A DNA stretch of 64,000 nucleotides from an uncultured Bacteroidia bacterium (GTDB taxonomy: Bacteria > Bacteroidota > Bacteroidia > Bacteroidales > UBA932), in assembly GCA_902801885.1 (NCBI GenBank), contig CADCJX010000009.1:487-64486 (forward strand), written 5' to 3'. This document shows, in pieces, positions 1-64,000 of this stretch. Numbering within the stretch: position 1 is the first letter of the stretch; every line of letters starts with the position of its first letter. The translations under genes and the position numbers were made by a program. Below the pieces are notes generated by a model that did not search any database, was not told the DNA's origin, and was given only the letters and a program-made list of their open reading frames with translations.

Positions 1-741
1 GGAAAGACTGTCAATCCCGTCTTGTATTTGCGTCGTTATCTGACGTGCCCCATCTGTGGTGCCCCGCTGACCGGAGCGGTCAGCCGAGGAAATGGCGGAC
101 AATACGCCTACTATTTTTGCAACCATGATCACAAGCACCTCAACGTCCGAGCAGACGCTACGAATGATAGTTTTGTTAAGTATGTCTCGAAGTTAAAACC
201 GAACAAGGCTGTCCTTGAATTATACAATGAAATCCTTCAAGACATCCGTGGTGAAAGGGTACGAGACAATCATAAACAGGCAGATAAACTACAAGCAGAG
301 GTTGTGTCTATTGAAGAACGTATGAACCGTGTGAATGACCTCTATTTCGATGGTGAAATCACCAAGGCGGACAGGGACAAAAATATTGCCCGTCACAAGG
401 AAAAAGTCGAGAGATTGAAGACCCAGATCGCAGCCTTGCGATTGAGTGCGGACATGCGAATTAAAGACAAGCTTTCCTATTCGATAAATCTAATATCGAA
501 CCTTGGAAAGTTCTTTCAGTCAGCAAATTGCGAAGTAAAAACTAAGCTCCTCGGTTCGATTTCCCCCGAAAAACTGCTTTTTGACGGGAAAAAATATCGA
601 ACCAAGTCCTTCAATGGAATGTTAAATCTTATCTTCAAGGAAACCAAGTACTTACAAGGAAAAAGAAAAGCGGAATCTCCAATTTTCAGAGGAAATTCCG
701 CTCAAGTGCCCAAAGCCGGGCTCGAACCGGCACGTCTTTAA
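1..741 (+). CDS. Large serine recombinase, C-terminal part (cut by left edge)
   Basis: The reading frame is open at base 1, so the N-terminal catalytic resolvase domain lies outside the window. What remains is the C-terminal DNA-binding part: a recombinase zinc-ribbon (CPIC near the start, then YFCNHDH) followed by a long charged coiled-coil (about residues 75-150) and a short C-terminal domain, as in large serine integrases. Base composition is more AT-rich than the genes to the right, which suggests transfer. The last residues (VPKAGLEPARL) are encoded by the antisense of the tRNA-Leu T-arm, so the gene ends inside the tRNA. This places the end of an integrated element at this tRNA. The family is clear; the element's extent cannot be seen. 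Confidence 0.85.
   Translation, partial: GKTVNPVLYLRRYLTCPICGAPLTGAVSRGNGGQYAYYFCNHDHKHLNVRADATNDSFVKYVSKLKPNKAVLELYNEILQDIRGERVRDNHKQADKLQAEVVSIEERMNRVNDLYFDGEITKADRDKNIARHKEKVERLKTQIAALRLSADMRIKDKLSYSINLISNLGKFFQSANCEVKTKLLGSISPEKLLFDGKKYRTKSFNGMLNLIFKETKYLQGKRKAESPIFRGNSAQVPKAGLEPARL
660..702 (-). terminator. Rho-independent terminator after tRNA-Leu
   Basis: Reading the minus strand just past the tRNA 3' end, a 7-bp GCGGAAT/ATTCCGC stem, extended by TCC/GGA after one mismatch, is followed by a T-rich run. It lies inside the last codons of the recombinase frame on the other strand. Confidence 0.7.
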
Positions 742-791
742 AGGACATTGGATTTTGAGTCCAACGCGTCTACCAATTCCGCCATTCGGGC
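707..791 (-). tRNA. tRNA-Leu (anticodon CAA)
   Basis: The minus strand folds as a class II tRNA. The acceptor stem is GCCCGAA with TTTGGGC (one G-U pair) and the discriminator is A. The D-arm contains GGTAGACGC, the anticodon stem-loop has CTCAAAA in the loop (anticodon CAA), a long variable arm follows, and the T-loop is GGTTCGAGCC. CCA is not encoded; the next bases are CTTG. The 3' half overlaps the end of the recombinase reading frame, making this a likely attachment site. Confidence 0.95.
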
Positions 792-809
792 ATTCTGGTT
801 GAAGCGCTA

Positions 810-840
810 CAAAGGTATTGAATTTCGACGAAATTGCAAA
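810..840 (-). promoter_or_regulatory. Promoter of tRNA-Leu
   Basis: The minus strand reads TTTG (837-840), a 19-nt spacer, then TACCTTTG (810-817). This is the Bacteroidota sigma-ABfr pattern (TTTG, about 19-21 nt, TAnnTTTG). The tRNA begins 19 nt downstream. Confidence 0.65.
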
Positions 841-849
841 AAAACTACT

Positions 850-857
850 TATCTTTG
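850..857 (+). promoter_or_regulatory. Minus-7 box for the zinc metallopeptidase gene
   Basis: TATCTTTG matches TAnnTTTG and lies 44 nt before the ATG at 902. No convincing minus-33 TTTG is seen at the right distance. Confidence 0.45.
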
Positions 858-901
858 TATAATTGGCAATAAAACGACAACGACAATAAAAACACAATAA
901 C

Positions 902-1759
902 ATGAGACTAGAAGGAAGACGCGAAAGCACGAACGTCGAAGACCGCAGAGGAATGAGTGGCGGAGCCATTGCCGGTGGCATTGGTGGTGGTGCTTTGATC
1001 ATCGCATTGATAGTTATGCTGCTGGGTGGCGACCCCACTGCAGTTCTCCAGCAGGCAGGTTCTGTCCAGACCACCGGACAGAACACTGAAGTGACATTTT
1101 CACAGGAAGAACAGGAACTTGCCTCCTTCTCCAAGAAGATCCTTGCAGGAACAGAAGACATATGGACTTCAATCTTCGCCAAGTACGGCTATGAGTACCA
1201 GCCGCCGAAGATGGTCCTCTACACCGGTGTGACCAGTTCCGGTTGCGGGACGGCCAACTCACAGGTGGGACCGTTCTACTGCTCGGCAGACCAGACCGTG
1301 TACCTTGACCTGAGCTTCCTCTCGACCATGAGGGAGCAGATCGGTGCCGACGGAGACCTGGCTTATGCCTATGTCATCGCCCATGAGATCGGACACCATG
1401 TCGAGTACCTCCTCGGTACCTTGAATAAGGCCCACCAGATCATGCAGAGGTCCAGCAAGACCGTAGCCAACCAGTACAGCGTCAGGCTCGAGCTCCTTGC
1501 AGACTACTACGCCGGTGTCTGGGCTAACAACGACAACGCAAGGTTCCGTTCCATTGAGCCGGGTGACATCGAAAGAGCCCTCGATTGTGCTTCCAAGATC
1601 GGAGATGACTATCTCCAGAAGAAGGCCCAGGGTTATGTGGTCTCCGACTCCTTCACCCATGGTACTGCTAAGCAGCGCTATAACTGGCTGAAAAGAGGAC
1701 TGACCTATGGCGACATGGAGCATGGCGACACCTTCTCCATCGACTACGACCAGCTTTAA
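902..1759 (+). CDS. ypfJ: YpfJ-type neutral zinc metallopeptidase (membrane anchored)
   Basis: A 285-residue protein of the COG2321 (YpfJ/KPN_02809) putative neutral zinc metallopeptidase family. The N-terminus is charged (MRLEGRRES) and is followed by one glycine-rich membrane segment at about residues 20-45. The soluble part carries the zinc motif HEIGHH (about residue 160) and a conserved LELLADYYAGVWA segment that supplies the downstream ligand region. Length and domain order are normal for the family. It has its own minus-7 box and is separated by 71 nt from the next gene, so it is probably a single-gene unit. The substrate of the family is unknown. Confidence 0.85.
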   Translation: MRLEGRRESTNVEDRRGMSGGAIAGGIGGGALIIALIVMLLGGDPTAVLQQAGSVQTTGQNTEVTFSQEEQELASFSKKILAGTEDIWTSIFAKYGYEYQPPKMVLYTGVTSSGCGTANSQVGPFYCSADQTVYLDLSFLSTMREQIGADGDLAYAYVIAHEIGHHVEYLLGTLNKAHQIMQRSSKTVANQYSVRLELLADYYAGVWANNDNARFRSIEPGDIERALDCASKIGDDYLQKKAQGYVVSDSFTHGTAKQRYNWLKRGLTYGDMEHGDTFSIDYDQL

Positions 1760-1830
1760 TCCACTTTCAGAGCTTTCGTCCGCTTGCGGACCACGAAATA
1801 TCTCACATTTAACGAAACATCAAGCTCAAG

Positions 1831-3765
1831 ATGAAACATTTTTCATTACCGAAAGACGGTGGATTGATCGAAGAGAACCTGCCCAAAGGCATTCTCCACT
1901 CCCACGAAAGGATCACCACCGAGATTTTTGACGATGCAGCCACGGGCAGCGAGCGCGTTGGCGAGATCGTAATCAAGGCTATCTCCGACCACGAGAAAGC
2001 CTCCCTGCCCCGTCCCTTCAAACTCGGACTCACTACCGGAGTAACTCCCGTCAGCCTCTACAGATGGCTTGCCGCCAAGTACCGCGAAGGAGCCGTCTCA
2101 TTCTCCAATGTGGAGGTTTTCTCCATCGATGAATATTATCCCTGCAGCAAGGACTCAGCCCAGAGCCGCAACAACAGGCTCCACAAGGAGTTCCTTGATC
2201 TCGTGGACGTACGCCCCGAAAATATCCATATACCTGACGGAACGGTCGCACAGGATAAGCTTTCGGATTATTGCGCCGAATTCGAGAAAATCGCACGGGG
2301 AATCGACCTGCTGGTGATCGGAGTCGGAGAAGGCGGTCAAGTCGGCTTCAATGACGCCGGAACATCGGAGAAGAGCCGCACGCGCGCCGTTCCCCTCTCC
2401 TACCAGTCCAGAAAGATCCAGTCCCGCAATTTCAACGGTGACATCTCGGTTACTCCGAAGTCTGCAATCACCATGGGCATCGGAACCATCATGAGTTCCA
2501 GGAGGATAATCCTCATGGCTTGGGGTGAAGACAAGGCAGGGATTGTCAAGAAGATAGTCGAGGATGAAACAGATCCTTCATGCCCGGCATCCTTCCTGCA
2601 GAAGCATGACAACATCTCCTTCTACACTGATGAGATGTCAGCTTCCACACTGACGAGGAAGGTTGCACCATGGATCGTAGGCCCTTGCCAGTGGACTCCC
2701 AAGCTGGTACGAAAGGCCGTCGAGTGGCTCTGCGAAAAAGTGCGCAAGCCGATCCTCAAACTTACTCAGCAGGATTACCTGGAAAATTCCCTTGGAGAAC
2801 TTATCGAGCGTTTCGGTCCCTACGACAAGATCAACATAGACGTATTCAATGAATTCCAGCACACCATCACAGGATGGCCGGGAGGAAAACCCAACGCAGA
2901 TGACACCACAAGGCCTGTCAAGTCGACTCCTTTCCCGAAGAAGGTGCTGGTCTTCTCGCCGCATCCCGATGACGATGTGATCTCGATGGGAGGCACACTG
3001 ATCCGTCTGGTACATCAGGGACATGAAGTCCACGTGGCCTACGAGACTTCCGGAGACCTCGCGGTACATGACGATGTGGTTCTCCAACACATGGACGCTG
3101 CCCGCCAGCTCGGCTTCGGAGACCGGTTTGACGAAGTCAAGTACATCATCGGGACAAAGAAACCCGGGGAACCGGAGCCGAAGGAACTGCTTGCCCTCAA
3201 GGCTGCAATCCGTCGCAGCGAAGCACGCGGTGCCGTCAGGAGTTTCGGTCTGGACGACGACCATAACGTCCATTTCCTGAACCTTCCTTTCTACGAGTCG
3301 GGCGGAGTGACCAAACTTCCCCGTACCCAAAAGGATCTTGATATCATCAAGGAACTGATCCTCGAACTCAAGCCGGATCAGATCTACATGGCCGGAGACC
3401 TTGCTGACCCTCATGGAACGCACAGGGTCTGTACGGAAGCCGCCCTTGAGGCCATAGAACAGCTCAAGGAAGAAGGCAATGAATGGCTTGACGACACCAC
3501 GATATGGCTTTACAGGGGCGCATGGATGGAATGGGAGCTCTGGAGAGTCGACATGGCCGTTCCTCTCAGCCCTGACGAGCTGATCGAAAAGCGTCACGCT
3601 ATCTTCCGCCATCTTTCACAGAAAGATATCGTCCCCTTCCCCGGAGACGATCCGAGAGAGTTCTGGCAGAGGGCCGAAGAGCGCACCCAGAACACCGCCA
3701 AACTGTACAACGATCTCGGAATGGCTGAATACCAGGCAATTGAAGTATTTTTAAGACTTAAATAA
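1831..3765 (+). CDS. NagB-like domain fused to PIG-L family deacetylase
   Basis: A 644-residue two-domain protein. Residues about 20-290 resemble glucosamine-6-phosphate deaminase (GLTTGVTPVSLYRWL, FSIDEYYP). Residues about 370-640 are a PIG-L/LmbE N-acetylglucosamine deacetylase with zinc motifs HPDDD (near 377) and DPHGTHR (near 528). The same fusion is known from Bacteroides, where it is usually annotated glucosamine-6-phosphate deaminase. Here the NagB active-site motif GxDGHxxFNE reads GEGGQVGFND, so the Asp, His and Glu needed for deamination are replaced. I infer that the N-terminal half is a non-catalytic sugar-phosphate binder while the deacetylase half looks intact. It is the first gene of a tight run with authentic nagB 17 nt downstream, which suggests amino-sugar metabolism. 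Confidence 0.85.
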   Translation: MKHFSLPKDGGLIEENLPKGILHSHERITTEIFDDAATGSERVGEIVIKAISDHEKASLPRPFKLGLTTGVTPVSLYRWLAAKYREGAVSFSNVEVFSIDEYYPCSKDSAQSRNNRLHKEFLDLVDVRPENIHIPDGTVAQDKLSDYCAEFEKIARGIDLLVIGVGEGGQVGFNDAGTSEKSRTRAVPLSYQSRKIQSRNFNGDISVTPKSAITMGIGTIMSSRRIILMAWGEDKAGIVKKIVEDETDPSCPASFLQKHDNISFYTDEMSASTLTRKVAPWIVGPCQWTPKLVRKAVEWLCEKVRKPILKLTQQDYLENSLGELIERFGPYDKINIDVFNEFQHTITGWPGGKPNADDTTRPVKSTPFPKKVLVFSPHPDDDVISMGGTLIRLVHQGHEVHVAYETSGDLAVHDDVVLQHMDAARQLGFGDRFDEVKYIIGTKKPGEPEPKELLALKAAIRRSEARGAVRSFGLDDDHNVHFLNLPFYESGGVTKLPRTQKDLDIIKELILELKPDQIYMAGDLADPHGTHRVCTEAALEAIEQLKEEGNEWLDDTTIWLYRGAWMEWELWRVDMAVPLSPDELIEKRHAIFRHLSQKDIVPFPGDDPREFWQRAEERTQNTAKLYNDLGMAEYQAIEVFLRLK

Positions 3766-3782
3766 ATAAACATCATATAACA

Positions 3783-4577
3783 ATGAAAGTAATAATCAGA
3801 GATTCAAAGAAGGAGGCTTCCATCTGGGCCGCCCATCACATCGCCAACGCAATCAAGGCAAAGGCAGAAGCAACCGACGATCCCTTCGTGCTGGGACTTC
3901 CCACAGGTTCCACTCCCCTGGACACCTACGAGGAACTCGCAAGGATGTGCGCTGCGGGCGAGGTTTCTTTCAAGAATGTGATCACCTTCAACATGGATGA
4001 ATATGTCGGAATCCCGGAGAAACATCCCGAGAGCTACCACAGCTTCATGTACAAGAATCTTTTCGACAAGATAGACATCCCCGCAGGAAACATCCACATC
4101 CTGAACGGGAATGCCCCCGATCTGGACAAGGAATGTGAGGAATATGAACTCGCGATCCTGGACGCAGGCGGAATCGACCTCTTCCTCGGAGGAGTCGGCG
4201 AAGACGGCCACCTCGCCTTCAACGAGCCCTTCTCCTCAATCAATTCCAGGACCAGGGTCGTGACCCTCACACAGGACACCATCGAAGTGAACTCCCGTTT
4301 CTTCGGAGGTGACACAAGCCAGGTGCCCAAGAGGGCTATGTCCGTCGGAGTGGCAACTGTCTGCAGCGCAGCAGAAGTCCTCATCCTCGCATTCGGGAGC
4401 AAGAAAGCCAGGGTAGTAGCCCAGGCCATCGAGGGTCCTGTCAGCCACTACATTACTCTCAGCGCCCTCCAGCTCCACGAGAACGGGACCGTCGTCCTTG
4501 ACGAGCCCGCCGCCGGAGAATTGAAGGTCAATTCCTACCGTTACTTCAAAGCAGTTGAAGAAGCCGAAAACAAATAA
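3783..4577 (+). CDS. nagB: Glucosamine-6-phosphate deaminase
   Basis: A 264-residue enzyme that converts glucosamine 6-phosphate to fructose 6-phosphate and ammonia in amino-sugar catabolism. The phosphate-binding LGLPTGSTP, the NMDEYVG segment with the enolising Asp, and the active-site motif GVGEDGHLAFNEP (Asp, His and Glu all present) are intact. Length matches the family. It follows the NagB-like/PIG-L fusion by 17 nt and precedes a small secreted protein by 13 nt, so the three are likely co-transcribed. The fusion protein could supply deacetylated amino sugar to this enzyme; that link is inference. Confidence 0.97.
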   Translation: MKVIIRDSKKEASIWAAHHIANAIKAKAEATDDPFVLGLPTGSTPLDTYEELARMCAAGEVSFKNVITFNMDEYVGIPEKHPESYHSFMYKNLFDKIDIPAGNIHILNGNAPDLDKECEEYELAILDAGGIDLFLGGVGEDGHLAFNEPFSSINSRTRVVTLTQDTIEVNSRFFGGDTSQVPKRAMSVGVATVCSAAEVLILAFGSKKARVVAQAIEGPVSHYITLSALQLHENGTVVLDEPAAGELKVNSYRYFKAVEEAENK

Positions 4578-4590
4578 ATCTTAAGATACC

Positions 4591-5172
4591 ATGAAAACCA
4601 AACTCCTGTTCACCAGCCTGCTGCTGTTGGCCACCTTGGGACTGAGCGCCCAGGATGGCGACAAGGAAGCCGCCAAGAGATATGGCTTCAAGTCCGCTAC
4701 CGCCAAATTCGTCACTTCCGTGATGGGACAGAAGGTCGAATCCACCACATTCATCGACAACTATGGTGCCCTTGAATGCCAGAGGACAAAGTTGGAGGTT
4801 CCGGGCATGGGAGAAGTCGAGTCTGCCGTAATTACGAAAGAAGGAAAGGTCTGGTCGGTCAATTACGCCCTCAAGTCAATCCAGACTGTTGATCTCGAGC
4901 AGCCTAATTTCCTGAACCTCACTGAGGACGTAATCGGCAAATACAAGATCCAGGAAGTAGGCAAGGAGCAATTCCTCGACAAGGAGTGCACAGTGTACAC
5001 CATGGAGAACGAGACCCAGGGAATGAAGGCTCAGATCAAGGTCTGGGTCTACAAAGGCATGGCCCTGAAACAGGAGACTTCCCTCAGCGGAATGAAGATT
5101 GTCGCCTCTGCAACCGAGTTCAAAGAGGACGCCATGGTCCTTCCCCAGGTGTTCGACGTTCCTGAATTCTAA
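4591..5172 (+). CDS. Small secreted protein of unknown function (DUF4412-like)
   Basis: 193 residues with a clear N-terminal signal peptide (hydrophobic core LLFTSLLLLATLGLSAQ, cleavage near residue 21) and no lipobox Cys. The mature part is a beta-rich periplasmic domain with IKVWVYKGMALKQE near residue 150, reminiscent of the LolA-like fold seen in DUF4412-type Bacteroidota proteins. I do not recognise a specific function. It sits in tight spacing between nagB (13 nt) and purL (15 nt), so it is probably co-transcribed, but the context does not reveal its role. Confidence 0.6.
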   Translation: MKTKLLFTSLLLLATLGLSAQDGDKEAAKRYGFKSATAKFVTSVMGQKVESTTFIDNYGALECQRTKLEVPGMGEVESAVITKEGKVWSVNYALKSIQTVDLEQPNFLNLTEDVIGKYKIQEVGKEQFLDKECTVYTMENETQGMKAQIKVWVYKGMALKQETSLSGMKIVASATEFKEDAMVLPQVFDVPEF

Positions 5173-5187
5173 ACCTGACGCAAAACA

Positions 5188-8100
5188 ATGAGTAATTTCA
5201 GGATATTCGTAGAGAAAAAAACAGGATTCCAGGTAGAGGCTGAAAGCCTTCGCTCCGAACTTAATGAGAATTTGCAGCTTCAGTTGCGGACTCTCCGCCT
5301 ACTCAACGTCTACGACCTGTTCGGCTTCACTCCCGAGCTTTTGGAGAAAAGCCGTTACAGCGTTTTCGGCGAGATCGTCACGGACGAGGTTACGGACGAA
5401 GTGGAAGGGATGGACAAGTACATCGCAGTCGAGTATCTCCCTGGTCAGTTCGACCAGAGGGCTGCTTCTGCGGTGGACTGTGTCCACCTGATCGATCCCA
5501 AGGCCGAGATCAACATCAAAAGTTCAAAACTCATCATTGTCGACGAAGACACTGACAAGGGCACTCTCGAACGGATTAAGCACTACTTCATCAATCCCGT
5601 CGAGTCAAGGGAGAAGGATCTCGGGAAACTTTCAGACACAGAGCATGCAGCCGTGACGCCGGTCCCGGTACTGGAAGGCTTCCGTTCCATGAAGGGAGAG
5701 GAACTCAAGGCATATTGCAAGAAGATGGGTCTGGCGATGAACGAGGATGACCTCGCCGAAGTGGTAAAGTATTTTACCGAGGAAGGCCGCGATCCCAATG
5801 AGACTGAACTCCGCATCCTGGACACCTACTGGAGCGACCACTGCCGGCACACTACCTTCACTACGGAACTGGAAGACATCCAGATCGAAGAGTCCTTCAT
5901 CAAGGAAGACATCGAAGGTACAATGAACCTGTACCTGAAGATGCGCAAGGATCTTGGCCGCGAGGCCAAGGGCCTCAACCTGATGGACATGGCCACAATC
6001 GGAGCCCGCTACCTTCGCAAGGCAGGCAAGCTCGACGACATGGAGGTCAGCGAGGAAAACAATGCATGCAGCATTTTCATCGATGTCGATGTCGTGCCTT
6101 TCGAGAACTCGGAGCAAAGCGACGCAGGGAGTTTGAGGGGAACGCCCCTCAATCCCCCCGGGGGGCGCAGTGGGGCGGATGAACATCAACAACGTTGGTT
6201 GTTGATGTTCAAGAATGAGACACACAACCACCCTACTGAGATAGAACCTTTCGGAGGTGCAGCCACCTGTCTCGGTGGAGCCATCAGGGATCCCCTTTCA
6301 GGGCGTTCGTACGTCTACCAGGCGATGCGCGTAACCGGAGCCGGGGACATCTACAAGCCGGTCGCCGAGACAATCCCCGGAAAGCTTCCCCAGAAGGTCA
6401 TCACCCGCAAGGCTGCGGCCGGTTATTCAAGCTACGGCAACCAGATCGGTCTGGCCACCACCCATGTCAGGGAGATCTTCCATGACGGTTACACCGCCAA
6501 GAGGATGGAGGTCGGTGCAGTAGTCGGAGCGGTCAAGGCTGACAATGTCAGGCGCGAAAGCCCGAAGCCCGGAGACGTGGTCCTGATGCTTGGCGGCCGC
6601 ACCGGACGCGATGGCATCGGAGGTGCCACCGGATCATCCAAGGAGCACACCGAAGAATCCCTCGAGACCTGCGGAAGCGAGGTCCAGAAGGGAAATCCGC
6701 CGGAGGAAAGGAAGCTTGAAAGGTTGTTCCGCAGGCCGGAAGTAACCTCCCTTATCAAGAAATCCAACGACTTCGGAGCAGGCGGAGTGAGCGTCGCCAT
6801 CGGAGAACTCACTGCCGGTCTTGACATCTACCTCGACAGGGTGCCGGTGAAATACAGCGGCATGAACTCAACGGAACTTGCGATCAGCGAGTCTCAGGAG
6901 AGGATGGCCGTCGTAATCGAGGCCAAGGACGAGGAAAAGTTCAAGGAATATTGCCACTCGGAGAACATAGAGGTAACCCACGTTGCCGACGTAACTGACA
7001 CCGAAAGGATGAGGATGTACAATGGTGGCAAGCTGGTCGTCGACCTCAGGCGGGACTTTATCGACAGTGCCGGTGCGAAACACTATTCGAAGGCAATCAT
7101 CGGAGCGGTAGAGGGCACAGATCCTTTCTTCCGCGACATTCCCGGGAAGAACCTCAAGGAAAAGATGTTCGCCAACCTCCAGGATCCCAATGTCACAAGC
7201 CAGAAGGGCCTGATCGAGATGTTCGATTCGACCATCGGCCGCTCGACAGTACTGATGCCTTTCGGTGGCGAGCTGCAGACCACAGAGACCCAGGTCTCGG
7301 TCCAGAAACTCCCGGTCGACGGATTCACTTCCACCGCCAGCATGATGGCCTTCGGCTTCAATCCCGATCTCTGCGACTGGAGCCCCTATCACGGTGCAGC
7401 ATATTCATTCATCGAAGCTTGCAGCAAGATAGTCGCAGCCGGTGGAGACTGGCGCACGATGAGATTCTCCTGCCAGGAATATTTCGAAAGGATGACTTCC
7501 GACCATCACACCTGGGGCAAGCCTGCAGCCGCCCTCCTCGGTGCCCTGAAGATGCAGGAAGCTTTCGGTCTTCCTTCCATTGGTGGCAAGGATTCGATGA
7601 GCGGCTCATTCGAGACCGAGCACGGTCCCATCCATGTCCCTCCGACCCTCATAGCCTTCGGTATCACCCCTGTGAAGGTGGATGACGTAATCTCCCCGGA
7701 ATTCAAATGGGAAGGCGACAGGCTCTACCTCGTAAGGCATACCCCGCTCGAGAACAGGATGCCGAACGTCGAGCAGCTAAAGAAGAACTGGAACAATATT
7801 CATGAAAAGATTGCTGACGGCACCATCGTGGCGGCCTGGTCCATCGGATTCGGCGGGGTTGCGGAAGCGCTCTGCAAGATGAGTTTTGGCAATGCGTTCG
7901 GATTCGACGTGAACCTTGATGAAGAAGACCTCTTCAATCTGTCCTACGGTTCCATCCTGATTGAGACCGACGGGCAGGTCAGCTTTGACAATGCTGTCGA
8001 GATCGGTACGGTTACATCAGGAGAGGATGGGAACGTCCGCGTCAATGGGACTTCCATCTCGATCTTCGAACTCATGGACTTCAACGGATCCCTCTTCGAA

Positions 8101-9021
8101 AAAGTCTATCCGGCCGTCAGCGAGCCTGCCCACAAGAGGCTCCTGCCGCGAGGGATGGAAGGCGTCAAGCCTTTCAAGGCCAAGAAGGCGGACCTTGAAT
8201 ACAAGGGCCCGGCAGTCGACAAGGTCGTCGCCTACATCCCTGTGTTCCCTGGAACCAACTGCGACTACGACTCAGCAAAGGCATTCCGTAAGGCAGGAGC
8301 AGAAGTACGCACCAGCGTATTCCGCAACCTGACAGACAAGGATGTCTTCGAGTCGATCGATGAGATGGCCAGGAATATCGACAATTGCCAGATCCTGATG
8401 CTTGCCGGAGGTTTCTCAGCAGGTGACGAGCCTGACGGAAGCGGTAAGTTCATCGCCAACGTGCTGAACAATGCGAAGATAGCCTCTTCAATAGAAGGTC
8501 TTATCGCCCGCGGCGGCCTGATCCTGGGAATCTGCAACGGCTTCCAGGCCCTGGTCAAGTCCGGTCTTCTCCCTTACGGAGAGCTCGGAAAGGTCACCAA
8601 GGATTCCCCGACCCTTTTCCGCAACGACATCAACAGGCACATCTCCCAGATGGTCACGACGAGGGTTTCCACCACCAATTCACCTTGGTTGAAAGGTATG
8701 ACGGTAGGAGATGAGTTCACCATCCCTGTCAGTCACGGAGAGGGCAAATTCGTTGTGAGCGAAGAACTGGCCAAGGAACTGTTCGCAAACGGACAGGTAG
8801 CCTTCCAGTACGTCGATCCGATCACTGACGAACCGACCATGGAGTCGCCTTACAACCCCAACGGGTCCTGCTACGCAATCGAAGGAATAATCAGCAAGAA
8901 CGGACAGATCCTCGGAAAGATGGGGCACAGCGAACGTTATGAGGACGGTCTCTTCAAGAACATCGAGGCCGACCTTGAGCAGCCGCTGTTTGAGAATGCA
9001 GTCAATTACTTTAAAAAATAA
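5188..9021 (+). CDS. purL: Phosphoribosylformylglycinamidine synthase (large single-chain form)
   Basis: A 1277-residue enzyme of step 4 of purine synthesis, converting FGAR to FGAM with glutamine and ATP. It is the single-polypeptide form: PurS-like N-terminus, linker (DTYWSDHCRHTTF near residue 210), two AIRS-like halves (FKNETHNHPTEIEPFGGA near 340; SIGGKDSMSG near 795) and a C-terminal glutaminase (PGTNCDYD, GICNGFQAL with the nucleophile Cys, and SHGEGKF). It differs from the family between the conserved CSIFIDVDV and WLLMFKNETHNHP, where about 30 extra residues rich in Gly, Pro and Ser occur (about 306-336). These are encoded by hairpin-forming DNA that keeps frame. Rubredoxin follows after 18 nt. 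Confidence 0.97.
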   Translation: MSNFRIFVEKKTGFQVEAESLRSELNENLQLQLRTLRLLNVYDLFGFTPELLEKSRYSVFGEIVTDEVTDEVEGMDKYIAVEYLPGQFDQRAASAVDCVHLIDPKAEINIKSSKLIIVDEDTDKGTLERIKHYFINPVESREKDLGKLSDTEHAAVTPVPVLEGFRSMKGEELKAYCKKMGLAMNEDDLAEVVKYFTEEGRDPNETELRILDTYWSDHCRHTTFTTELEDIQIEESFIKEDIEGTMNLYLKMRKDLGREAKGLNLMDMATIGARYLRKAGKLDDMEVSEENNACSIFIDVDVVPFENSEQSDAGSLRGTPLNPPGGRSGADEHQQRWLLMFKNETHNHPTEIEPFGGAATCLGGAIRDPLSGRSYVYQAMRVTGAGDIYKPVAETIPGKLPQKVITRKAAAGYSSYGNQIGLATTHVREIFHDGYTAKRMEVGAVVGAVKADNVRRESPKPGDVVLMLGGRTGRDGIGGATGSSKEHTEESLETCGSEVQKGNPPEERKLERLFRRPEVTSLIKKSNDFGAGGVSVAIGELTAGLDIYLDRVPVKYSGMNSTELAISESQERMAVVIEAKDEEKFKEYCHSENIEVTHVADVTDTERMRMYNGGKLVVDLRRDFIDSAGAKHYSKAIIGAVEGTDPFFRDIPGKNLKEKMFANLQDPNVTSQKGLIEMFDSTIGRSTVLMPFGGELQTTETQVSVQKLPVDGFTSTASMMAFGFNPDLCDWSPYHGAAYSFIEACSKIVAAGGDWRTMRFSCQEYFERMTSDHHTWGKPAAALLGALKMQEAFGLPSIGGKDSMSGSFETEHGPIHVPPTLIAFGITPVKVDDVISPEFKWEGDRLYLVRHTPLENRMPNVEQLKKNWNNIHEKIADGTIVAAWSIGFGGVAEALCKMSFGNAFGFDVNLDEEDLFNLSYGSILIETDGQVSFDNAVEIGTVTSGEDGNVRVNGTSISIFELMDFNGSLFEKVYPAVSEPAHKRLLPRGMEGVKPFKAKKADLEYKGPAVDKVVAYIPVFPGTNCDYDSAKAFRKAGAEVRTSVFRNLTDKDVFESIDEMARNIDNCQILMLAGGFSAGDEPDGSGKFIANVLNNAKIASSIEGLIARGGLILGICNGFQALVKSGLLPYGELGKVTKDSPTLFRNDINRHISQMVTTRVSTTNSPWLKGMTVGDEFTIPVSHGEGKFVVSEELAKELFANGQVAFQYVDPITDEPTMESPYNPNGSCYAIEGIISKNGQILGKMGHSERYEDGLFKNIEADLEQPLFENAVNYFKK
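6133..6210. repeat. In-frame hairpin-rich insertion inside purL
   Basis: Three palindromes lie within 78 nt: an 8-bp stem with loop AACG (6133-6140 with 6145-6152), a perfect 12-nt palindrome of six C and six G (6154-6165), and a perfect 13-bp stem with loop GTTG (6181-6193 with 6198-6210). The right arm of the last stem is the conserved purL codons for LLMF; the left arm is its inverted copy in the inserted part. The reading frame stays open. This is interpreted as an inserted palindromic element. Confidence 0.6.
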
Positions 9022-9039
9022 CTTTAAAAATCTATCGAC

Positions 9040-9201
9040 ATGAAGAAATACACATGTGACGTCTGCGGTTATGAATATGATCCCGCAGTTGGAGATCCCG
9101 ACAACGGAATCGCTCCCGGAACAGCTTTCGAAGACCTCCCGGAGGATTGGGTCTGCCCCCTTTGCGGAGTCGGCAAAGATCAGTTCTCCGAGGCCGAATA
9201 A
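9040..9201 (+). CDS. Rubredoxin
   Basis: A 53-residue small iron protein. Both CxxC knuckles are visible: TCDVCGY (Cys 6 and 9) and [10 protein letters not shown] (Cys 39 and 42), with the usual aromatic and acidic core ([18 protein letters not shown]). It is an electron carrier, commonly linked to oxygen or peroxide detoxification in anaerobes. It begins 18 nt after purL and ends 16 nt before cysS, so it is read in the same run. The start is the only ATG that gives the full N-terminal knuckle. Confidence 0.97.
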
Positions 9202-9217
9202 GTAACCTGCACATAAG

Positions 9218-10765
9218 ATGAGGAATCTTTATCTTACAAACACCCTTTCAAAAACCAAGGAGCTATTCGTTCCGGTCCACGAAGGGCATGTCGGGATGTA
9301 TGTCTGCGGCCCGACCGTGTACGGAGATGCCCATCTTGGCCATGCCCGCCCGGGCGTGACCTATGATGTGCTGTTCAAGCTCCTCCGTCATCTTGGTTAT
9401 AAGGTCCGCTACGTCCGGAACATTACGGACGTGGGTCACCTCGAGCATGATGCTGACGAAGGAGAGGACAAGATCAGCAAGAAGGCCCGTCTGGAGCAGC
9501 TTGAGCCCATGGAGGTTGTCCAAAGCTACACTTTCCGTTACCACGAGGCCATGAGGCTCCTCAACGTGGCTCCTCCTTCCATCGAGCCCAGGGCTTCAGG
9601 ACATATCATCGAGCAGATCGAGACCATCAAGAAGATCCTGGAGGCCGGTTATGCCTACATTTCAAACGGTTCCGTATATTTCGATGTCCAGAAGTACAAC
9701 GAAAAGCATCACTACGGTGTGCTTTCCGGCCGCAACCTGGATGACACCCTGGAGGGAACACGCGCATTGGACGGCCAGAGCGACAAGAGGGCTCCATACG
9801 ATTTCGCACTTTGGAAAAAGGCTGAGCCCGAGCACATCATGCACTGGCCCAGTCCATGGAGCGAAGGTTTCCCCGGCTGGCATCTTGAATGCTCCGTGAT
9901 GGGCGAGAAATACCTCGGCGAGGAATTCGACATCCACGGAGGCGGAATGGACCTGATGTTCCCGCACCATGAATGCGAGATTGCCCAGAATGTGGCATGG
10001 AGAGGCACCCGTGGCGTCCGCTACTGGGTGCACAACAACATGATCACGATCAACGGACAGAAGATGGGAAAATCCCTCGGGAACTTCATCACCCTTCCTG
10101 AGCTGTTCTCCGGTAACCATCCGAAGCTCGAACAGGCATATTCCCCGATGACAGTCCGCTTCTTCATCCTCCAGGCCCACTACCGCGGAACGCTGGACTT
10201 CAGCAATGAGGCCCTCCAGGCCTCTGAGAAGGCTATGAAGAGGGTTATGCAGGCCTATAAGGACCTGGTCGCCTTGGCCAAGGGACATGATGTCATCCTG
10301 AGCGAAGCTAAGGATCTCCCCTACGGAGAGCTCTTCTCCGCAATCGCCCCCGAAACCTGCATTGCAGATTCAGCCGAGATCAAGGCCATCTTCGAAGGTG
10401 TCTATGATGCCCTCTGCGATGACCTTAACACACCGGTTGCCCTGTCGCACATCTTCGAGGCAGTCAGGATCATCAATTCAGCCAAGGCCGGTTCAGCCAA
10501 ATTGACTGGCAAGGACCTCACTGCCCTCGCTCAGATCTTCGACGACATCGTGTTCGGTGTCCTTGGACTGAGGGACGAGGCCGCAGGTGAAGGCGGAAAG
10601 AGCCAGGAAGTAGTCTCCGGACTCATGGAGATGGTACTTGAAGAAAGGGCTAAGGCAAAGGCCGCCAAGGACTGGGGCCTGAGCGACGCCATCCGCGACC
10701 ATCTAAAGGCCCTTGGCATCACAGTCAAGGACACCAAGGACGGCGCTGAATGGACTCTTGAATAG
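9218..10765 (+). CDS. cysS: Cysteinyl-tRNA synthetase
   Basis: A 515-residue class I synthetase. It shows the HIGH-type motif HLGH in [13 protein letters not shown], the zinc-site segment WHLECSVM and [13 protein letters not shown], and the KMSKS-type motif KMGKSLGN (about residue 285). The C-terminal helical domain ends normally. Around residues 358-368 it contains VILSEAKDL, encoded by a copy of a short repeat also found in the GH92 gene; this lies in the variable helical region and the frame continues. It is the last gene of the run that starts at 1831 and converges on the GH92 gene 7 nt away. Confidence 0.97.
10291..10318 (+). repeat. Short dispersed repeat (copy inside cysS)
   Basis: This 28-nt segment matches 13427-13454 at all but three positions, with the core CTGAGCGAAGC in common. 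It is translated here as VILSEAKDL. The two copies lie in unrelated genes and in opposite sense to the reading frames, so it is a dispersed sequence, not a shared domain. Confidence 0.7.
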
Positions 10766-10772
10766 AGGTTTT

Positions 10773-13730
10773 CTACTTCACAATTACAATATTAGGTACG
10801 ACCCGGGCTCCCTCGTGGTCGTACTTTTTATTGTCATAGGGATAGTTGATTATTCCGGTCTTGTCGGTCCAGAGGGTTGAGGAACCGCCACCGTCAAGGT
10901 TGATGGCGTCTTCAAGCCCCAGGATACGGCAAACAGTTGCAAGCTCCGGGATGCTCATTCCGTCGGCGTTGCCAGGGAATCGCCCATCCACGACGGCCAT
11001 GTAGACCATCCCGTCAGCATCCCAGCCCATGAAGGTCCTTGGATGACGCATCGTAAAGAAGGATGCATCCGGGAAAGCCGGGACCTTGCCACCCTTCATG
11101 AGGATAGGGCCGGAGGCCAGGCACTGCTTGTAATCGAGCCTGTAGTGTTCAGTCAGGGTGCTGTCATAAGGGAATATCTCGAGCTGGTGCCCGCTCCCGT
11201 CTTTAACCGCAAGGACTCCGTTGGAGCGCTGCAGCTCAGTGGAAGGAGTCTGCCCGACCACTTCCCCGTCGATTGAGAAGAAGGTGTGGGGGATGAGGCG
11301 TCTCATGTTGAAATAGCTCCCATTCAATCCGATACGCGCATTATTCCGCATTGCAAGGGTGTCAGTTGTCGAAGAAAGCTCACCCGGAGCATGGACAAAA
11401 GAGGTAGACATGCTGGAAGCAGGGTACCTGGCCAAACTGATGCTCTGCGTTGTACCATGGAATGGGAACTGGGCATGGGTGGTCTGGGCACCGTCCCCGA
11501 TGTCATTCCACTTCCACCCTGCCGTATTCCATTCTTCAAGATCGGAGGGACAGACGGCTCCCCATTCCTTGTTGGGAAGGCTTCCCATTTCTAGTACCAG
11601 GATACCACCGGCCATGATGTCTTCATGCTTGATCCATGGTCCGTCGAGGGCAGTACCGTTCAAAGTCGCACTCTGGATGTACTTGCAGTCATCAGACACG
11701 TTCTTCGCGATGATCTTGAATATATTCCCGTTTGATAGTTTGATCTCGGCCTCGTCGAACACAGGGCTGCCGATCGTGTACAGAGGTTCGCCTGGAGTGA
11801 CAGGATAAAGGCCGAGCGAGGAGAAGACCACGAAGGAAGTCATTCCTCCTCCGTCCTCATCGCCGGGAACTCCCATCAGGTCGTCCCTGAACCAGGTGTC
11901 CAGCATCTGGCGTACCCTCTTCTGGGTCTTCCAAGGTGCTCCGGCATAATTGTAGAGATAAGGGACATGGAGAGAAGGCTCGTTGGCCATCGAGAACTGT
12001 CCCACGTTGCCGGTGTGGTCTGGAAGTTTAGCAAAAAAAGAGTACTTGCTTCGGCCCAGAGGGGTGGCGAACATCCTGTCGAGTTCCTTGCAGAAGCGCT
12101 CAGGGCTCCCCATCAGGGCAATCAGGCCGGGAATGTCGTGCTGCACATCCCAGCGGTAGACCCAGGCGTTGTTTTCGTCATAGTATTCCCTTGCCCCCAT
12201 TCCTCCGGGGAAGTTGTAGTCTATGTCTGGGATGAAGTTCCCTTCCTTGTCACGCGGATGGAAGAAGAGGGTCTCGGGATTGAAAAGCTTCTTGTAATTG
12301 GCGGACTTTTCAAGGAACCAGGCAGCATCCCTGCCCTGTCCTGCAGCATCTGCAAGCTTGGAAAGGGCCCAGCAGTCATAGGCTGTCCCGAGGCTCACGG
12401 CAACCGGCTGGCGCTTCTCAAAGCCATGGACATTAGGATCGGTCTCCGCTTCCCCCTCGCGAAGGGCAGGGATATAACCGTTCTCCCAGTAGAAATCATC
12501 AAGCCAGCCTGCAGGCTTGCCGCTCCATGGTGCCAGGGTCTTCTCGGCCAACGCCCTGCGTCCGGCTTCATAGGCGGCAGGGACATCGATTTTAAGGCCT
12601 TTAGCCAGGGCATCGGCAAAAGAAGGGATCGCGTGGTTGCTGTTCATCCTCCTTGAATCTCCGCTGACTTCCGGAAAGGTCGGCATCCAGCCGTTACCCA
12701 TCTGGTCAGCCATCTTTAGGAAGGAAGAAAGGATATTCTCCTCCAAAGGCTGATCCATCAGCGTACGGAGCGGATGAGCGGCCCTGTAGGTGTCCCAAAT
12801 CCAGTCATCAGTGTAGAAAGGAGTGCCACCATCCTCATGGACAGCATTGTCGAATCCGCTCCAATAACGGCTGTCTTCACTCATGCAGACAGGGCGTTCG
12901 AATGTGCGGTAGTATGACGTGTAGAACACCCTTTTCCGGTTCAAGGGCCCTTTCACGGCAATCCTGCCGAGGGTTTCGTTCCAGATCCTGCGGCCTTCAG
13001 CAGCAAGGGCGTCGACGTCATAGTCTTTAATCTCTCGGCGAAGGTTCTTGCCAGCCTGGGCGGCATCTATGAAGGAGACCCCGTAGCGAAGCCTGACGGA
13101 AGGTACGTCGAAGCGCAGGATCACCCAACTCTGCCTGCCGTTGCCGGCGGTGTCGACCTTTGCAGGAGCTACTTCAGGTTCCAGATGGAGATAAACCTTG
13201 GTTTCGTCCTTGACTCTCTGGCAGCCCTCTACAGCACCCCCATCCCATGAGACCGTACCGTCCATGCTGGCCAGGATTATATTCAAAGGACTGCCGCCTT
13301 CGAGTGAATATATGGCACTCTGATGTGAAAGAGCGTACTTTGCGGTCACGGCTCCGTCATCGAGGGTCACGTCGAATGAATATGGTGTCAGGTGCTCGTT
13401 GTCGTAGGATACAGGTATTACAGGTTTGTCATTCTGAGCGAAGCGAAGAATCTCTCTCCCCGTCGTCACTGACAGCTTGAAAGCCGAGCGCTCACGATGG
13501 TTGGTAACGATTATAGGAAGTCCGTTCAGGTACTCTGAAGTGTAGTCAGAGCGTTCCGGGTAGACCCTCAGCATCGAATTGGGCAACTGCACCGTAGGGA
13601 AGGTCGGCACCAGGAGATGACTGACGTTACCTGCATAAGGATTGACATAATCCACCGGGTCCGTAGCCAGGTCGCATCCTGCTACCAGAAGCGATACCAG
13701 AATCAATACGTTTGAAAGAAATCTATTCAT
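10773..13730 (-). CDS. GH92 alpha-mannosidase fused to a phosphodiester glycosidase domain
   Basis: A 985-residue predicted lipoprotein (LLVAGC lipobox at about residue 19). Residues about 25-700 are a GH92 calcium-dependent exo-alpha-mannosidase: DYVNPYAG at the N-terminus, ENNAWVYRWDVQHD, NEPSLHVPYLYNYAG and the catalytic-base loop GVPGDEDGGGMTSF. Residues about 740-985 are a NAGPA-type phosphodiester glycosidase (uncovering-enzyme family), with GLNGSYFNMR and the signature AINLDGGGSSTLW. The pair suggests removal of mannose and of sugar-phosphate caps from one glycan, which is inference. An extra REILRFAQND segment (about 93-103) is encoded by a dispersed repeat. A 27-nt palindrome lies upstream of the start. 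Confidence 0.88.
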   Translation of the reverse strand: MNRFLSNVLILVSLLVAGCDLATDPVDYVNPYAGNVSHLLVPTFPTVQLPNSMLRVYPERSDYTSEYLNGLPIIVTNHRERSAFKLSVTTGREILRFAQNDKPVIPVSYDNEHLTPYSFDVTLDDGAVTAKYALSHQSAIYSLEGGSPLNIILASMDGTVSWDGGAVEGCQRVKDETKVYLHLEPEVAPAKVDTAGNGRQSWVILRFDVPSVRLRYGVSFIDAAQAGKNLRREIKDYDVDALAAEGRRIWNETLGRIAVKGPLNRKRVFYTSYYRTFERPVCMSEDSRYWSGFDNAVHEDGGTPFYTDDWIWDTYRAAHPLRTLMDQPLEENILSSFLKMADQMGNGWMPTFPEVSGDSRRMNSNHAIPSFADALAKGLKIDVPAAYEAGRRALAEKTLAPWSGKPAGWLDDFYWENGYIPALREGEAETDPNVHGFEKRQPVAVSLGTAYDCWALSKLADAAGQGRDAAWFLEKSANYKKLFNPETLFFHPRDKEGNFIPDIDYNFPGGMGAREYYDENNAWVYRWDVQHDIPGLIALMGSPERFCKELDRMFATPLGRSKYSFFAKLPDHTGNVGQFSMANEPSLHVPYLYNYAGAPWKTQKRVRQMLDTWFRDDLMGVPGDEDGGGMTSFVVFSSLGLYPVTPGEPLYTIGSPVFDEAEIKLSNGNIFKIIAKNVSDDCKYIQSATLNGTALDGPWIKHEDIMAGGILVLEMGSLPNKEWGAVCPSDLEEWNTAGWKWNDIGDGAQTTHAQFPFHGTTQSISLARYPASSMSTSFVHAPGELSSTTDTLAMRNNARIGLNGSYFNMRRLIPHTFFSIDGEVVGQTPSTELQRSNGVLAVKDGSGHQLEIFPYDSTLTEHYRLDYKQCLASGPILMKGGKVPAFPDASFFTMRHPRTFMGWDADGMVYMAVVDGRFPGNADGMSIPELATVCRILGLEDAINLDGGGSSTLWTDKTGIINYPYDNKKYDHEGARVVPNIVIVK
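13425..13454 (-). repeat. Short dispersed repeat (copy inside the GH92 gene)
   Basis: A 30-nt segment translated in the gene's frame as EILRFAQNDK. It is nearly the same sequence as 10291-10318 in cysS but is read there from the other strand. Peptides such as ILRFAQND and SEAKDL recur in predicted proteins of many bacteria because of a widespread repeat of this type (recalled, not searched). Confidence 0.7.
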
Positions 13731-13749
13731 GGGTCACAAGGTTTTCTCG

Positions 13750-13776
13750 TTTGCAATCACAAATTGTGATCGCAAA
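13750..13776. promoter_or_regulatory. 27-nt palindrome upstream of the GH92 gene (operator candidate)
   Basis: The arms TTTGCAATCACAA and TTGTGATCGCAAA are complementary at 12 of 13 positions around a central A. It lies 20 nt before the ATG of the GH92 gene, in a 119-nt gap, where a repressor or activator dimer could bind. It is not followed by a T-run, so it is not a terminator. Confidence 0.5.
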
Positions 13777-13796
13777 GCGAATATAAGATTTTTTTA

Positions 13797-13832
13797 AAGA
13801 AAAAAGGCTGCGACAAACGCCGCAGCCTTTTC
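13797..13832 (-). terminator. Terminator after the BACON/OB lipoprotein gene
   Basis: The minus strand has a perfect 10-bp stem (AAAGGCTGCG/CGCAGCCTTT) with an 8-nt loop, followed by a T-rich run, 18 nt after the stop at 13850. It ends the TonB receptor / lipoprotein unit. Confidence 0.85.
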
Positions 13833-13849
13833 CAACAGGATTAAAACTT

Positions 13850-16141
13850 CTACTCGGTCTTGCCGTTGAGGGAAGCGACCCAAGCCTTCTTGGAAGAAGT
13901 CTCGTAAGTGGTCTTGTACTTGGTCAGCTGGCCCTTGAGTATAACCTCGTCGCCTTCGGCGATCTGGGTGTTGCCCTCTTCCCATGCCTTGTTGCCGAAG
14001 TAATAGACACTGTAGGCTTCGAAATCCTTTGTGGGATCGTCATTGAAAGCTCCGTCATCGGAGATCCAGAAAGTCGCAGTGCCATATTGGGCGCTGAAGG
14101 TGTAGACAACCTTGGAGATCTTGCCCTTCACGCAGACATCGGGGAATACAGGAGCGGGCTGGTCTGCGGCCTTGGCAGCCTCAGTTGCAGCTGTGCAAGC
14201 ATCGATGAAAGCGATGGCACCGGCCACGTTGAAAGGAGCTCCCTCATTGCCGATACCGTTGGCATCGGAGGTAACACCATTGACGCTGTAGACCCATGCC
14301 TTCTTGCTGGAAGTCTCAGCCACACCCTTGTAGAGAGTGGTCTTACCACAGACGACGACCTCGTCACCAACCTGGATCTGAGCATTGCCCTCAGCCCAAG
14401 GAGTGTTTCCGAACCAGTACACGCTGTAGCACTCGAAGTCATGACCGTAGTCAGTCGTGGTCTTCTTATCCTCACTTCCATTGAAAGTACCATCGTCGGA
14501 GAGCCAGAATGTGGCGGTACCGTAGTCAGCACTGAAAGAGTAGAGGATTGCGGAAACCTTTCCCTTAATGTAGATGTCCTCGTCGAAGGTCTGTCCGCCG
14601 GTGATGGCAGCGGCAATCTCGGAAGCGGTGTAAGGGTTGGTTACAGTGCCCTTGGGATTGTCAACATATTCATCGATCTTGGTAGCGATGATGTTGATGT
14701 ACCTACCCTTGCTGGAGAGACCGTTGAAGTAACCGGTTACGGTGATCTTCTTGCCGTCGAAGCTCTTGGCATTGAGCTCGTCAACAGGGTAGACGATGCT
14801 ACCCATCTTGGTCTCGGGATCGATTCCGTCGAGGGTCATGTTGTAGTAGTTGCCGGAGACTGAAAGGGTTCCGGAGAGCTTGATGTACTCAGCCACGGAA
14901 GCATTGTACTCTGCAGCTGTGGCAGTGATGTCGGTAGCAGTAGGATGATTGACTGCATTGCCTTCGCTGTCGACGAACACGTCGGTGATGTCGGTAAGCT
15001 CAGGGACACCATTGTAGGTGGTCTTCTTAGCGGAAACCTTGACTCCGTTACCAGTCTTGAGAGCGGCGGCGCTGTTGCCATAGGCATAGAGGGCGTTCTG
15101 TCCGTCGGAAAGGACTGCACCGCGGGTTGTAAGGGCAACGACGACTGTTGAAGGCAGGGTCTGGACCATGTCGTTATCAGCAGCAGCGATGATCTCGGTC
15201 ACGGTCATACCGGTAGCGGGAACACCGGCCTGAGTGAGAGTAACAGCCTTGACTGCACCAGGAGCCTTGATAGTGAAGGTGGCGGTACGGTCAGCGGTAC
15301 GGGGATTAGCATCATAAGTGATCAGGTAGTTACCTTCTTCGGTAAGGTCACTCACCTTCACCCAGTCTGCATTCACAGTCACAAGGACAGGCTGGACCTT
15401 GGAAGAAACAAGGAGGGTGTCCTTGCCGGCAGCAGGAGAAACCGTTGCAGTCGTCAGGCTGGCATCTATAAGGGACTTCTCAATCTTGATGATGCTGGCA
15501 TCCACAAGCTCAACGGTTCCCTGATAGACACTCTTCGGCCCTTCGACGGTCACCTTGTCTCCGACTTCAATTCCGAAGCTTGCCCAACCACCGTCGGCAT
15601 CCTTCGGATACTGTCCCTTGCTGTTGAAGGTACCGTAGATGTAGAGGCCATCACCCTCGACAGTACCGTCATTAAGGTACCAGTTACCATAACTTGTGTT
15701 GGCGATTGTCGTTACTGTACCGGTAACCCGATAAGTAATGTTCTCACCTGCATACACCTCTGCGCAAGTCGAAGGCTCGACATCAACACCCTGAGGAGCA
15801 AGTTGGCTAACGGTGACAATCTTTGTCTTGTCTCCCATAACAATGTAAACGGCAGCCTTGCGGGCAGCGCTAGCATCAGCAGCAGAGATAGTCATAGTCG
15901 TTTGGCCGCCAGAACCATTGGCAGGACTGACAGAAAGCCAATCACCACCTTTGACGGAAGCTGTCCAAGATCCATCAGCCGTAACTGTAATAGTAGCACT
16001 GGTCTGGGACTCGGCTGCTACCGAGACATAGTCTTCAGAGACTTCGAGACCTACGAGCTTAGAAACAGGCTCTTCGACAGTACAACCAACCAGCAGGGCG
16101 GCGGCCGCTACGAATGAAGCAATAATATATTTGAGTTTCAT
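13850..16141 (-). CDS. BACON-domain surface lipoprotein with tandem OB-like domains
   Basis: A 763-residue lipoprotein (lipobox LLVGC, Cys about 20). Residues about 30-110 are a BACON-type beta-sandwich (DGSWTASVKGGDWLSVSP). The rest is a chain of beta-barrel modules of the OB/DUF5689 type, each with a VxVxG start and a LYIYG or FWLSDDG core. The two C-terminal modules (about 503-622 and 636-755) are clear duplicates: both contain YGTATFW, SDDG, YSVY(W/Y)FGN, GDEV and ETSSKKAW. No catalytic motif is seen, so a carbohydrate- or nucleic-acid-binding role is only a guess. The gene follows the TonB receptor by 15 nt and ends at a terminator, so it is probably the receptor's surface partner. Confidence 0.7.
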   Translation of the reverse strand: MKLKYIIASFVAAAALLVGCTVEEPVSKLVGLEVSEDYVSVAAESQTSATITVTADGSWTASVKGGDWLSVSPANGSGGQTTMTISAADASAARKAAVYIVMGDKTKIVTVSQLAPQGVDVEPSTCAEVYAGENITYRVTGTVTTIANTSYGNWYLNDGTVEGDGLYIYGTFNSKGQYPKDADGGWASFGIEVGDKVTVEGPKSVYQGTVELVDASIIKIEKSLIDASLTTATVSPAAGKDTLLVSSKVQPVLVTVNADWVKVSDLTEEGNYLITYDANPRTADRTATFTIKAPGAVKAVTLTQAGVPATGMTVTEIIAAADNDMVQTLPSTVVVALTTRGAVLSDGQNALYAYGNSAAALKTGNGVKVSAKKTTYNGVPELTDITDVFVDSEGNAVNHPTATDITATAAEYNASVAEYIKLSGTLSVSGNYYNMTLDGIDPETKMGSIVYPVDELNAKSFDGKKITVTGYFNGLSSKGRYINIIATKIDEYVDNPKGTVTNPYTASEIAAAITGGQTFDEDIYIKGKVSAILYSFSADYGTATFWLSDDGTFNGSEDKKTTTDYGHDFECYSVYWFGNTPWAEGNAQIQVGDEVVVCGKTTLYKGVAETSSKKAWVYSVNGVTSDANGIGNEGAPFNVAGAIAFIDACTAATEAAKAADQPAPVFPDVCVKGKISKVVYTFSAQYGTATFWISDDGAFNDDPTKDFEAYSVYYFGNKAWEEGNTQIAEGDEVILKGQLTKYKTTYETSSKKAWVASLNGKTE

Positions 16142-16156
16142 GTCGCGTCTGTATTA

Positions 16157-19100
16157 TTAGTTGAACATGTATTTGATACCGATCTGCATGTACCAGCAAT
16201 TGGCAAGCGTGTGAGTGAAATCCCAGGTCTTTACACCAGAACCAACCATGGTAGAGTAAACGGGAACACCGTCAACATCAGTATATTCATACTTGATGAT
16301 CTTGGCATTGCCATTGTTGTCGTGAGGAACGTCAGTATTCCATGTCTTGGAGACACCCCAACGGGAATTGAAGAGATTGCCCACATTCTGGACATCAAGA
16401 CTTAGCTGAAGGGTGTTCCTGGTATTTCCTGCCTTCACGACAAAGTCGTGGGCGTAACGGAAATCAAAGGTATGCCTCATCGGCTGGGTCACAGCATAAG
16501 CCTCGGCGTACTTACCCTTGTTGGCAGTGAGATACTTGTCCTGATCAACGAATTCCCAGAAACGAGTCTCACTGTCAGAGTCGATGAAACGGATCTCATT
16601 CTTGTCTAAAGGGATGTAGATAAGGTCATAGGCATTGCCATCACCATTCATGTCATTGGAATAGATGAAGCTGTTGCCTGCATATCTCAGTCCCTCGTAG
16701 AAGAGGCTCCAGTGATTGCGTGCCTTGTCTGAGTAGGAAACAGAAGCCATCAAACGGTCAGGCAGATTGTAGGAAGAGTTGTGGAGTATGTTGAAGTTCG
16801 GACCATCCACAGAAGGAATATACTTCCATGCTGCAGCAGCGTTAGAACCAGGCATACCCGTAATTTCCTTGCTGACAGTGTGGGTGTAGGCTGCTGTAAA
16901 GAAGAGACCCTTGACCGGCTCGGTATTGATGGCAACCGAAGCGACGGAGCCGTAACCCTTGTTAGTATTGGAAAGGACAAAGGCGTCGAGGCTGTTATAT
17001 CTGTAACCTGAAGGATACATGTGACGGTTGTCAGCTCCGTTGAAAGTAGTCCAACCGGCGTTGTCAGTAGGAATGTTCCAGTTCTGAAGCATTACACCAT
17101 TGAGTGTCTTGTTGAATATGTACTCGGCAGTTACAGTGAACGGGAATGCTATAGGAAGGGTGTAATCAACAGCGATTGAAGACTTCCAGACTTGCGGCAT
17201 CTTGAACTTACGGTCAACAGCTGCAGCCTCACTCGTGATGATAGGGTTGATAACAGCAGTCTCAGGTGTAGGCCTCGTTGTAGCAAATGTCTTGGGATCA
17301 TACTTGTTCAATGCTGCAAGGATATCCCAGCGGTCGGTAAGTATCTTTCCGGAGTTATCAACAAGCTGATTCAAGATAGCTTTATCTGTGACACCCTTGA
17401 CACGACCCTTGACAAAGCCGGCGTTAGTAGGCATGTTGGTGAAGAACACAAGGGGAAGACGTCCGGCAAACAGACCGGTACCTCCACGGATCTTGAGCCT
17501 CCTGTCACCGAAGACATCATAGGAGAAACCCAACCTGGGGCTGATCTGTACGTTGGTAGTGGGCCAAAGGCCAGTGTCAACATGAAGACCATTGTAGTCC
17601 AAAGCCTTGATGGCATTGTTCGTCATCACATCATCCTCATTGAACATGATAGTGTCAAAGCGGATTCCGGCAGTCAACTTAAGTTTGTCGTTTACATTCC
17701 ACTCATCCTGGGCATAGGCACCAATCTGATTGAAACGGACCTTTGCTGAAGGATACTCGTCTCCGTCATATCCCCAGTCAAAAGCAAACTCTATAGGCTT
17801 CTTCTTACCAAGGAAGTCGCTCAAGCTTGCGAAACGGTAAGATCCGGTACCATTACGCATATATGTATTAAGGGCCATCTGCGCCTCGAAACTTGCACCG
17901 GCAGTGATCTTATGGGCTCCCTTATACCAGGTGACGTCATCCTTGATGTTAAGAATAGTGTTCACTACCTTGTTACGATATGTAAAGAGCTCCGTTCCAA
18001 GGTCCATGTAAGGCTCTTTCTCGTGCCCTTCACCGAGATCTCCGGCAAGAATCTCCACGAACGGGAAAAAACCTCCGTCATTACCACGCTCGTCAACAAT
18101 ATTGGAATAGGTAACGAGCAACTGGTTGGAAACGTTATCGGAGATACGGCTGTTAAGGTCGGCCGAGATTGTATAGAGGTCGTTCATCTGATTGTACAGA
18201 GTGTTCGAGAAGATCAGACCATACTTGGAAAGCATATCGAACGACATTCCTGAGACATCCCTTGATGTTGAAGGATACTTCCAGGTGTTGCTGGTAGTAT
18301 AATTGTACCTAAGGGCAAAATGATTTGCACGGTTGATGTTCCAGTCCAGACGAGCCAGGAGTTTTGTGGTGGAATTGTCCTTTCCGTAGTCGTCGAAAGA
18401 TCCGGGATCATAGCCGTATTCCTGCTTGAGGAAGTTAGAAACGGCGAGTGCTTCGGACCTGCTGACACGGGAAATCATACGGTCTTCATCCGCTACTCCG
18501 TCTTCAGAGACCTTCCACTTGATTACGCTCGTAGGACGACTGATCTGCTCGGCATTAACGAAGAAGAAAAGCTTGTTCTTGATGATAGGACCACCAAGTG
18601 TGAAACCATAAGTAGTGGTGCGTTCCTTCTCCCTTTCGAGATCTACACCATCGATACGGCTTCCATGCATGTTCTCATTCTGGTGATATACATATGCAGT
18701 TCCCTTGACGGTGTTGGTTCCTGACTTGGTAATGGCGTTGATACCACCACCGATGAAGTTTGACTGACGGACATCAAAAGGAGAAACCACAACCTGGATT
18801 TCCTCGATAGCGTCAAGAGAGATAGGATTGCCACCTCCAGGAAGAGACGTGGAAAGACCGAAATTATTGTTGACATTCGCACCGTCCACAGTGAAATTGG
18901 TGCTTCGGCCTGAACTTCCGGAGAAGTTCATTCCGTTACCTCCGTAAGGAGAGAGTTTGGTGACATCGGTCAGACTCCTGCTCACGGTCGGCATCTCGGT
19001 AATCTGTGATGTGGAGATGTTGGTGGAAGCACCGGTCTTCACGACCGAGGTGAACTTCGAAGTCGGAGCGGCGATGACAACTGAAGACTCCAGCTGCTCT

Positions 19101-19441
19101 GTGTCAGGCTTTAGCTGGGCGTTCAGGTTGAAGGTTTCTGCAAGCTGCAGGGTCACATCGGTGTACTCGATGGTCTGGTAGCCCAGGAAGGTGACGGTCA
19201 CCCTGTAGGGACCACCGACACGCATACCGTTGATCATGTAGTTACCATCGACGTTGGCAACGGCTGCGTACTGCGTACCGGAAGGGGTGTGGATGGCGAC
19301 AACCGCAGCACCTGTCAGCGGTTCGCCGTGCTCATCCTTGATGTTTCCGGCCATGCTGGAGGTAGTGACCTGAGCGAAGGCCGCTACTCCGACAAAGGCT
19401 GCCAGTAAAGCGGCAAATCCTTTTCTGATAAATTGAACCAT
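16157..19441 (-). CDS. TonB-dependent outer-membrane receptor (Oar-like)
   Basis: A 1094-residue outer-membrane protein. After a signal peptide (LLAAFVGVAAFAQ) comes a carboxypeptidase-regulatory-like beta-sandwich (about 28-110; GNIKDEHGEPLTGAAVV), a TonB plug (about 120-250; NFTVDGANVNNNFG, GGGINAITKSGTN) and a long 22-strand-type barrel. The chain ends in an aromatic/asparagine residue pair (KYMFN), as barrel proteins do. The plug wording and lack of a SusD gene nearby fit Oar-type receptors more than SusC. It is first in a two-gene unit with the BACON/OB lipoprotein. The imported ligand is unknown. Confidence 0.88.
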   Translation of the reverse strand: MVQFIRKGFAALLAAFVGVAAFAQVTTSSMAGNIKDEHGEPLTGAAVVAIHTPSGTQYAAVANVDGNYMINGMRVGGPYRVTVTFLGYQTIEYTDVTLQLAETFNLNAQLKPDTEQLESSVVIAAPTSKFTSVVKTGASTNISTSQITEMPTVSRSLTDVTKLSPYGGNGMNFSGSSGRSTNFTVDGANVNNNFGLSTSLPGGGNPISLDAIEEIQVVVSPFDVRQSNFIGGGINAITKSGTNTVKGTAYVYHQNENMHGSRIDGVDLEREKERTTTYGFTLGGPIIKNKLFFFVNAEQISRPTSVIKWKVSEDGVADEDRMISRVSRSEALAVSNFLKQEYGYDPGSFDDYGKDNSTTKLLARLDWNINRANHFALRYNYTTSNTWKYPSTSRDVSGMSFDMLSKYGLIFSNTLYNQMNDLYTISADLNSRISDNVSNQLLVTYSNIVDERGNDGGFFPFVEILAGDLGEGHEKEPYMDLGTELFTYRNKVVNTILNIKDDVTWYKGAHKITAGASFEAQMALNTYMRNGTGSYRFASLSDFLGKKKPIEFAFDWGYDGDEYPSAKVRFNQIGAYAQDEWNVNDKLKLTAGIRFDTIMFNEDDVMTNNAIKALDYNGLHVDTGLWPTTNVQISPRLGFSYDVFGDRRLKIRGGTGLFAGRLPLVFFTNMPTNAGFVKGRVKGVTDKAILNQLVDNSGKILTDRWDILAALNKYDPKTFATTRPTPETAVINPIITSEAAAVDRKFKMPQVWKSSIAVDYTLPIAFPFTVTAEYIFNKTLNGVMLQNWNIPTDNAGWTTFNGADNRHMYPSGYRYNSLDAFVLSNTNKGYGSVASVAINTEPVKGLFFTAAYTHTVSKEITGMPGSNAAAAWKYIPSVDGPNFNILHNSSYNLPDRLMASVSYSDKARNHWSLFYEGLRYAGNSFIYSNDMNGDGNAYDLIYIPLDKNEIRFIDSDSETRFWEFVDQDKYLTANKGKYAEAYAVTQPMRHTFDFRYAHDFVVKAGNTRNTLQLSLDVQNVGNLFNSRWGVSKTWNTDVPHDNNGNAKIIKYEYTDVDGVPVYSTMVGSGVKTWDFTHTLANCWYMQIGIKYMFN

Positions 19442-19559
19442 AGATTTAATTTAAGTAATAATGTATTAATAAATTATACTTGTTTCATTTTTAGAGTGCG
19501 AAATTAATACAAAAACTCGGGTTGCTAAAATTTTATTTAGGCTTCTCCGATAAAATTCT

Positions 19560-19567
19560 TACCTTTG
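19560..19567 (+). promoter_or_regulatory. Minus-7 box for metK leader
   Basis: TACCTTTG matches TAnnTTTG and lies directly before the riboswitch, so the transcript would begin at about the first aptamer bases. No strong minus-33 match is visible. Confidence 0.5.
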
Positions 19568-19631
19568 TCGCGCTAAACTTCCGGGGAAGGATTTGCACCG
19601 CTTGCAACCCCGGTCAAAAAAATGCTAAAGA
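19568..19631 (+). promoter_or_regulatory. SAM-II-type riboswitch (long-loop form) before metK
   Basis: The leader has CGCTAAA at its start, an internal 6-bp stem (CCGGGG/CCCCGG) enclosing TTTGCACCGCTTGCAA, an A-run, and a 3' ATGCTAAAG directly before the ATG. The conserved GCTAAA near the start codon and the CGCTTGCAA element match my memory of the SAM-II family as found in Bacteroidota, where the loop carries an additional stem. It should repress translation of metK when S-adenosylmethionine is high. A covariance-model search would settle it. Confidence 0.65.
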
Positions 19632-19632
19632 C

Positions 19633-20880
19633 ATGAATTATCTTTTTACTTCGGAGTCAGTCTCCGAGGGCCATCCGGACAAGGTGGCCGACCAGATTTC
19701 AGACGCAATCCTCGACGAATTCCTCCGCCGCGACCCCGAATCGAAGGTCGCCTGTGAGACTTTCTGCTCCACCGGACTGGTGATAGTCGGCGGCGAAGTC
19801 CGCTCCGATGCCTACGTGGACATCCAGGGGACAGTGCGCAGCGTGATCAACCGAATCGGCTACAACAAGGCCGAGTACATGTTCGACGGAGGCTCCTGCG
19901 GAGTCCTTTCAGAGATCCATGAGCAGAGCCAGGACATCAACCGTGGCGTCGCCCGGGAGAATCCCGATGACCAGGGGGCAGGAGACCAGGGCATGATGTT
20001 CGGCTACGCCTGCAAGGCGACCGATGACTACATGCCTCTCGCCCTGTACCTTTCGCATCTCACTCTTAAGGAACTGGCAGACATCCGTCACAATGAGCTC
20101 CACCTTATGCCTTACCTGAGGCCGGACTCTAAAGCCCAGTACACGATTGAGTTCAACTCTTCCGACAGGCCCGTCAGGGTCCACACGATCGTCCTGTCAA
20201 CCCAGCACGATGAATTCGGATCTGACGAGCAGATGCATTCCAGGATCGAAAGCGACGTTCGGAACATCTTGCTGCCCAGGGTTATAGCCCGCCTCGATCC
20301 AGAGACTGCGTCCCTGTTCAAAGGCGATTTCATCCTCCATGTCAATCCGACCGGCAAGTTCGTCATCGGCGGCCCTGCAGGAGACACAGGCCTGACCGGC
20401 AGGAAGATAATCGTCGACACCTACGGTGGACGCTCAGCCCACGGCGGCGGTGCCTTCTCGGGGAAAGACCCTTCAAAGGTGGATCGCAGTGCCGCCTACG
20501 CCGCAAGATATATAGCCAAGAATATGGTAGCGGCAGGCGTTGCCGAGGAGATGATGGTCCAGATCGCCTATGCTATCGGTGTCGCCAGGCCCGTGAGCGT
20601 TTATGTCAACACCAAGAGGACAGGAATAATCCCTGACGCAGAGATAGCAGACAAGATAGGCAAGTTGTTCGACCTCCGTCCTGCTGCAATCATCCGCAAG
20701 TTCGGACTCAAGAATCCCATCTACTCCCCTACTGCGGCCTATGGCCATTTCGGCAGGAAGCCCTACACGGAAAATGTGACCCTCTACGAAGACGGTAAGC
20801 CGGTCCAGAAAGAAGTCCAGTTCTTCGGCTGGGAAAAACTGGATTCCGTCGACCTCATCAAGCGCGAGTTCGGAATATAA
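19633..20880 (+). CDS. metK: S-adenosylmethionine synthetase
   Basis: 415 residues that make S-adenosylmethionine from ATP and methionine. Motifs: [17 protein letters not shown] at the N-terminus (ATP His), [10 protein letters not shown], and the phosphate loop [19 protein letters not shown]. The frame is open further upstream to 19522, but those codons are the riboswitch leader; the ATG at 19633 gives the usual MNYLFTSES start and lies just after the GCTAAAG element. A C-terminal region that is not aligned by eye here ends in LIKREFGI. Regulation by its own product through the leader is likely. Confidence 0.97.
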
Positions 20881-20908
20881 GATATATTCAAGTCACACAA
20901 CCATTCTT

Positions 20909-22778
20909 ATGGATAATAGATTCCTGGCGATTATCCCGATAATCGCGATCCTTGGTTTCGTATCATGCCAAAAGACCCCCGATCCCGTACTCTCAATCGG
21001 CCAGACAGAGTATTCAATCAGCGGGGATGGTGGTAGTTTCAGCGTCAATGTAAACACGAATGTGGAGGTCTCCATCAAGATTTCGGATGGATGGATCCGA
21101 CAAGCCAGTGTCTCTCCAGATAAGAATACCTACTCCTTCACGGTTGCCTGCAACGATAGTTACGGAAGCTGTGATGCCAGGACTGGAAACATCACCTTCG
21201 CTAACTCCGAGAACGGATTGCTAAAGACAGTGACCGTCCACCAGGAAAAAGGGTCGATCCTGATTACGTTCAAAGACCAGGCGGCAAAGGACATTTGCGT
21301 CAAACAATGGGACTCCAACCGCGACGGGGAGCTCTCAGAGAAAGAAGCTTCCTCCGTGAAGAATCTTCAGGGTGATTTCTCCGAAGTCAGTTCCTTCGAT
21401 GAATTAAAGTATTTCACAAGCCTCAAGACTATTCCGGATAATTTTTTCAACGGATTAAAGGGACTTGTCTCTATCTCTTTTCCGGAGGGACTTGAGACAA
21501 TCGGCAATTCCGCTTTTATTAATTGTACCGGTCTGTCGCGGCTGATCATTCCCAATAGTGTCAAGAGCATAGGAAATGGAGCATTCGGCGGCATCCCGCT
21601 CTCGAGAATCGATGTCCTGGCCGAGACACCGCCGACTTTGAGTGATAACGAGTTCTCCTGGATCAAAGATGAATGCCTCATTTATGTTCCGGCTGGGAAA
21701 GCCCTTCTCTATCAGGAAGCGGAAGGATGGAGGATTTATGGTTACAGGATAACCGAAGAAGGGCACTCCCCCTTCGACTTCCTGTATGCCTCAACCGATT
21801 ATTCAAAGGATGGAGAAGTGGTCTGTCTTCAGAAAGCTTCTGAAGGAGCTGGCATTAATTTGGTTTTCCTTGGAGACGGCTTTCTAGACAAGGATATGGA
21901 ACCCGGAGGCAAATACGAGACTGTCATGAGGCAATGGATGGATCAGTTCTTCGTTTATGAGCCTTACAAGACATTTAGAGAAGTTGACCAGGGACACCGA
22001 GGCAGGCGAGACTGATGAAGGCGGCAACCGGAACGCCGTCCTGATCGATGTCTGCAACCAATACGCCGGATTGGTTCCTAATCCAAATGGCCAGGAAAAC
22101 AAGGTCTGCGTGTTCTTGAACATCGATAATAGCTTGGGCCGCAGCTGGTGCGACTGGTATTCAGACGGTTCCTGCCTAGGTGTTATCTTTGAATCGATAG
22201 AGCACAGGCCAACTGTCGTAAATCATGAGTTGGGAGGTCACGGGTTCGCTTTTCTGGATGACGAGTATTCGCTGTACGATAAGCCACATCCCAACGCCCA
22301 GGAAGCTTATGAGAATGCCTGGCAATATGGCATGCTCCTCAATCTCGACTGGAGAAGCGATCCTGAACAGGTACGGTGGAGCCGTTTCCTGAAAGATCCA
22401 AGGTACTCCGAAGAAGGACTCGGTGTGTTTGAAGGCGGAGGGTATTACTCTAAAGGAGTATTCCGTCCTACTGAAAATAGCATGATGAGAATGGATTACG
22501 CTCCTGGAGCCGTGTTCAACGCCCCAAGCCGGGAAGCGATCTACAGGCACATCATGCGTATGGGTAAAGGAGAGGACTGGACCTTTGACTACGATACCTT
22601 CGTAGAAGCTGATGCTGCTGGTCGAAAGCAGGCTGCAGCGGCCTATTCTGAATATCTCTCTACCCGCTCCTCCATCGCCATAGATAACTTCGAACCCGGA
22701 CTTCCTCCCATATTTGTCGAAGACGGAGTGAAGGAGATCTGCGTCTCAAAAGAAGGAAAGGTCTCATTTGTACGGTAA
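20909..22778 (+). pseudogene. Broken M64-type peptidase with BACON and leucine-rich-repeat domains
   Basis: Two overlapping frames give one ancestral protein. The first (20909-22015) has a lipobox-like ILGFVSC, a BACON-like domain, a DSNRDGELSEKE dockerin/EF-hand-like segment, BspA-type leucine-rich repeats (FPEGLETIGNSAF) and the start of an M64 domain (GAGINLVFLGDGF, FFVYEPYKTFRE). It then shifts frame and stops. The second (readable from about 21960 to 22778) continues the peptidase with NHELGGHGFAFLDDEY, the HExxH zinc site. Family members have an additional stretch, by my memory some 60 residues, between these parts, so there seems to be both a deletion and a frameshift. The product is probably inactive. 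Confidence 0.7.
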
Positions 22779-22897
22779 TCGCTCTCGCCTACCGCCCCTT
22801 CACTGGTCGTCACAGGTCTAAACCAGCAGTTATTTCCAGCCGCAATCCTTTTCAACCCGTCAGGACTGAGCTGTTACGAAATAGATTGACAATCTGG

Positions 22898-22976
22898 ATA
22901 TTAAGCAATCAGACGGTCCTGATTTTGGGACCGTTGGATCATTTAATATATTAAGAATAAGACACTTACATAACAG
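22898..22976 (+). repeat. REP-like direct repeat, left copy (79 nt)
   Basis: Starts ATATTAAGCAATCAGACGG and ends TTACATAACAG, as does the copy at 23924-24002, with identical length. It contains an imperfect hairpin (ACGGTCC 22913-22919 with GGACCGT 22928-22934). The two copies bracket the transposase gene. Confidence 0.8.
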
Positions 22977-23066
22977 CACTACCACTTTTGTCAAGTTGAC
23001 TTTTAATTAGTATTTTAGCATCGGCTTACCGGCGCACCGGTAACTTAAACTATAAATACTTCAACC

Positions 23067-23930
23067 ATGCAAGCAAGGCACGCATTCATAAAAGGCCTCA
23101 AGGGCTTTGGGATATTTTACCGCCTGGAAGACTTGCTGGTATTCTACACTATCGTCAGCGTCACCGTCCATAGGATAGGGTTGAAAGTTCTGGCATTCTG
23201 CCCAATGTTCAACCACGTTCATTTTCTGTTCAAGGAAACCTCCCTGCATGATTTACGTTGTTTTATCCATCGGATTACCTCTGTTTTCGCAAGAGAGTAT
23301 AATGTTCGATATGAGAGAACAGGACCATTGTTCCAAAGTCCTTTCGGCAGTTCAATCAAGAGAGGAATAAAGATAATAATGGGCTGCATAGCATATGTGT
23401 TCAATAATCCTGTTGCCGGAAGGATGGTCAAGACCGCCTTGGAATACAGATGGAATCTCCTGGCTTATCATGACAATCACAATCCATTCTCAAATAAACT
23501 CCGAAAAGACCATTGCCGGAACGTGATGAGATCTGCGTTAAGGAAAGTCGATTACTTCTACAACAATGGGAAATATTTGTCATACAGCGCGCTAAAAGAT
23601 CTCTTCAAAGGTTTGGACAAAGATGAAAGCAATCAACTTATCGACTACATAATCTTCAAGTATAACTTCCTCGCTTACAACGATCTGGTAGAATTGTACG
23701 GAGATTTCGGGAAATTGATTACAGCTGTAGAATCAAACGCAGGATCGGAATTCGATCTTGAGGATGAATACGGTGACCATTCATGCTACCAAGAGATGCT
23801 CGCCATAGTCAAATCATTAGGTTATAAAGGATCAAGCCTCAACTTTGAGAAGCTCTCAGAAGACTCGAAGGACAGTCTCTTCTGGATACTTAAGAATCGG
23901 ACTCACGCAAGCCCTTCGTCTATATATTAA
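23067..23930 (+). CDS. REP-associated tyrosine transposase (RAYT, Y1/HUH family)
   Basis: A 287-residue protein of the IS200-like Y1 transposase superfamily, RAYT branch. The HUH metal motif is HVHFLF (in CPMFNHVHFLF, about residue 52) and the catalytic-Tyr helix is IAYVFNNPV (about residue 112), matching the YxxNNPV pattern of RAYTs. The C-terminal half is long and charged with no known domain. Such enzymes cut REP hairpins as single-stranded DNA and are usually domesticated single-copy genes. The stop codon overlaps the right 79-nt repeat, which carries a perfect 14-bp hairpin. No inverted terminal repeats of an ordinary insertion sequence are seen. Confidence 0.85.
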   Translation: MQARHAFIKGLKGFGIFYRLEDLLVFYTIVSVTVHRIGLKVLAFCPMFNHVHFLFKETSLHDLRCFIHRITSVFAREYNVRYERTGPLFQSPFGSSIKRGIKIIMGCIAYVFNNPVAGRMVKTALEYRWNLLAYHDNHNPFSNKLRKDHCRNVMRSALRKVDYFYNNGKYLSYSALKDLFKGLDKDESNQLIDYIIFKYNFLAYNDLVELYGDFGKLITAVESNAGSEFDLEDEYGDHSCYQEMLAIVKSLGYKGSSLNFEKLSEDSKDSLFWILKNRTHASPSSIY

Positions 23931-24002
23931 GCAATCAGACGGTCCCAAAATCGGGACCGTCTGATTATTCAATTAGCTAGTAATAAAACATTTACATAAC
24001 AG
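23924..24002 (+). repeat. REP-like direct repeat, right copy (79 nt)
   Basis: Same ends and length as 22898-22976. The hairpin here is perfect: AATCAGACGGTCCC (23933-23946) with its complement (23953-23966) and a 6-nt loop. It begins seven bases before the end of the transposase stop codon and may also end its transcript. Confidence 0.8.
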
Positions 24003-24047
24003 GTAAAGGAAGGTGGCCGGGATAACGACCGACGAATCACATAGTAG

Positions 24048-26954
24048 TTAGTACCCGAAGATCTCTTCGAGGGTGAGGCGGGTGACGGGACCGAGGGTGG
24101 ACACGAAGTCCATGTCAAAGTCGGACTCGCGGCCTAGGAAACCGTAGACATATTCACGATTCTTGATCCACTTCTCCTGGAAGGCTTTCACGTCGGCGAG
24201 GGTCATGTTCTGGACTTTCTCGAAGACGGCCTTGTCACGGTCCTCACTCAAGCCGAGATCCCTCAGGGCAAGATATTCATTCAGGACTGACATGCCGGTG
24301 GTACGCCTGGTACGGAGCTGCGAGAGAACGGCAGCCTTAGCTACCTCGAAGGCCTCAGGCGACTCTGGCATCTCGTTGATAATCCTGTCAAACTCCATTA
24401 CGGCGTCCTTCAGCTTGTCATTCTGGGATGCTATGAATGCGTAGAACATGTAGTCGTCATCGGGATAGGAAGGAGCGTTGAGCGATGCCCTGGCAGAATA
24501 AGCCAGGCCCCGGGCCTCGCGCATTTCCTGGAACACGATGGCATTCATTCCACTGCCGAAATAATTGTTGTACATCGTCAGTGAAGGATCATTGGCCACG
24601 TCAAACTTTTCTCCCCTGTCGGAATACTGTACATAATAGAACTGGTTGGCATCATAAGGGGCCAGATAAACCTCATTGGACGCAACCTGCCTGTGGATGG
24701 GATGCTCCCTCACAAGAGGCTGGAGACCTGAAGCTATCTTGTGGTGACTTGCGAGCATTGCCTTCGCAGATGCTTCATCTGAGGGGCCGTAATAAAGGAT
24801 CTCATGCTTCTTGCCAAAGAGGTCACGGACAGCCTGGAGAAGTTCGTCGGAAGTAAGGGCAAGAACCTGCTCGTTGGAAAGGGTCGTCTTTGCGACAAAT
24901 TCAGGTCCGTAGAAAATGTAGTTCTGAAGGGCACTGAAACATGATCCCTGGCTGAGCTTCTGGTCAAGGCGGTCCTTGAGGACATCCGCCTTGAGGCCTG
25001 CGAGAACGACCGTGTCGGGAACTGCGTTGAAGACCAGGTCCTCAACAATGTCCATGGCCTGGCCGATGTTCTCATCCAGACCGCGGATGCTCACGTAAGT
25101 CTGGGTCTGGCCGGAAGTAAGCCTGTGGGTGCAGGCCAGGGAATACATGTCCTTGCCTATCTGGGCAGCACTCCTGTCAGGGGTTCCAAGGTAGTTCAGG
25201 TAGCGGAATGCAAGTTCCAGCCTGGGATCGGACTGGATGCCCTTGTCGAAAACAATGACCATGTTGGATATGTCATTGATCTCGTTCTGTTTGTACAGGA
25301 GTTCCACTCCGTCAGCGAGTGTCCCCTTGGACATGTCTGTCGAGAAGTCCGGGAAGACCGGCTCGATAGGTGCGACTTCCGAATTCTGGATGTCGGTGAG
25401 GAAAGCACTCTGGAGATGACGGTTGGTCTCGATCGGGGTTATGGCCGGAGCGGCAATCTTATCGATGTTCCTGTCTTCGCCAATCCTCTTGTAGGCAACA
25501 ACATAGCTGTTTGCCCCCAGATATTCATTGGCCCAATCGGTGATCTGGCGCTTGGTGACCTTCTCAAGACGGGACATCTGGAGAGCGTCATCCTTCCAGT
25601 CATGACCGTTGATGAAGGAATTGACATAGGACATGGCCCTTCTTCCGTTGCTTTCGAGCTGGGACATCTCCGTAAGCTTGATGTTGTTGATGGTGGACTG
25701 GATCAGTTCATCGTCGAAGTCTCCGGTACGGATCCTTCCAACCTGTTCGAGCATGAGGTCACGCACATCATCAAGTGATTGTCCCTCGCGGGGATAACCT
25801 ATCAACAGAAACTCACCGTAGTCCGGGCGATCATAATTCATGAGATAGAAACCACCGATCTTCTGGGCCTGGACGAGGTCGATGTCGGCAAGACCGGCCT
25901 TCCCGTTGTAGAGGATCGAACTCACGATCCCGCCAACTTCGCTCCTGAGGAAATCCTTCTCGCCGGGAGTCCTCCAGCCCAGCATCACGAATTCGGCATC
26001 AAGTCCGTAGACAGTCTTTTCAACAGGAGTGTTGATCTGCTGCTCCGGTTCGTACTCCAGGGTCTTTATATCGGGATTAGGTTCCCAGCTTCCGAAATAT
26101 TTCTCGATGATTTCGACGAATGAATCAGGATCGAAGTCGCCAGAGACGCAGATGGCCACATTATTGGGAACATAGAAATTGCTCCTGTGGTTCTCTATGT
26201 TGATGATAGAGGGATTCTTCAGGTGCTCCTGGGTTCCGAGGGTGGTCTGGAGGCCATAGGGATGATGGGGGAAAAGTACGGAATCAATAGCTTCCATGGC
26301 CTTGGAATCATCTTCAGTCAGGCTCATGTTCTTCTCTTCATAGACAGCCTCGAGTTCAGTGTGGAAACCACGTATGACCGGATGCATGAATCGGTCAGCC
26401 TCGATCCTGGCCCAGTTCTCTACCTGGTTCGAGGGGATGTCCTCCTGGTAGACAGTCATGTCGCTGGAGGTAAAAGCATTGGAGCCGGTAGCTCCAATGA
26501 TGGACATCAGTTTGTCATATTCATTGGGTATGGCAATCTTGGAAGCCTCATAGCTGACCGAGTCGATCTGGTGGTACAATGCCACCCTCTCTGCAGGGTC
26601 CGTCTTGGTCCTGTAGACCTCGAAAAGGTCACGGATCTGGTCAAGCATTGGCTTCTCAGCTTCATAGTCAGAGGTTCCGAAATGCTTTGTACCCTTGAAC
26701 ATCAGGTGTTCCAGATAATGGGAGAGACCCGTAGTCTCATGCGGATCATCCTTGCTTCCTACCCTGACTGCGATATAGGTCTGGATGCGAGGGGTCTCCT
26801 TGTTGACGGACATGTAGACTTTGAGTCCATTGTCGAGGGTGTAGATCTTAGTCTTGAGGGGATCACCCTTGACAGTTTCGTACTTGTACTTTGCACAAGA
26901 ACCAGCAACCAGCATGGCTGCTACGGCAACTGCCGTTAAAATAAGCTTTTTCAT
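24048..26954 (-). CDS. M16-family zinc peptidase (two-module lipoprotein)
   Basis: A 968-residue predicted lipoprotein (lipobox-like VAGSC after a hydrophobic stretch). The N-terminal M16 module has the inverted zinc motif HYLEHLMFKG (HxxEH, about residue 70) with the downstream acidic ligand in ELEAVYEEKN. The C-terminal half repeats the fold without the motif, as in PqqL-type enzymes. The frame extends 14 codons upstream, but the ATG at 26954 gives a clean signal sequence (MKKLILTAVAVAAM) and fits a promoter at 26977-27007. It probably degrades peptides in the periplasm. It is divergent from smpB. Confidence 0.9.
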   Translation of the reverse strand: MKKLILTAVAVAAMLVAGSCAKYKYETVKGDPLKTKIYTLDNGLKVYMSVNKETPRIQTYIAVRVGSKDDPHETTGLSHYLEHLMFKGTKHFGTSDYEAEKPMLDQIRDLFEVYRTKTDPAERVALYHQIDSVSYEASKIAIPNEYDKLMSIIGATGSNAFTSSDMTVYQEDIPSNQVENWARIEADRFMHPVIRGFHTELEAVYEEKNMSLTEDDSKAMEAIDSVLFPHHPYGLQTTLGTQEHLKNPSIINIENHRSNFYVPNNVAICVSGDFDPDSFVEIIEKYFGSWEPNPDIKTLEYEPEQQINTPVEKTVYGLDAEFVMLGWRTPGEKDFLRSEVGGIVSSILYNGKAGLADIDLVQAQKIGGFYLMNYDRPDYGEFLLIGYPREGQSLDDVRDLMLEQVGRIRTGDFDDELIQSTINNIKLTEMSQLESNGRRAMSYVNSFINGHDWKDDALQMSRLEKVTKRQITDWANEYLGANSYVVAYKRIGEDRNIDKIAAPAITPIETNRHLQSAFLTDIQNSEVAPIEPVFPDFSTDMSKGTLADGVELLYKQNEINDISNMVIVFDKGIQSDPRLELAFRYLNYLGTPDRSAAQIGKDMYSLACTHRLTSGQTQTYVSIRGLDENIGQAMDIVEDLVFNAVPDTVVLAGLKADVLKDRLDQKLSQGSCFSALQNYIFYGPEFVAKTTLSNEQVLALTSDELLQAVRDLFGKKHEILYYGPSDEASAKAMLASHHKIASGLQPLVREHPIHRQVASNEVYLAPYDANQFYYVQYSDRGEKFDVANDPSLTMYNNYFGSGMNAIVFQEMREARGLAYSARASLNAPSYPDDDYMFYAFIASQNDKLKDAVMEFDRIINEMPESPEAFEVAKAAVLSQLRTRRTTGMSVLNEYLALRDLGLSEDRDKAVFEKVQNMTLADVKAFQEKWIKNREYVYGFLGRESDFDMDFVSTLGPVTRLTLEEIFGY

Positions 26955-26976
26955 CTTACTAAGTTTGAAACGGTCA

Positions 26977-27007
26977 CAAACATAATCATTTTTCACCGCA
27001 ACGCAAA
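26977..27007 (-). promoter_or_regulatory. Promoter of the M16 peptidase gene
   Basis: On the minus strand, TTTG (27004-27007), a 19-nt spacer and TATGTTTG (26977-26984). This matches the Bacteroidota consensus at both boxes and fixes the start at 26954, 22 nt downstream. Confidence 0.65.
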
Positions 27008-27014
27008 AAAGTGG

Positions 27015-27022
27015 TATATTTG
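27015..27022 (+). promoter_or_regulatory. Minus-7 box for smpB-miaA-purE
   Basis: TATATTTG lies 20 nt before the smpB ATG, back to back with the M16 promoter. Confidence 0.5.
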
Positions 27023-27042
27023 TAATCTATGGTTTATTGAAT

Positions 27043-27498
27043 ATGGCCAAGCAGAAATCGCATAAAGTGGAGATCCGGAACAAAAAGGCATCGTTCGATT
27101 ACGAGTTTCTCGAGACTTACGAAGCCGGGATTGTCCTGGTGGGAACGGAGATCAAGTCCATAAGGATGGGAAAGGTCTCCCTGGTGGATTCGTTCTGCTA
27201 TTTCGCCGGCAACGAGCTGTTCGTCAAGGGCATGAACGTGGCGAAGTATTTCTGGGGTTCATGGGGCCAGCATGAGCCGCTCAGGGACCGCAAACTGCTC
27301 CTGACCAAAAGGGAGCTCCGTCACCTTCACCAGGCTGTGAAGGAAAAGGGACTCACTATCGTGGCCGTCAAGCTGTTCATCAATGACGAAGGCTTTGCAA
27401 AACTCGTGATCGCCCTGGCAAAGGGAAAGAAGGTTTTCGACAAGAGGGCGACCATCAAGGAGAAGGACATAAGGCGCGAAATGGAGCGTGGTGACTAG
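27043..27498 (+). CDS. smpB: SsrA-binding protein SmpB
   Basis: 151 residues; partner of tmRNA in rescue of stalled ribosomes. Conserved segments: [26 protein letters not shown], the central SFCYF, and the basic C-terminal tail ([19 protein letters not shown]). An earlier in-frame TTG exists at 27037, but the ATG at 27043 gives the typical [11 protein letters not shown] start. miaA begins one base after the stop. Confidence 0.97.
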
Positions 27499-27499
27499 C

Positions 27500-28594
27500 A
27501 TGGGAAGGAACCGTCAGAACAAGTTCAGGGAAGCCATCCCGATTCCTCCCCCGGCACCTTTGCCGGAGGCGGAAGAGATCGACGTGAAGTCTGTCTTCAA
27601 TGAATATGTCTCCGGCTCCATCGACCTGATCGTCGTCCTCGGGCCCACCGCCTCAGGCAAAACTCGCTACGCCGTAGAATTGGCCCGGCAGCTCGGAGGT
27701 ATGGTACCCTCCGCAACCGTGGCCACCCTCGGCCACGTAAGAGGGGGGACCGGAGCGGAACGAAGTGAAGCGAGCGGTGGGGCCGAGCGAAGCGAGGCGT
27801 TGTCGGAGGGTACCATACCTCCGAGCTGTGAGATATTGTCTGCGGACAGCAGACAGGTCTACAGGGATATGACAATCGGGACGGGGAAGGATCTGGATGA
27901 ATACGGCGACGTGCCGTACCACCTCATCGATATAGTTCCGGCAGGGACCCGTTTCGACCTTTACCAATGGCTTCAAGCCTTTGAAGAGGCATACCAGGAC
28001 ATCCGTAGCCGCGGCAGGATTCCTATCCTCAGCGGCGGGACAGGACTGTACATCCAAGCGGCAATCAACGGCTATTCCCTCCCCCAGGTCCCACCGGATG
28101 AGGAACTCAGGGAGGAACTTGAGCAATATGGCATCGAGGAGTTGATCGAAAAGCTGGCTGAATACGGCCCTTTGCCTGACGAAGGTGTACTGCAAAGCAA
28201 GAGGAGGGTTATCAGGGCCCTGGAAGTAGCTGTTTATCAAAGCAAACAGCCTGTTGACAAGATCGAGGTCAAACCTAAGAAGGCCTTCTGCATCGGGACC
28301 CTCGTCAGCCGTGAGGAAAGGAACGCCCGGATTGATGCAAGACTAGACGCCAGGCTGCAGGGCGGCCTCATCGAAGAAGTCAGAAACCTGCTTGACAGTG
28401 GTATCAGGCCCGAGGACCTCATGTACTACGGCCTTGAGTACAAGTTCGTAACCCAGCACGTGCTGGGCATACTCAGCTACGAAGAGATGCGCCTTCTCCT
28501 TGGCAACGCCATCCATCAGTTCGCCAAGAGGCAGATGACCTGGTTCCGCGGGATGGAAAAGGACGGCATAAAGATCCATTGGACAAACGTTTAA
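27500..28594 (+). CDS. miaA: tRNA dimethylallyltransferase with an in-frame insertion
   Basis: 364 residues; adds a dimethylallyl group to A37 of tRNAs that read UNN codons. The P-loop GPTASGKTR, DSRQVYRDMTIGTGK, the HLID segment and SGGTGLYIQA are present. The family is normally about 300-310 residues. Here there is an N-terminal extension of about 45 residues rich in Pro and Glu, and about 43 extra residues between RQLGG and EILSADSRQ (about 66-108) encoded by a palindromic insertion. That place lies in the nucleotide-binding core just before the substrate-contacting DSRQ, so activity may be affected. A GTG at 27488 is in frame but overlaps smpB. purE follows after 13 nt. Confidence 0.93.
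   Translation: MGRNRQNKFREAIPIPPPAPLPEAEEIDVKSVFNEYVSGSIDLIVVLGPTASGKTRYAVELARQLGGMVPSATVATLGHVRGGTGAERSEASGGAERSEALSEGTIPPSCEILSADSRQVYRDMTIGTGKDLDEYGDVPYHLIDIVPAGTRFDLYQWLQAFEEAYQDIRSRGRIPILSGGTGLYIQAAINGYSLPQVPPDEELREELEQYGIEELIEKLAEYGPLPDEGVLQSKRRVIRALEVAVYQSKQPVDKIEVKPKKAFCIGTLVSREERNARIDARLDARLQGGLIEEVRNLLDSGIRPEDLMYYGLEYKFVTQHVLGILSYEEMRLLLGNAIHQFAKRQMTWFRGMEKDGIKIHWTNV
27690..27827. repeat. Palindromic insertion element inside miaA
   Basis: A perfect 24-bp inverted repeat bounds it (27690-27713 and 27804-27827), each arm including the host bases AGCTCGGA or their inverse. Inside are a 6-bp GTGGCC/GGCCAC hairpin and two GC-rich units of the GAGCGnA.CGA type that translate as GAERSEA twice. 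The frame is kept throughout. The whole could fold as a roughly 138-nt hairpin in the mRNA. Confidence 0.75.
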
Positions 28595-28607
28595 ATATTC
28601 ATACATC

Positions 28608-29075
28608 ATGAAAGTTGCGATAATCATGGGATCGACGAGCGACCTGGATGTCATGTCCGGCGCCTTCGGCATCCTCGAGGACTTCGGGATTGAATTCGAA
28701 AAGAGGGTCATAAGCGCCCACAGGACTCCCGAACTCATGTTCGAATACACCAAAGGCCTGAAGGACCGGGGTTTCGGAGTGGTCATCGCCGGTGCTGGCG
28801 GAGCAGCCCACCTGGCAGGTGTCGCAGCCGGGCTCACCACCCTTCCGGTAATTGCCGTCCCTATGGCCACCAAGAATCTTGGAGGCCTTGATTCCCTCCT
28901 TTCAATGGTCCAGATGCCCACCGGCATTCCGGTGGCAACCGTCGCTATCGGAGGCGCCAAGAACGCTGCCATCCTCGCAGCCGAGATCCTGGCACTAGGC
29001 GACAAGGCCATTTCCGACAAGCTGGATGCCTATCGCGAGGCCCAGGCCGACAAAATACGTAATACAGTTATCTAA
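28608..29075 (+). CDS. purE: N5-carboxyaminoimidazole ribonucleotide mutase
   Basis: 155 residues of purine synthesis (N5-CAIR to CAIR). The family signature is clear: IIMGSTSDLDVM, VISAHRTPE with the active-site His, and AGAGGAAHLAG. Residues and length are those of the small class I enzyme, which normally works with PurK; no purK is visible in the window. The next gene starts directly after its stop codon, so the two are co-transcribed. Confidence 0.97.
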   Translation: MKVAIIMGSTSDLDVMSGAFGILEDFGIEFEKRVISAHRTPELMFEYTKGLKDRGFGVVIAGAGGAAHLAGVAAGLTTLPVIAVPMATKNLGGLDSLLSMVQMPTGIPVATVAIGGAKNAAILAAEILALGDKAISDKLDAYREAQADKIRNTVI

Positions 29076-30074
29076 ATGAAGACCAAGATGTTGGCCGCAC
29101 TGCTGGCGCTCTTCCCGCTGGCAGCGCAAGCCCAGAGCGTAGTCACCCTGCAACCATCCAAGGAAGATGGCAGGTACACAATCGAGACCACTGTCAACGG
29201 AGTCGGAGTCCGCACCTACTACACCGAAGAGAACTGGTTCGTAAGCATGTCCACGACCACCTACCTCTTCCTTTATGAGAACGGATATATCCATGACGAG
29301 GACGTCAAAGGAATCACTTCACTGAAATTGCCGGACGGATCCAGCTCGAAGGGAGCCGCTTTCGTCATCAGGAAACTCAAGGTCGGAGACCATGTGCTCG
29401 TGACAGACATCCCAGCCTTTGTCGTAAGCAAACAGACTGTCCCCTTGATCATCGGAAGTTCCGCCTTCGAAAGCCTCGGCGAAGTGACCAGGGATGGTGA
29501 CAGGATAGTGATAGGCGACCTGGAGGATGTGGAGTCTCTGGCAGAGGTGGTGGATCCCGTAGACAGCCTCCGCATCGCCGCCCAAGCCCACCTCGATGCC
29601 GAAGAATACGATGAAGCGATCAAGTGCTTCTCAGCCCTCAAGGACAAGGACGCCTTGAATATGCTGACACAGTACCAGTATGCCATGCTTCTCGGGATCC
29701 TTGGGAGGGACCAGGAGAACATCGAATTGTCGGAAGACTGGCTTTCCTCCAACGAAGGGAAATCACTTACGATGGACTACTGGATACACAATGGAATGGG
29801 GGCATCTTTCGCCCGCCTCAGCGACAATTCCAATGCTATCGCGAGTCTTGAGAAAGCGGTAAGTGTATATTATAGATTATTCAACACCTCTGAAAAAGGC
29901 ATCAAGGCAGGCAATTTCCACGACAATAACCTGGGTTCCACCCTTTACCGGCTCGGCAGGGTTTACGCAGCCGAAAGCAAAGTCAGGATGACGGAGACAT
30001 ACTGCTCCCTTGCTGCCAAGTGCGGCTACCAGCCTGCCATTGACTTCTGCAATCAGTATAAGATCAAGTACTAG
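29076..30074 (+). CDS. Secreted retropepsin-like domain with TPR region (degenerate protease)
   Basis: 332 residues with a signal peptide (MKTKMLAALLALFPLAAQAQ). Residues about 25-165 have the layout of bacterial retropepsin-like aspartic proteases: the flap region LPDGSSSKGAAFVI, VTDIPAFVV and the LIIGSSAFESLG end. However, the catalytic D-T/S-G motif expected near residue 50 is replaced by TEENWFVSM, so protease activity is unlikely. Residues about 170-325 are helical TPR-like repeats (AQAHLDAEEYDEAIKCF). The start codon abuts the purE stop. The gene ends 2 nt from the convergent LacI regulator. A binding or scaffolding role is inferred. Confidence 0.6.
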   Translation: MKTKMLAALLALFPLAAQAQSVVTLQPSKEDGRYTIETTVNGVGVRTYYTEENWFVSMSTTTYLFLYENGYIHDEDVKGITSLKLPDGSSSKGAAFVIRKLKVGDHVLVTDIPAFVVSKQTVPLIIGSSAFESLGEVTRDGDRIVIGDLEDVESLAEVVDPVDSLRIAAQAHLDAEEYDEAIKCFSALKDKDALNMLTQYQYAMLLGILGRDQENIELSEDWLSSNEGKSLTMDYWIHNGMGASFARLSDNSNAIASLEKAVSVYYRLFNTSEKGIKAGNFHDNNLGSTLYRLGRVYAAESKVRMTETYCSLAAKCGYQPAIDFCNQYKIKY

Positions 30075-30076
30075 TC

Positions 30077-31129
30077 TCAGAAACTGGCCTCGATAGGTTC
30101 AGCACCGAAGTGGCCGCCCAGTACGAGTTTGGCCTTGAGAGAGACAACCTTGTCCTCTTGCGAGGCCTGCTCTTCGATAAGCTTCTGCAACAGATTGAAA
30201 GACTTTTCACCAATCTCTTCAAGAGGCTGGACTACGTGAGGGATGACGGGCTTCTTGAGATCATAGATATCACTCTCATCGAAGCACACGAAAGAGAAGT
30301 CTTTAGGAAGATTGAAGCCAAGTACGTTCAAGGCATTGAAGCTGTACATCGCAAGTTTCTTCGTGGGCAGGATGAAGGCCTCGGAACCTCGCTTGGCGGC
30401 ATCGCGGAAAATCTCTATCGTGCACTTCCTTGCGGCCTCCGTTTCGTAATCAATCCTGTGGATCATGACATCATCCTTGAGTCCAGCCTCCTCCATTGCC
30501 TTGGAGTAGCCCAATTCCCTGTCGGTAAGACTTGTGACACCCAGTTTGTAGGATATCATCTCTATCTTGCCGAAACCTTGGTGGATAAGGTACTTGGTAG
30601 CCATGATTCCCGCGTCGACATTGTCAACAAGTACACGGCCGAAACCTTCTCCGGGGATGTCCCTGTCAATCAGAACCGTGGGAATGCCGACATTGATCGC
30701 CCTGGAAAGGGCGCCTTCAGCGCCAAGGCAGGGGGCGACGATAAGCCCCTCTACATTGAACCCGACCATCGTGTCGACAAGATGTTCGAGTTTGGTAGGA
30801 TTCTCTTCGGAAGAAGCAAAGATTACCGTGTAACCAGCCTTGTAGGCAATGTTCTCCAAATTCCTGCAGATTTCAGCAAAGAACGGATTGGCTATGTCTG
30901 AGACTATGACCGCAATAGAGTGAGACTTGCCACTACGAAGAGATGCAGCTGCATTGTTGCGGCGATAACCCAGTCGCTTGGCTACTTCAAGGACCCTCGC
31001 AGCGGTACCTGGATTGACAGGACAGTCCAATCGACCGTCCTTGCCCATCTTGGCATTCATTACAAAGGACACTAAAGTTACTGAAACTCCTGCTTCACGC
31101 GCAACATCTCTAATCGTGACTTTCTTCAT
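30077..31129 (-). CDS. LacI-family transcriptional regulator
   Basis: 350 residues with a LacI helix-turn-helix (VTIRDVAREAGVSVTLVSFVMN), the hinge helix region (NNAAASLRSGKSHSIAVIVSDIANPFF) and a periplasmic-binding-like effector domain ending in FVCFDESDIYDL and VVQPLEEIGEKSFNLL. The frame is open to 31180, overlapping hppA, but the ATG at 31129 gives the usual MKKVTIRDVA start and lies 43 nt after the hppA stop. The effector is unknown; sugar-responsive control of a nearby or distant glycan locus is possible. No paired operator was proven. Confidence 0.9.
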   Translation of the reverse strand: MKKVTIRDVAREAGVSVTLVSFVMNAKMGKDGRLDCPVNPGTAARVLEVAKRLGYRRNNAAASLRSGKSHSIAVIVSDIANPFFAEICRNLENIAYKAGYTVIFASSEENPTKLEHLVDTMVGFNVEGLIVAPCLGAEGALSRAINVGIPTVLIDRDIPGEGFGRVLVDNVDAGIMATKYLIHQGFGKIEMISYKLGVTSLTDRELGYSKAMEEAGLKDDVMIHRIDYETEAARKCTIEIFRDAAKRGSEAFILPTKKLAMYSFNALNVLGFNLPKDFSFVCFDESDIYDLKKPVIPHVVQPLEEIGEKSFNLLQKLIEEQASQEDKVVSLKAKLVLGGHFGAEPIEASF

Positions 31130-31172
31130 TGTTGTTGGGGTATTTGTTAGTTCGTAAATGTTAATAAACTTA

Positions 31173-33365
31173 TTATCCATGTATCATTACGATCAGGCCG
31201 GCCACAACGATCGAAACCATGCTCATCAGCTTGATAAGGATGTTGAGCGAAGGACCTGAAGTATCCTTGAAGGGATCGCCTACAGTGTCTCCGACGACAG
31301 TCGCATGATGGTTGACAGAATTCTTGCCACCGAAATGTCCGTCTTCGACATATTTTTTGGCATTGTCCCAGGCCCCGCCTGAATTCGCAAGGAATATTGC
31401 AAGAATAAAGCCAGCACCGAGTCCTCCGATAAGAAGACCCATGACTCCGGCTTCTCCCAGCACGACACCTACCAAAATGGGGACAATAATGGCTGTCAAT
31501 GCAGGAAGGATCATCTCATGCTGGGCAGCCTTGGTCGAAATCTCTACGCAACGCTTGTAGTCGGGACGCTTCCTCCCTTCCAGGATACCTGCAATCTCCT
31601 TGAACTGGCGACGTACTTCCACTACCATCTTCTCCGCTGCACGGCCGACTGCATTCATTGTCATGCCGCAGAAGAGGAAAGCCATCATGGCTCCAAGGAA
31701 GACCCCTGAAAGAACACGGGGGTTCATAAGGTTGACCTGATAGTACTGCACCAGATCCGGTATAGTTGCATGGGCCACTTGGACCACCCTGTCACCTATG
31801 GTGATCGCAGTAGTGCCGACGTGCTGGAGACCTATCTTGATTTCTTCTATGTATGAAGCGAGGAGAGCCAGGGCTGTCAAGGCTGCTGAACCGATAGCGA
31901 AGCCTTTGCCGGTGGCGGCAGTGGTGTTTCCAAGTGCGTCAAGGGTGTCGGTACGATGCCTGACCTCAGGATCAAGCTCACTCATCTGGGCATTGCCGCC
32001 TGCATTGTCGGCAATCGGTCCATAAGCATCGGTAGCAAGGGTGATTCCGAGAGTTGAAAGCATTCCCACGGCAGCAATGCTGATTCCGTAAAGGCCGAAA
32101 CTGATCAGTGAAGGATCGAATGAGAATCCAGTGGCAAAAAGATATGAAAGAAGTATCGCAACCACAATGGTAACGACCGGAATGCAGGTAGAGATCATTC
32201 CAAGTCCTATACCCTGAATGATGACTGTAGCAGGACCGGTCTGTGAACTCTCAGCAAGTTTCTGGGTCGGCTTATATGAATGGGAAGTGTAGTATTCGGT
32301 AGCCTTGCCGATTATCACTCCGGCGAGAAGGCCGGAAATCACGGAAAGGCTCAGCTGCCACCAGTTTGCGAATCCCAACAGCTTGAAGACTCCGAATGTA
32401 ACCACGGCGATCAAGGCTGCCGAGAGGTTTGTTCCGACACTCAAGGACTTGAGGAGCTGCTGGAGACCGGCCCCTTCCTTAGTGCGCACCGCATATATTC
32501 CTATGATGGAAAGAACCACACCTATAGCCGCTATTATCATAGGAGCCAGGATGGCCTTCATCTGGCTGTCCACTCCAGCACTGAAATAAGCCGAAGCTCC
32601 GAGGGCCATTGTGGCGAGGATTGAACCGCAATAGGATTCATAGAGGTCGGCGCCCATGCCGGCGACGTCTCCCACATTGTCACCTACATTGTCTGCAATG
32701 GTAGCCGGGTTACGGGGATCGTCTTCAGGAATGTCCTGCTCGACCTTTCCGACTATGTCAGCTCCCACATCCGCGGCCTTGGTGTAGATTCCTCCACCGA
32801 CCCTGGCGAACAAGGCCTGGGTGGAAGCACCCATTCCGAAGGTAAGCATCGTGGTAGTGATTACGACGAGTTTCTGGGACACGTCCGGATTGTCTACGCA
32901 TGCGTTGAGGACCACCCACCAGATTGAAATGTCGAGTAGTCCGAGTCCGACGACTGTCAAACCCATGACCGCACCTGAACGGAAGGCAAGCTTAAGTCCG
33001 GAATTGAGCGACCTGCTGACTGCATTCGCTGTCCTGGCTGATGCGTAGGTTGCAGTCCTCATGCCGATGTAACCGGCAAGGGCGGAGAAGAATCCTCCCG
33101 TGAGGAAAGCAAACGGCACCCAGCCATTCTGGACATGAAGGACGTAAGCCATGAAGGCAAACAACAGGGCAAGGACGATGAACACTATCAGGACCACCTT
33201 GTACTGCTGCTTGAGATAGGCCATGGCGCCTTCTCTGACGTACTGCGCTATTTCTTTCATGGTCGGAGTACCTTCGTCCTCCTTCCTCATCTGGCGGTAA
33301 AACAACCACGCGAAGAGCAGTGCCAGGATGGATGCTACCGGGACAAGATAGAATAGATAATTCAT
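31173..33365 (-). CDS. hppA: Membrane-bound ion-pumping pyrophosphatase
   Basis: A 730-residue multi-pass membrane enzyme that couples pyrophosphate hydrolysis to export of H+ and/or Na+. Hallmarks: the catalytic-site segment [40 protein letters not shown], and [18 protein letters not shown]. The Ala at the position after GNTTA fits the K+-dependent class (K+-independent enzymes have Lys there). Length is as expected. The ATG at 33365 is preferred over a GTG six bases upstream. A terminator for the preceding glycosidase gene lies in the 104-nt gap; no clear promoter for hppA is seen. Confidence 0.95.
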
Positions 33366-33397
33366 AACCACAGTTTTAACGATTTAAAAACCGATAT

Positions 33398-33430
33398 TAA
33401 AAAAAAGTCCTCTGCATGGGCTAGAGGACA
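33398..33430 (-). terminator. Terminator of the glycosidase operon
   Basis: On the minus strand, a 7-bp stem GTCCTCT/AGAGGAC with a 9-nt loop precedes a run of T residues, 40 nt after the stop of the GH127-like gene. Confidence 0.8.
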
Positions 33431-33469
33431 AATATAAGAAAAATCTAAAAAAGTTATCCCTACAGAGGC

Positions 33470-35485
33470 TTATCTGACAGGGAATTCTGCAATCCTGAGG
33501 GTCGTACACCCGTAAGGAATAAGCTCAATGGTCTCTTCCGGGCCGACACGCCCTCCCTGCTGACGGTAGAAAGGAACCTGTCCGGCGGAGCCGCGATAGG
33601 CTGTCCAGTCAAGGAGTTCCTTCGCCGGACACTTTATCATAAGAGGGGTATTCTCCGGATTCCATGGATAAAGGCCGGCATCAGCTCCGGTACGCACCAG
33701 GGTAAACTTTTCACCAAGACTCTTGGCGGAGATGTCCTTGCGGGAAAAACACCAGTTCCACTTCGAAGGAGATGTCACTTCGTAGTACCAGTCACCGTAT
33801 CTTACCCTCTCTTCAGGTTTGAATTCCTTCCTGGTCCAGTTTTCCTGCATTTTGAGGGCATACACCAGCGGGCCTCTTTCAACCACGGCAGCACGGTCGT
33901 ACCACTCTCCGCAGCTGATCTTCATAGGAAGTTCGATGGTGACCATATCTCCCCTCTTCCAGTTTCTCCTGAGGGACACCACGTCACCGGCAGAACAAAC
34001 CTGGCCGGAGACTTCCCCATTGACTTTCACCACAGGCTCACTGCACCATGAAGGGATACGGAACTTGATGGGGAAATATGCTCCCTTGACCTTTTTGTCA
34101 GGGAAAGAAACCGTCAAACGGATCTCTTCGTCGAAAGGATAGAAGGTCTCTTCCTTGACACTCACCCTGGTTCCTCCTGCGACTTCAGCCTCAACGGAAG
34201 AAGGCGCGAAGACAAGGGCAGCGAGGCCGCCGTCATCAGTGGCGTACCAAAGGTTCTGGGTGAACTTTGGCCAACCCTGGTGCACGTTGGTCGTACAGCA
34301 GGGATAGCCGTTCAAGATGCCGAAGACCTGGTCCGTGTCGTCATGCGGTGTCGAGAAATTACGCATAGTGTTGCGCGTACATTCGATCTGGTTGGTCTGC
34401 TGGAAATACTGCCTGGCAGTAAAATCGTCAGTAACCTGCGTAGGGAGGGCATTGTAAGCCACTCTCTCTAGATAGTCCGCCCAGTGGGTGTCGCCTGTGA
34501 TGCGAAGCATCTCTTCCAGGGAAAACATCATCTCGACAGCCGTACACAATTCAGATCCACGGGTCGGGTCACCGTAGTTGATCAGCTCGTCACCGGCCCA
34601 GAGTCCGGTGGGCAGGCCGAGGTAGTCGTGGATGACCTTCTCTCCCCTGCGCATCGCTTCCAGAAGCTTGGGATCCTTGCTCTGCTGGTAATAGATCACT
34701 GGTTCCTTGAACCCTTGTCCAAGGTTGACGCAGTGCATGCTATTCTGGGTGCGGAGCATTTCCCCGTCGTAGAAGATCTGACTCCACTTGGTACTCTGGG
34801 AGTGGATCAGTTCACCAAGTTCCAGAAGGTATTTCTCACCAGTCAGGTTGTAAAGCCAAAGTACAATCTCAAGATTGTCTCCCCCACGCTGCGCCCCCCA
34901 GAAAGTCCAGTTGTCAAGAGGGAACTTGGGGAGCATCCTTAGCTGGTAACGGAAGTATTTGTCCAGGAAAGGAATCACCCTCGAGTCCCTGGTGGCCATG
35001 TAATACTGCTTGATTATCTTGAGGGCGACCATCTTCGGCCACCAGTCATGGGAATTATTCCTTTGCAGACCGGGCTCCGGATCACGGTCAGTGTCCGGAC
35101 CGAAATACCCGTCTTCTTTCTGGGAACCCAGGATGGCTTCAACCCAGACCTGTGCCTTGGCCTTCAGTTTCTCATCGTCGAGGATATATGCCAGGGGAAG
35201 CAGGCCGTCTATCCAGTAAGGGCCTCTTTCCCAAGCATCTCCGTCACCTCCTAGCCAAGCATTGCGTGCTCCCACGACATTGGGATAGACCTCATCCAGA
35301 TGTCCAGTCAAGCCTGTAACCTGTGCCTGCAGCTGAAGTCTGAGCCAGCCTTCAGGCTTTATAGCTCCCAAAGGAAGTTCCAGATAGCGGCTCTCGGTCA
35401 GTGGAGAGCGATTGGGAATATAATCTCGCGCGAAGGAAACGGTGCTCAATAGCACCGTCGCCAGGATGGCGGCAAACTGTCTCAT
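33470..35485 (-). CDS. GH127/DUF1680-like glycosidase (secreted)
   Basis: 671 residues with a signal peptide (MRQFAAILATVLLSTVSFA). The catalytic (alpha/alpha)6 region reads LPLGAIKPEGWLRLQLQAQ, ERGPYWIDGLLPLAY and QKEDGYFGP, typical of DUF1680 proteins. The zinc/nucleophile region of GH127 is recognisable as IECTRNTMRNFS and NGYPCCTTN (paired Cys), followed by a beta-sandwich tail. Family members cleave beta-L-arabinofuranosides, but this branch is more divergent than its neighbour, so the sugar is uncertain. The ATG at 35485 is chosen because the longer frame overlaps the upstream gene. It is the last of three glycosidase genes. Confidence 0.8.
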   Translation of the reverse strand: MRQFAAILATVLLSTVSFARDYIPNRSPLTESRYLELPLGAIKPEGWLRLQLQAQVTGLTGHLDEVYPNVVGARNAWLGGDGDAWERGPYWIDGLLPLAYILDDEKLKAKAQVWVEAILGSQKEDGYFGPDTDRDPEPGLQRNNSHDWWPKMVALKIIKQYYMATRDSRVIPFLDKYFRYQLRMLPKFPLDNWTFWGAQRGGDNLEIVLWLYNLTGEKYLLELGELIHSQSTKWSQIFYDGEMLRTQNSMHCVNLGQGFKEPVIYYQQSKDPKLLEAMRRGEKVIHDYLGLPTGLWAGDELINYGDPTRGSELCTAVEMMFSLEEMLRITGDTHWADYLERVAYNALPTQVTDDFTARQYFQQTNQIECTRNTMRNFSTPHDDTDQVFGILNGYPCCTTNVHQGWPKFTQNLWYATDDGGLAALVFAPSSVEAEVAGGTRVSVKEETFYPFDEEIRLTVSFPDKKVKGAYFPIKFRIPSWCSEPVVKVNGEVSGQVCSAGDVVSLRRNWKRGDMVTIELPMKISCGEWYDRAAVVERGPLVYALKMQENWTRKEFKPEERVRYGDWYYEVTSPSKWNWCFSRKDISAKSLGEKFTLVRTGADAGLYPWNPENTPLMIKCPAKELLDWTAYRGSAGQVPFYRQQGGRVGPEETIELIPYGCTTLRIAEFPVR

Positions 35486-35498
35486 ATTCAGAGAACTT

Positions 35499-37364
35499 TT
35501 AAATCTCGGCAAGAGGGACCCAGACCTTCATCTTTCCGGCCTCACGGTTGTCCCATGAATAATAAGGAATATAGTTCAGAGTCTGACTGCCGGCATGGGC
35601 CTCGATGCTCACTATTCCATGAAGTTTGCCGGGCTCGAATGCAACATCGAAAGAGGCATCCTCCGCTATCCTCAGGTCATCAAAACCTTCCTTGTTGTCA
35701 GCCTCCTCGATGCAGTACACTATCGGTCCGCGCTGGATGGCACGCTTGCCGATATCTTCCTTCACCCTGGGATCGGCTGCTACGACTTCGACGGGCATGT
35801 CGAAATTGATCTCGACCAGATCTCCGTCAGACCATTTGCGGTCAATGACGGCATAGCCTTTCTCTACCGGAGCTTCAACTGTTTCTCCGTTTACAGAAAG
35901 AGTGTAGTTCTTGCACCAGCCGGGGACACGCAGGCGTACCTGTGTCTGGAGACTGCCTTTGACACCTACCTTGAGAGCTACGGCCCCTTCCCAGGGATAG
36001 TTGGTCTCCTGGGTAAGCGTTACAGCTTTCCTGCCGACCTTGACATCAGCCTTGTTTCCCATGTAGAGATTGACCCAGATGGCATTGTCGGAGACTCCGT
36101 AGATGTAGTTGCCGATCGAAGGAAGGAAGCGGCATATCTGGCTGGGGCAGCAGGCGCAGCCGTACCAGGCCTGGCGGTGATGTCCTCCGAGTGACTCGAG
36201 AGGATTGACATAGAAGAATCTGTCTCCGTCAAGGGATATTCCGGCCAGGGCGCCGTTGTACATGGAGCGCTCCATGACGTCGGCGTACTTGCTGTCTCCG
36301 GTGAACTGGTTCATCCTCCAGTTCCAGAACACCATGCCCACGGAAGCGCAGGTCTCACAGTAGGCTGTCAGGTTCGGGAGGTCATAGTCCTCGGTGAATC
36401 CTTCATTGCTGGCACTCTGTCCGATTCCTCCGGTAATGTACATATTCCTCAGGACGACGTCGTCCCAGAGGCGGTTGAGGGCTCCGATATAGCCCTGGTC
36501 ACCGGTGTAAGCCGCCACATCTGCCATTCCGCAATAGAGGTACATGGAGCGGACGGCATGGCCGGAAATGTCGGTCATCTCACGGACAGGGACTTCATCC
36601 TGGTAGTAATGCGGCGGCCAAGGCTTGTCGATGAGCTTCCCGTAAGTACCGTAACCATGACCGCGCTGGTCCAGGAGCCAGTCTGCAAAATCAAGGTACT
36701 TTTTCTCACCGGTCGTCTCGAAGAGTTTCACGAGGGCAAGTTCGATCTCCTCATGACCAGGCACCCAGTGACGCTTCCCGGAGCCGAAGACAGTCATCAT
36801 GTGATCTGCCATCCTTATGCAGACGTCCAGCAGCTTGCGCTTGCCGGTGACCTTGTAGTAGGCCACTCCAGCTTCGATCATGTGACCGGCGCAGTACATC
36901 TCATGCTTGTCCATGTTGTCCCAGCGGTTCTCCAGGCCGGTCAAGGTGTAGAAAGTGTTGATGTAACCGTCCTCTTGCTGCGCGGCTGCGAACTTGTCGA
37001 TCCATTCGTCGCATTTTGCCTCCAGGACGGGATCAGGATTGTTCTGGAGCGAATAAGCCATGCCCTCGAGAGCCTTGTAGACATCGGAATCGTCGAAGAA
37101 TATTCCCGAATGCTCTCCTTCGCCCTTAGCGGCATTCTCAAAATTGCGGATCCTGCCTGTCTGGTTCTCTATCTGGTCGATGCAGACGTCCAGGGTCACA
37201 TCCTTATGACTCTTGAGCCTGGGTGACCAGAAACTGTCGTTGATCACCACATCAGAGAAATAGACCGGGGATATCATCTTCATGTTGGCCCCGTCCTTCT
37301 TTTCAGAACAGGAAGAAAGGGCTACGGCAAGTATTGCAGCGCCAAGGATGATTCTATGCTTCAT
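35499..37364 (-). CDS. GH127 beta-L-arabinofuranosidase (lipoprotein)
   Basis: 621 residues with a lipobox (AVALSSC, Cys 19). The HypBA1-type active site is complete: ETC (Glu 337, Cys 339) and CACC (Cys 405 and 406), forming the zinc-cysteine centre with a Cys nucleophile. The helical barrel has QQEDGYINTFYTL and HEMYCAGHMIEAGVA. A beta-sandwich follows (residues about 430-615). Expected to release L-arabinofuranose from plant glycans or hydroxyproline-linked arabinosides; location periplasm or cell surface. It follows GH43 by 8 nt and precedes the second GH127-like gene by 13 nt. Confidence 0.9.
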   Translation of the reverse strand: MKHRIILGAAILAVALSSCSEKKDGANMKMISPVYFSDVVINDSFWSPRLKSHKDVTLDVCIDQIENQTGRIRNFENAAKGEGEHSGIFFDDSDVYKALEGMAYSLQNNPDPVLEAKCDEWIDKFAAAQQEDGYINTFYTLTGLENRWDNMDKHEMYCAGHMIEAGVAYYKVTGKRKLLDVCIRMADHMMTVFGSGKRHWVPGHEEIELALVKLFETTGEKKYLDFADWLLDQRGHGYGTYGKLIDKPWPPHYYQDEVPVREMTDISGHAVRSMYLYCGMADVAAYTGDQGYIGALNRLWDDVVLRNMYITGGIGQSASNEGFTEDYDLPNLTAYCETCASVGMVFWNWRMNQFTGDSKYADVMERSMYNGALAGISLDGDRFFYVNPLESLGGHHRQAWYGCACCPSQICRFLPSIGNYIYGVSDNAIWVNLYMGNKADVKVGRKAVTLTQETNYPWEGAVALKVGVKGSLQTQVRLRVPGWCKNYTLSVNGETVEAPVEKGYAVIDRKWSDGDLVEINFDMPVEVVAADPRVKEDIGKRAIQRGPIVYCIEEADNKEGFDDLRIAEDASFDVAFEPGKLHGIVSIEAHAGSQTLNYIPYYSWDNREAGKMKVWVPLAEI

Positions 37365-37372
37365 ATTCTTTA

Positions 37373-38389
37373 TTATTTTTTAATAACCAAAGTCTTGCCG
37401 GTGTCTTCAAGTGGAAGGATGACCGGATGTGAATGGCCGGAATTGGGCTGGTGGAAAGTGAGATTCAGCCCTCCGTCGAAATCGCGGAAGACCATCGGAT
37501 GTCCACCGTCCTCCTCGAAGATCGGATCGGGATCGCAACTCCAGGGGCCTGCAAGCTTACCTGAAGCGGAGCGGGCGATGGCGACACAATACTTACCGTC
37601 CTTGAATGATGACCATAGGATCAGCAGTTCACCATCCTTGGTCTCGTAGACGAAGTTGCCATCGGAAACATAGGACTTGCGCTTGGTGCCGTCCTTTTCA
37701 GTCCAGTAGCTTCCTCCGGTGGTCCAATCTGCCTGGGACGCCGAGAAAAGGGTCACAGGATCCCCGTCAGCGGCAGAAAGATCATCCTTGAGAGGCATGA
37801 CCTCAAAGGTTCCGTCCACAACCTGGACCCACTCATGGCAGAAAACCATGTAAGGCTTGCTGTCTTCAACCCAGAGGGTCCCGTCCAAGGCCATATATTC
37901 CTTGGGAGTCGTAAGTCCCTTTCCAAGGGGGAGGAAAGGTCCTGCCGGGGATTCAGCACGGAAGACCTGGGTGCCACGGTAAGTGAACGCTGGCCAGCCT
38001 TCTATTCCTTCTGCCCATGTCTTGTCCGTGTTGATGGTAGCGAAGAGGTACCAGGCTCCTTTGTAGTAATGTACTTCAGGTGCCCAGACACGGCCAGTGA
38101 TGAAATTGTCCTCAGGCACAGTGAAAACCCTCTCAGGTCCCCGCCATGTCTTGAGATCCTTGCTGGTAAAGGCCTCCTCGCCACCGAATCCCTCAGGAGT
38201 CGTGGAAGAACGATAGAGATAGTAAGTCTTCGTTGAGCTGTCAGCCACGATGAAAGGGTCCCTGCAATAGATGCTGTCCAGCGGTGTTCCTTCACCTGCC
38301 TCAGAGTCAGTCGAGGTTGCCGAGGTCTTCCCCTTGCATGAAGCTACCAGGGCAAGGATGGATAGAATAATGAATAGATGTTTTCTCAT
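37373..38389 (-). CDS. GH43-type glycosidase (lipoprotein)
   Basis: 338 residues with a lipobox (ALVASC) and a single five-bladed propeller domain. The three catalytic acids are visible: Asp in IYCRDPFIV, the pKa-modulating Asp in YMALDGTLWV, and Glu in FCHEWVQ. Members cleave alpha-L-arabinofuranosides or beta-xylosides; with two GH127 genes in the same run, an arabinose-containing target is likely. The frame is open to 38434, but the ATG at 38389 gives the signal sequence MRKHLFIILSILAL. A promoter at 38432-38462 and the rplQ terminator lie just upstream. Confidence 0.85.
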   Translation of the reverse strand: MRKHLFIILSILALVASCKGKTSATSTDSEAGEGTPLDSIYCRDPFIVADSSTKTYYLYRSSTTPEGFGGEEAFTSKDLKTWRGPERVFTVPEDNFITGRVWAPEVHYYKGAWYLFATINTDKTWAEGIEGWPAFTYRGTQVFRAESPAGPFLPLGKGLTTPKEYMALDGTLWVEDSKPYMVFCHEWVQVVDGTFEVMPLKDDLSAADGDPVTLFSASQADWTTGGSYWTEKDGTKRKSYVSDGNFVYETKDGELLILWSSFKDGKYCVAIARSASGKLAGPWSCDPDPIFEEDGGHPMVFRDFDGGLNLTFHQPNSGHSHPVILPLEDTGKTLVIKK

Positions 38390-38396
38390 GGGAATG

Positions 38397-38433
38397 CAAA
38401 AAAAATGTTCCTGACGGTTTCCCGTCAGGAACA
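38397..38433 (-). terminator. Terminator of the ribosomal/rpoA operon
   Basis: A perfect 11-bp stem (GTTCCTGACGG/CCGTCAGGAAC, 38407-38417 with 38422-38432) with a 4-nt loop is followed on the minus strand by eight T residues, 38 nt after the rplQ stop. Confidence 0.9.
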
Positions 38434-38462
38434 AATTTACCGATAATCCTTCAGATTATCAA
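38432..38462 (-). promoter_or_regulatory. Promoter and operator candidate for the GH43-GH127 operon
   Basis: On the minus strand, TTG (38460-38462), a 20-nt spacer and TAAATTTG (38432-38439) fit the Bacteroidota consensus. The spacer contains an inverted repeat GATAATC-5 nt-GATTATC (38442-38460), a possible regulator site. The predicted transcript would start inside the rplQ terminator stem. Confidence 0.4.
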
Positions 38463-38470
38463 TATGGTTT

Positions 38471-38956
38471 TTACTCAGCCTTGGGCTCTTCTGCGGGAGC
38501 TTCGGCGGGAGCGGCCTCTGCTGCAGGGGCGGCCTTCTTGGCGCGGCTGCGGCGGGTAGCCTTCTTCTCTTCCTTCTTCGCAGAAGCGAGAGCGGCCTCG
38601 TTGAAGTCGACGAGCTCGATGAGAGCCATGTCGGCGCCGTCACCGAGACGGAAACCGGTGTGGAGAACGCGGGTGTATCCGCCCGGACGGTCTGCGACCT
38701 TCGGAGCGATGACGCCGAACATCTCCTTCACTGCCTCCTTGTCCTTGAGGTAGCTGAAAACTACACGACGGGAGTGGGTGGTATCCTCCTTTGACTTGGT
38801 GATAAGCGGCTCGACGTAGGTCTTGAGGGCCTTAGCCTTGGCGACAGTGGTCTGAATCCTCTTATGCTTGATCAAAGAAGAGGCCATGTTGGCCATCAGC
38901 GCCTTGCGGTGGCTGCTCTTGCGGCCAAGGTGATTGATTGCTTTATTGTGCCTCAT
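38471..38956 (-). CDS. rplQ: Ribosomal protein L17
   Basis: 161 residues. The L17 core is residues 1-118 ([20 protein letters not shown] at the start; [21 protein letters not shown] at its end). It is followed by a roughly 35-residue Ala/Glu/Lys/Pro tail that is absent from the minimal protein but common in Bacteroidota. Last gene of the ribosomal run, 2 nt after rpoA. Confidence 0.97.
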
Positions 38957-38958
38957 TG

Positions 38959-39969
38959 CTAAACGTTGTTCTTTTTCTTGGGTTCAATATTATACTTTCT
39001 TACATCCATACCGAAAGTAAGCTTCATCTTCTCGACCAGCTGGTCAATCTCGTTGAGGGACTTCTTGCCGAAGTTGCGGAACTTCATGAGTTCGTTCCTA
39101 GAATAGGCAACCAGGTCGGCGAAGGTGTCGATCTCAGCAGCCTTCAGGCAGTTGTAGGCCCTCACGGAGAGACCCATGTCTGAAAGCTTGGTGAGAAGGA
39201 GATGCCTCATCCTGAGACTCTCTTCGTCCAGTTCCTTGGAATCGGACTCGACAGCGCTCTCAAGGGAGATCTTCTTGTCGTCGGTGAAAAGCTTGAAGTG
39301 ATAGATAAGGATGTTGGCCGCCTCCTGAAGCGCCAAGTTGGGAGAGATTGAGCCATCAGTGATGATCTCAAGGTTGAGCTTCTCGTAGTCGGTCTTCTGT
39401 TCGACACGCCAGTTCTCGACTGTCCAGTTGACCTTCCTAATAGGAGTGTAGACAGCGTCGATCGGAATGGTGCCGATCGGCGTGTTCTCATCCCTCATTT
39501 CCTCGGCGGGCACGAAGCCGCGACCCTTGGTGATGGTCAGGGAGATTTCGAGAGTGACTGACGGTTCGAGCGAGCAGATGTGCTGCTCAGGATTCAACAC
39601 CTTGAAAGAAGACAATCCCTTAGAGATATCCTCAGCGGTGAACTCGTTCTTGCCGCTGACAACGATGTTTGCCATCTCGGAATCGACAGACTCGACCATC
39701 CTCTTGAACCTGACTTGCTTGAGGTTCAGGATGATGTCCTGCATGCCTTCGATCACGCCGGGGATGGTCGCGAATTCCTGATCAACTCCGGAGATCTTTA
39801 TCTGACTGATAGCAAAACCTTCCAGAGAGGCGAGAAGTATGCGACGGAGGGCGTTGCCGATGGTCTGTCCGTAGCCAGGCTCGAGAGGCCTGAACTCGAA
39901 ACGGCCAACGGTGTCGGTGCCTTCGAGCATTATCACCTTGTCCGGTTTCTGAAATGCCAAGATTGCCAT
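38959..39969 (-). CDS. rpoA: RNA polymerase alpha subunit
   Basis: 336 residues. The N-terminal dimerisation domain ([21 protein letters not shown]) and the C-terminal DNA/activator-binding domain ([28 protein letters not shown]) are both complete, joined by an acidic linker. It lies between rpsD (26 nt) and rplQ (2 nt). Confidence 0.98.
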
Positions 39970-39995
39970 GATTATTCTTTTTGGGGTGTTAAATG

Positions 39996-40598
39996 TTACT
40001 TGGAGTACAGGTCAACGATGAGCTGCTCATTGATGGTCTCAGGGATGTCCTCCCTTGAAGGGATGTTCAGGAACTTGCCGCTGACAGCCTTCGGGTCGAA
40101 CTCGATCCATGAGTATTTGGTAGCGGATGCGACGCTCTTCTGGATGATCTCCAGACTCTTGGAGCGCTCCCTTGCTGCGACGACGTCGCCGGGCTTCACC
40201 TGTGCGGAGGGGATGTTGCAAACCTCGCCGTTGAGGGTGATGTGGGCATGGTTCACGAGCTGCCTTGCAGCGGCGCGGGAAGGAGCAATACCCATCCTGT
40301 AGACGACATTGTCAAGCCTGGACTCAAGGAGGAAGAGGAGGTTCTCACCCCTCTGGCCGCTCATGCGGGTAGCCTTGAGGTAGGTGTTGTGGAACTGACG
40401 CTCGAGAAGACCGTACATGTAACGTACCTTCTGCTTCTCCTTCAGCTGCTGACCATACTCCTTCTGCTTCTTGCGCTTGGATGCGAGGCCGTGCTGTCCC
40501 GGAGGATAATTCCTCTTCTCGAAATTCTTGTCGCTTCCGAATATAGGTTCGCCGAACTTACGGGCGATCTTGGTGGTAGGACCAGTATATCTTGCCAT
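39996..40598 (-). CDS. rpsD: Ribosomal protein S4
   Basis: 200 residues; binds 16S rRNA early in small-subunit assembly. It shows [20 protein letters not shown] at the start, the S4 RNA-binding domain ([30 protein letters not shown]) and the end YSK. No zinc-knuckle Cys set is present. Confidence 0.98.
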
Positions 40599-40618
40599 AG
40601 TAATTACTTTTTAAATGA

Positions 40619-41005
40619 TTAGACTTTACGACGGCCTTTTGGTCTGCAACCGTTGTGAGGCATCGGGGTCACGTCGACGATCTCGGTGACGACGATTCCT
40701 GCATTATTGATGGTCCTGATGGCGGACTCACGTCCTGCACCTGGTCCCTTTACATAGACTTTGACCTTGCGGAGGCCGGCATCATAAGCGGTCTTGGAAG
40801 CATCCTCGGCAGCCATCTGGGCAGCGTAAGGAGTGTTCTTCTTGGAACCACGGAAGCCGCACTTTCCAGCGGAGGACCAACTGATGACCTGTCCCTGGTT
40901 GTTGCTGAGGGAGACGATCACGTTGTTGAAGGTTGATGAAATATGGGCCTGGCCCGTAGCCTCAACCTTGACAACTCTCTTGGATGATGTTGTTTTCTTT
41001 GCCAT
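40619..41005 (-). CDS. rpsK: Ribosomal protein S11
   Basis: 128 residues. Conserved: [36 protein letters not shown], and the C-terminal [18 protein letters not shown], a part of the platform that contacts mRNA. It lies between rpsM and rpsD. Confidence 0.98.
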
Positions 41006-41018
41006 AATTCATCTGGTT

Positions 41019-41396
41019 TTACTTGGTCGCCTTCTTCTTGTTGGCAACGGTCTTCTTCTTGCCCTTGCGGGTACGGGCATTGTTCTTGGTGCTCTGTCCG
41101 CGGACAGGGAGGCCGATACGATGACGTATTCCTCTGTAGCAACCGATGTCCATCAGTCGCTTGATGTTCATCTGGACGGAAGAACGGAGCTCGCCCTCAA
41201 TCTTGTACTCCTCGTTGATGAGGTTACGGATGAGTGCCACCTGCTCGTCGTTCCAGTCTCCGACCTTGATGTCGTAGTCGATACCGCACTTGTCAAGGAT
41301 CTCCCTCGAGCTGCTGCGGCCGATACCGTAAATGTAGGTGAGGCCTATCTCACCACGTTTGTTGTTAGGTAAATCAACACCGGCTATTCTTGCCAT
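41019..41396 (-). CDS. rpsM: Ribosomal protein S13
   Basis: 125 residues. Conserved: [20 protein letters not shown], the helix-two-turn-helix region, and [20 protein letters not shown] in the basic tail that reaches the P-site tRNA. It follows rpmJ by 34 nt. Confidence 0.98.
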
Positions 41397-41430
41397 AATT
41401 TATCTTTGACTTTATTTGTTTTACAAACTG

Positions 41431-41547
41431 TTATCCCTGGCGCATCTTGAACTTGGGGTTCTTCTTGCAGATGACATAAAGACGACCCTTGCGTCTGACG
41501 ATCTTGCAATCATCGCTGCGCTTCTTGATGGATGTTTTGACTTTCAT
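41431..41547 (-). CDS. rpmJ: Ribosomal protein L36
   Basis: 38 residues, starting [19 protein letters not shown] and ending KFKMRQG. Only two of the four usual zinc ligands remain (Cys in DDC and VIC); the first Cys and the His of the zinc form are replaced (RSDD, PKF). It therefore looks like a form that no longer binds zinc. It lies between infA (14 nt) and rpsM. Confidence 0.95.
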
Positions 41548-41561
41548 ATCGCGTGTTATTT

Positions 41562-41780
41562 TTATTTGTACCTGAAAGATATTCTTCCCTTAGTCAAATC
41601 GTAAGGTGAGATTTCAACCCTAACCTTGTCCCCAAGGAGGATGTGGATGAAATTCATTCTCATCTTCCCAGAGATGTTGCACAGAAGGACGTGGCCATTC
41701 TCGAGCTCCACCTTGAACATTGCGTTGGGAAGAGTCTCGATAACTTTTCCGTCTTGTTCTATTGCTACTTGTTTGGACAT
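41562..41780 (-). CDS. infA: Translation initiation factor IF-1
   Basis: 72 residues, one OB-fold: [38 protein letters not shown], and the end [11 protein letters not shown]. Normal length, in the usual place after map. Confidence 0.98.
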
Positions 41781-41800
41781 TGAAAAAACACTTTAAAATT

Positions 41801-42460
41801 TTACTTGCCAGTACTTTCTATATATTCGAAGGTCGACAGCTGCTCGGCCTTGCCGCGACGGACAACAACCGTAAGCTCGAAATGAGCCGACTTCCGGTGG
41901 TCGGAGGTGTGTACAGCCCAACCATTTCTGGCCACATACACTCCCCTTCCTCCGGCGTTGATCATCGGCTCACGGACGACGGAAAAGCCGAATGATTCAG
42001 CATACGATTGCACCGCGTGTCCTATGTCGCCGGTCCTAGCCCCCGCCACTGCAGCCTCTATGCCCTTGTAGAGCGAAGCCTTGGTGACGTCAAGAAGCTT
42101 CCTGGTGGCCTCGTCCACCTCCCCTACCGGGAAGGTGTACGCGGAATCACCATTGTAGCCTTTGTACAGCGTGCCGATGTCCGCACTGACGATATCGCCT
42201 TCCTTGAGGACGTAGTCCGACGGGAAACCGTGGACGACGACATCATTGACAGACATGCAGGTCGCTGCAGGGAAGCCCTCGAAACCAAGGAAGCTGGGAA
42301 TCGCGCCGTTGTCGCGGATGAAAGTCTCGGCCACCTCATTCAACTTCGCAGTTGTCACACCAGGGGCGACCCACTTACCGACTTCAGCCAACGTCTTCGA
42401 GACGATAATGGCATTCTCGCGCAGCAGCTCTATCTCTTCTTCTGTCTTGGGCTTGACCAT
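41801..42460 (-). CDS. map: Methionine aminopeptidase with an internal deletion
   Basis: 219 residues where about 255-260 is usual. Residues that match E. coli His79, Asp97 and Asp108 are present (His77 in VVHGFP, Asp94 in SADIGT, Asp105 in NGDSA), as are Glu164 (REPMINAG, E. coli Glu204) and Glu195 (HFELT, E. coli Glu235). The spacing Asp105-Glu164 is 59, against 96 in E. coli. About 37 residues are therefore missing at VVR|EPM (near base 41971), including the conserved HGIG segment with metal ligand His171. The frame is intact. The enzyme is probably inactive or strongly altered; a second map gene elsewhere would explain tolerance. Confidence 0.88.
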   Translation of the reverse strand: MVKPKTEEEIELLRENAIIVSKTLAEVGKWVAPGVTTAKLNEVAETFIRDNGAIPSFLGFEGFPAATCMSVNDVVVHGFPSDYVLKEGDIVSADIGTLYKGYNGDSAYTFPVGEVDEATRKLLDVTKASLYKGIEAAVAGARTGDIGHAVQSYAESFGFSVVREPMINAGGRGVYVARNGWAVHTSDHRKSAHFELTVVVRRGKAEQLSTFEYIESTGK

Positions 42461-42482
42461 CTTCCTTCAAATTATCAAAAAA

Positions 42483-43823
42483 TTACATACCAGAGCGTCC
42501 GCTGAGGCGTCCGGTCTTCATGAGACCGTCATAGTGACGCATCAGGAGATAGCTTTCCACCTGCTGGAGAGTGTCAAGGACAACTCCCACAAGAATCAGC
42601 AGCGAAGTGCCGCCGTAGAAGCTCGCGAACGAGTCGTTGATACCAGCGATCCTTGCGAAAGCCGGAAGGATAGCGATAATGGCGAGGAATATGGATCCGG
42701 GGAGGGTAACCTTGGACATGATGTCATCAAGGTAGTTGACGGTAGCCTTGCCAGGCTTGACTCCGGGGATGAATCCGCCATTCTTCTTCATATCTTCTGC
42801 CATCATGGTCGGGTTGACGGTAACGGCAGTGTAGAAGTAAGTGAATATCACGACGAGAAGACCGAATATAAGGTTGTACCAGAATCCGGTGTAGTTGCTC
42901 AGGCTGGCTGCGATACCCCTAGTTGCGTCGAAACGTGAGAAGAGGAGGGGGAAGAGCATGAGAGCCTGTGCGAAGATGATAGGCATAACGCCGGCAGCAT
43001 TGATCTTAAGAGGGATGTACTGACGGACGCCACCGTACTGACGGTTGCCGATGACCCTCTTGGCATACTGTACAGGAACCCTCCTGACAGCCTGCACAAG
43101 GGCGATGGTGGCAACGATCACGAGGAACCAGATGATGAGCTCGACGATGAGGGCGATAGGACCGCCACCGGTGGTGGTTGTGAGCTTCGTACCGACCTCG
43201 GCCACGAGAGCGTAAGGCAGACGGGCCACGATACCGATCATGATGAGCAGGGAGATACCGTTACCGATACCCCTGTCAGTGATCCTCTCACCAAGCCACA
43301 TGACGAACATCGAACCGGCCATCAGGATGATGGTAGCTGCGAGGTTGTAAGCGAACCTGCTCCATCCAAGCTGGGTCTCCGCGATAAATGCGGCGCCCGG
43401 GATCTGGCTGTGGATCGAAGCGATGTAAGCCGGTCCCTGGATGCAGAGGATGAGGATGGTGAGGTACCTGGTGATCTGGTTCATCTTCCTACGGCCGCTC
43501 TCACCTTCCATCTGGAGTTTCCTGAAGTAAGGGACGAACATGCCCAGAAGCTGGATCACGATGGAAGCGGAGATGTAAGGCATAACTCCAAGTGCGAAGA
43601 CTGAAGCGTTGCCGAAAGCTCCGCCGGAGAACATGTTCAACAGACCGACGAGTCCCTGCTGGGTAGTGCTCTGAAGCTGGGCCAGCATGGTAGTGTCGAT
43701 GCCAGGCAGCACGATGAAGCAACCCAACCTGTAAATGAGGATGAGAAGGAACGTGTAGCCGAGCCTCGTACGGAGTTCCTCGATCTTGAAGATGTTCTTT
43801 ATTGTTTCAATAAACTTCTTCAT
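42483..43823 (-). CDS. secY: Preprotein translocase channel SecY
   Basis: 446 residues with ten predicted membrane segments. Conserved: RLGYTFLLILIYRLGCFIVLPG (split across TM1), the GERITDRGIGNGISLLIM segment, and the C-terminal YLLMRHYDGLMKTG cytosolic tail. Forms the membrane protein-conducting channel with SecE and SecG. It follows rplO by 13 nt. Confidence 0.97.
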   Translation of the reverse strand: MKKFIETIKNIFKIEELRTRLGYTFLLILIYRLGCFIVLPGIDTTMLAQLQSTTQQGLVGLLNMFSGGAFGNASVFALGVMPYISASIVIQLLGMFVPYFRKLQMEGESGRRKMNQITRYLTILILCIQGPAYIASIHSQIPGAAFIAETQLGWSRFAYNLAATIILMAGSMFVMWLGERITDRGIGNGISLLIMIGIVARLPYALVAEVGTKLTTTTGGGPIALIVELIIWFLVIVATIALVQAVRRVPVQYAKRVIGNRQYGGVRQYIPLKINAAGVMPIIFAQALMLFPLLFSRFDATRGIAASLSNYTGFWYNLIFGLLVVIFTYFYTAVTVNPTMMAEDMKKNGGFIPGVKPGKATVNYLDDIMSKVTLPGSIFLAIIAILPAFARIAGINDSFASFYGGTSLLILVGVVLDTLQQVESYLLMRHYDGLMKTGRLSGRSGM

Positions 43824-43836
43824 CTGTACTTGAACT

Positions 43837-44289
43837 CTACTTGCCGATTACAATAGCCTTACCGCCTGCAGCCTCGATCTTTGAGACAGCAGATGCAGAG
43901 AAAGCATCAGCAGTGACCGTGACGGCCGCTGTGATGTCACCGTTACCGAGGACCTTTACAAGCTCCTTGGCATCGGCGAGACCGGCGATCTTGATGTCAT
44001 CGAGAGTGATCTCTGCCTTTCCAAGAGACTCGGAGAGAGCCTGGATTGCGCTGACATTGACTGCCTTGTACTCGATCCTGGTAGGATTCTTGAATCCGAA
44101 CTTGGGAAGGCGTCTCTGAAGAGGCATCTGGCCACCTTCGAAACCGATCTTGTGTTCGTATCCGGCGCGGGCCTGTGCACCCTTGGTTCCACGGGTAGAA
44201 GTACCACCCTTACCGGAACCCTGTCCACGGCCGAGACGCTTGCTGTTATGAGTTGCACCCTTTGCGGGTTTCAATTCTGATAGTTTCAT
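43837..44289 (-). CDS. rplO: Ribosomal protein L15
   Basis: 150 residues. It has the glycine-rich, basic N-terminal arm (KRLGRGQGSGKGGTSTRG) and the globular end with GGKAIVIGK. In the usual place between rpmD and secY. Confidence 0.97.
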   Translation of the reverse strand: MKLSELKPAKGATHNSKRLGRGQGSGKGGTSTRGTKGAQARAGYEHKIGFEGGQMPLQRRLPKFGFKNPTRIEYKAVNVSAIQALSESLGKAEITLDDIKIAGLADAKELVKVLGNGDITAAVTVTADAFSASAVSKIEAAGGKAIVIGK

Positions 44290-44301
44290 CGCCTTTCCTC
44301 C

Positions 44302-44484
44302 TTATTTCACTTCTTCAACTTCAACAAGGTGACGGATCTTGGCGAGCTGGCCTTCTGTCACCGGATTCTTCTCGACCTCGACGGTCTGGTGAATCTTGCG
44401 GATACCGAGGGAGCGGAGGTTGTCCTGCTGCCTCTTGGTGGTTCCGTTCTTGCTTTTGACCTGAGTTATCTTAAGCTTTGCCAT
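44302..44484 (-). CDS. rpmD: Ribosomal protein L30
   Basis: 60 residues: MAKLKITQVKSKNGTTKRQQ, SLGIRKIHQTVEVEKNP, and IRHLVEVEEV. Between rpsE and rplO. Confidence 0.97.
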   Translation of the reverse strand: MAKLKITQVKSKNGTTKRQQDNLRSLGIRKIHQTVEVEKNPVTEGQLAKIRHLVEVEEVK

Positions 44485-44496
44485 AACTGTAGCCTC

Positions 44497-45015
44497 CTAT
44501 CCGTTAAAAACTTTATTCATGGGAACTCCACGGAGACCGGCCACGGTGTAGGCGTCCCTCATCTCGGTAAGAGCGGCAACGGTGGCCTTCACGAGGTTGT
44601 GAGGGTTGGAAGAACCCTTACTCTTCGCGAGGACATTCTGGATGCCGGCTGACTCAAAGACAGCACGCATAGCACCTCCAGCCTTCACACCGGTACCAGG
44701 GGCAGCGGGCTTCATGAAAACCTCTGCACCACCGAACTTGGCGATCTGCTCGTGGGGAATAGTCGTGTTGATGACGGGGATCTTGACAAGATTCTTCTTG
44801 GCATCCTCGACACCCTTTGCGATGGCGGCAGTTACCTCATTGGCTTTTCCAAGACCATAACCAACAACGCCGTTCTCGTCACCGACCACCACGATTGCGG
44901 CGAAGCGGAAGTGACGACCACCCTTAGTAACCTTGGTTACTCTCTGGATGGCGACCAACCTGTCCTTAAGTTCAAGATCAGAGGTCTTTACTCTTTTAAC
45001 ATTTGTATTTGCCAT
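44497..45015 (-). CDS. rpsE: Ribosomal protein S5
   Basis: 172 residues. The dsRNA-binding N-terminal half ([20 protein letters not shown]) and the C-terminal half ([20 protein letters not shown]) are complete. The frame extends four codons further to 45027, into the rplR stop region; the ATG at 45015 is preferred because [10 protein letters not shown] is the common start. Confidence 0.96.
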
Positions 45016-45027
45016 AGTCTTCTTCAA

Positions 45028-45390
45028 TTAGAAAATAAGTCCACCTTCGCGGGCACCGTCCGCCAAACTCTTAACCCTGCCATGATAGAGATAACCTCCA
45101 CGGTCGAAAGAGACCTTGTCGATACCTTTCTCCTTGGCACGCTCGGCGACAGCCTTGCCGACGATAGCGGCAGCCTCGATACCAGTCTTGCCCTTGCACT
45201 CTGCGGCAAGAACCTTGTCGTTGGAAGCGGCGGCCACGAGGGTCACGCCCTTCTCGTCATCGATAACCTGGGCATAGATCTGCTTGTTGCTTCTGAAGAC
45301 AACCAGTCTGGGCCTCTCGGCGGTTCCATTCACATGCTTGCGGATGCGGTAATGGATCCTTCTTCTTCTTTCAATTTTATTCAATGCCAT
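45028..45390 (-). CDS. rplR: Ribosomal protein L18
   Basis: 120 residues; binds 5S rRNA. Conserved: [30 protein letters not shown], and the end [10 protein letters not shown]. Confidence 0.97.
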
Positions 45391-45406
45391 ATCTGTGTCC
45401 TCCTAA

Positions 45407-45967
45407 TTATTTAGCAGCAGCAGTCTTACCAGCCTTGCGGCGAAGCTGCTCGCCAGCGAACTTGATACCCTTGCCCTTGTAAGGTTCAGGCTTACGGAGT
45501 GAACGGACCTTGGCCGCGACCTGTCCGAGGAGCTGTTTGTCGTTGCTCTTGAGGATCAGGACGGGATTCTCGCCCTTCTTCACATCAGGAACCTCAGCCT
45601 TGACCTCAGGAGAAAGCATGAGCTGGATCTCATGAGAATAACCGAGGGAGAAAGTGAGGAGCTGTCCCTGCGCAGCGACGCGGTAACCGACACCCACCAG
45701 TTCCTGCTTTGTCTGGAAGCCCTTGGAGACTCCTTCCACCATGTTGTTGACAAGTGCGCGGTAGAGGCCGTGCATTGAACGGTGACGAGGCTGGTCTGTA
45801 GGGCGCTCGAACTTAATCTGATTGTCCTCGATGGTGACCTTGATGTCGGGATCGACTTTCTGGCTGAGCTCACCAAGAGGTCCTTTAACCTTCAACACGT
45901 TGCCAGGGAGAACTTCAACGCTCACCTTGTCCGGAAGGCTTACAGGCAATTTACCAATTCTTGACAT
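45407..45967 (-). CDS. rplF: Ribosomal protein L6
   Basis: 186 residues, two L6 folds. Starts MSRIGKLPVSLPDKV; has LVNNMVEGVSKGF and the C-terminal EPYKGKGIKFAGE..RRKAGK signature. Normal length. Confidence 0.97.
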   Translation of the reverse strand: MSRIGKLPVSLPDKVSVEVLPGNVLKVKGPLGELSQKVDPDIKVTIEDNQIKFERPTDQPRHRSMHGLYRALVNNMVEGVSKGFQTKQELVGVGYRVAAQGQLLTFSLGYSHEIQLMLSPEVKAEVPDVKKGENPVLILKSNDKQLLGQVAAKVRSLRKPEPYKGKGIKFAGEQLRRKAGKTAAAK

Positions 45968-45985
45968 TATTCTATACTTTTAATA

Positions 45986-46381
45986 TTAATAAACATAGCA
46001 GATGACTTCACCGCCGACGTTCAGGTTCTTTGCCTCCTTGTCGGTGATGATGCCCTTGGATGTCGAAAGGATCGCGATTCCGAGGCCATTGAGTACCCTG
46101 GGCAGGTTCTCCACGTCAGCGTAGACCCTGAGGCCGGGAGTGGAGATGCGCTGGATCTTCTTGATAGCGGCCATCTTAGTCTGGGGATGGTACTTCAGAG
46201 CGATCTTGATGGTGTTGTAGGGGGTTCCCTCGACTACCTTGTAGCTGAGGATGTAACCCTTCTCACAAAGGATCTCGGTGATGGCAACTTTCATCTTGGA
46301 GGACGGGATCTCGACGACCTTCTTTCCTGCCAGATAAGCGTTGCGAATCCTGGTGAGATAATCTGCAATTGGATCAGTCAT
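45986..46381 (-). CDS. rpsH: Ribosomal protein S8
   Basis: 131 residues: [15 protein letters not shown] at the start and [23 protein letters not shown] at the end. It is separated from rpsN by 89 nt, the largest gap in the ribosomal run. That gap holds an A-rich stretch before the start but no recognised signal. Confidence 0.97.
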
Positions 46382-46470
46382 TGTTTTTTTTGTTTTTTTG
46401 GTTCGACGCCTGTTACGACGCCCGATATCCGATTGTTAATATAAAATGTAATATGTGAATGTGCCTTTGA

Positions 46471-46740
46471 TTACCAGCTGGCCTTCTTCACTCCGGGGAT
46501 GAGGCCGTTGCTGGCCATCTCACGGAACTGGATCCTACTGAGACCGAACTTCCTCATGTAGCCCTTCGGACGACCGGTGAGGGAGCAACGGTTGTGCAGA
46601 CGGACTGCGGAAGAGTTCTTGGGGAGCTTGTCGAGAGCTGCCCAGTCTCCGGCTTCCTTGAGGGCCTGCCTCTTTTCAGCATACTTGGCGACCAGCTTAG
46701 CGCGCTTGACCTCGCGGGCTTTCATTGATTCTTTTGCCAT
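46471..46740 (-). CDS. rpsN: Ribosomal protein S14 (zinc-free form)
   Basis: 89 residues. The C-terminal signature [19 protein letters not shown] and [11 protein letters not shown] is clear. The two CxxC pairs of the short zinc form are absent, so this is the longer zinc-independent type. Confidence 0.97.
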
Positions 46741-46745
46741 ATTCC

Positions 46746-47345
46746 TTAATTGTTATGTTTCTTGAAAGGAAGACCGAATGCGGCGAGAAGGGCGTGGGCC
46801 TCTTCGTCCGTCTTGGCGGTGGTCACGAAAGTGATCTCCATACCGTGGATCCTCGGGTTCTTGTCGATGTCAACCTCGGGGAAGATGATCTGCTCCTTGA
46901 GACCGAGGGTGTAATTGCCCTTGCCGTCCATCTTCTCTGCGATACCGTTGAAGTCACGGATGCGCGGGAGGGAGATGCGGACGAGTCTCTCGAGGAACTC
47001 GTACATCTTGACGTCACGAAGGGTAACTTTCACACCGATAGGCATGCCCTTACGCAGACGGAAGTTGGAAACGTCCTTCTTGGAAGAAGTGAGGACAGCC
47101 TTCTGGCCGACGATCTTGGCGAGCTCATCAGCTGCCTCTTCGACGAGCTTCTTGTCCTGGGTGGCGTCGCCGATTCCCTCGTTGATCGTGATCTTCACGA
47201 GTCTGGGAACCTGCATGACAGTAGTGTAGGAGAACTGCTTCATGAGCTTGTCTACGATCTCCTCTTTATAGACCTTCTTGAGGGAAGGTACATAATCCTT
47301 CGGAAGTGCCTGGACTTCTACGGGTTTTGCTGCTTTCTTTGCCAT
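46746..47345 (-). CDS. rplE: Ribosomal protein L5
   Basis: 199 residues; contacts 5S rRNA and the P-site tRNA. Conserved: [15 protein letters not shown], the [16 protein letters not shown] loop and RIRDFNG. A short Ala/Lys-rich N-terminal extension precedes the core. Confidence 0.97.
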
Positions 47346-47347
47346 GA

Positions 47348-47665
47348 TTACTTGATCTCCTCTCCTGATTTCTTAGCGTAGCGGACCTTCTTGCCATCGA
47401 CGAACTTGTAGCCGACCCTGGTGGGCTTGTTGGTAGAAGGATCTATGAGCTGGACGTTGGAAATGTGGATTCCAGCTTCCTGCTTGATGATACCGCCCTG
47501 CGGATGAGCTGCATTGGGCTTTGTGTGCTTGCTGATGACGTTCACGCCTTCAACGATAACGCGATCCTTGTCAGGAACGACGGTCAGGACCTTTCCGGTC
47601 TTGCCTTTGTCGTTACCCGCGTTGACATACACTGTGTCACCTTTCTTAATATGTAACTTCTTCAT
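47348..47665 (-). CDS. rplX: Ribosomal protein L24
   Basis: 105 residues with the KOW motif ([20 protein letters not shown]) and [17 protein letters not shown]. The frame is open 14 codons upstream into rplN; the ATG at 47665 gives the normal MKKLHIKKG start. Confidence 0.96.
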
Positions 47666-47678
47666 GATTCTCTGATGA

Positions 47679-48044
47679 TTAAAGGACCTCGGGTGCCAGT
47701 GAAACAATCTTCATGTAATTCTCGCGAAGCTCCCTGGCCACAGGGCCGAAGATACGGGTTCCGCGGAGCTCGCCCGCATTGTTCAGGAGAACGCATGCAT
47801 TGTCGTCAAAACGGATGTAGGATCCGTCCTGCCTGCGGATTTCTTTCTTGGTGCGGACAACGACAGCCTTGGAGATCGTGCCCTTCTTGGCGTCACCGCT
47901 AGGAATGGCGCTCTTGATCGCAACAACGATCTGGTCGCCCACTGTCGCATACCTATGATGGGTACCTCCAAGCACACGGATGCAAAGGACTTCCTTCGCT
48001 CCGCTGTTGTCGGCAACCTGTAAACGTGTTTCCTGCTGTATCAT
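47679..48044 (-). CDS. rplN: Ribosomal protein L14
   Basis: 121 residues: [20 protein letters not shown], the [20 protein letters not shown] core and the end [11 protein letters not shown]. Confidence 0.98.
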
Positions 48045-48046
48045 AA

Positions 48047-48301
48047 TTACTTAACTTTTTCTACGATTTCAACTAATCTCCACCTCTTGGTCTTGCTGAG
48101 AGGACGGGTCTCCATGATGCGTACGGTATCGCCCTCGCTGCACTCGTTCTTCTCGTCCTGGGCGACGAACTTGGTCGTCTGCTTGATGAACTTTCCGTAG
48201 AGAGGGTGCATCTTCTTGGTCTCGACTGCAACAATGATGGTCTTGTCATTCTTGTTGCTGACCACTACGCCGATTCTTTCCTTACGAAGATTTCTTTCCA
48301 T
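48047..48301 (-). CDS. rpsQ: Ribosomal protein S17
   Basis: 84 residues, OB-fold: [28 protein letters not shown], and [19 protein letters not shown]. Two nt after rpmC. Confidence 0.97.
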
Positions 48302-48303
48302 AA

Positions 48304-48501
48304 TTATTTCTGATCTTTTTCTTTTTCAGCGAGGATAGTGATCATGCGAGCTATATCCTTCCTGATTTTCTTGAATTCCGATGTGTTCTCCAATGGAGAG
48401 ATGGCGTGGTTGAGCCTCATGCTGTCAAGCCTGTTCTTTTCAACCTGGATGCGGTCCTGCAGATCTGCAATGGACATTTCGCGAACTTCAGATGTTTTCA
48501 T
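48304..48501 (-). CDS. rpmC: Ribosomal protein L29
   Basis: 65 residues, two helices: [38 protein letters not shown] and IARMITIL. Part of the exit-tunnel docking site for targeting factors. Confidence 0.96.
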
Positions 48502-48521
48502 TTCTAATCTACTCCATTTAA

Positions 48522-48941
48522 TTATTCAACATAATCCCTGCGGACGACGAACTTGGTCGCGATGGGAAGCTTGTGGGAAGCAAGGCGCATGGCCTCCTTT
48601 GCAGTTGCGAGGGAGACACCGTCTGCCTCGAAGAGGATACGTCCGGGAGTGACGGGAGCAACGAAGCCCTGAGGGTCACCCTTACCCTTACCCATACGAG
48701 TGTCAAGAGGTTTCTTGGTGAAAGGCTTGACCGGGAATATCCTGATCCAGATCTGACCTTCACGGTTCATGCGACGTGAGATAGCCTGACGGGCAGACTC
48801 GATCTGCTGGGCAGTGATCCAGCAATTCTCGAGGGTCTTGAGACCGAAGGAACCGAACGCGAGCTGATTGCCCCTCTGGGCCATTCCCTTCATCACGTTC
48901 TTCTGTTCCCTTCTGTACTTTGTTTTCTTTGGTTGTAACAT
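48522..48941 (-). CDS. rplP: Ribosomal protein L16
   Basis: 139 residues: [50 protein letters not shown], and [18 protein letters not shown]. It is the first gene of this ribosomal transcription unit. In most bacteria rpsC lies directly upstream; here a roughly 300-nt divergent intergenic region with a promoter does. Confidence 0.97.
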
Positions 48942-49028
48942 TGCCGTATTACTTTAAATAAATTTCCAAACTTTCCAAATCCTTGATTATCAACATATTA
49001 AGCCAATAACCCCTAGAATTTGGGACTG

Positions 49029-49058
49029 CAAAGTTAGTAAAAAAATGTGGATTTCAAA
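49029..49058 (-). promoter_or_regulatory. Promoter of the rplP-rplQ operon
   Basis: On the minus strand, TTTG (49055-49058), an 18-nt spacer and TAACTTTG (49029-49036). The predicted leader is about 80 nt. The remainder of the 300-nt AT-rich region between rplP and the DUF4294 gene (48942-49241) shows no gene. Confidence 0.65.
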
Positions 49059-49217
49059 CATTATTCGAAAAATATTTCAACATTTTCGGCCACAACTTTT
49101 TCAAGTGAATACGGTCATTTTCAGCGAATTACCACTTAGGTTAAAAAATATTCGCCGGCGGTTTCGACATCGCCTTTGAAGGTTTATCTTTCAGGCACGA
49201 AATTTTCAGCAAATTCG

Positions 49218-49225
49218 TACATTTG
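49218..49225 (+). promoter_or_regulatory. Minus-7 box for the DUF4294 gene
   Basis: TACATTTG lies 16 nt before the ATG at 49242. No clear minus-33 partner. Confidence 0.45.
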
Positions 49226-49241
49226 CGCCGCAATCGTAAGC

Positions 49242-49949
49242 ATGCCTGGCAACAAGAAGACATATCCATTGTGGGCAGCCCTGCTGCTCGGACTCCTGAT
49301 GACGACCCAGGCGGCCGCCCAGGAGCCAGATATCCCCATTCCTTCCACTCCCAAGGGAGGAGCCTACATGGGCTACAGGGTCGAACAGGGCGACACCGTC
49401 TACTACGACAGCATCAATCCCATCTGGGTCTTCCCCCGTGGCCGCCAAGGCAAGAGCGACCTCAAGAAATACTACCGGCTGGTCTACAACTTCAACAAGG
49501 TCTACCCCTATGCCATGCTCGCCAAGGACCTGACGGTGCAGGTCGACAACCACATTGCAGGCAACGCCTTGAGGCGGCGCAAGAAAGAAAAATACATCAA
49601 CCAGATGCAGAAGGAACTCTTCAACATCTATGAAGAGCCGCTCAAGAAGATGAGCATTTCCCAGGGACGCCTGCTCATCAAGTTGATAGACAGGGAGATC
49701 GGGAAGTCATCATTCAAGATCATAAAGGACTACAAGAGCGGGATAACCGCAGGTTTCTGGCAAGGAATCGCCAAGATCTTCGGCAACGACCTGAAGAGCC
49801 GCTACGATGCCAACGGCGAAGACAAGATGACTGAATATCTGGTCGAAAAGTGGAAACGGGGGGAATTCGACGCTCTTTATTATTCAATATTCTGGGAGAT
49901 GCCCAAGCATCCGGAAGTCAGGTCGAAGACAATCCAGTTCGAAGACTGA
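49242..49949 (+). CDS. DUF4294 secreted protein
   Basis: 235 residues with a signal peptide (LWAALLLGLLMTTQAAAQ). The rest matches the Bacteroidota-specific DUF4294 layout: DSINPIWVFPRG, LVYNFNKVYPYAMLAK, a basic stretch (RRRKKEKYINQMQKEL), and a C-terminal IDREIGKSSFKIIKDYKSG...FWQGIAKIFG. Function unknown. The frame begins earlier at a TTG (49176), but the ATG at 49242 follows the promoter box and gives the signal peptide. Its last 70 nt overlap the convergent lpxH-like gene. Confidence 0.85.
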   Translation: MPGNKKTYPLWAALLLGLLMTTQAAAQEPDIPIPSTPKGGAYMGYRVEQGDTVYYDSINPIWVFPRGRQGKSDLKKYYRLVYNFNKVYPYAMLAKDLTVQVDNHIAGNALRRRKKEKYINQMQKELFNIYEEPLKKMSISQGRLLIKLIDREIGKSSFKIIKDYKSGITAGFWQGIAKIFGNDLKSRYDANGEDKMTEYLVEKWKRGEFDALYYSIFWEMPKHPEVRSKTIQFED

Positions 49950-50638
49950 GGCTGCATCCAATCCTTCAGCACGAGCAATCTGCCACCGCCAGGGAGAGTC
50001 ATGTCCACGGAAGTGTGGAAATGGCCGAAAATGAAATAGTCCACATGGACTTCCTTTGAGAAATCAACCGCAAACTTGTACAATGGCTCATCCTCGCCTC
50101 TGAATACATATTCCTCATTCCTGGCGACCCGGCTTTTCTTGGACCATCCTGTACCGATCCTGAATGCGACCGTAGGATGCAGGAAGGTGCTGAACAACCA
50201 CTGGCAGACCTTGTTGCGGAAAGCCCAACGCATGACCTTGTACCAGAAATGGCCAGGACCGAGTCCATCCCCGTGTCCCAGGCAGAAAACCTTGCCACCG
50301 ATTTCCAGAGGGAAGGGCTGCTGGAGGATCTCGATACCCATGCTTTCAAAATAATGGTAACACCAGATGTCGTGGTTGCCCTGGAAGAAATAGACTTTCA
50401 CTCCGGCATCCATCAGATCCATAAGGGAGGCAAACACACGGACATAGCCCTTGGGCACAACGTCACGGTACTCGTACCAGAAATCCCAGATGTCTCCCAG
50501 CATGAAGAGGGCCATGGTGCGGTCCTTGGGAATGGAATTGAGGAATTTCACGAAACGGGACTCCCTGTCCGCCGGATCGTTGACATCCAAGCCAAGGTGA
50601 ACGTCAGAAACGAAGTAGACAAGGGTGCGTTCAGCCAT
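49880..50638 (-). CDS. lpxH: UDP-2,3-diacylglucosamine diphosphatase
   Basis: 252 residues of the calcineurin-like phosphoesterase family. The metal-binding motifs are in order: SDVHLG, GDIWDFWYEY, GNHD, LGHGDGLGPG, and GHFHTS. It hydrolyses UDP-2,3-diacylglucosamine to lipid X in lipid A synthesis at the inner membrane. The arrangement and WYEYRDVVP match Bacteroidota LpxH. The 3' end overlaps the convergent DUF4294 gene by 70 nt. uppP begins 15 nt upstream on the same strand. Confidence 0.88.
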   Translation of the reverse strand: MAERTLVYFVSDVHLGLDVNDPADRESRFVKFLNSIPKDRTMALFMLGDIWDFWYEYRDVVPKGYVRVFASLMDLMDAGVKVYFFQGNHDIWCYHYFESMGIEILQQPFPLEIGGKVFCLGHGDGLGPGHFWYKVMRWAFRNKVCQWLFSTFLHPTVAFRIGTGWSKKSRVARNEEYVFRGEDEPLYKFAVDFSKEVHVDYFIFGHFHTSVDMTLPGGGRLLVLKDWMQPQSSNWIVFDLTSGCLGISQNIE

Positions 50639-50653
50639 TCTGACAAGTGATGA

Positions 50654-51478
50654 TTAAACCAATATGAATATAAGGACTGCGACGATGACACAGTAGAGTG
50701 CAAACCAGCCGAGCTTTGCCCTGCGGACAAGGGCGACCATGGCCTTGCAGGCGAAGAGACCGGCAAGGAAAGCAGCGATGAAACCAGCGACGAGGCAGGC
50801 TGGGCTGAGCCCTCCGCCAAGGGGTGCTTCACCGGCGACTGCCTTCAGGATGTCGAGGAATTGCTCGCCAAGGATTGGTACGAGTACCATCAGGAAGGAG
50901 AACTGGGCCATGACGCTGCGCTTTACTCCACAGAGGAGGCCCGTTGCGATGGTCGTGCCGGAACGCGAAAGTCCGGGGGCGACAGCACAAGCCTGTCCGA
51001 CACCTACCAAAAAAGCCTGCAAGTAACTGATCCCGTTTCGGTGGCCATTATCACCGTCTTCCTTACCAGTCGAACGCTTGCCGAACAGGTCGGAGAGCAA
51101 AAGCAGTGCAGCGGTGATGAGGAGGCAGACGGCAACGGTAGTGAGAGAGTCGCCGAAGAGGGCCTCCACCTTGTCTTTGAGAAGGAAACCCACAAGAGCC
51201 ACAGGAATCATGGAGACCACTATCTTGAAGATGTAGTCGGTCTCTTCATTGTACTTGAACTTGAAAAAGCCGGAAAGCAGCTTGCAGATAGGCTTCCAGA
51301 AAACCACTATGGTACTGAGCACGGTAGCAAGGTGCACCGTGACGGTAAAATCGAGGAAACCTTCGGAATCGACGCCGAGCAGTTCCTTAACGATCATCAG
51401 ATGTCCGCTCGAACTTACGGGCAGGAATTCGGTAAGCCCCTGGACCAGGCCAAGGAGCAAAGCTTGCAGCCAGTTCAT
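50654..51478 (-). CDS. uppP: Undecaprenyl-diphosphate phosphatase
   Basis: 274 residues, multi-pass membrane enzyme that recycles the lipid carrier for cell-wall synthesis. Both family motifs are visible: LTEFLPVSSSGHL (near residue 16) and APGLSRSGTTIATGLL (near residue 165). It starts 1 nt after the DUF3098 gene and is read towards lpxH, so the three envelope genes form a unit with ftsX. Confidence 0.96.
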   Translation of the reverse strand: MNWLQALLLGLVQGLTEFLPVSSSGHLMIVKELLGVDSEGFLDFTVTVHLATVLSTIVVFWKPICKLLSGFFKFKYNEETDYIFKIVVSMIPVALVGFLLKDKVEALFGDSLTTVAVCLLITAALLLLSDLFGKRSTGKEDGDNGHRNGISYLQAFLVGVGQACAVAPGLSRSGTTIATGLLCGVKRSVMAQFSFLMVLVPILGEQFLDILKAVAGEAPLGGGLSPACLVAGFIAAFLAGLFACKAMVALVRRAKLGWFALYCVIVAVLIFILV

Positions 51479-51479
51479 C

Positions 51480-51722
51480 TCACTTCTTCTTCATGATGGC
51501 AGCGATCATAATGACCACGCCGCATATGATCACCAAGGGAGCAGCTACCAGTCTCCTGAAATCGAACATCGACCAATTGAAGACATTGGGATCCTTGACT
51601 CCTCCGCCCATCATAAGGACGAAGCCTGCTACCATGACCAGCAATCCCATCAGGAGCATCCAAAGCCCCTTGCGAGTGATTGCCATCTTTGTATTTTCAG
51701 ACATATTCGCTTTTGATTCCAT
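51480..51722 (-). CDS. DUF3098 small membrane protein
   Basis: 80 residues with two predicted membrane segments (WMLLMGLLVMVAGFVLMMGG and LVIICGVVIMIAAIM) joined by NVFNWSMFDFRRL, as in DUF3098. Found in Bacteroidota between ftsX and uppP; function unknown. An internal ATG (51704, MSENTKM) is an alternative start. Confidence 0.85.
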   Translation of the reverse strand: MESKANMSENTKMAITRKGLWMLLMGLLVMVAGFVLMMGGGVKDPNVFNWSMFDFRRLVAAPLVIICGVVIMIAAIMKKK

Positions 51723-51729
51723 TCATTCA

Positions 51730-52608
51730 TCAATAATACAGCTCGTCGTTGCTGAGCGACACGAGCCTTCCGACAACAAAATAAGTACTCACAAGGCAGA
51801 TCACGATGCCTGCGACAATCACTATGCCGATAACGGTCAGAAGCAGGTCGAGGCTGAATATCTCGAAGAGCTGGACGAACTCCTTGCGGACGAAGTACAG
51901 GATCCCTAGGAGGATCAGGATGGCAAGCAGGGCGGAAAAGAGTCCCTGGAATACAGCCTGGCCGAGGAAAGGTGCACGTATGAAGGACTTCGTAGCACCT
52001 ACGAGCTTCATGGTGTGGATGGTGAACCTCTTGGAGAAAACATTGAGCCTTACCGTGTTATTGATAAGGACAAATGAGATGAAGAGAAGCAGGACCACGA
52101 ATATTCCCAGGACCAGGGAAATCTTGCCAAGGTTGGTGTTGAGCTTGTCCACGAGGGACTGCTGGTACACGACCTCATCCACCAGCGGAGAAGAGCCGAT
52201 GGCCTTCTTGACAAGTTCGAGGCTGTCCGCACTAACATAGTCCGCCTTCAAGGTGACATCCACGGACACCGGAATAGGAGCCGTTTCGAAAACGCTCAGG
52301 AAATCTTCACCCAGCATGTCCGTCATGTCCCGGGTACCCTCCTCCTTCGAGATGAAGCGTGTCCCCTTTATGAATGGCATGGCGTCAAGGGTCGTGGCAT
52401 AGTTCATGGCCTCGTCTTCGGTGACATCCGGCCTCATAAGGACAGAGACCTGGACATTCTCCTTGAAATAGTCGGAGACACTCTTCGCATTGACGAGAAG
52501 AAGGCTGGCGACACCCACGAGCAACAGTACCAGCGTGATACTGATTACACTCGACAGCCAAGCCCCCGCGAGCCTCCTCCGAATCAGTTTGTTTTCTCCT
52601 GAAGACAT
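51730..52608 (-). CDS. ftsX: FtsX-like cell-division permease
   Basis: 292 residues with four membrane segments: one N-terminal (VISITLVLLLVGVASLLLV), an extracytoplasmic domain (about 45-165, with VSVLMRPDVTEDEAM), and three C-terminal ones. The segment FTIHTMKLVGATKSFIRAPF is the conserved FtsX coupling region. With FtsE it controls septal wall hydrolases; ftsE is not adjacent. The ATG at 52608 is preferred over 52626. A TATATTTG box (52635-52642) lies upstream. Confidence 0.9.
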   Translation of the reverse strand: MSSGENKLIRRRLAGAWLSSVISITLVLLLVGVASLLLVNAKSVSDYFKENVQVSVLMRPDVTEDEAMNYATTLDAMPFIKGTRFISKEEGTRDMTDMLGEDFLSVFETAPIPVSVDVTLKADYVSADSLELVKKAIGSSPLVDEVVYQQSLVDKLNTNLGKISLVLGIFVVLLLFISFVLINNTVRLNVFSKRFTIHTMKLVGATKSFIRAPFLGQAVFQGLFSALLAILILLGILYFVRKEFVQLFEIFSLDLLLTVIGIVIVAGIVICLVSTYFVVGRLVSLSNDELYY

Positions 52609-52634
52609 AAGAGCACAATTCTCCAAATTGGTTT

Positions 52635-52642
52635 CAAATATA
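52635..52642 (-). promoter_or_regulatory. Minus-7 box for ftsX-DUF3098-uppP-lpxH
   Basis: TATATTTG on the minus strand, 26 nt before the ftsX ATG; no clear minus-33. Confidence 0.4.
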
Positions 52643-52672
52643 GTGAATTATCAAAATATGAAAAAAAATTCT

Positions 52673-52680
52673 TACCTTTG
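52673..52680 (+). promoter_or_regulatory. Minus-7 box for the GT5-like/DUF4270 pair
   Basis: TACCTTTG, 18 nt before the ATG at 52699. Confidence 0.5.
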
Positions 52681-52698
52681 TAAGACAAGTTTAGTATT

Positions 52699-53520
52699 AT
52701 GGGAAATCCCGTCAACAGAGTATTGTTCGTCAATTCGGAGATCATGCCATTCCTCCCCGAAACTCCGGTTTCCAAGATCGGACGTTTCCTGCCCCAGGGC
52801 ATCCAGGAGAGGAAGAAGGAAATCCGGGCTTTCATGCCCAGATATGGCTGCATCAACGAAAGGAAGAACCAGCTGCACGAGGTTATCCGGCTGTCCGGAA
52901 TGAACATCATAATCGGCGACGTCGACAGGACCCTTGTAATCAAGGTCGCTTCGATCGCCTCTGCAAGGATACAGGTCTATTTCATCGACAACGACGATTA
53001 TTTCCGCCGCAAGCAGATCACTTACGATGCTGACGGCAAATTCTTCGAAGATAATGGCCAGAGAGCGATCTTCTTCGCAAGAGGCGTTCTCGAAACCGTC
53101 AAGAAACTCCGCTGGGCTCCAGACGTCATCCATTGCCAGGGTTGGATCTCGCATCTCGTACCCCTCTACCTCAAGAAGGTCTACAACAGCGATCCTATCT
53201 TCAGCGGAAGCAAGGTAGTGACATCTCTCTACAACGAAATAAGCAAGGAAAAATTCCCCGCCTCTTTCAAGGACAATGTCCCTTCAAATGGTATTCTGCC
53301 TGAAGATGTGGCTATCCTGGACAATCCCGATGGCATAAAACTTGCGGAAATGGCGGCCATGTATTCGGATGGCATCATCATGGGTGCGCCCGATCTGGAC
53401 AAGGACCTCCAGAAGTTCTGCGAAGGACTCAAGGTCCCGATCCTGCCTTTCGATGAGGAATCGATAAGCAACGGACGCTACATCGACGAATACGATGATT
53501 TTTATCAACGGTTGAAGTAA
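52699..53520 (+). CDS. Glycogen synthase N-domain-like protein (GT5 half)
   Basis: 273 residues corresponding only to the N-terminal Rossmann domain of glycogen/starch synthase (GT5): RVLFVNSEIMPF, the degenerate PVSKIGRFLP where KxGGL is usual, FMPRYG, and WAPDVIHCQGWISHLVPLYL. The C-terminal GT-B domain that binds ADP-glucose is absent. Such short proteins are widespread in Bacteroidota, often next to DUF4270 genes, so this is not a truncation unique to this strain. Glycogen synthase activity is unlikely. Its stop overlaps the next start (TAATG). Confidence 0.8.
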   Translation: MGNPVNRVLFVNSEIMPFLPETPVSKIGRFLPQGIQERKKEIRAFMPRYGCINERKNQLHEVIRLSGMNIIIGDVDRTLVIKVASIASARIQVYFIDNDDYFRRKQITYDADGKFFEDNGQRAIFFARGVLETVKKLRWAPDVIHCQGWISHLVPLYLKKVYNSDPIFSGSKVVTSLYNEISKEKFPASFKDNVPSNGILPEDVAILDNPDGIKLAEMAAMYSDGIIMGAPDLDKDLQKFCEGLKVPILPFDEESISNGRYIDEYDDFYQRLK

Positions 53521-55133
53521 TGAGAAAACTTCTTGCGGCGATAGTCCTTGCGACTGCTCTGCTGTCTTGCACAAACGTCAATGAGTCTGTTGGTGGCAAC
53601 TTCATTGCTACCAATCTTAAATATGACTTCTTCACTGCCGAGTTCGATCTTGACGAGGTCTGGATGAAGCCTGTAGACAGCCTATCAGGCTATTCCTCCA
53701 GGAGGATCAACTTCGGAGCCGTCAGAGATGACAATTACGGCCTCTTCAAAAGAGGTTGTGCCCTTACCCTTGTTCCTGTCTTGAGAGAGTTCGACTTCGG
53801 TACTGATCCTGTCTTCAGGAGGTTCAAGTTCCAGGCCGAGAGCGACTCTGTCTCGATAGGCGACGAAAGCGAGGGCAGCATCCTCCAGAATGTCAATGTC
53901 TATGCTCTTGAAGAGTCCCTCCTCTCAAACAGGTTCTACTCCAGGACTGCTCCAAAATACGGAGAAAAGAGGATCACCAAGGGTGTCCCCGTCGTCAACG
54001 GAACCGACTCGCTGGTCTTTGATTTCACTGAAGAGTTCGGAAAGAAATACTTAAGCATCACAAGCGAGGATCTGAAGGATTTCGAAGAGTACAACAAGAA
54101 ATTCCCCGGGATCTACATCACGACGGATGATCCTGCAGGAAATGGTGGCCGTTTCAACATGTTCAAGATGAACATAACCGACTCTTACAACGGAACCATC
54201 TACAGGACAGACAACTACGCCGTACTCTATTTCAGTGGTATCTACAACGGCGAAAGAAGGGATTCAAGCCTGATGTTCTACTTTAGTCCGCCGGAATTCC
54301 AAAACCTGGATTCACTTATCAACCTTAAGGTTCAGCCGGAGCAGTATGTCTTCAACGTGGACTCCCACGAATCTGACTATCTGGCCGGAAAAGCTGATGA
54401 CAAGGTCTACATCGAGGGCGGCAGCGGCCTCAAGCCGGTCATCCCTGCTGATGAGATCCGCAGGCTCGTCAATCCCGAGATCATCTCGAAAGGAGGTGAC
54501 CCCACTACGGCCCTCATCTCCAAGGCCACTATAGTGCTTCCTTTCGAGTTCCCGGAAGACTACAAGTCAATGTACCTCTTCCCCAGGATCCTCAGCCCTT
54601 CCGTCAAGATCACCAGGGACAGTTCGGTTGTATTCGCAGGACTCACCGACGCCAGCGTCTCGACAGAGAACCAGGGCGACATCAACCGCTCCCTCTGCAA
54701 TTTTGCACCGGACGTGACGCATCACGTGCAGCAAATCATCAGGAAGGTGGATGATCCGGACATCTCCGACTACGACATCTGGATGTTGATCATGCGCTAC
54801 GAAAGCACGACCACGACCAATGCGGAAGCCAGTGAAATGGCTGACTTCTATCAGCAGATGGCATACTATTCTTACTACAACCAGCTGTACGGTGGAGGCT
54901 ACGGTGGTTATGGCGGCATGTACGGTTATGGTGGTTATGGCGGCTATGGTTATGGCTACAACAACTACTACAACTACATGATGATGGCCCAGTACGCCAA
55001 TGCTTCCGCTTCGAAGACCACAACCAGCACCGAGCTGGACAAGGACCACTACTACAACTGCCACCTCAACGGTCCGGGAGCCGCAGGCAACAAACCGAAA
55101 CTGAAGATAACCTTTGCCCTGCCCAGGGAATAG
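53520..55133 (+). CDS. DUF4270 lipoprotein with a Gly/Tyr-rich segment
   Basis: 537 residues with a lipobox (ALLSC, Cys about 17). The DUF4270 beta-rich body contains LDEVWMKPVDSLSGYSS, FKRGCALTLVPVLREF and DSHESDYLAGKADDKVYIEG. Near residues 449-486 there is an unusual tract of repeated Gly-Gly-Tyr units with Asn-Tyr runs, just before the conserved C-terminal beta strands. Function unknown; exported and probably outer-membrane linked. Its start codon overlaps the stop of the GT5-half gene, so translation is likely coupled. A strong terminator follows. Confidence 0.85.
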   Translation: MRKLLAAIVLATALLSCTNVNESVGGNFIATNLKYDFFTAEFDLDEVWMKPVDSLSGYSSRRINFGAVRDDNYGLFKRGCALTLVPVLREFDFGTDPVFRRFKFQAESDSVSIGDESEGSILQNVNVYALEESLLSNRFYSRTAPKYGEKRITKGVPVVNGTDSLVFDFTEEFGKKYLSITSEDLKDFEEYNKKFPGIYITTDDPAGNGGRFNMFKMNITDSYNGTIYRTDNYAVLYFSGIYNGERRDSSLMFYFSPPEFQNLDSLINLKVQPEQYVFNVDSHESDYLAGKADDKVYIEGGSGLKPVIPADEIRRLVNPEIISKGGDPTTALISKATIVLPFEFPEDYKSMYLFPRILSPSVKITRDSSVVFAGLTDASVSTENQGDINRSLCNFAPDVTHHVQQIIRKVDDPDISDYDIWMLIMRYESTTTTNAEASEMADFYQQMAYYSYYNQLYGGGYGGYGGMYGYGGYGGYGYGYNNYYNYMMMAQYANASASKTTTSTELDKDHYYNCHLNGPGAAGNKPKLKITFALPRE

Positions 55134-55154
55134 GCAGAAAGCAGGAAACAATAA

Positions 55155-55188
55155 AAGCCCCGGGGTTACCCGGGGCTTGATTTTTTAA
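55155..55188 (+). terminator. Terminator after DUF4270 (works in both directions)
   Basis: A perfect 10-bp stem (AAGCCCCGGG/CCCGGGGCTT) with a 4-nt loop, followed by GATTTTTT on the plus strand. On the minus strand it is followed by TTTTATT, so it may also serve acpP. Confidence 0.9.
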
Positions 55189-55199
55189 TGTCCAGAGGA

Positions 55200-55454
55200 T
55201 TATTCTTCCTTACCGGCGAGTTTTTCCTGAACCTTGTCGATAGCGTCCTTCACGGTTGCGATGGTGCTGGTCTCCTCATCAGGAATCTTGATTCCGAATA
55301 CCCTCTCAAACTCCATGAGAAGCTCGACAGTGTCGAGAGAATCTGCGCCAAGATCATTGGTAAAGTTGGCGGTATCAGTAACTTCGGATTCTTCAACGCC
55401 GAGTTTGTCGACGATAATCGCCTTGACCTGTTTTACGATTTCTTCTTCAGTCAT
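55200..55454 (-). CDS. acpP: Acyl carrier protein
   Basis: 84 residues, acidic. The phosphopantetheine site is the Ser in [12 protein letters not shown]. Helices [16 protein letters not shown] and [17 protein letters not shown] are typical. The ATG at 55454 is chosen over an upstream frame extension. It carries acyl chains for fatty-acid and lipid A synthesis. Confidence 0.97.
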
Positions 55455-55517
55455 AATTATACGAATTAAATAGTTTTTGAATATTCTACACAATAACCGT
55501 GCAAAGAAAAGAAAAAA

Positions 55518-56309
55518 TCAGCAATTATCCAAATCTGGCGATGCAACCCTTTTGCTCAAACCAAGCCAGATCCGTAGTCCATTGAGCGAATTCATCAGGT
55601 AGAAGATGTATTTTATGAGCATCACGGCGGCATTGCCGGAACCTGTACCACCAAGAAGGGCTACTGCCCATAGAGAGATCGAGGAGATGTTAACCAGGAT
55701 CCAGATGTACCACTGCTCCATGAAGGCAAAGCTCAGGAGGACCTGTCCAGCGATGTTCAGGGTCATGACCACTGAGTCCAGCAAGACCTTGGATTTGTTG
55801 ACGGAGTCTATCCTTCCTGCCCTCAAGGCAGCCAAGTCGACTTCAAGCAGGATGAAATAGAGGGCCGCGGTTCCTGCCAGGATACCGGCAGCGAGCCAGA
55901 CCCATTGTTTTCCTGAGAGCCTGCAGGCTTTGACCCTGGAATCCTCCCCCTCTCCTGACACCACCTTGGCACCTCTCCTTCTCCATTGCCAGAAACCGAT
56001 GAACTGCATCGGCAGGAAGTACAAGGCATGGAGGGCGAAATTGCCCATGATGCCGTTGTCAAGGTAGACGATCGTCGCGATCAGAACGTCTATGAAGCCG
56101 AAGACGAATGTCAGTATGTGGCCGTTGGCCGACAGCACGGTGTTCACCACTCCCATCAAGGCGCCGAAGGCGGCCAGGAGGAGCATGAAAGTCTTGACGT
56201 CAGGCTGCCGCAGCTTGAAGGCGGTTGTGATGACCAGGGCCACAAGCATTCCTGTGACAAGGAATATGTTGAAGGCCAGGTTGAATTTCTTTTCTGCAGA
56301 CGGCGTCAT
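55518..56309 (-). CDS. pnuC: PnuC-family vitamin/NMN transporter
   Basis: 263 residues with about seven membrane segments. The PnuC signature FMEQWYIWILVNISSISLW (about residues 205-223) is present. An insertion between segments (residues 105-125) is polar. Family members import nicotinamide riboside, thiamine or riboflavin by facilitated diffusion. The substrate is not certain, and no riboswitch is visible upstream. The gene precedes nothing related. Confidence 0.88.
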   Translation of the reverse strand: MTPSAEKKFNLAFNIFLVTGMLVALVITTAFKLRQPDVKTFMLLLAAFGALMGVVNTVLSANGHILTFVFGFIDVLIATIVYLDNGIMGNFALHALYFLPMQFIGFWQWRRRGAKVVSGEGEDSRVKACRLSGKQWVWLAAGILAGTAALYFILLEVDLAALRAGRIDSVNKSKVLLDSVVMTLNIAGQVLLSFAFMEQWYIWILVNISSISLWAVALLGGTGSGNAAVMLIKYIFYLMNSLNGLRIWLGLSKRVASPDLDNC

Positions 56310-56325
56310 GGTGCGAAGAGATCAA

Positions 56326-57150
56326 TCAAAAGACAGCCTTTACCCAAGGGGCCTTTGTCTTCATGAAGTTCATCACCTCGACAGGAATGTCGGTACAGAG
56401 GAAATCAGCTCCAAGATAGACACCCAGCATCGCATCAGCTGTGCTCTGTCCGGGCCAGAGACTTACGATAAGTCCCTGCTCATGGGCCTTCTTCACAGCG
56501 GCCCTGGAAGTCCCGTCCATGGTCGCTCCGAGACGGTTGATACCCATGGCCTTGCAAAGGGCGATAGTCTCGTCGTTACATGGTTTGCCGGTGATGAGAA
56601 GCATGCCTACTCCGGGGTGCTTCTGCTGAAGGTATCTCAAGCCGCGGTAATCGCTGGAAGTGAAGAGATAGGTAGCCCCGGCGGGTTTGTTGCGCATGAC
56701 CCTTTCGTAGAGTTTGTCGCAATACTCCCTGAGCCTATCCTCAGGATAGAGTTCGATCGGATTCGTCTTAAGTTCGAACTCGACATAGGTCACGTCTCCC
56801 TTTGAATCGAGCCAGTCCATCAATTCATCGAGGAACATGACCTTGTGGCCTTTCTTCGTGGAGGCTTTGCGGATCTGTGCCTCGGTCATCTGTTCGACCA
56901 CTCCCTCCATGTCGGTGGTACGGGTCAGGTTCGAGTCGTGAAGGATCACAAGTTTGCCATCCTTGGTCATGCGGATGTCTGTCTCATAACCCCTGTAACC
57001 GGCTTTGTAGCTGGCCTCAAAAGCAGAAATGGTGTTTTCGTCGTACTCCATGCGTCCGCCGCGGTGTGAGAAGAAGCGGACCTGTTGATCCTGTGCGAAA
57101 GCGGAAACGGTCATCAGTACCGCTGCCAGGACTAAGAGATGTCTTTTCAT
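56326..57150 (-). CDS. Glycerophosphodiester phosphodiesterase (secreted)
   Basis: 274 residues with a signal peptide (MKRHLLVLAAVLMTVSAFAQ). The GDPD catalytic segment is SHRGG....ENTISAF (about residues 29-45) with ETDIRMTKDGKLVILHDSNLTRTT carrying the metal ligands and the second His. It releases glycerol 3-phosphate from glycerophosphodiesters. The MFS carrier of the GlpT type begins 18 nt upstream on the same strand, so the two form a uptake-and-degradation pair. A second ATG at 57156 is possible. Confidence 0.92.
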   Translation of the reverse strand: MKRHLLVLAAVLMTVSAFAQDQQVRFFSHRGGRMEYDENTISAFEASYKAGYRGYETDIRMTKDGKLVILHDSNLTRTTDMEGVVEQMTEAQIRKASTKKGHKVMFLDELMDWLDSKGDVTYVEFELKTNPIELYPEDRLREYCDKLYERVMRNKPAGATYLFTSSDYRGLRYLQQKHPGVGMLLITGKPCNDETIALCKAMGINRLGATMDGTSRAAVKKAHEQGLIVSLWPGQSTADAMLGVYLGADFLCTDIPVEVMNFMKTKAPWVKAVF

Positions 57151-57168
57151 ATTCATTGGGTTTAAATA

Positions 57169-58545
57169 CTATTTTTCATCATGGATGTAGCCATCGTCCT
57201 TGATGTTCCAGAGAGCGGATACGATGAGCCCGCCGATTACGGCGACTATGGTCATCAGAAGGAAGAGGTTGTCCCAGCCGAAATGGTCGGAGAACCATCC
57301 GAGGCCGACACCGGTGAAGATGACCGAACCATAGCTCATGAGGCCGATGAGACCCACAGCGGTCGAAGCAGCCTTCTTGGTCGCATGCTTGACGGCAGTC
57401 ACTCCCAGCATCGCCTGGGGTCCATAGACGAAGAAACCGGCCAGGGCGAGGAGGACAAGTACGAGCACCGGACTGCTGTCCTTGGGAAGCAAGTGAAGGG
57501 CTATCATGCACAGGGCCACAAGGAACATCTCTACGGCGCAGACCCTATGGGACTTGCCTTTGAAGAAGCGGTCGGACATCCATCCGGCACAAAGCATCCC
57601 TATACACCCCGCGACTTCGAAAATACCGATCGTCCAGCCGGAGAGTTGGGGAGAAAGAGGATTCTCCCTCTGCTGGAGGAACATGGGGCCCCAGTCCAGG
57701 ACAGCGAAACGGACTATGTACACGAAGAGGTCGGTTATTGCCAGGCACCAGACAATGGGACTGCGGAAAACCCTCTTGCGGATAAAGGCCCTGAACGCTG
57801 CCGGACTGTCATCCTCGTCAAGTTCGGTGCGAGTGTTCTCCAGCTCAGGCAGTCCAACGGACTTGGGTGTATCCCTCAAGGTCAGGAAGATGAACAGGAC
57901 TCCGATAGCGGCGACAGCCGACGGGAATATGAAGCAGTAACGCCAATTACCTGTCTTTGCAATGATGTAGCCGCAGAAGACGGAAACCACGGCTGCTCCT
58001 ATCGAATGGGAGGTGTTCCAGATGGCAGACTTTGTGGCGAGTTCCTTCGGAGGCACCCAATGGGCAAGCAGCCGGTTGCAGGGCGGGAAGCCGCAGCCTT
58101 GAAATATGTTGTTGAGAACCAGAAGGATGGCCATGATCACGACCATCGTGTTGATGAAATCGGGACCGGATTCGTTTCCGGTGATCATTGTGCTCAGTTT
58201 GTCAGACCAGCCGAAGAAAAGGTTCAGCAAGATACAGGCGCAAAGGCCGATGACAAGGTGCCAGCGGGCATTGATCCTGTCTGCGACTATACCGTTCAGG
58301 AACTTGGACACTCCATAGATGATCCCCACAAGGGAAAGGATTATTCCGAAGCTGGTGTTGGTGATTCCATATTCAGCACTCAGGGCAGGCATGGCGAAAG
58401 AGAAATTCTTACGCACGAAATAGAACATGGAGTAGCCGATCATCGTGCAGATCACCACCTGCCATTGCCATGACTTGAAGAAGTCGATCTTCCCGTCTTT
58501 CCCCTTCACCTTGAAAAAGGGTTTTACAAACTTGTCGTTATCCAT
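57169..58545 (-). CDS. GlpT/UhpT-family organophosphate transporter
   Basis: 458 residues, twelve membrane segments. The family pattern is visible: FKSWQWQVVICTMIGYSMFYFVRKNFSFAMP at the start (split), GVSKFLNGIVADR after the second segment, and the GCGFPPCNRLLAHW motif. These antiporters exchange phosphate for glycerol 3-phosphate or hexose phosphate. With the GDPD gene downstream, glycerol 3-phosphate is the likely cargo. A minus-7 box (58568-58575) lies upstream. Confidence 0.9.
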   Translation of the reverse strand: MDNDKFVKPFFKVKGKDGKIDFFKSWQWQVVICTMIGYSMFYFVRKNFSFAMPALSAEYGITNTSFGIILSLVGIIYGVSKFLNGIVADRINARWHLVIGLCACILLNLFFGWSDKLSTMITGNESGPDFINTMVVIMAILLVLNNIFQGCGFPPCNRLLAHWVPPKELATKSAIWNTSHSIGAAVVSVFCGYIIAKTGNWRYCFIFPSAVAAIGVLFIFLTLRDTPKSVGLPELENTRTELDEDDSPAAFRAFIRKRVFRSPIVWCLAITDLFVYIVRFAVLDWGPMFLQQRENPLSPQLSGWTIGIFEVAGCIGMLCAGWMSDRFFKGKSHRVCAVEMFLVALCMIALHLLPKDSSPVLVLVLLALAGFFVYGPQAMLGVTAVKHATKKAASTAVGLIGLMSYGSVIFTGVGLGWFSDHFGWDNLFLLMTIVAVIGGLIVSALWNIKDDGYIHDEK

Positions 58546-58567
58546 CAGGACGATTTTGTGGTTTACA

Positions 58568-58575
58568 CAAAGTTA
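58568..58575 (-). promoter_or_regulatory. Minus-7 box for the GlpT-like/GDPD pair
   Basis: TAACTTTG on the minus strand, 22 nt before the ATG at 58545. It is divergent from the box at 58598. Confidence 0.5.
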
Positions 58576-58597
58576 GTTAAAATAGCGGAAATATTCC

Positions 58598-58605
58598 TAT
58601 CTTTG
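58598..58605 (+). promoter_or_regulatory. Minus-7 box for the histidine phosphatase gene
   Basis: TATCTTTG lies only 5 nt before the ATG at 58611, so the transcript would begin at or near the start codon (leaderless). Confidence 0.45.
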
Positions 58606-58610
58606 AGTCC

Positions 58611-59915
58611 ATGAAACACACACGACGCTTAATTATCACCATCGCGTGCGCTACTGCCGCTATCTTCAGCACTTTTTCCCCACTAAACGGACAAGTCTAC
58701 GACGTTCTTGACCAGGTTGCCTCAAGCCGCGAAAAGGCTGCCGGCGTCGAGGGTCCCTACCGGTTCGATGCCGCTCCACTGACTCCGGCACCAAAGGGCT
58801 ACGTTCCTTTCTACATCAGCCATTATGGGAGACATGGTTCCAGATACGCCTGGAATGCCAGGACTTACACCAAGATCAAGGAAGTCCTGGATGCTGCAAT
58901 GGCGGTTGATGCCTTGACACCGAGAGGCAAGAAACTCTACGAAGACTTCATGGCCTTCTACCAGGTTCCGCTTATGAACATGGGCGACCTGTCCCGTCTC
59001 GGCTGGCAGCAGCACACCGAGATTGCAAGGATCATGTACGAGCAATTCCCTGAAGTCTTCAAGGACGGAGGGGATGTCCTTGCCAGAGCATCGACTTCGC
59101 AGAGGGCGATCGTGAGCATGAATGCTTTCACTGTCAGCCTGCAGAAACAGGCCCCGAAACTGAACATAGAGATGAACTCCCTCCACACTAACCTGCCGGC
59201 TACAAACCCCGGAGCTACTCCAAGGGAGATTGCCAAGTCCTATGCTGGGGAAATAATCGTTCCTGAGAGCATCAACGACTTCCGCGACAGGATGACAGAC
59301 TACGATGGCATCCTTGGCAAACTGTTCACGGACAGGAGCTTCCTAGAAGAAATGGGAGGCCGCAGGGAGTTTGTCTACGAACTCTTCAACCTCTGGGCAG
59401 GCTATCACAATTATGACGAGAGCGACTGGCTCGAAGACATATTCACGAAAGAGCAGCTGCTTTCCGAGTGGGAAGGCGAGAACTACAGCCACTACATCGG
59501 ACACACCAGAAACAAGTACAGGATGATAGTCCTGCTGGACGACATCATCGATTGCGCTGACGAGTCCATCGAAAACGGATCCTACAAAGCCCATCTCCGC
59601 TTCGGCCACGACACTGTGGTCAATGCTTTCATCGCCCTGCTCAACATCAACGGCGAAGGACACGAGGCAGACAAGCCGGAGGATGTGAAGTACTGGTTCC
59701 AGAACTACAACACCCCGATGGCGGCTAACCTGCAGTTTGTCTTCTACCGAGCGAAAAAGAATCCAGAGATCCTTTTCAAGTTGCTCCGGAATGGTTCAGA
59801 GGTCTCCCTGCCACAGATTCAGCCGGTCGAAGGACCGTATTACAAATGGACTGATTTCAAGACCTGGGCGGCCTCGGTGAAGAAGGCACATCCCCAGAAG
59901 GCAGCCAGCAGATAA
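58611..59915 (+). CDS. Histidine acid phosphatase (MINPP-like)
   Basis: 434 residues with a signal peptide (residues 1-28). The phosphate-binding motif is RHGSRY (in YISHYGRHGSRYAW, near residue 70) and the proton-donor region is FGHDTVVNAF (near residue 335), the HD form of the multiple inositol polyphosphate phosphatase type. Bacterial MINPPs of gut Bacteroidota degrade phytate; the substrate here is inferred only. It is divergent from the GlpT-like/GDPD pair, and all three concern phosphate esters. Confidence 0.85.
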   Translation: MKHTRRLIITIACATAAIFSTFSPLNGQVYDVLDQVASSREKAAGVEGPYRFDAAPLTPAPKGYVPFYISHYGRHGSRYAWNARTYTKIKEVLDAAMAVDALTPRGKKLYEDFMAFYQVPLMNMGDLSRLGWQQHTEIARIMYEQFPEVFKDGGDVLARASTSQRAIVSMNAFTVSLQKQAPKLNIEMNSLHTNLPATNPGATPREIAKSYAGEIIVPESINDFRDRMTDYDGILGKLFTDRSFLEEMGGRREFVYELFNLWAGYHNYDESDWLEDIFTKEQLLSEWEGENYSHYIGHTRNKYRMIVLLDDIIDCADESIENGSYKAHLRFGHDTVVNAFIALLNINGEGHEADKPEDVKYWFQNYNTPMAANLQFVFYRAKKNPEILFKLLRNGSEVSLPQIQPVEGPYYKWTDFKTWAASVKKAHPQKAASR

Positions 59916-59964
59916 AGTGAATATAGGGCGTTTCACGCAAGTGATTGGTCCTGAGCCTACTACA

Positions 59965-59997
59965 GAAAACGCCTGGGTAAATTACCTAGGCGTTTTC
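59965..59997 (+). terminator. Terminator after the histidine phosphatase gene
   Basis: A long stem GAAAACGCCTGGGTAA with TTACCTAGGCGTTTTC (one G-U pair), 50 nt after the stop. The T residues are in the stem; the shape is near-symmetrical and may act both ways. Confidence 0.6.
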
Positions 59998-60058
59998 CAT
60001 ATTGTGTTAATAATAAGCAAGTTGCAAAAAACGGATAAGGGCTTCCATATTAAACAAA

Positions 60059-60084
60059 GAGGGTGGCTCGAAAGAACCACCCTC
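60059..60084 (-). terminator. Terminator of the OmpA/TPR lipoprotein gene
   Basis: On the minus strand, GAGGGTGG and CCACCCTC pair around a 10-nt loop that itself can form three more pairs, followed by TTTGTTTA, 26 nt after the stop at 60110. Confidence 0.8.
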
Positions 60085-60109
60085 CTTATTTGGAATATGT
60101 CGTACGAGA

Positions 60110-61762
60110 TTACTTCTTGAAGTACTCTGCGAACTCGACATCCTTCTCAGCCCTTGCAGCGAGGTCCTTGTTGGCCTTTCCGACCTCCTCGAGGAGGGTC
60201 TTGACCTGATCCATCTTGCCCTGGCGTGCAGCGATGATAGCCCTGAGGTAGGTAACCTTCGGGTCGCCGCACTGAGCAGCCTTCTTCGCATTGTCAAGCT
60301 GGTCGGTGAGGATGTAGGCAAGAACAAGGTTGTGGCAGCATCCGGGAGCATCCTTCAGATCCTCGACAGCCTTCTCGTAGTTGCCGGAGCAGATGTCGAT
60401 GACACCCTGGTTGGCCTTTGCAGCGTCAGTACCAGCCTTCTTGAAGTAGCTGGTTGCGGTGGCGAGGTCACCCTTGCGGAGAGCGATAACACCAAGAGCG
60501 TTGTTGAGGTCGCCGTCCTTGGTCTCGACATTTGCGAATGCCTTGGAAGCGTTGTTCAGGTCGCCGGCGTTGAGGTAGGCAACACCGAGGTTGAACCTTG
60601 CCTTGTCGCTGTCGTACTTGGAGATAGCCTTGTTGTAGAGCTTGACCTTCTTGTCAAGATCCTTTACGAGGGTAGCAGCGTGGAGGAGAGCGGGCTCGTC
60701 GAGGACATCGCTGTCGTTGTCAACCATCTTGACGAGTTCGTCGGCGGTGTAGTTCTTGAACTCGACGTTGGCGATGAACCTTGCACGGCGGAGTTCAGGA
60801 AGAACATCATTCTTGAGTTCGGTGTAGATGGAGGACATATTCTTTATCTCGCTTTCACGGACAGCAGGATCGCTGTACATGGAAAGGACGCGGAGGATGA
60901 GATCCTTGTCGCGGATGCTGGAGTTCTGGACAAGCTCCTGGAAGCCTTCCCAGTCCTCACCGATGCTCCTGATTTCAGGATCGGTAACTTCCTTTCCCTT
61001 CACGATCTTGTTCCATGCCTTGTCTGCAGTCTTGGAACGGTTGTCGGAGAGTTTCTTGTTGAGACCCTCTGCACCATCCGGGGAAGCGTAAGCAACGACC
61101 TCAGTTCCGACGAGAGTCTTCCTCTCGTTGTTCTTGATCTCGTCGAGAGCGTTCTGGAAGTTCTTGATGGACTCGCCCTTAAGCTGCTTGTTCTGGACAT
61201 CTGCGGAGTTGATCCTATAGAGGATCTGGCCCTCGGCGGTCTGCTTGAGGATAGCCTCATAGCCGTCAGCCTTCATGGGAACGATACCTGCACCCTTGAC
61301 GAGCATGTAGGTCGTGTTGACACCGTCAGCAACCTTCTTGGTAGGGAGCTTGATGCTCTTTCCCTTATATTTGGCAACACCGCGGAGCTCGAGATGGCTC
61401 TGCTCCATTCCTTCTACGTAATTGAAATGAAGTTTCTCGGTGACAGTGCTACCAGCCTTGGGGACTACCTTGTAGTTGTCCTTAACTTTCTCTCCCTGGT
61501 ACATGAGAGGGCTCATCTTGGCCTCGCCTCCGTCATAGACGATGACAGGAGTGACCTCGAGGATAGCCTTCGGATGGAAATAGTTGGCAGGATAGGTTAC
61601 GGAAACGGTAGGATCGATGTTTCCGGCGACACACTCAAGGACAGCGGGATCGCAATTGACAATCACGTTGTCAGCAAGTTCAGCCATCTTCTTGGCTGAG
61701 GAGCAAGCGACAGCACTCAGGACGAGAGCCGCTGCTGCAAGAATTCTAACTGCTTTCTTCAT
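60110..61762 (-). CDS. Lipoprotein with OmpA-like and TPR domains
   Basis: 550 residues with a lipobox (LSAVAC, Cys about 20). Residues about 25-175 are beta-rich. A segment near residues 225-290 resembles the OmpA peptidoglycan-binding fold (GTEVVAYASPDGAEGLNKKLSDNRSKTADKAW). The C-terminal 200 residues are TPR repeats (KARFNLGVAYLNAGDLNNASKAF, NNALGVIALRKGDLATATSYF). It is likely an envelope scaffold that contacts peptidoglycan. The frame is open 37 codons upstream, but the ATG at 61762 gives the signal sequence and lies downstream of a TATATTTG box. Exact role unknown. Confidence 0.8.
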   Translation of the reverse strand: MKKAVRILAAAALVLSAVACSSAKKMAELADNVIVNCDPAVLECVAGNIDPTVSVTYPANYFHPKAILEVTPVIVYDGGEAKMSPLMYQGEKVKDNYKVVPKAGSTVTEKLHFNYVEGMEQSHLELRGVAKYKGKSIKLPTKKVADGVNTTYMLVKGAGIVPMKADGYEAILKQTAEGQILYRINSADVQNKQLKGESIKNFQNALDEIKNNERKTLVGTEVVAYASPDGAEGLNKKLSDNRSKTADKAWNKIVKGKEVTDPEIRSIGEDWEGFQELVQNSSIRDKDLILRVLSMYSDPAVRESEIKNMSSIYTELKNDVLPELRRARFIANVEFKNYTADELVKMVDNDSDVLDEPALLHAATLVKDLDKKVKLYNKAISKYDSDKARFNLGVAYLNAGDLNNASKAFANVETKDGDLNNALGVIALRKGDLATATSYFKKAGTDAAKANQGVIDICSGNYEKAVEDLKDAPGCCHNLVLAYILTDQLDNAKKAAQCGDPKVTYLRAIIAARQGKMDQVKTLLEEVGKANKDLAARAEKDVEFAEYFKK

Positions 61763-61826
61763 GTTGTTTTGGAATATTATTTGTTTTGTTAAACGTTTGC
61801 TGTTTGGGATAAGCCCATAATCAAGG

Positions 61827-61834
61827 CAAATATA
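61827..61834 (-). promoter_or_regulatory. Minus-7 box for the OmpA/TPR lipoprotein gene
   Basis: TATATTTG on the minus strand, 64 nt before the ATG at 61762. Confidence 0.45.
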
Positions 61835-61847
61835 ACTATAATTTTCG

Positions 61848-61855
61848 TAACTTTG
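61848..61855 (+). promoter_or_regulatory. Minus-7 box for the sigma-54 activator/lptE genes
   Basis: TAACTTTG, 23 nt before the ATG at 61879; divergent from the box at 61827. Confidence 0.5.
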
Positions 61856-61878
61856 CCACATCAGACGCAACAATTATC

Positions 61879-63108
61879 ATGGATTCACAGGAACTCCAAA
61901 GGCTGAAAAACAAATACGACATCATAGGAAACGATGCCGCCCTTAACCGGGCGTTGGAGACTGCGGTGGCAGTAGCGCCAACCGATCTTACAGTCCTCAT
62001 TACAGGTGAAAGCGGTGTCGGAAAGGAGAATATTCCCAAAATCATCCACCAGAACAGTCTTCGCCGCAACGGTAAGTATTTCGCGGTCAACTGCGGAGCC
62101 ATTCCCGAAGGAACGATCGATTCTGAATTGTTCGGTCATGAGAAGGGTTCTTTCACCGGGGCTATCGAGACCCGGCGCGGCTATTTCCAGGAAGCAGATG
62201 GAGGTACACTCTTCCTCGATGAGATCGGTGAACTTCCGCTTGCCTCGCAGGCCAAGCTCCTAAGGGTGCTCCAGAGCGGAGAATTCATAAAGGTGGGATC
62301 CTCAAAGGTTGAGAAGACCGATGTCAGGGTGATCGCCGCTACGAACGTCAACCTGCTCTATGCAGTGAGCAAGGGCAAGTTCCGCGAAGACCTCTACTAC
62401 AGGCTGAATGCCATACAGATCCAGATGCCCCCGCTTCGTGAGAGGAAGGAGGACATCTATCTCTTTTTCAGGAAATTCACCTCTGACTTTTCGGAGAAGT
62501 TCGGAATGGGCAAGGTAAGCCTGACCAACGATGCCATCGACCTTCTGATCAATTACCGTTGGCCGGGGAATATACGCCAGCTCAAGAACCTCGCCGAGAC
62601 AGTCACAGCCCTCGAATCAGAGAAGCTCACTCCTACTTCACCCAAGTGTGTCATCGACGCCGCCACCCTATCCCGCTACATGCCTAAGGAAGAGCTGAAT
62701 CTTCTTCCGGTTGCTGCAAAGGAGGAGAGGAACGACTCGATGCCGGATTCAGACCGGCAGATGATCATCAAGGCCATCCTCGACCTCAAGCAGGAAGTGG
62801 ACGACCTCAAGGCCAAGGTAGGATCAGGTCACGTCTCTGCCCCTGTATTGACTCCTGCTCCAGTGCGCGAAGAGGAACCCGAGTGGCAGGGCCAGGGGAC
62901 TCCGGTCCCCAGTGGCACCATTGGGAAAGTGGTGGACATCAAGGCAGAAGAGCAGCCTTCACAGGATCTTTCACTGAACCGGTCCAAGGTGGACATCATC
63001 GTCAAGGCACTTGAAAAGCACCATGGCAACCGCAAGCTTGCTGCCGAAGAGGTGGGAATATCCGAAAGGACACTTTACCGCTGGATCGAAAAATACCATC
63101 TGGATTGA
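61879..63108 (+). CDS. Sigma-54-type AAA+ transcriptional activator without receiver domain
   Basis: 409 residues. The AAA+ domain starts almost at the N-terminus: Walker A GESGVGKE, FGHEKGSFTGA (the sigma-54-contacting GAFTGA loop, here GSFTGA), Walker B GGTLFLDEIGEL, and REDLYYRLN. A Pro/Glu-rich linker (about 300-350) leads to a Fis-type helix-turn-helix (RKLAAEEVGISERTLYRWIEKY). There is no N-terminal receiver or sensor domain, so control must be by another route. lptE follows 2 nt downstream, a pairing I recall from other Bacteroidota. Targets unknown. Confidence 0.9.
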   Translation: MDSQELQRLKNKYDIIGNDAALNRALETAVAVAPTDLTVLITGESGVGKENIPKIIHQNSLRRNGKYFAVNCGAIPEGTIDSELFGHEKGSFTGAIETRRGYFQEADGGTLFLDEIGELPLASQAKLLRVLQSGEFIKVGSSKVEKTDVRVIAATNVNLLYAVSKGKFREDLYYRLNAIQIQMPPLRERKEDIYLFFRKFTSDFSEKFGMGKVSLTNDAIDLLINYRWPGNIRQLKNLAETVTALESEKLTPTSPKCVIDAATLSRYMPKEELNLLPVAAKEERNDSMPDSDRQMIIKAILDLKQEVDDLKAKVGSGHVSAPVLTPAPVREEEPEWQGQGTPVPSGTIGKVVDIKAEEQPSQDLSLNRSKVDIIVKALEKHHGNRKLAAEEVGISERTLYRWIEKYHLD

Positions 63109-63110
63109 AC

Positions 63111-63626
63111 ATGATAAGTAAAAGAATAGCCTTAGCCCTGGTCATCATGGCGTCCTTCTTCCTGGGAGGATGCTCCATTGTCCATTATTCCTTTTCCGGC
63201 ACTTCCATCCAGCCAGACGTGAAGACGGTGACAATCAATTATTTTGAATATAAAGCCCTGAAGGTCAATCCCTCCCTGAGCAATGACCTGACCGAGGCCA
63301 TGAAGGATAAGTTCCGCAAACTGACAAAACTCGAGCAGGTGGATAGTGACGGGGACCTGGAACTTACCGGGGCCGTGACCGGCTATGAGGTCAGGGCATC
63401 AGCAGTGACGGCTGACGAAATCGCCGCACAGAACCGTCTCACCGTCACGGTAAGCCTGAAATTCACAAACAAAAAGTATCCTGAGGAGGATTTCGAGCAG
63501 AATTTTTCCGCTTATTCAGACTACGATTCAACCAATTCGCTCGATGCCGTCGAGGCCTCCCTCTGCGCGGAGATCGTCGAGAAACTTATTGAAGACATGT
63601 TCAACGCCAGTGTGGCACAGTGGTAA
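63111..63626 (+). CDS. lptE: LptE-family outer-membrane lipoprotein
   Basis: 171 residues with a lipobox (FFLGGC, Cys about 20) and the Bacteroidota LptE pattern CSIVHYSFSGTSIQPDVKTVTI (split), a short alpha/beta domain and the end EKLIEDMFNASVAQW. Expected to plug and assist LptD in placing lipopolysaccharide. The ATG at 63111 is preferred to an upstream TTG at 63105 that overlaps the activator gene. Confidence 0.85.
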   Translation: MISKRIALALVIMASFFLGGCSIVHYSFSGTSIQPDVKTVTINYFEYKALKVNPSLSNDLTEAMKDKFRKLTKLEQVDSDGDLELTGAVTGYEVRASAVTADEIAAQNRLTVTVSLKFTNKKYPEEDFEQNFSAYSDYDSTNSLDAVEASLCAEIVEKLIEDMFNASVAQW

Positions 63627-63628
63627 CG

Positions 63629-64000
63629 ATGGAAGGAAGCGTAAAGAAACTTGAGTCTTTGACGATGGACCAGCTGACCGGGATCATCACGATGTACCCT
63701 TGGTTCGGCGCGGCCAGGCGTGAGCTTTGCGAGCGGATGTCCAAGGTGGGCGGAAACGAATGGGGCAAGGCTGAATACGCAGATGCCGCGATGTACATCG
63801 CTTCCAGGACAATAGTTTCTGACATCGTCCGCTCAACCCGTCAGGAGGATTATTCCGACAAGGATATCCAGGCCCTTCTCCGCTCTGTCATCCTGAGCGA
63901 GGTGAAGGATCACGCAGCGAAGGACCTGCCCGAGGCGAATGATCTGTCCGAACCATCCGGAAGCCAAACGTACCGCCGGACTGTCAAGGTCATCGGCGGA
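63629..64000 (+). CDS. Conserved protein of unknown function (cut by right edge)
   Basis: The frame from the ATG at 63629 stays open for 124 codons to the window end. The product begins MEGSVKKLESLTMDQLTGI, then TMYPWFGAARRELCERM and ADAAMYIASRTIVSDIV. It starts 2 nt after lptE, so it is co-transcribed. No signal peptide or known motif is seen. In other Bacteroidota I recall an uncharacterised gene in this place before secG; function not known. Confidence 0.65.
   Translation, partial: MEGSVKKLESLTMDQLTGIITMYPWFGAARRELCERMSKVGGNEWGKAEYADAAMYIASRTIVSDIVRSTRQEDYSDKDIQALLRSVILSEVKDHAAKDLPEANDLSEPSGSQTYRRTVKVIGG

Follow-up and report, generated by a model that had tools for sequence, protein, structure and literature searches.

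A dispersed palindromic element, in frame in miaA and other conserved genes of Bacteroidales, with arms and core orientation probably governed by template switching

How can a long, perfect palindrome lie in frame within a conserved enzyme gene, and what keeps its two arms complementary? Protein-coding palindromes are best known from Rickettsia, where their movement and the upkeep of the palindrome are unclear. The question is raised here by the miaA gene of an uncultured gut bacterium of the Bacteroidales, which lies in the window, meaning the whole stretch of 64,000 nucleotides that was analysed. The present genome is labelled G000, and other G numbers denote related genomes. The features of the locus are listed below.

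27488..28594, plus strand: miaA, tRNA dimethylallyltransferase ORF, 368 aa from GTG, with an ATG at 27500
27701..27829, plus strand: insert in miaA, 43 codons (MVPSA...PPSC), flanked by QLGG and EILSADSR, delimited by reading of the ORF and by short orthologues
27689..27713, plus strand: left arm of a perfect 25-nt inverted repeat, its first 11 nt being host QLGG codons
27804..27828, plus strand: right arm, exact reverse complement of the left arm, from the inverted-repeat search

The insert in miaA and its inverted repeat

The ORF at 27488-28594 runs open across the insert, and its product matches Pfam IPPT (PF01715) over residues 123-355 (E 7.8e-58). A first-pass annotation of this DNA had described about 43 residues added in frame between QLGG and EILSADSR, with GAERSEA occurring twice in the translation, and both observations hold. 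Alignment to solved structures maps the extra residues to positions ~29/30 of the MiaA structure 2qgn; the insert is placed between the P-loop-aligned stretch, together with the residues behind it, and the EILSADSR stretch of MiaA. Since the frame is kept, RNA-level excision of the insert is not needed, which argues against a need for self-splicing (as a group I or II intron or an IStron). The annotation had also spoken of a preserved frame in an essential-type gene. The frame is indeed preserved, but the term 'essential-type' wants caution, because the genome contains a second, distant MiaA homologue (G000:C13, 37% identity). The existence of short orthologues rules out that the insert is an old domain feature of MiaA.

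The arms are complementary at 25/25 positions and are spaced 90 nt apart, so that the inverted repeat is perfect, as annotated, but 25 nt long (27689-27713/27804-27828) and not 24. It takes in host bases, as had been noted: the left arm contains the stretch CAGCTCGGAGG, the host codons for QLGG. When the window was scanned for inverted repeats (exact seed of 12, within 250 nt), the miaA repeat was the longest, the runner-up having 21-nt arms with 86% complementarity. When 27500-28000 was shuffled 200 times with dinucleotides preserved, no exact inverted repeat (span 40-160 nt) exceeded 11 nt, against 25 nt observed, which rules out a chance palindrome. Folding is strong both as RNA (z -7.44) and as DNA (z -7.85), with 0/200 shuffles equal to either; the single long hairpin first envisaged needs amending only in its interior, which is a branched core. 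Further short inverted repeats recovered by the same scan of the window lie at 38401-38438, 6180-6211 and 12503-12520.

A dispersed element with a conserved core

The miaA insert represents one copy of a palindromic element that is dispersed, non-autonomous and tolerated in frame in conserved genes. When 27680-27840 was compared by BLAST with the whole of G000, 32 matches were obtained at E<=10, 20 of them at E<1e-8 with the query itself counted. Besides the self-match, what the strong matches share with the query is the core (mostly positions 43-121), and they barely extend into the arms. At miaA the core comprises the following parts.

27715..27802, plus strand: multicopy conserved core, 88 nt in the alignment (BLAST copies, alignment, covariance model)
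27719..27736, plus strand: stem GTGGCC/GGCCAC with loop A-CCCTC (loop CCCTC at 27726-27730), from the covariation count
27726..27745, plus strand: pairing of CCCTC (27726-27730) with GAGGG (27741-27745), 96.4% of cells paired
27749..27778, plus strand: variable hairpin H2, closing ACCG/CGGT, from alignment and structure scoring
27782..27798, plus strand: variable hairpin H3 (GCCGAGCGAAGCGAGGC), two pairs with two-sided changes

Over the 22 aligned G000 copies the core is 66-88 nt long, with the consensus ACCACT-GCC-A-CCCTC-GGC-n-GAGGG-GGGACC-[H2]-GGTGGGG-[H3]-GGT. A second core subfamily reads GAGGGAGGGGCCC-[H2]-GGGAGGGG, and the GTGGCC/GGCCAC subfamily accounts for 2/22 of these copies. In the GTGGCC/GGCCAC stem, 100% of cells are paired; the outermost counted pair occurs as UA, GC and AU, and the other three counted pairs are invariant. 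The CCCTC/GAGGG helix, which together with the stem before it would make an H-type pseudoknot, is near-invariant with zero two-sided changes, and its support is thus conservation, not covariation. Across the named structure, 94.5% of cells are paired as against 87.4% in shuffles and at most 53.2% in slid controls, and there are 38 cells with two-sided changes versus 11.0 in shuffles; further pair types show no excess (16 versus 15.9). The conserved core is accordingly best described, at the level of predicted structure, as a putative pseudoknot followed by two variable hairpins. Rfam had no match over the core in seven loci (21,523 bases), the sole match lying outside it at 19.9 bits (cut-off 44), and a known structured RNA family was dropped on this ground.

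A covariance model built on the 22 G000 copies detects about 26 copies in G000 (22 with fewer candidates scored) and 33 in G066. By the same model the genus, perhaps Candidatus Cryptobacteroides, has the element in 34 of its 61 sampled genomes and lacks it in 27; across the order it occurs in 3 of 198 genomes, G000 among them. Of the other two carriers, one is from the same family but a different genus (2 matches) and one is from a different family (8 matches); in the latter four copies were read, with arms alike. At least 80 public genome records contain the core pattern; among those listed, all are titled Bacteroidales, Bacteroidia or Candidatus Coprenecus, and many come from ruminants. A phage or plasmid origin was rejected, as the exact core pattern does not occur in the viral contigs and the plasmid and phage collections were blank by blastn. 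No earlier description of the element in Bacteroidales was found in the open-licence PMC literature, which omits most subscription papers.

Long open frames contain 55 of the 94 copies scanned (15/25 in G000), compared with 293 of 385 random windows, and the other 39 copies lie outside such frames. Besides miaA, the G000 hosts are genes for an aminotransferase class III, RsmF, IspH, PLD, RecQ, MATE, a periplasmic binding protein (two copies), a semialdehyde dehydrogenase, PDH E2, mannose-6-phosphate isomerase, GH3, FtsK and DnaX. In each orientation one element phase dominates the reading (20 and 17 of the 55 in-frame copies). The miaA frame is open with the core either way, giving a GAERSEA-type peptide in one orientation and a SLRSAPPLASLRSAPVPPL-type peptide in the other.

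Arms and core orientation at orthologous sites

Among the 27 genomes in which the miaA orthologue was read, nine contain the full core, oriented as in G000 in four (G000, G176, G168, G066) and reversed in five (G096, G387, G170, G301, G186). G017 and G321 have the right part of the core only, adjoining another insert, and the remaining 16 are without core. Of 17 readable ispH genes (G068 excluded), 5 are filled, 1 holds an apparent remnant and 11 are empty; the argC/asd-like gene is filled in 2 and lacks the element in 12 (n=14), and the pdhC stretches of G096, G073, G066 and G020 have no core match. The first-pass annotation had suggested a mobile element and had reasoned that an insertion filled in all relatives, with no empty sites and no further copies, would speak against one. 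The opposite was found, namely that this one genome has about 26 copies and that orthologous sites, miaA included, exist without the element. Where an arm stands without a core (miaA of G033, G114 and G423; ispH of G066), the site may either be an empty one or have lost its core by deletion. Most related genomes are drafts in many contigs, and because there is one genome per species, a recent insertion is invisible in this set.

Most copies run past the core into arms that pair with each other and vary by locus. Arm pairing lies above the 99th percentile of cross-copy pairs in 81 of 110 distinct copies and below it in 29; 59 of 69 public-record copies pass this arm null, as do 58 of the 68 that are new with respect to the first set. 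The inner arm is common to members of a subfamily, and the outer arm is not. Ten orthologous sites were compared between genomes (220 pairs), using every fetched copy with a core match and oriented flanks. The median complementarity of the arms within a genome is 0.79, versus a between-genome identity of 0.61 for the same arm; both within-genome values exceed both between-genome values in 144 of the pairs, and the cores are opposite in 119. In a 151-pair set, which omits miaA of G301 and G186, GH3 of G033, G017, G186 and G213, ispH of G321 and the aminotransferase gene of G176, the respective medians are 0.83 and 0.625, both within-genome values are higher in 125 pairs and cores are opposite in 83. 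G301 and G186 have mosaic arms at miaA (0.67, 0.61), and the arm values for GH3 of G017 and ispH of G321 (0.36, 0.42) are unreliable, their cores being shortened in the profile (~52/88 positions).

Differences between arms are mostly matched on the other side: in the ungapped comparable pairs of the 151-pair set, which are non-independent, 78 were two-sided versus 34 one-sided. Identity between genomes is 0.63 for arms versus 0.66 for flanks, with the arm below the flank in 84/151 pairs; the arms thus diverge about as much as their flanks and are not hypervariable.

The orientation of the core changes against this background. In miaA of G096, G387 and G170 the core is opposite to that of G000, and because these opposite cores sit between arms 82-86% alike, the comparison points to inversion of the core in place. 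At pdhC, the cores of G321 or G017 are opposite to that of G236 between flanks 91-94% alike and arms only 0.57-0.61 alike, which is not a plain inversion and perhaps reflects allele exchange or a second insertion. Parsimony on flank trees for the copies of the 151-pair set, in which some branches are weak, gives a minimum of three orientation changes at miaA, four at pdhC, four at GH3 and two at MATE; part of the GH3 changes are likely to be separate insertions. At GH3, G213 (L242, G213:C50) and G000 (L015) show 100% identity in flanks and element, while the miaA genes of this pair are only 73% alike, an identity that may stem from recent transfer or from bin contamination.

Other inserts occupy some of the same places. 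The miaA loop of G017, G186, G321 and G213 (L032, L172, L174, L177) has in-frame inserts of a second family (GACAGCCGGCTTCAGCCGGCGCGCCGAAG..., or one base off), that of G186 adjoining the first element, and the loop of G026, G032 and G024 (L067, L070, L079) has another palindromic family (GCGTGCTACCCCCCTGGCCGCAGGGGG...), with arms again differing. A palindromic insert consisting of GGCGGCAA..., GCGCCTGGGCGGACATTTACCCGG or its inverse, and ...TTGCCGCC is found in MATE and aminotransferase genes of G073, G409 and G301 (L131, L211, L256), and a repeat of the GATTCTTCGCT...CTCAGAATGACA type in the aminotransferase gene of G096 and at an intergenic site of G066 (L254, L154).

Maintenance, movement and comparison with known systems

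The preferred reading, to which a probability of roughly 0.7 is given, is a dispersed element whose arms stay complementary and whose core flips through polymerase template switching, under selection for frame and fold. After insertion, DNA polymerase would switch templates between the arms and so homogenise them; the same switching would invert the spacer, i.e., the core, and selection would purge copies that break frame or fold. Both effects, arm homogenisation and spacer inversion, are attributed to template switching between inverted-repeat arms, coding DNA included, in two reports (PMC8604942, PMC8794818), which give inverted spacers of 2-5 bp; here, in contrast, the spacer is a dispersed element ~90 nt long. 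Template switching is favoured because it predicts co-changing arms and flipping cores without an element-encoded enzyme, and it appears to be the best explanation of both features.

The arms might instead arise at insertion, if fold-back synthesis, starting at the core's end, copied the host flank into the second arm and gave A-core-A'-B in one step, later changes being secondary. Four comparisons have the expected form. In miaA, G033 reads GAGGGAGGTGTCCCCTC followed by TGG, and in G168 this left arm is followed by the core, the reverse complement of the arm (one mismatch) and TGG; G114 and G423 have a left arm only, resembling that of G170. At the argC-like site, core-less G423 reads TTTTGAC followed by TGTGAC and filled G096 reads TTTTGAC...GTCAAAA; at the intergenic site L012, core-less G096 reads GTGAAAGA followed by AAAA and filled G000 reads GTGAAAGA...TCTTTCAC. 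All four, however, may be deletions of filled sites between short direct repeats. The clean ispH empties show no arm, at two sites just 7-8 nt are host-derived and the inner arm is common to subfamily copies, so that a one-step origin of the arms seems unlikely. Similarly doubtful is a combined scheme in which the element carries the inner stem only, makes the outer stem at each target by inverted copying of adjacent host sequence and then persists as a frame-neutral hairpin in essential genes, repaired and flipped by template switching and thereby giving two in-frame peptides. Reversed cores could also be separate events, the linkers being hot spots hit repeatedly either way. This fits the other palindromic inserts that further species have at these miaA, aminotransferase and MATE sites, the GH3 copies from different core subfamilies and the differing arms of the closest opposite pairs at pdhC, but the GTGGCC/GGCCAC subfamily occurs either way round in miaA, with arms that are 82-86% alike, and repeated insertion is improbable as the general account.

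Slightly less credible again is a selected RNA stem, i.e., a hairpin with a function at the RNA level, whose arms are kept complementary by compensatory selection and not by mutation bias. Selection of this kind would leave core flipping unexplained; moreover, presence is patchy (27/61 genomes have none), element-free sites are common and Rfam is blank over the core in seven loci, against which stand the strength of the stem, the two-sided changes and the 39/94 copies outside long open frames. Palindromes are error-prone in assembly and library work, and most of the relatives are many-contig drafts. Identical arms and core nevertheless recur in separate genomes (miaA of G387/G170 and G176/G168; L014 of G000/G096), miaA is open in both orientations and paired arms are present in many public records; an assembly or library artefact caused by the palindromes is therefore highly implausible.

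Among known systems, the closest in behaviour appear to be the Rickettsia palindromic elements (RPEs; Ogata et al., 2000), which two papers describe as multi-copy palindromes of ~105-150 bp, located in frame within conserved genes and between genes, with the peptide tolerated and, per review, a 12-bp terminal inverted repeat (PMC2229807, PMC10969869). The element behaves like these: it too is a short, multi-copy palindrome, in frame in unrelated conserved genes and also between genes. The first-pass comparison with RPEs, in-frame tolerance included, is borne out by behaviour (15/25 scanned G000 copies in long open frames, in conserved families), the likening being one of description and not of sequence comparison or membership. 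It differs from RPEs in belonging to Bacteroidales, in its branched and putatively pseudoknotted core, in its largely locus-specific arms and in the occurrence of the core in both orientations at one site. Family-wide terminal inverted repeats of the RPE type were not found, the outer arms being locus-specific and the inner part common within subfamilies, nor were conserved ones of the MITE type, as arms vary between loci. Direct target-site duplications were not evident by eye at the miaA, ispH, argC-like and other compared pairs, whose flanks are too diverged to show them clearly. The outer arms, being unrelated between loci, provide no common recombinase site of the inverton type, a statement that applies to outer arms only. 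Long perfect inverted repeats within protein genes are also known from nematomorph mitochondria, with arms that both code for conserved residues; the abstract of that study mentions no dispersed core, unlike the element described here (PMC6649704).

Coding palindromes are thus found in a second lineage, in many genomes and dozens of copies, with filled and empty sites and both orientations, through which insertion, arm repair and inversion become traceable by comparison. The element offers a natural multi-locus system for studying bacterial template switching and a route for short peptides into conserved proteins (IspH, FtsK, DnaX, MiaA), with two readings at miaA, one per orientation.

Movement might follow a single-strand DNA route in trans, for which the RAYT-like Y1 transposases that these genomes encode are perhaps the agents, although as candidates they are weak. 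One such gene is present in the window.

23067..23930, plus strand: RAYT-like Y1 transposase ORF, 287 aa, PF01797 at 25.4 bits (cut-off 23); candidate mobiliser only, unlinked to the element

The RAYT model NF047646 scores 31.2 bits on this ORF, under its cut-off of 80. REP/BIME sequences are described as short, structured repeats that RAYT (Y1) transposases are believed to mobilise in trans (PMC3733652, PMC6006769). The present element resembles them as a short structured repeat and in its co-occurrence with RAYT-like genes across genomes (31/34 element-bearing versus 15/27 element-free genomes; Fisher p 0.0022, uncorrected for phylogeny or completeness), but it is longer, is often intragenic and does not flank the Y1 genes. 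Within ~1-1.5 kb of Y1 genes (30 loci, 27 distinct places) a core was found at one place, ~1 kb off; G033 has one more, ~1.5 kb from its Y1 gene, and the total is about the chance expectation. G000 (99% complete) has 0 RVT_1 matches, and a reverse-transcriptase route was rejected (reverse transcriptase in 11/34 element-bearing versus 8/27 element-free genomes, p 1.0). GNA DNA triloops were likewise set aside as a sign of single-strand selection, the crude count (37/90) being too weak. Directly behind the Y1 ORF of the window lies a short inverted repeat (23926-23973), and in G066 (L277, from ~1220) a tandem array whose unit contains ATGTGTCCGGGGC(C/T)GAGGGACATGTGGGGCATATA directly follows a Y1 gene.
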